From Succinivibrio sp. (GTDB lineage Bacteria; Pseudomonadota; Gammaproteobacteria; Enterobacterales; Succinivibrionaceae): a stretch of 13,002 nucleotides of DNA. The stretch lies in NCBI GenBank assembly GCA_017959135.1, contig JAGDBH010000120.1, positions 1 to 13,002 of the forward strand, read 5' to 3'. Positions 1 through 13,002 of the stretch are shown in pieces. A program made the position numbers and the translations under genes. A model generated the notes under the pieces. It searched no databases. It saw only the letters and a list, made by a program, of their open reading frames with translations, and was not told where the DNA came from. The stretch's first letter is position 1, and each line of letters begins with the position of its first letter.

Positions 1-505
1 CACCGATGATAGCAGTAGAACATGACATCGACAGAAAGATGGCTTTTGGATGGTATCTGTCATAAGTTTCCTGAACTGTTTTGCGTAACTTTTCACTTGC
101 TCCAAAAACCATATCGTTTTCCATAAGGTTTGTGGTAACGATGTTGATATTACGTGGTTCAAGATTTCGTCTTGCCAGTCCGTTACGCATGGCAAGATTA
201 AATTCAGGATTTCTGGCGGTACAGCCGACAGGACTATGCTGAATCAGTACACAGTCTCTAAGATTTCCCGCCTGACATGAGGCAATTGAATTTGCACACA
301 TACTCTGCTGGTTGAAAGGCATCTCAAGCTCGCAGAGTCGGCAGCCATTTTTTTTGCCGCAGTCAAATTCTCTTTTGATAAGGCTTCGACCTTCATAATT
401 GGATTGCATCACCAGATCAGAGGCAGTACCTGTCCAGGAGGTAATGGAGCCTAATCTCATTTCTCGATTTTCAACGGTATCGAGTGCTAAATTAATCTGT
501 TTCAT
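1..505 (-). CDS. Nitrogenase component 1-like protein (NifD/NifE/MarD-type), partial
   Basis: The first 168 residues are visible; the rest runs off the left edge. Sequence shows HSPVGC (Cys95), a preceding Cys70 in SMCANS, NLMENDMVFGASEKLR near residue 130 and SMSCSTAIIG (Cys162). The 70/95/162 spacing matches the P-cluster cysteines of NifD (62/88/154) closely, and the ENDMVFGA segment matches the xEKDxVFGG element of component-1 proteins. By family, such proteins form the catalytic alpha or beta subunit, or a scaffold subunit, of a nitrogenase-like reductase that needs a NifH-type partner. Unusual are extra cysteines 49, 55 and 58 near the N terminus, plus 77 and 85. It starts 6 bp after the permease stop, with GGAAAGAG upstream, so it is the fourth gene of the importer operon. 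Whether it is NifD, NifE, NifK, MarD or another group IV protein cannot be settled without the cofactor-ligand region. Confidence 0.85.
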   Translation of the reverse strand, partial: MKQINLALDTVENREMRLGSITSWTGTASDLVMQSNYEGRSLIKREFDCGKKNGCRLCELEMPFNQQSMCANSIASCQAGNLRDCVLIQHSPVGCTARNPEFNLAMRNGLARRNLEPRNINIVTTNLMENDMVFGASEKLRKTVQETYDRYHPKAIFLSMSCSTAIIG

Positions 506-511
506 CGGTAT

Positions 512-1435
512 CTACTCTTTCCATCTGAAAAAACGGTTTTCTACCTTGCGTAGAAGATAGGTAACAGTACTTACTACAACTCCTAAAACCACCAGACCAA
601 CCATGATTCTGGTAAAGTTACCAAAACGTGCGTAGTACTGAATATAAAAGCCAAGACCGCTTCCTCCTCCAATCATCTCTGCAGAGGTGAGCATGATAAA
701 GGACAGAGAAATCGCGATGTTGCATCCTGAAAAGACCTGAGGGAGAGAGGCCGGTAAAATGATTTTGAAGAGGATCTGAGCTTTTTTAAGATTCAGAACC
801 TTTGCTGAATTTATTATTTTGGAATCAACATTCAGAACACCATTCATTGTAGAGGTCAGAATAGGCCAGAATGAGGTTATAAAAATAATAAAGATCGAAC
901 ATGCCTTGAATGAAGGCAGCAGAGCAAGGGTGTAAGGGATAAAAACTACTGGAGGAATTGATCCCAGAAAGCTTGCTACGCTTGAGAAGGCTCTGCCTGT
1001 TCTTGCATTAAATGCAAGAAACAGTCCCAGTGGAATTGCTGTAACAAGAGCCAGTGCGAAACCGACAACAATTATGGATAGAGAACAGCCTATATCCACA
1101 ATCAGACGGAGATAGTCTCCTAAAAACTGCTTTACGATTACACCAGGGGCCTTAAAGATATCCTCAGGAAGAATATTCAGCTTAGCGGTTAACATAAGCC
1201 AGACAAAAAGAGAAATACTGATAATCGCAAAGGTATCTCTTATCAGAGTTCTCTGTTCATCTTTTCTTGCGAGAAATAAAACAATGAAAAATGAAACCTC
1301 CAGCAGCAGAATGAATCCTAATGCATAATCATTCTGTGCGGAGCGCTTTAAGTGATCCTCAAGTCCGAATGCACTTAGAACAAAGAGGATCACAAATAGG
1401 TTGTTTAGATTAAAAACAGCTGATTTTAAATTCAT
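512..1435 (-). CDS. ABC transporter permease, SsuC/TauC/NrtB type
   Basis: Integral membrane subunit of an importer, 307 residues. The sequence has hydrophobic segments near residues 12-24, 40-55 and 70-88, then a binding-protein-dependent permease core (about 110-295) with segments near 115-142, 155-173, 178-200, 238-255 and 277-294. The cytoplasmic EAA-type loop is at about 209-230 (SAKVLNLKKAQ...ILPASLP), where the permease meets the ATPase, and is followed by AEMIGGGSGLGFYI, typical of the sulfonate/taurine/nitrate family. The N-terminal extension with extra helices is longer than in a minimal SsuC. It lies 5 bp after the binding-protein gene with no clear ribosome binding site, suggesting translational coupling, and 6 bp before the nitrogenase-like gene. 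Substrate cannot be read from the permease. Confidence 0.9.
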   Translation of the reverse strand: MNLKSAVFNLNNLFVILFVLSAFGLEDHLKRSAQNDYALGFILLLEVSFFIVLFLARKDEQRTLIRDTFAIISISLFVWLMLTAKLNILPEDIFKAPGVIVKQFLGDYLRLIVDIGCSLSIIVVGFALALVTAIPLGLFLAFNARTGRAFSSVASFLGSIPPVVFIPYTLALLPSFKACSIFIIFITSFWPILTSTMNGVLNVDSKIINSAKVLNLKKAQILFKIILPASLPQVFSGCNIAISLSFIMLTSAEMIGGGSGLGFYIQYYARFGNFTRIMVGLVVLGVVVSTVTYLLRKVENRFFRWKE

Positions 1436-1440
1436 AATTT

Positions 1441-2532
1441 TTAGTTAGCGCGTTGATGGTACTGATACAGTTCTTTATAAACAGCATCATTGGCGTTTTC
1501 TTTAACAAGTTCATTTAGTGCCTGCTCATATAGAGCTGCAGTGTAGTTTGGCTTGATATCAAATTCCTTAACAAAACCAAGGTCAACAAGACTGTCATAG
1601 AAAACGTCCATGCGCTTCAGATCTGGATCTGGATTGGCAATTTCGTTGTCGTACTTGTAGGTGTCAGCAAGCAGCAGGTCTTCATCAACGTCTACATACT
1701 TGGCTATGTCCTTAATAGACTGACTTTCGTTGGTTTTATAGAATTTGTAGGCTTTGATTAGAGCTCTGATAAAGTGTTTGTATGTTTCAGGCTCAGCCTT
1801 TAGCTTATCTGTAAGAATTGCCTGACGACAGCAGACATGATTGTCAAATCCTTCAACATCACCGCTGTTTGCAAGAATTGTATAGCCTTCGTTTTCAGCC
1901 AGAATTCTGTAAGGTGCATAAAGCACTGCAGCGTCGATTTCGTCATTTTTAAGTGAGGCATATACATCTGAACCGTCGTTGAACATTACGAATTCTGTAT
2001 CTTTATCCAGACCGAGTTTTTTCAGAGCCTCTCTGATTACAATGTGTCCAGAACCAATGCCTTCCACACCAATCTTCTTTCCTGCCAGTAGTTTGATAGA
2101 CCATTCTGACTTAGGAATTCCTTTTACAATTCTGTCCTTTACAATAATTCCATGACCGGTTTTCATTGCTCCTGCGAACAGAGAAATCTTGTGACCTTCA
2201 GACATATAGCTTACAAGTTCACTTGAACCGTAGGCTCCAACATCAATTTTTCCTGACTCCATTGCAGCCAGTTCGCTGTTGTTTTCATTAAACAGAACCA
2301 GCTCTGCATTAATACCTTCCTCTTCAAAATAGCCTTCTTCCTTAGCCAGAAAATACAGCAGATGTCCTGGGGATGGCAGGTAGCCTATTCTTACGGTAGT
2401 AAGTTCTGAAGACTGATTCTGATGCTCATGATGGGCGGCATGTTCATCGTTTTTTTTATCGTCTCCACAGCCTTGAACTGCGGACAGAAGAAATGCTAAA
2501 GATATAACCTTTAATGTGTTCTTGAATTTCAT
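1441..2532 (-). CDS. ABC transporter substrate-binding lipoprotein, NMT1/SsuA/NrtA-like
   Basis: Extracytoplasmic solute-binding protein of 363 residues. A short basic-hydrophobic signal ends in AVQGC, so Cys22 is the probable lipidation site and the protein would be tethered on the periplasmic side of the inner membrane. A histidine-rich linker follows (His31, 34, 35 and 37 in DEHAAHHEHQN). The mature domain begins near residue 46 with VRIGYLPSPGHLLYFLAKEEGYF, shown here by its key elements GYLPSPGH and EEGYFEEEGI, the standard opening of NMT1/THI5-like binding proteins for sulfonates, taurine, nitrate or pyrimidine precursors. SGKIDVGAYGSSEL and KTGHGIIV are further family features. Vicinal cysteines 234-235 occur in NHVCCRQ. 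The gene has AAGGA upstream and sits 24 bp after the ATPase gene. Its operon with a nitrogenase-like gene suggests the ligand is the substrate, or a precursor, of that enzyme; this is inference. Confidence 0.88.
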   Translation of the reverse strand: MKFKNTLKVISLAFLLSAVQGCGDDKKNDEHAAHHEHQNQSSELTTVRIGYLPSPGHLLYFLAKEEGYFEEEGINAELVLFNENNSELAAMESGKIDVGAYGSSELVSYMSEGHKISLFAGAMKTGHGIIVKDRIVKGIPKSEWSIKLLAGKKIGVEGIGSGHIVIREALKKLGLDKDTEFVMFNDGSDVYASLKNDEIDAAVLYAPYRILAENEGYTILANSGDVEGFDNHVCCRQAILTDKLKAEPETYKHFIRALIKAYKFYKTNESQSIKDIAKYVDVDEDLLLADTYKYDNEIANPDPDLKRMDVFYDSLVDLGFVKEFDIKPNYTAALYEQALNELVKENANDAVYKELYQYHQRAN

Positions 2533-2556
2533 TTTTTTTCCTTATTTTGCTAAAAA

Positions 2557-3363
2557 TCATCCGGCCAGGGCGAATTCAAACTCAGGTTCACGAACGTTTC
2601 CATACAGCGAGTCAATGAGCTCTGCACGTAGTGTTTCGTAGTCCCTTGTTTTTCTGATATCTGTACGGTTTCTTGGTCTGTCAAATGGTACTTTTATCTC
2701 TTTATAGACATGTCCAGGATTTTCTGAGAAAACTACAATCTTGTGTGACAGAAGTATTGCTTCGTCAATATCGTGAGTAACAAAGATTACAGTTTTGTTT
2801 TTCCCTGAAGATGACCATAATTCCAGCACCAGATCCTGCAGAGAGCTTTTATTCTTTGCATCTAAAGCTCCAAAAGGTTCATCCATGATCAGAATATCTG
2901 TGTCCATGGCCAGTGCTCTTGCAATAGCTACTCGCTGCTGCATGCCACCTGAAAGCTGAGAAGGGAATTTGTTTTTGAACTGCTCGAGATGAACAAGGTC
3001 CAGAAAATGGTTGGCAAGCTTGGTAACTTCTTTTTTGCTAAGCTGTTTTTTAGCCTGCTGAATTCCAAATTCTGTATTCTTTAATGCGGTCATCCAGTGA
3101 AAAAGAGAATAATGCTGGAATACCACACCTCTGTCTGTACCGGTTCCTTTTACTTCTTTTCCATCGATTAGGATTCTGCCGGAGGTTGGCTTTAGAAGTC
3201 CTTCCAGAACACTCAGAAATGTACTTTTACCGCAGCCTGATGCTCCGACAATACTTACGAATTCACCTGACTTTACAGAAAAAGACAGATCTTTGAGAGC
3301 TTCAAAGGTCTGATTTGGTGTTTTGTATTTAACACATAAATTTTCAACATCTATTTTATTCAT
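2557..3363 (-). CDS. ABC transporter ATPase, SsuB/TauB/NrtD type
   Basis: Cytoplasmic ATPase that powers the importer, 268 residues, the usual length for SsuB/TauB proteins. All motifs are intact: Walker A GASGCGKST (40-48), Q-loop Gln83 in VVFQHYSLF, signature LSGGMQQR (137-144), Walker B ILIMDE (157-162), D-loop GALD (165-168) and switch His197 in VTHD. The FQHYSLFHW and MDEPFGALDA wording is characteristic of the nitrate/sulfonate/taurine subfamily. It is the first gene of the minus-strand operon and is preceded by GGGAG at good spacing from the ATG. The 267 bp upstream of it, before the end of the BOF gene, must hold the operon promoter. Confidence 0.93.
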   Translation of the reverse strand: MNKIDVENLCVKYKTPNQTFEALKDLSFSVKSGEFVSIVGASGCGKSTFLSVLEGLLKPTSGRILIDGKEVKGTGTDRGVVFQHYSLFHWMTALKNTEFGIQQAKKQLSKKEVTKLANHFLDLVHLEQFKNKFPSQLSGGMQQRVAIARALAMDTDILIMDEPFGALDAKNKSSLQDLVLELWSSSGKNKTVIFVTHDIDEAILLSHKIVVFSENPGHVYKEIKVPFDRPRNRTDIRKTRDYETLRAELIDSLYGNVREPEFEFALAG

Positions 3364-3431
3364 GAGTTTCTCCCATTTAAAACTGATGTAAGACTTAAGA
3401 AAACTTTCTGTTTTCCTAAAAATGGAGTCAG

Positions 3432-3448
3432 CATAACTTCGTGTTATG
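3432..3448. promoter_or_regulatory. Inverted repeat CATAAC-N5-GTTATG, possible operator
   Basis: A perfect 6-bp inverted repeat with a 5-bp spacer (TTCGT) lies 69 bp upstream of the ATPase start codon, in the only gap that can hold the promoter of the importer/nitrogenase-like operon. Position and symmetry suit a dimeric regulator site. The arms do not resemble the repeat found next to the LysR gene, so a shared regulator is not supported by sequence. By chance a repeat of this size is not rare in AT-rich DNA. Confidence 0.3.
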
Positions 3449-3569
3449 TGATCTATGTGTAACTATTTTATTAGACACATTTTTTTCTGGCTAATACTGT
3501 TTTTTTATTGAGTTATATAGATTTTTTGAATAACTGCCAGGAAAGAAATGTATGGATGATTTTTGGAAG

Positions 3570-3593
3570 GAGGTCCGAAGAAAGTCAGACCTC
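3570..3593. terminator. Hairpin downstream of the BOF gene, weak terminator candidate
   Basis: Read on the minus strand, GAGGTCTGA pairs with TCGGACCTC (nine pairs, one G-U) around a 6-nt loop, 37 nt after the stop codon of the BOF gene. The stem is flanked by TTTT on the 5' side and AAAAA on the 3' side on that strand, so it can extend. Neither strand has the downstream T-run of a canonical intrinsic terminator. It may mark the 3' end of the BOF transcript by processing, or be a binding site. Confidence 0.35.
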
Positions 3594-3630
3594 TAAAATG
3601 GAGAATTATTGGTGAAACTTCGGTTATGAA

Positions 3631-4089
3631 CTATAGTCTTCTGTTTGTTTTTGGAGGAATTCTGACTCCAATCTGTGTCATTGGGTGCTCAGGAGGAAGT
3701 GCGCATTTGACATCAAGACTGTCGGCTGAGAAGAATTCCTTGTCATACTGAGCAATGACTTCAATGGTTTCGTCTTTGCGAATGAAAGACCAGTCTTTAT
3801 CCTTGTTTAATTCGATTTCAATTGTGTCGCCGTTTTCATCAGTAAACTCGTATTTGTCATCGCCAAAATACTTTGTGACTTTTCCCTTTACTCTAACGAT
3901 CTCTTCATCTTTTTCGTTTTTCAGATCTCTGATGGCGATAAGATTCAGTTTTTTTTCAAATCCCTGAGGCTGATCCTTGAATTCAGATTCACATGGTCTT
4001 GGTGTATGTGCGATACCTTCAGCAAATACTGTTGAGATATTTGCAAGCAATATAGAAGCTGCACTCAGCAAAAATAATCCTTTTATCAT
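3631..4089 (-). CDS. Periplasmic BOF (bacterial OB-fold) family protein, YgiW/YdeI-like
   Basis: The chosen start (ATG, 4089) gives 152 residues, has GGAG 8 nt upstream and begins exactly with a signal peptide (MIKGLFLLSAASILLA..., predicted cleavage after VFA at residue 23). An upstream in-frame extension to 4275 overlaps the divergent regulator and was rejected. The mature part has AIRDLKNEKDEEIVRVKGKV, then KYFGDDKYEFTDENGDTIEIEL, the pattern of the small BOF/OB-fold family whose members are periplasmic and often stress-related; molecular function in the family is poorly defined. Two cysteines (33 and 129) flank the fold and could form a disulfide. The C-terminal tail after Cys129 is proline-rich. 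It is divergent from the LysR gene, with 118 bp between them, and may be one of its targets. Confidence 0.82.
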   Translation of the reverse strand: MIKGLFLLSAASILLANISTVFAEGIAHTPRPCESEFKDQPQGFEKKLNLIAIRDLKNEKDEEIVRVKGKVTKYFGDDKYEFTDENGDTIEIELNKDKDWSFIRKDETIEVIAQYDKEFFSADSLDVKCALPPEHPMTQIGVRIPPKTNRRL

Positions 4090-4125
4090 AAAATAATCTC
4101 CATATGCTTTGGAATCTGGCTGATA

Positions 4126-4152
4126 ATTATAGTTGAGGCATCTTAGTCTCAA
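4126..4152 (-). promoter_or_regulatory. Probable promoter of the BOF gene
   Basis: On the minus strand a perfect TATAAT occupies 4131-4126, about 37 bp from the BOF start codon. Upstream is TTGAGA at 4152-4147, but the 15-bp spacing is shorter than ideal. The perfect inverted repeat at 4131-4154 covers the spacer and the -35-like element, so a protein bound there would be expected to interfere with this promoter. Confidence 0.4.
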
Positions 4153-4154
4153 CT
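4131..4154. promoter_or_regulatory. Inverted repeat AGTTGAG-N10-CTCAACT, probable LysR-type operator
   Basis: A perfect 7-bp inverted repeat with a 10-bp spacer lies in the 118-bp gap between the divergent BOF and LysR genes, 53 bp upstream of the LysR start codon. LysR-type regulators commonly bind imperfect dyads with a T-N11-A core next to their own divergent promoters; here T4133 and A4145 satisfy that spacing. The site overlaps the apparent BOF promoter, which would suit repression of BOF and autoregulation of the regulator. Confidence 0.5.
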
Positions 4155-4207
4155 TAGTCAAATCACGGGCAATCGCAAGTTTCTGTTTTTGGTGTTCACA
4201 TACGTAT

Positions 4208-5077
4208 ATGAATAGATATCTGGCATTACATAAAATCATTGAACTTGGTAATTTTACCAAGGCAGCTTCTGCCATGAACTGTACACAGTCTGCAATTAGT
4301 CAGATGATTTCCTCTCTGGAAGATGAACTTAAGATAAAGCTGCTTAACAGATCTAAATCAGGAATTTCTCTTACAAAAGAGGGCGAGAAATTATACCCCC
4401 ATATACAGCGTCTTGTATACGAATATAGAACAGTAAAAGAACATGCACAGGAAATAAGAGGTCTGGAAACAGGAACAATCAGAATAGGAACTATGGGAAG
4501 TATTTCCACTCACTGGCTGCCGATTCTAATCAGTGAATTTAAAAAGAAATACCCTGCAATTGAATTTGTTCTGCTCGAAGGAGACTATGTTTCCATTACA
4601 GAGTGGATTAAAACAGGAGCTGTCGATTTTGGATTTGTAAACCCGGATGCTGTTAGCGGTATCAAGACCTCACCTGTAAAGGACGGTCGTATGCTGGCAG
4701 TTCTTCCTCCAGGTCATCCTCTTGCAAAATGTGACGTTGTTTCTCTTAAGGATTTAGGACGAGAACACTTTATTCTTCTTGAGGAGGGAAATCATTCAGA
4801 ACCTCTTATCGCCTTCAAGGAACAGGGGATTCATCCTAAAATAAGTTACGTTATTCATGATGACTACACCATTATGAATATGGTTGAAGCAGGCTTAGGT
4901 GTAAGTATGCTTGCAGAACTTATGCTCAAGAGAATTGCATACAATCTCGAACTTAGACCAACTGATCCTCCTGTAATCAGAAAAATGGCCATAGGTTATA
5001 AGGACAGACTGTCACTTACCATCGCAGCAAGAAGATTTATTGAACTTTTAAAAGAAAATATGGACAAATTACCATAG
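4208..5077 (+). CDS. LysR-family transcriptional regulator
   Basis: Cytoplasmic DNA-binding regulator of 289 residues from the ATG at 4208, the usual LysR length. A start at 4133 was rejected because its first 25 residues are not LysR-like and it lies inside the inverted repeat. The winged helix-turn-helix is at residues 1-60 (LHKIIELGNFTKAASAM, TQSAISQMISSLEDEL, LLNRSKSGISLTKEGEKL). A linker helix and an effector-binding domain of the periplasmic-binding fold follow (from about residue 89, GTIRIGTMGSIS; later AVLPPGHPLA and VEAGLGVSMLAELML). The ribosome binding site is weak. It faces away from the BOF gene and is the nearest regulator to the importer/nitrogenase-like operon. By family it would sense a small metabolite; a sulfur or nitrogen compound is an attractive guess given the neighbours. 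Confidence 0.9.
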   Translation: MNRYLALHKIIELGNFTKAASAMNCTQSAISQMISSLEDELKIKLLNRSKSGISLTKEGEKLYPHIQRLVYEYRTVKEHAQEIRGLETGTIRIGTMGSISTHWLPILISEFKKKYPAIEFVLLEGDYVSITEWIKTGAVDFGFVNPDAVSGIKTSPVKDGRMLAVLPPGHPLAKCDVVSLKDLGREHFILLEEGNHSEPLIAFKEQGIHPKISYVIHDDYTIMNMVEAGLGVSMLAELMLKRIAYNLELRPTDPPVIRKMAIGYKDRLSLTIAARRFIELLKENMDKLP

Positions 5078-5080
5078 AAG

Positions 5081-5135
5081 GCAGTAATTTTTGATGAAAA
5101 TCAAAACAATACTGCTGTGAAAATGTATTTTTTGC
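5081..5135 (+). terminator. Probable intrinsic terminator of the LysR gene
   Basis: Immediately after the LysR stop, GCAGTA (5081-5086) pairs with TACTGC (5110-5115). Inside it TTTTGAT (5089-5095) pairs with ATCAAAA (5100-5106) around a GAAA tetraloop. A T-rich run (TATTTTTT) follows about 12 nt later. The nested, perfectly paired arms and location favour a terminator, although the T-run is further from the stem than usual. Confidence 0.55.
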
Positions 5136-5338
5136 GATTCTTAAAAAAAAAGTGGGTCTGCACTCAAAATTTGCTTTTTAAAAACTATAAAAGTAAATTT
5201 TTTTTACTACTCTCATATAAGGATGTAAGCGAAAAATCGTAAAAAAATACGAAAAAATTTGGTGATTTTAATAAAAAATGCGCCACTTTCTCTTAAAAAT
5301 GATAAAATGCGCGGATTAAGATATTCGGGAGTCTAATT
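5136..5338. promoter_or_regulatory. AT-rich upstream region of aroQ-accB-accC with extended -10
   Basis: About 200 bp of very AT-rich DNA between the LysR terminator and aroQ, with A- and T-tracts and no gene. The best promoter element is an extended -10, TG-A-TAAAAT at 5300-5308, which would start transcription near 5315 and leave a leader of about 24 nt carrying GGGAG (5327-5331). No good -35 hexamer is present at the right distance, as is allowed for extended -10 promoters. The A-tracts upstream could act as UP-element-like or curved DNA; this is inference. Confidence 0.45.
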
Positions 5339-5788
5339 TTGGCAAAGCATTCAATTTTAGTTGTTAACGGACCAAACCTTAATCTGTTGGGCGTACGTGA
5401 GCCTCAGATTTATGGTCATACATCATTAAAAGATCTTGAAAATCATCTTAAGGATGTTGCAAATGAATTGGATGTTGATATCGAGTGCTATCAGTCAAAT
5501 TCTGAGGGCGATATCGTTACCAAAATTCAGGATTCTAGATTAAACAAAGATTTTGTTCTCATAAATGCCGGTGCCTACACTCATACCAGCGTTGCTATTC
5601 GTGATGCTTTAACCGGAGTGGATTTGCCTTTTTATGAGATTCATATTTCCAATGTTCACAGAAGAGAAGAATTCAGGCATCATTCTTATCTTTCTGATGT
5701 GGCCGTTGGTGTCATTGCCGGTTTCGGACTTAATGGTTATGAGTATGCCCTGAGATCTGCTGTCGATTTCTTAGGTCGTAATCGTTAA
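5339..5788 (+). CDS. aroQ: Type II 3-dehydroquinate dehydratase
   Basis: Converts 3-dehydroquinate to 3-dehydroshikimate in the shikimate pathway, as a cytoplasmic dodecamer in this family. At 149 residues it is the standard type II length. The opening [13 protein letters not shown] and the REPQIYG loop carry the catalytic Tyr25. [17 protein letters not shown] (74-90) and [18 protein letters not shown] (98-115), with Glu99, the presumed catalytic His101 and Arg112, complete the active site. The start codon is TTG at 5339, chosen because GGGAG lies 7 nt upstream and because the conserved N-terminus begins only five residues in. The order aroQ-accB-accC is a familiar gammaproteobacterial operon; accB follows after 30 bp. 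Confidence 0.96.
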
Positions 5789-5818
5789 GATTTAGAAATA
5801 ACTAAATTAGGATATTTT

Positions 5819-6289
5819 ATGCAAATTGATATTCATAAGATTGCTAAGCTTATTGAGATTGTTTCAAAATCAGATGTTTCTGAGATTAACTTAAAGCAAG
5901 GCGAAGAAGAGTTAAAGATTACTCGTGAAAAGGCTGTTGCTCAGTCAGTTCAGACTGTAATTTCAGCTCCAGTTGCTGCTCCTGTTGTACAGGCCGCTCC
6001 AGCAGCTGCAGCTCCAGCTCCTGCTCCAGCAGCTGCACCAGCAGCTCCTGATGCTGCAAAGCTTATGAAGTCACCAATGGTTGGTACTTTCTACCGTTCA
6101 GCTAGCCCTACCGCTGCTCCTTTCGTTGAGGAAGGTGCTTCTGTTAAGGAAGGCGACACTCTATGTATTATTGAAGCTATGAAGATGATGAATCAGATTC
6201 AGGCTGACCGTTCAGGTGTAATTAAGAAGATTTTGGTTGAGAATGGCTCAGCTGTTGAGTTTGACCAGCCTCTATTCGAGTTTGAATAA
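5819..6289 (+). CDS. accB: Biotin carboxyl carrier protein of acetyl-CoA carboxylase
   Basis: Carries biotin between the carboxylase and the carboxyltransferase in the first step of fatty acid synthesis. The protein has 156 residues, the same as E. coli AccB. Residues 1-40 form the N-terminal region ([15 protein letters not shown]...), 43-78 an Ala/Pro-rich flexible linker, and 80-156 the biotinyl domain ([14 protein letters not shown], then EAMKMMN with the biotinylated Lys122). Codon use is strongly biased (for example GCT and CGT) compared with flanking accessory genes, as expected for a well-expressed gene. TAGGA precedes the ATG. It sits between aroQ and accC in one transcription unit. 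Confidence 0.97.
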
Positions 6290-6311
6290 TAACTGAGAGT
6301 AAACCTAAAAT

Positions 6312-7673
6312 ATGAAACTTGAAAAAGTTCTTATAGCTAACCGCGGTGAGATCGCTTTACGTATTTTACGTGCTTGCCGTCAGTTAGGTTTAAAGACTGT
6401 TGCAGTTCATTCAACAGCCGATAGAGATCTGTTACATGTTAAGCTTGCAGATGAAGCTGTATGTATTGGACCAGCAGCTCCAAAGGATTCTTATTTAAAT
6501 ATTCCTTCAATCATTGCTGCTGCAGAAGCAACAGGTGCTAATGCAATTCACCCAGGTTATGGTTTCCTATCAGAAAATGCTGATTTCGCTGAAATGGTTG
6601 AGAAATCAGGCTTCGTTTTCATTGGACCAACTGCTGATACTATCCGCCTGATGGGCGATAAGGTATCTGCTAAGAAAGCTATGCAGAAGGCCGGTGTTCC
6701 TTGTGTTCCTGGTTCAGCAGGTGCATTAGGTGAGGATTTCGAAGAGAATCGTCAGCTGGCTAACAAGATTGGCTACCCAATTATCATTAAAGCTGCCGGT
6801 GGCGGTGGCGGCCGTGGTATGCGTGTTGTAAGATCAGACGCTGAGCTAGAGGAGTCAATTGCTCTGACTCGTCGTGAAGCAGACATGTTCTTCAACAATC
6901 CTGCCGTTTACATGGAGAAGTTCCTTGAGAACCCTCGTCACGTTGAGTTCCAGGTTCTTTCAGACGGTCAGGGACATGCTGTATACCTAGGCGAACGCGA
7001 TTGCTCAATGCAGCGTCGTAATCAGAAGGTTTTAGAAGAGGCTCCAGCACCATTCATTTCTGAAGAGCAGCGTAAGACTATCGGTTCTCGCTGTGCTCAG
7101 GCATGTATTGATATTGGTTACCGCGGAGCTGGTACTTTTGAGTTCCTATATGAAAACGGTGAGTTCTACTTCATTGAGATGAACACCCGTGTTCAGGTTG
7201 AGCACCCAATTACCGAAATGATTACCGGTGTTGATATCGTTCGTGAAATGATATCTGTATGTGCTGGTAACCCACTTTCAATTACTCAGGATGACGTAAA
7301 GATTAAAGGTCATGCATTCGAGTTCCGTATCAATGCAGAGGATCCTTCAAACTTTATGCCTTCTCCAGGTGAGATCAAGTATCTTCACGTACCTGGTGGT
7401 CCTGGTGTTCGTTGGGATAGCCATGTATATCAGGGCTATAAGGTTCCACCACACTATGACTCATTAGTTGGAAAGTTAATTGTTTTTGATGATACTCGTG
7501 AACAGGCTCGTGTTCGTGGCCTAGAGGCTCTTGATGAGCTAGTATTAGATGGAATTAAGACCAATATTCCTCTACACGAGGATTTACTGAATGATCCTGT
7601 TGAGATTAAGGGTGGCGCAAGCATCCATTATCTTGAGGAGAAATTAGAGGCTGCTAAGGCTTCAAAGAAGTAA
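6312..7673 (+). CDS. accC: Biotin carboxylase subunit of acetyl-CoA carboxylase
   Basis: ATP-dependent carboxylation of AccB-bound biotin; 453 residues against about 449 in E. coli. The N-terminal domain starts [15 protein letters not shown]. The ATP-grasp domain has the glycine-rich loop [12 protein letters not shown] near 160-171 and EEAPAPFI; the metal and catalytic segment [15 protein letters not shown] lies near 288-302. The C-terminal part includes RINAEDP and ends with [14 protein letters not shown]. All residues expected for catalysis appear present. It lies 22 bp after accB with a GAGAG ribosome binding site and shares the same biased codon use. The likely transcript end is in the gap that follows. 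Confidence 0.98.
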
Positions 7674-7691
7674 TCTTCATCAAAAATAGTA

Positions 7692-7729
7692 ATGCCCCCG
7701 GAAATTGATCACTTAGGTTTCCAGGGCAT
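7692..7729. terminator. Hairpin after accC, terminator candidate
   Basis: ATGCCC (7692-7697) pairs with GGGCAT (7724-7729); after a small CC/A internal loop GGAAA pairs with TTTCC. The stem begins 18 nt after the accC stop. On the plus strand there is no T-run after it, whereas on the minus strand TACTATTTTTG follows, so it may act better for minus-strand transcription. It overlaps the end of the transposase remnant and might be derived from the mobile element. Confidence 0.4.
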
Positions 7730-7927
7730 ACCTGCAGAATTTAAGGCTTGTCTTCTAAAATTATCTGGAGACAGGCCTTTTAACTTTTTACATACCCTAT
7801 CAGAGATATACCAGTTAAATCTCTTCTGGTACATTTTCAAATTTGTCTCGTTTCTATAATCCCTCAAACGACAATTCACATACTGCTTAATGCTGTCATT
7901 GTAAGGTACCAAAAATACGCTTATTAC
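7709..7927 (-). pseudogene. Remnant of an IS3-family (IS150-like) transposase, C-terminal tail
   Basis: A minus-strand reading frame of about 70 codons ends in WYISDRVCKKLKGLSP followed by DNFRRQAL, which resembles the extreme C terminus of IS3-family DDE transposases (typically YNxxRI..KLKGxSPVEYRxQ). Nothing upstream encodes the DDE core, the frame is closed by TAA just before 7928, and the only start codon is a TTG with no good ribosome binding site. I therefore read it as a fossil left after deletion, not a gene. No clear terminal inverted repeats or target-site duplication could be identified. It marks a past insertion at the end of the accC operon. Confidence 0.55.
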
Positions 7928-8080
7928 TTAATGGCAAACTCCTTGCCCTTTAATGATACATATTTAAATAACCTTTTGTATTTATAAAGAAAAAGGGTAT
8001 AAATCAATTTTGTTCGTATTATTTCGACACGGAAATAACCGCAAATGAACTGGCTAACATTGATTTAGACTTTGGACTTA
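7928..8080. other. Gap without a recognisable gene
   Basis: AT-rich spacer between the transposase remnant and the split YdgA-like gene. It holds a short perfect repeat GGCAA-N5-TTGCC at 7933-7947 and GGACTTA before the tandem ATG codons at 8081. No convincing promoter or RNA gene is visible. Confidence 0.4.
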
Positions 8081-8488
8081 ATGATGAATGGTTATCTGAA
8101 GCTTGGAGCTTGCTATATATTTGGTTTAGGTTTATGTGCAGCGATTACTGTAAATCTTCTGGCTCAGTTCCACGTCAAGGCAAATCTCTACGAAAATATC
8201 AAAAGAATGAATCTTGAAATTCAGAAAGAAGGTGTTTTGTTTGAAGACATTAACGTGATTTCCAGGCACGACAAAAAAAATGTAGCGAGGATTTCAATTA
8301 AAAACTTTTTACTTTTTTCGACCGGTTCTGTAGATATAGATAGTGCAATTTCCGCTCATAACCTTCTGCCTGATCATTTTGATTTCTACATCAACGGTTT
8401 TATTGGAGCAGGTATTACCTTCAAGAAAATAAAACCAAATCCTTATTATTTATCCAAAACAGAAAAAATCTCAGCAGACGTAATTTAA
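8081..8488 (+). CDS. N-terminal part of a split YdgA/DUF945-like protein (probable pseudogene)
   Basis: Starting at the tandem ATG codons (8081/8084; a TTG at 8072 is possible) this gives 135 residues. Residues 5-28 are a hydrophobic anchor (ACYIFGLGLCAAITVNLL), followed by a soluble, presumably periplasmic part with alternating beta-like hydrophobic residues (ARISIKNFLLFSTGSVDI, FDFYINGFIGAGITF). It ends at a TAA (8486-8488), after which the same frame stays open for 12 codons into the next piece. The anchor plus beta-rich body suggests the YdgA/DUF945 family of inner-membrane-anchored periplasmic proteins of unknown function, but I recognise this only weakly. Confidence 0.55.
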   Translation: MMNGYLKLGACYIFGLGLCAAITVNLLAQFHVKANLYENIKRMNLEIQKEGVLFEDINVISRHDKKNVARISIKNFLLFSTGSVDIDSAISAHNLLPDHFDFYINGFIGAGITFKKIKPNPYYLSKTEKISADVI

Positions 8489-8524
8489 GGTGAAATCAAA
8501 CTCAGTATTTCTGATTTAATAAAG

Positions 8525-9142
8525 ATGAACAGAAAATACTACAGTGAGCTGGTTGTTGCCGAGATTAAAACTCCAAAAGCAGAGTTTCTCTCAAAGAAAT
8601 TTCCTGAATATAACTCTGAACTATATGGCGTGACTTATGTTGCTCCTATTTCCACATTATCAAATTCAGGCAACAAATATCTTCCTATGGCTCCGGAACA
8701 TTCAGAACTGAAGATTGACACTCTGAGTTTCAAAACCGCCAGGGGCGATTTTGATTTGACCGAGGTGGATATATCACGAGGAATCAGAGAGGACAAACGT
8801 ACTCAGGAAATGAATGTCTTTAAATTCAAAGTTGCAAATGGACAGGGGAGTTTTTCTCTGTATGGATACAACGATAAGGTAAGAAATGACGAAACAATTG
8901 AGCATTATATGAATCGCATTAACGCTCGATATATTCTTAGCCTTGGTGGGGCTGCCTTTATGGAAAGTCCAACTCCTCTCTACAGAATGATGTTTGAAAA
9001 AGGCCTTCTTTCTTTATCTGATAACGGACAGAATCTGATGAGTAGAATTAACTTTGAAAAAGGCGAACCTACTTTCAACGGTCGACCTAAAGATGAACTC
9101 TTTGAAGTGCTTTCTAAAACTGAAAATGGATCAATACAGTAA
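8525..9142 (+). CDS. C-terminal part of the split YdgA/DUF945-like protein
   Basis: 205 residues in the same frame as the preceding piece. It has no signal peptide or membrane segment of its own and no ribosome binding site ahead of its ATG, which argues that it was once, or is by readthrough, translated as the continuation of the upstream piece. Visible blocks are LKIDTLSFKTARGDFDLTEV, VFKFKVANGQGSFSLYGYND and a C-terminal FEKGLLSLSDNGQ...INFEKGEPTFNGRP, which resembles the end of YdgA/DUF945 proteins (a repeated-strand domain closing with G-x-x-x-x-NG-K/R). Intact fusion length would be about 353 residues. Assignment is tentative; function is unknown in the family. Confidence 0.5.
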   Translation: MNRKYYSELVVAEIKTPKAEFLSKKFPEYNSELYGVTYVAPISTLSNSGNKYLPMAPEHSELKIDTLSFKTARGDFDLTEVDISRGIREDKRTQEMNVFKFKVANGQGSFSLYGYNDKVRNDETIEHYMNRINARYILSLGGAAFMESPTPLYRMMFEKGLLSLSDNGQNLMSRINFEKGEPTFNGRPKDELFEVLSKTENGSIQ

Positions 9143-9161
9143 ATAGTGATGAGCTTATGTT

Positions 9162-9197
9162 AGGCTACCTGTTAAGAATGTATTAAGCAGGCAGCCT
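9162..9197. terminator. Hairpin between convergent genes
   Basis: AGGCTACCTG (9162-9171) pairs with CAGGCAGCCT (9188-9197), nine of ten positions, around a 16-nt loop. It lies exactly between the plus-strand split gene (ends 9142) and the minus-strand dsbD (ends 9218), where a bidirectional terminator is expected. No T-run follows on either strand, so it is not a canonical intrinsic terminator. Confidence 0.45.
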
Positions 9198-9217
9198 TGC
9201 ACAAATGAATCGGAAGG

Positions 9218-10873
9218 TTAATCTGCAATTAGAGCTGTAATTTCCTCAAGATCCGGTGAACCGGTATATCTTCTGATAACCTTTCCTTCTTCATCTAAAA
9301 CCAGAAGAAATGGTACTCCAATTATATTGAAGTTCTTTGTCAGTTCCTTGTTTGCTTCAGTGTCAGGATCTGTTATATCAAAACGAATTCTGTTCATGTC
9401 TTTTGTAAGATCTAAAAATTCATCACTTGCATAAATAGTCCTATCAAGCTCATGACAGTTTGCACACCACTCTGCGGAGAATGTAACCAGAGTTTTCTTT
9501 CCGTTGTACTTGTTTAAATCAGCAATCTTATGGACGAGTGTGAAGTTTCTGTTGGTAACATGGGAAGTACCTGTATAAACTGCGGTATAAATTGCCCAGA
9601 AACATAAGAATGCTGCCATCAAGATATAGGATACCTTCTTGCTTCTGAACAGCACTCCTATAAAGTAGGCTCCACAGCTTGCGTAAACTGCAGGCTCAAT
9701 GTATCTGTTAAGATCTCCGAAAAGATGCTGACAGATATAGTAGGCTCCTAAAAATAGAGGAATTGCGAACAGTCTTCTGATTTGCTCGGTGTGATTTTTT
9801 AGTTTTGAAATATATTTTGAGCCGAAAAAGCCGATTACAAGCAGAGGAAGTCCCATTCCCAGACCAATGAACAGGAACATCAGAACTCCCTTTAGAATTG
9901 AATTGGAAGTAATGATGTAAACCAGAGCGCCTGCAAGTGGTGCACTGGTACAAGGTGTAGTAATCAGCGCTGACAGTGCGCCAAATATAAAAGCCTTGGC
10001 AATGGTTCCATCTTTCTGTCTGTTAATTGCAATCTGAAGTGAGTTGTTAAATAAAAGTGGTACCTTCAGATTGATAAAACCTGCACAGTCTAATGTGAAG
10101 ATAAGCAGAATTGAACTGAGAATAATGATTGAAACCGGATGCTGCAGTATTCCGTGAGCAGACACACCTATCTCGGCAAATACCAGTCCTAGCACACAGT
10201 AGGTTAGGGCAAGACCCAGAATGTAGCTGATATTCTGTTTTATCTTGTTTGCTGCTGATACGTATTTAGTGCCCATGATAGTTGCAGAGTAGATTGAGAG
10301 CAGAGGCAGTACGCATGGGGTCAGATCAAGTGCAACACCAAAGCACAGACACAAAAGCAGAATAATCAGAAAATTATCGTAACCGCTGAAGATTCCTTTT
10401 TCCTGATTTAGGTTTGAAGAAGGCAGCTTCTCGATATTTCCTTTGATGTCTTTTTCAAGGAAGATATCCTGTGTCTGGGTAGGATAGCAGATTCCCTGAC
10501 TGTCACAGCCTCTGTATCTGAATTGTATTGGGCTCCCTGCTTTTCCCTCAATCACCTGTGCGTTAAGTGAAACAGAATCCATATACACTTCATTTGTTCC
10601 GCTTGCATCTTCATGCATGATGCCATCAGGCAGCTTGTCAGAACTTATAAGAACATCATCAGCCTCAAATCCTATTGAATCCTTGTATATATATGATCCG
10701 TTTTTTATGAGGATGTTACATTTGATTAAATCATTGTTCAGCGAGCATTCTGCTGAGAATGGAAGGCCTTCCTGAGCTGTTGCCCCAAGAGCATACAGTT
10801 TGTCGAGGTTAATATCGGCAAACGAACTTAGTGAATAGAAAAAAGTAAGCAGTGTAATTAGAATTCTGAACAT
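9218..10873 (-). CDS. dsbD: Thiol:disulfide interchange protein DsbD
   Basis: Inner-membrane reductant conveyor that passes electrons from cytoplasmic thioredoxin to periplasmic disulfide proteins and cytochrome c maturation. At 551 residues it is close to E. coli DsbD (565). A signal peptide ends at SSFA (residue 19). The N-terminal domain carries YRGCDSQGICYP with the redox pair Cys123/Cys129. The membrane domain (about 165-435, roughly eight segments) has DLTPCVLP (Cys187) and TTPCTSAP (Cys308). The C-terminal thioredoxin-like domain has EWCANCHEL (Cys470/Cys473) and cis-Pro GVPFLLV (Pro521). All six functional cysteines are present, and Cys43 and Cys52 are extra. AAGGA lies ahead of the ATG. 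It appears monocistronic and divergent from the small membrane protein gene. Confidence 0.96.
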   Translation of the reverse strand: MFRILITLLTFFYSLSSFADINLDKLYALGATAQEGLPFSAECSLNNDLIKCNILIKNGSYIYKDSIGFEADDVLISSDKLPDGIMHEDASGTNEVYMDSVSLNAQVIEGKAGSPIQFRYRGCDSQGICYPTQTQDIFLEKDIKGNIEKLPSSNLNQEKGIFSGYDNFLIILLLCLCFGVALDLTPCVLPLLSIYSATIMGTKYVSAANKIKQNISYILGLALTYCVLGLVFAEIGVSAHGILQHPVSIIILSSILLIFTLDCAGFINLKVPLLFNNSLQIAINRQKDGTIAKAFIFGALSALITTPCTSAPLAGALVYIITSNSILKGVLMFLFIGLGMGLPLLVIGFFGSKYISKLKNHTEQIRRLFAIPLFLGAYYICQHLFGDLNRYIEPAVYASCGAYFIGVLFRSKKVSYILMAAFLCFWAIYTAVYTGTSHVTNRNFTLVHKIADLNKYNGKKTLVTFSAEWCANCHELDRTIYASDEFLDLTKDMNRIRFDITDPDTEANKELTKNFNIIGVPFLLVLDEEGKVIRRYTGSPDLEEITALIAD

Positions 10874-10890
10874 ATATCTTTCCTTGTATT

Positions 10891-10923
10891 AACTGAATCA
10901 TATCAAAATTTGAGTATTCAGTT
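10891..10923. promoter_or_regulatory. Nested inverted repeat between dsbD and the small membrane protein gene
   Basis: AACTGAAT (10891-10898) is perfectly inverted as ATTCAGTT (10916-10923). Inside it TCAAA-A-TTTGA (10903-10913) is a second perfect dyad, with almost the same centre. It lies 17 bp from the dsbD start codon within the 133-bp divergent gap, so it falls in the dsbD leader or promoter. It could be an operator or an RNA hairpin. Confidence 0.4.
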
Positions 10924-11006
10924 TCGTTAATTTAATGAGAAAAAATCAGAATTCCGCAAACGTCAACTAAACTTAAGGTATGAAGTGTATGTGAGTAGTA
11001 CGAATT

Positions 11007-11264
11007 ATGAATATTATAAAGGCATGCTGGCTTTTTATTAAAAGCTACTTTTCAAAGTTGTATGCGGTCTATTTTATAAGATGGCAGATTTCTACTGTTG
11101 TCATGATGCCGTTTATGTACGTCCTGGATAAACTTGGTCTTACTGTTATTCCAAATCTGATTATCGCTCAGACTATAGGTTCAATTATATTCTTCAGACT
11201 GGATAAACTGATCTTTAATTTCTTTGACAGGCTTCATCATAGAAAAAACAAGAGTGAATCGTAA
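11007..11264 (+). CDS. Small two-helix membrane protein, unknown function
   Basis: 85 residues with an amphipathic, basic-aromatic N-terminus (MNIIKACWLFIKSYFSKLY), then hydrophobic segments near 27-46 and 47-68, and a basic tail (DRLHHRKNKSES). Features RWQIST, PNLIIAQTIGSIIFFRLDKLIF suggest a genuine small inner-membrane protein with conserved Asp and Arg at helix ends; I recall similar small proteins in anaerobes but cannot name a function. The ribosome binding site is weak. It is divergent from dsbD and stands alone, with over 500 bp to the next longer gene. Confidence 0.6.
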   Translation: MNIIKACWLFIKSYFSKLYAVYFIRWQISTVVMMPFMYVLDKLGLTVIPNLIIAQTIGSIIFFRLDKLIFNFFDRLHHRKNKSES

Positions 11265-11494
11265 AAGTCAGTAACGAAATCTGTAATTCTCTGAATACTT
11301 CCTCGCCTTTGAAAATTGTAAAAAACTCGTCGCTTAAGACGATTTCTATCGCTCTTTTTGTATATATATTATTTCGATATAGATTTTTTCCTTTCATAAC
11401 AAAAACATATAACTGCATATAAAAAAATAGAATTGGCATTATTTAGAAAATATTCAGATAATAGGTTATACAAAAAAAGTGTTGCTTTAATAAA
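11265..11494. other. AT-rich gap; weak terminator candidate near 11327-11359
   Basis: No gene supported. TCGTC (11327-11331) pairs with GACGA (11338-11342) around GCTTAA, and CTCTTTTT follows about 10 nt later; this may end transcription of the small membrane protein gene, but the stem is short. The rest is AT-rich with several TATA-like strings and no clear promoter. Confidence 0.35.
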
Positions 11495-11517
11495 TAATTA
11501 GAAAGAAATTCTAATTA
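11495..11517. promoter_or_regulatory. 23-bp palindrome TAATTAGAA-N5-TTCTAATTA, probable operator
   Basis: Perfect 9-bp arms with a 5-bp spacer (AGAAA) lie 33 bp upstream of the short Cys-rich reading frame that precedes the NifX/NifB-like genes. A TTGCTT at 11482-11487 just upstream might serve as a -35 element, in which case the palindrome would cover the core promoter. The strength of the symmetry and its position in an otherwise gene-free region make it the best operator candidate for the right-hand cluster. The binding protein is unknown. Confidence 0.5.
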
Positions 11518-11550
11518 AAAATAGTAGTACCTAGAGAAGAGTATAAAAAC

Positions 11551-11691
11551 ATGCAAAAGTTCATTCAGTTATTTAACGGAATATCAGGCCGATCCCAGGC
11601 TGATTTATTCTTCCTGTCAGATGTAAATTCACTTCTTTTCTCTCATTTTGAAATGTGTAGATGCACTTGCATGTGTAAATGCAAGTGTTAG
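11551..11691 (+). CDS. 46-residue reading frame ending in alternating cysteines; leader peptide or Cys-rich peptide
   Basis: ATG at 11551 with GAGAAGAG about 8 nt upstream opens 46 codons that end CRCTCMCKCKC and a TAG, giving cysteines at 36, 38, 40, 42, 44 and 46, the last residue of the peptide. The preceding 35 residues are hydrophobic and uncharged-rich (FIQLFNGIS, DLFFLSDVNSLLF) with no cysteine. It lies 92 nt before the NifX-like gene, on the same strand and with no terminator seen between. Two roles are plausible: a cysteine-sensing leader peptide whose translation controls the genes behind it (polycysteine short frames are known to do this in mycobacteria), or a metal-binding or modified peptide with a leader and a Cys core. 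The repeated codons also lie in a perfect hairpin, so a non-coding origin of the pattern remains possible. Confidence 0.5.
   Translation: MQKFIQLFNGISGRSQADLFFLSDVNSLLFSHFEMCRCTCMCKCKC
11664..11687 (+). promoter_or_regulatory. Perfect 9-bp hairpin within the polycysteine codons
   Basis: CACTTGCAT (11664-11672) is exactly inverted as ATGCAAGTG (11679-11687) around GTGTAA. It covers the last cysteine codons of the short reading frame and ends just before its TAG. No T-run follows, so it is not an intrinsic terminator by itself. A ribosome on the Cys codons would prevent it from forming, which is the geometry of translation-coupled attenuation. Confidence 0.5.
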
Positions 11692-11696
11692 TCAAT

Positions 11697-11770
11697 AAAG
11701 CTTAATCACCTAGCTTTCAAAATAATTCTACTTTAAATCGTTTTTACATGTTAGTTCAGCTCAGGCTGGA
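11697..11770 (+). promoter_or_regulatory. Leader hairpins before the NifX-like gene
   Basis: Two further stems lie between the short frame and the NifX-like start: AAAGCT (11697-11702) with AGCTTT (11712-11717), and TTCAGC (11755-11760) with GCTGGA (11765-11770) around TCAG. The second abuts the strong ribosome binding site AGGGGG (11772-11777) and could influence its access. A TTTTT at 11741-11745 follows the first stem, but too far away for a good terminator. Confidence 0.3.
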
Positions 11771-11783
11771 CAGGGGGAATTTT

Positions 11784-12635
11784 ATGTCCTTTAAAATTGC
11801 AGTTGCAACTTCAGATGGAGTCAATATTGATACCGAATATTCAAAGGCTCCAAAGTTTTTAATTATCAATGTAGATGATGAAGGTAACTATCATAATGAA
11901 GGATATCTTCATAATTACAGCATAAGTGTCAATGGCTGTGGTTCCTGCGAAAGCTGCAAAAGTGGCTGTCAGGCTAATGAAGCTGAGTTCCTCTGGGAGT
12001 GCAGCTATGTTCTTGCAACCTCATTTTCACACCGTATTACAAAGCTCTTAAACCGTATCTATATTGATACTTTAGAGGTTAGGCTGACTATAGCTGAAGC
12101 TGTTCCAAAGGTTATTGCCTTTGAGAACCGCAGATCAAATTTTGGAAAAAATCTGAAGACTTCGGTATGGGTTCCTCCAAGAAACATAACTCATGACTAT
12201 GTTCCACAGGATGATTATTCAGCTGATGCTTCTGAGGAGCAGGTTGAGAATGCATCTCAGGCAGATCTGAATCTGAATTCAGAGCGAATCGGTAAAAACC
12301 GTGTTGCTTTTGCCAGTTCTGACGGCAAGGTAGTGAATAGACATTTTGGTCATGCCGATCCTTTCTATATATATGAACTTCATGACAATTTAGCTTATTT
12401 TGTCGAAAAACGTTCAGTTAACAGCTGCTGCAATGGTGGCGGACATACAATCGACTCATTTAACGCGGTTGCCTCTACTATAGCTGACTGTCGTGCAGTG
12501 GTTGTAGCAAAAATTGGTCAGGGCGCATCTTCATTCCTTGAAAACAAAGGCTTTGAAGTATTTGAAGCTCCATACCTTATCAGCAGAGTTCTGGACAAGA
12601 TCATCAAAGACAGATTACTGGAGTCTGCAGCATGA
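11784..12635 (+). CDS. Tandem NifX / NifB-C-terminal-like (dinitrogenase cofactor biosynthesis) protein
   Basis: The ATG at 11784 was chosen over 11748 because AGGGGG lies 6 nt upstream and the family sequence begins at once (FKIAVATSDGVNID). The 283 residues hold two related domains. Domain 1 (about 3-115) has TSDGVNIDTEYS and an unusual cluster Cys52, 55, 58 and 62 (CGSCESCKSGC). After an acidic linker (about 138-170), domain 2 (about 172-280) has RVAFASSDGKVVNRHFGHAD, then SCCNGGG and DCRAVVVAKIGQGAS, close to the NifX-like domain found at the C terminus of many NifB proteins. This family binds or carries iron-sulfur cofactor precursors such as NifB-co. It overlaps the NifB-like gene by ATGA, so the two are translationally coupled. 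Domain 1 lacks the HFG motif and may have a different metal role. Confidence 0.85.
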   Translation: MSFKIAVATSDGVNIDTEYSKAPKFLIINVDDEGNYHNEGYLHNYSISVNGCGSCESCKSGCQANEAEFLWECSYVLATSFSHRITKLLNRIYIDTLEVRLTIAEAVPKVIAFENRRSNFGKNLKTSVWVPPRNITHDYVPQDDYSADASEEQVENASQADLNLNSERIGKNRVAFASSDGKVVNRHFGHADPFYIYELHDNLAYFVEKRSVNSCCNGGGHTIDSFNAVASTIADCRAVVVAKIGQGASSFLENKGFEVFEAPYLISRVLDKIIKDRLLESAA

Positions 12636-13002
12636 CCGCTAATTATCAGGAACTCTGTCTTAAACATCCATGCTACGCAAGAGGAAATAAATCAAAGGCA
12701 GGAAGAATTCACCTGCCAGTTAGTCCGGGCTGCAACATTGGCTGCCGATTCTGCGATCGAAAGTTCAATAATTTTGAGAAAAGACCTGGAGTCTGCAGTT
12801 CGATTTTAAAACCAGCTCAGGCTGTTGAAGTTGTCAGAAAGTCACTTGAACTCTGTGAAGATATTTCAGTTGTAGGTATTGCAGGCCCTGGTGACACTCT
12901 GGCTACACCATATGCTCTTGAGACCTTCAGACTTATAAGAAAGGAATTTCCAAAGCTTTTTCTTTGCATGAGTACCAATGGACTTCTTTTAGAGGAGAAA
13001 GC
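12632..13002 (+). CDS. nifB: NifB-family radical SAM cofactor biosynthesis protein, partial
   Basis: The first 123 residues are visible; the gene continues past the right edge. It begins at the ATGA overlap with the NifX-like gene. Visible NifB features are LKHPCYARG (9-18), IHLPVSPGCNIGCRFCDRKF with the radical SAM cluster cysteines 34, 38 and 41 (CxxxCxxC), KRPGVCSSIL, VVGIAGPGDTLATP and FLCMSTNGLLL. The HPCY, RPGV and AGPGD elements together distinguish NifB-type from other radical SAM proteins. NifB fuses two [4Fe-4S] units and inserts carbide to make NifB-co, the precursor of nitrogenase-type cofactors. Here the NifX-like domain usually fused behind NifB is encoded separately upstream. 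It could serve a nitrogenase or a nitrogenase-like enzyme such as methylthio-alkane reductase (MarB). Confidence 0.88.
   Translation, partial: MTANYQELCLKHPCYARGNKSKAGRIHLPVSPGCNIGCRFCDRKFNNFEKRPGVCSSILKPAQAVEVVRKSLELCEDISVVGIAGPGDTLATPYALETFRLIRKEFPKLFLCMSTNGLLLEEK

Follow-up and report, generated by a model that had tools for sequence, protein, structure and literature searches.

A candidate cysteine- and methionine-sensing leader peptide upstream of a methylthio-alkane reductase-type operon in Succinivibrio

Leader frame and genes of the locus

The analysed stretch of DNA, in the following referred to as the window, comprises 13,002 nucleotides from Succinivibrio sp. and corresponds to contig C84 of a genome of 1.79 Mb, which is distributed over 381 contigs and 87% complete. 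In its last part a short frame is located upstream of nitrogenase-like genes, with the following features:

11533 to 11539, + strand: AGAGAAG, probable ribosome binding site of the leader frame, 11 nt 5' of its ATG
11551 to 11691, + strand: candidate leader peptide gene of 46 codons plus stop, MQKFIQLFNGISGRSQADLFFLSDVNSLLFSHFEMCRCTCMCKCKC*, with ATG start, from the list of open reading frames
11653 to 11688, + strand: putative control-codon block M-C-R-C-T-C-M-C-K-C-K-C with six Cys and two Met codons, flush with the stop
11784 to 12635, + strand: first operon gene, NifX/NifB-C-terminal-like (Nitro_FeMo-Co domain)
12632 to 13002, + strand: NifB-like radical SAM gene, running off the contig

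The encoded peptide ends with MCRCTCMCKCKC*, which confirms the 46-codon frame with six alternating cysteines at its end that had been described in the sequence-only reading. The ribosome binding site regarded there as plausible is likewise present, and its counterpart in S. dextrinosolvens reads AGAAAAG. Frames with at least six Cys within the last 12 codons occurred once in the window and not at all in 400 Markov shuffles of it. In the whole genome, the DNA pattern for C-x-C-x-C-x-C gave 31 matches compared to two for the pattern read backwards. Among the 30 pattern matches with loci, the leader frame is the only one that both opens with a start codon and runs up to the stop with its Cys tail, and the remaining matches were rejected as chance. 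Across the Cys codons a short stem can be drawn, in which 11664-11671 pairs with 11680-11687.

Based on the comparison with two relatives, the nifX-like gene most likely starts at the ATG at 11784, preceded by AGGGGGA at 11772-11778. The frame is thus indeed situated ahead of NifX/NifB-type genes as claimed before, and a gap of 92 nt separates it from this likely start.

Assignment of the downstream operon

In S. dextrinosolvens, the gene order is leader, nifX-like, nifB-like, D, K, H and a NifS-like gene. In the genome of the window, the D, K, H and NifS-like genes were found on contig C323 and are tied to the operon of the window by the synteny with S. dextrinosolvens only. The H protein passed its NCBIfam cut-off, and the nifB and nifX matches of the first operon gene stayed below theirs. 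The D protein of the genome of the window matched PDB entry 9fmg with an E-value of 2.2e-192; for the D protein of S. dextrinosolvens, the next PDB sequences were true nitrogenases with E-values of 2.4e-37 or weaker. According to the accessible part of PMC12552129, 9FMG is the MarDKH complex of methylthio-alkane reductase (MAR), and Arg428-His429 is a possible hallmark of it. This pair is retained in the alignment of the D protein (position counted by hand).

Judged by these protein comparisons, the operon behind the leader matches MAR, a sulfur-salvage enzyme. N2 fixation as function of the operon was rejected, because the D protein matches MAR. The earlier link to the sulfur supply of iron-sulfur clusters did not hold either, the probable target being instead a sulfur-scavenging MAR operon. 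For Rhodospirillum rubrum, the accessible text of PMC12552129 places MAR in an anaerobic methionine-salvage route used without sulfate.

The window contains a further operon of this type:

2 to 3363, − strand: second nitrogenase-like operon, of MarD-like type and including an NMT1-type ABC transporter; S. dextrinosolvens has it as well (L046)

A Cys/Met leader was looked for on this second operon and rejected, as none was found. No leader of the Cys/Met kind was seen in the relatives located on plasmids of Treponema saccharophilum and Chlorohelix. On plasmid pTS2 of T. saccharophilum (L052), a rumen spirochaete, two nitrogenase-component-1 pairs, NifX-like genes and an ABC transporter are present in an arrangement that resembles the second operon of the window. 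MarD was detected in one of 369 genomes in an even sample of the class and in one of 398 in an even sample of the phylum, the genome of the window being the sole match in each.

A comparison of 9218-11550 with L032 and L046 showed that the locus has been rearranged: the neighbour of the first MAR operon is a DsbD-like gene in the window, and in S. dextrinosolvens the surroundings of this operon are different, with a distance of about 33 kb to the second MAR operon.

Conservation of the leader in relatives

Relatives of the nifX-like gene were found in S. dextrinosolvens DSM 3072 (82% identity; L032 = G030:C22) and in the uncultured hRUG862 (49-55%; L033), and it is absent from the remaining genomes of the 56 family genomes. 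Altogether, the analysis yielded just three MAR operons of this kind, of which only two have the leader peptide in common.

The leader of S. dextrinosolvens likewise comprises exactly 46 amino acids, ends with MCRCSCMCKCKC* and matches the peptide of the window with an E-value of 7.8e-11. On the DNA level, the identity of the two leaders amounts to 96% in codons 1-8, 42-54% in codons 9-32 and 83-95% at the end. The last 13 codons including the stop showed two synonymous changes (one Cys, TGT/TGC, and the stop, TAG/TAA) and one Thr/Ser exchange, and the other 34 codons showed three synonymous and 20 non-synonymous ones. Start, frame and the Cys/Met-rich end are thus kept and the middle is free, which is the pattern to be expected if the control codons alone matter.

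At the equivalent position of hRUG862, a different Cys/Met-rich frame was found, MQIKNYKRTDSKGEILNPHIDPFTLQATPMCMTAVCMTAVHMTANCMSSMHMTSKCSCSHN*, which partly consists of a 15-nt repeat, contains five Cys and seven internal Met within its last 32 residues and stops 138 nt before the gene. The cluster of control codons is accordingly kept across species, in two of them with the peptide of the window and in one with a different peptide. Weak matches of the leader protein in 17 further family genomes were rejected as chance (E-value of 0.048 or worse). The search proposed in the sequence-only reading, namely for the frame upstream of nifX/nifB homologues of related genomes, therefore returned the frame itself in S. 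dextrinosolvens and a different Cys/Met-rich one in hRUG862.

The same comparison bears on the question whether a peptide or an RNA stem is conserved. In S. dextrinosolvens, the change of 11666 from C to G breaks one pair of the stem, and every Cys codon is retained. Retained Cys codons with synonymous variation had been proposed before as the mark of a peptide, and this is what was found. A chance open frame, in which just a DNA or RNA element at about 11656-11697 is conserved, would agree with the conservation of this stretch as DNA, with the weak stem overlapping it and with the lack of amino acid constraint in the middle of the frame. It would not explain why the Cys codons stay when a stem pair is broken, why a third species with another sequence again has a Cys/Met-rich frame, or why unrelated leaders occur at other sulfur genes. 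Since the shuffles also yielded no comparable frame, we regard this explanation as very unlikely.

Further Cys/Met leaders in the family

Leaders rich in Cys and Met were also found at other genes of the family. In G030, the leader MKNIKRYYKTDYSVLISENNKSEYHSNQFSTLSMCCSCHMCCSPMSM precedes metQ-like and msrA genes, and its relatives in G031, G032 and G045 end with MCTC(R/H)SCTLMCM (4 of 4 loci at 90% identity or more). In the same four genomes, a leader MSAVVS...CCSRM is located before an FAD oxidoreductase gene and a second metQ-like gene; in G000, just 76 nt of the contig are available upstream of the corresponding FAD-metQ locus. The Cys positions of these FAD leaders are not fixed, and their pairwise changes comprise three synonymous and seven non-synonymous ones.

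Other leaders precede metQ or metN. In the genome of the window itself, the leader MKKNLLYLQKEAIFLSDRRITLNKYSDSTSDCMCMCM lies before a metQ/nlpA-like gene (L244), and in G042 a leader with MMCMCAMCMC precedes metQ (L243). The same holds true for Met/Cys leaders before metQ or metN in G012, G020, G034 and G043, the examples from G043 being MSHLEVLMCMFSMCCVMCMMCSVMASAYIQKS with AAAGGAGG. The MetQ-like proteins match the MetQ/NlpA models below the curated cut-offs, and their substrate is therefore inferred. A looser scan of 30 metQ loci gave some frame with at least five Cys plus Met at 14 of them, of which five with end-clustered residues were kept (L079-L082, L087) and the rest treated as chance. 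Canonical metNIQ operons of the family are mostly without such leaders. In 20 further metNIQ loci two matches were obtained, none of them convincing, since L239 looks like chance and L241 repeats L106.

These additional leaders are informative for two other explanations of the peptide. Runs of CxC, Met and some His are typical ligands of soft metals, and the peptide could bind Cu(I), Zn or Fe via its CxC and Met residues and act as a chaperone or as a metal-responsive upstream frame. Sequences such as CMC, SCHMCC and HMTSKCSC in the leaders, as well as the metallocluster built by the downstream genes, are in line with this function. However, apart from their position and their richness in Cys and Met, the leaders have little in common, some of them stand in front of metQ, msrA and FAD oxidoreductase genes, and metal binding leaves both the terminators of six relatives (see below) and the link to sulfur amino acid genes unexplained. 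It is therefore considered quite unlikely. A short Cys-rich peptide with a radical SAM gene nearby could also suggest a RiPP precursor that would be modified by the NifB-like radical SAM protein. Against this, the radical SAM gene is NifB-like and belongs to the MAR operon, and the other leaders precede transport genes at loci where no such enzyme was seen, which makes this origin scarcely conceivable.

Promoter motif and its link to the leaders

Upstream of the leader frame, the following elements were found:

11419 to 11437, + strand: promoter motif ATAAAAANAYAGWATTRGC, common to the second MAR-like operon and other sulfur genes
3490 to 3508, − strand: second copy of the promoter motif, before the ABC-transporter/MarD-like operon (3363 to 2), an operon without Cys/Met leader
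11433 to 11462, + strand: promoter-like site TTGGCA-18-GATAAT, a consensus match only, kept in S. dextrinosolvens
11496 to 11516, + strand: inverted repeat AATTAGAA-AGAAA-TTCTAATT within the 5' leader, unchanged in S. dextrinosolvens

The promoter-like site has to be read against the number of such sites in the region, of which five were found and 4.9 are expected from shuffles. The promoter motif was derived from an alignment of the two promoter regions belonging to the first and the second MAR-like operon. Allowing up to one mismatch, it was found at nine sites in three genomes (backward-read control: 0) and at 22 sites in 19 genomes of the genus (control: 0), and with up to two mismatches at 23 sites in the three genomes compared to five in the control. 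Via new sites of the motif, the leaders of the metQ-msrA and FAD-metQ genes and those before metQ in L244 and L243 were detected.

For the link between motif and leaders, a leader was defined as a frame of 12-90 amino acids with at least two Cys and at least five Cys plus Met in the last 16 residues. In 1.6 Mb of G031, such frames were found in 3 of 801 upstream regions, two of them being the metQ and FAD leaders, and Markov shuffles of these regions gave 1.7 frames on average; the background frequency in most genomes is what chance gives. In 450-nt stretches of the genome of the window, coding regions included, 3 of 282 contained such a frame. Within the 450 nt following intergenic motif sites, a leader was present in 7 of 13 cases (G000, G030, G042), compared to 0 of 10 for motif sites inside long frames. 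Leaving out the five sites that define the motif, the amount was 4 of 8 compared to 3 of 801 (Fisher p 1.4e-7), where the background stems from one relative and orthologous leaders are not independent.

Leaderless sites of the motif were also observed, namely before an O-acetylhomoserine sulfhydrylase and a methionine-synthase-like gene (both above the cut-off; L246 = G000:C229, L112, L114), and furthermore before genes for a polar amino acid binding protein, a 2-oxoacid oxidoreductase-like protein (named from sequence) and a porin-looking protein. The first two suggest that the motif may belong to a wider sulfur regulon. A candidate reader of the motif is encoded near the second MAR-like operon by a LysR-type regulator gene (4208-5077, + strand); among the matches listed, none of the best NCBIfam matches of this protein reaches its cut-off, including those to GltC and to a CysB-family model.

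Inverted repeats with an AGAAA loop precede two unrelated leaders, those of the first MAR operon (TTAGAA-AGAAA-TTCTAA) and of the FAD genes. Upstream of the FAD leaders (L120, L202, L206, L207), the repeat reads CAGGA-AGAAA-TCCTG in three of four cases and is changed in the fourth.

Terminators and spacers

Intrinsic terminators with stems of 8-11 pairs, a T run and energies of -9.3 to -25.1 kcal/mol were found 17-34 nt past the stop of six Met/Cys leaders of metQ or metN genes, including the one of G042. In a scan over all stem lengths, six of the seven further Met/Cys leaders have a terminator in the spacer, L087 being the exception, compared to 32 of 680 background regions. L106, a locus outside the terminator scan, has no countable terminator.

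In all six cases, the 5' arm of the terminator finds its best partner at -26 to +1 relative to the stop codon, in the part of the leader frame that separates the control codons from the stop. In this classical placement, a ribosome at the stop would cover the antiterminator stretch, and a ribosome stalled on the Met/Cys codons would leave it free. The antiterminator pairing was better than 95% of the shuffles in three of the six leaders (12, 39 and 1 of 1000 shuffles as good), and for the other three 222, 175 and 365 of 1000 were as good. In the fold of G042 at equilibrium, the terminator wins at every position of the ribosome, and the switch would therefore need to occur during transcription.

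This complete arrangement was found in relatives only. No intrinsic terminator was detected in the leader of the window and its ten relatives of the MAR, metQ-msrA and FAD groups (0 of 11), and searches of the window and the ten leader loci against Rfam gave no match at the gathering score and hence no known riboswitch or T-box. In these three groups, the control codons either adjoin the stop or lie up to three codons away from it, and the spacers measure 71-138 nt. For the window, the following features are relevant:

11692 to 11783, + strand: spacer between leader and gene, with 13 C and 6 G in the first 70 nt and no intrinsic terminator
11754 to 11771, + strand: predicted hairpin GUUCAGC-UCAG-GCUGGAC just 5' of the ribosome binding site of the nifX-like gene, which folds in S. 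dextrinosolvens as well, with a U-A pair exchanged to A-U

In the first 70 nt of the spacer, C exceeds G in all 11 leaders of the three groups. The bias stands out for the metQ-msrA group only, for which 0.4-5.7% of the background regions are as biased; the corresponding values are 8.0% for the first MAR operon of the window, 23.9% for that of S. dextrinosolvens, 35.0% for that of hRUG862 and 15.7-44.7% for the FAD leaders. Furthermore, two of the four metQ-msrA spacers show no predicted fold in their first 45 nt. The excess of C and the unfolded state of these metQ-msrA spacers fit the loading of Rho.

The leader could also sense sulfur amino acids and act on the translational start of the nifX-like gene instead of on termination, either via the hairpin at 11754-11771 or via the Shine-Dalgarno sequence, which pairs with codons 2-3 in the window and in S. 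dextrinosolvens. The hairpin folding in both species with its one pair exchange, the second pairing in both species and the spacer without terminator would be explained by this. On the other hand, the modelled exposure of the Shine-Dalgarno sequence is nearly independent of the ribosome position, with no clear trend in the window and no dependence in S. dextrinosolvens, and the excess of C in 11 of 11 spacers (not significant for the MAR leaders) together with the two unstructured metQ-msrA spacers would rather be expected for Rho loading. We therefore treat translational control as a tentative second option that falls somewhat short of being probable.

Proposed regulation of the operon

Taking the findings together, we consider it highly probable that the frame is a translated leader peptide sensing the supply of cysteine, and probably of methionine as well. 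With ample charged tRNA, the ribosome would pass the Cys and Met codons and leave at the stop, and the operon would stay low. If charged tRNA-Cys or tRNA-Met became short, the ribosome would stall at the terminal control-codon block, and the expression of the MAR operon would rise, by which sulfur could be freed from methylthio compounds. For the downstream step in the window, where a terminator is missing, Rho-dependent termination gated by the stalled ribosome would be a first guess and translational control a second.

The cysteine-sensing attenuator put forward in the sequence-only reading is accordingly the best-supported option, because the Cys tail is retained in spite of a drifting middle part, and because Cys/Met leaders precede other sulfur genes, six of them with terminators. 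It requires three amendments, as the leaders apparently count Met in addition to Cys, the target is a MAR-type, sulfur-scavenging operon, and the leader of the window lacks the terminator of an attenuator in the strict sense and does not strictly keep its stem. Whether all these leaders form a single Cys plus Met leader-peptide regulon of Succinivibrio and its relatives, with one motif, a joint readout of the charging of tRNA-Cys and tRNA-Met and two builds, of which one has an intrinsic terminator and the other, the MAR build with its control codons next to the stop, would let the stalled ribosome shield the spacer from Rho, is in our estimation evenly balanced.

MAR is an enzyme of the nitrogenase family that releases methanethiol and small hydrocarbons, and a Cys/Met leader would provide it with a simple control. 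If such a regulon exists, cysteine and methionine would control an enzyme of this family directly by way of translation.

Comparison with known systems

Classical attenuators of the trp/his type comprise control codons, an antiterminator stretch, a stop and a terminator in this order. The same layout is seen in the six terminator-bearing Met/Cys leaders of metQ or metN. Unlike in the classical attenuators, the amino acids are Met and Cys, and the leader of the window has no terminator.

For polycysteine leaders of Actinobacteria, a leaderless start is named in the title of Canestrari et al. 2020. The leader of the window may differ in this respect, as an SD-like site (11533-11539) and, further upstream, a promoter-like site (11433-11462) are predicted for it. 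The work is cited in the accessible parts of PMC9094748 and PMC13236596. For cysteine leaders of Actinobacteria without a conserved terminator, Rho was proposed by Seliverstov et al. 2005 (PMC1262725, as far as accessible). Like these, the leaders described here are short frames with Cys codons near the stop, located upstream of sulfur genes. The differences are the occurrence in Gammaproteobacteria, the alternating C-x-C mixed with Met, the nitrogenase-like enzyme and Met uptake as targets, and the intrinsic terminators in some of the relatives.

A further comparison is possible with the uORFC-8-2 motif before cysS, for which the accessible part of PMC8632094 describes two tandem Cys codons, a proposed ribosome-mediated attenuation and a terminator. 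An upstream frame with Cys codons is common to both, and the terminator is found again in the six terminator-bearing leaders. In contrast, the target of uORFC-8-2 is cysS and its Cys codons are tandem, and no Rfam family matches the leader loci investigated here.

Compared to marBHDK of R. rubrum, as presented in the accessible text of PMC12552129, the match of the D protein with its Arg-His pair and the grouping of B-, D-, K- and H-type genes into a single operon are shared. The gene order X-B-D-K-H and the leader peptide set the operon described here apart, and the word 'leader' does not occur in that 2025 structure paper, whose accessible portion does not deal with the control of the enzyme. 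In the open literature, to which subscription papers mostly do not belong, no Met or Cys plus Met leader of this kind was found.

Cysteine leaders as such are already known, and the mixed Cys plus Met set and the MAR target appear to be new within this literature. Compared to the known systems, the set offers a mixed Cys plus Met leader type, two builds within one family and a promoter motif as a bioinformatic handle.
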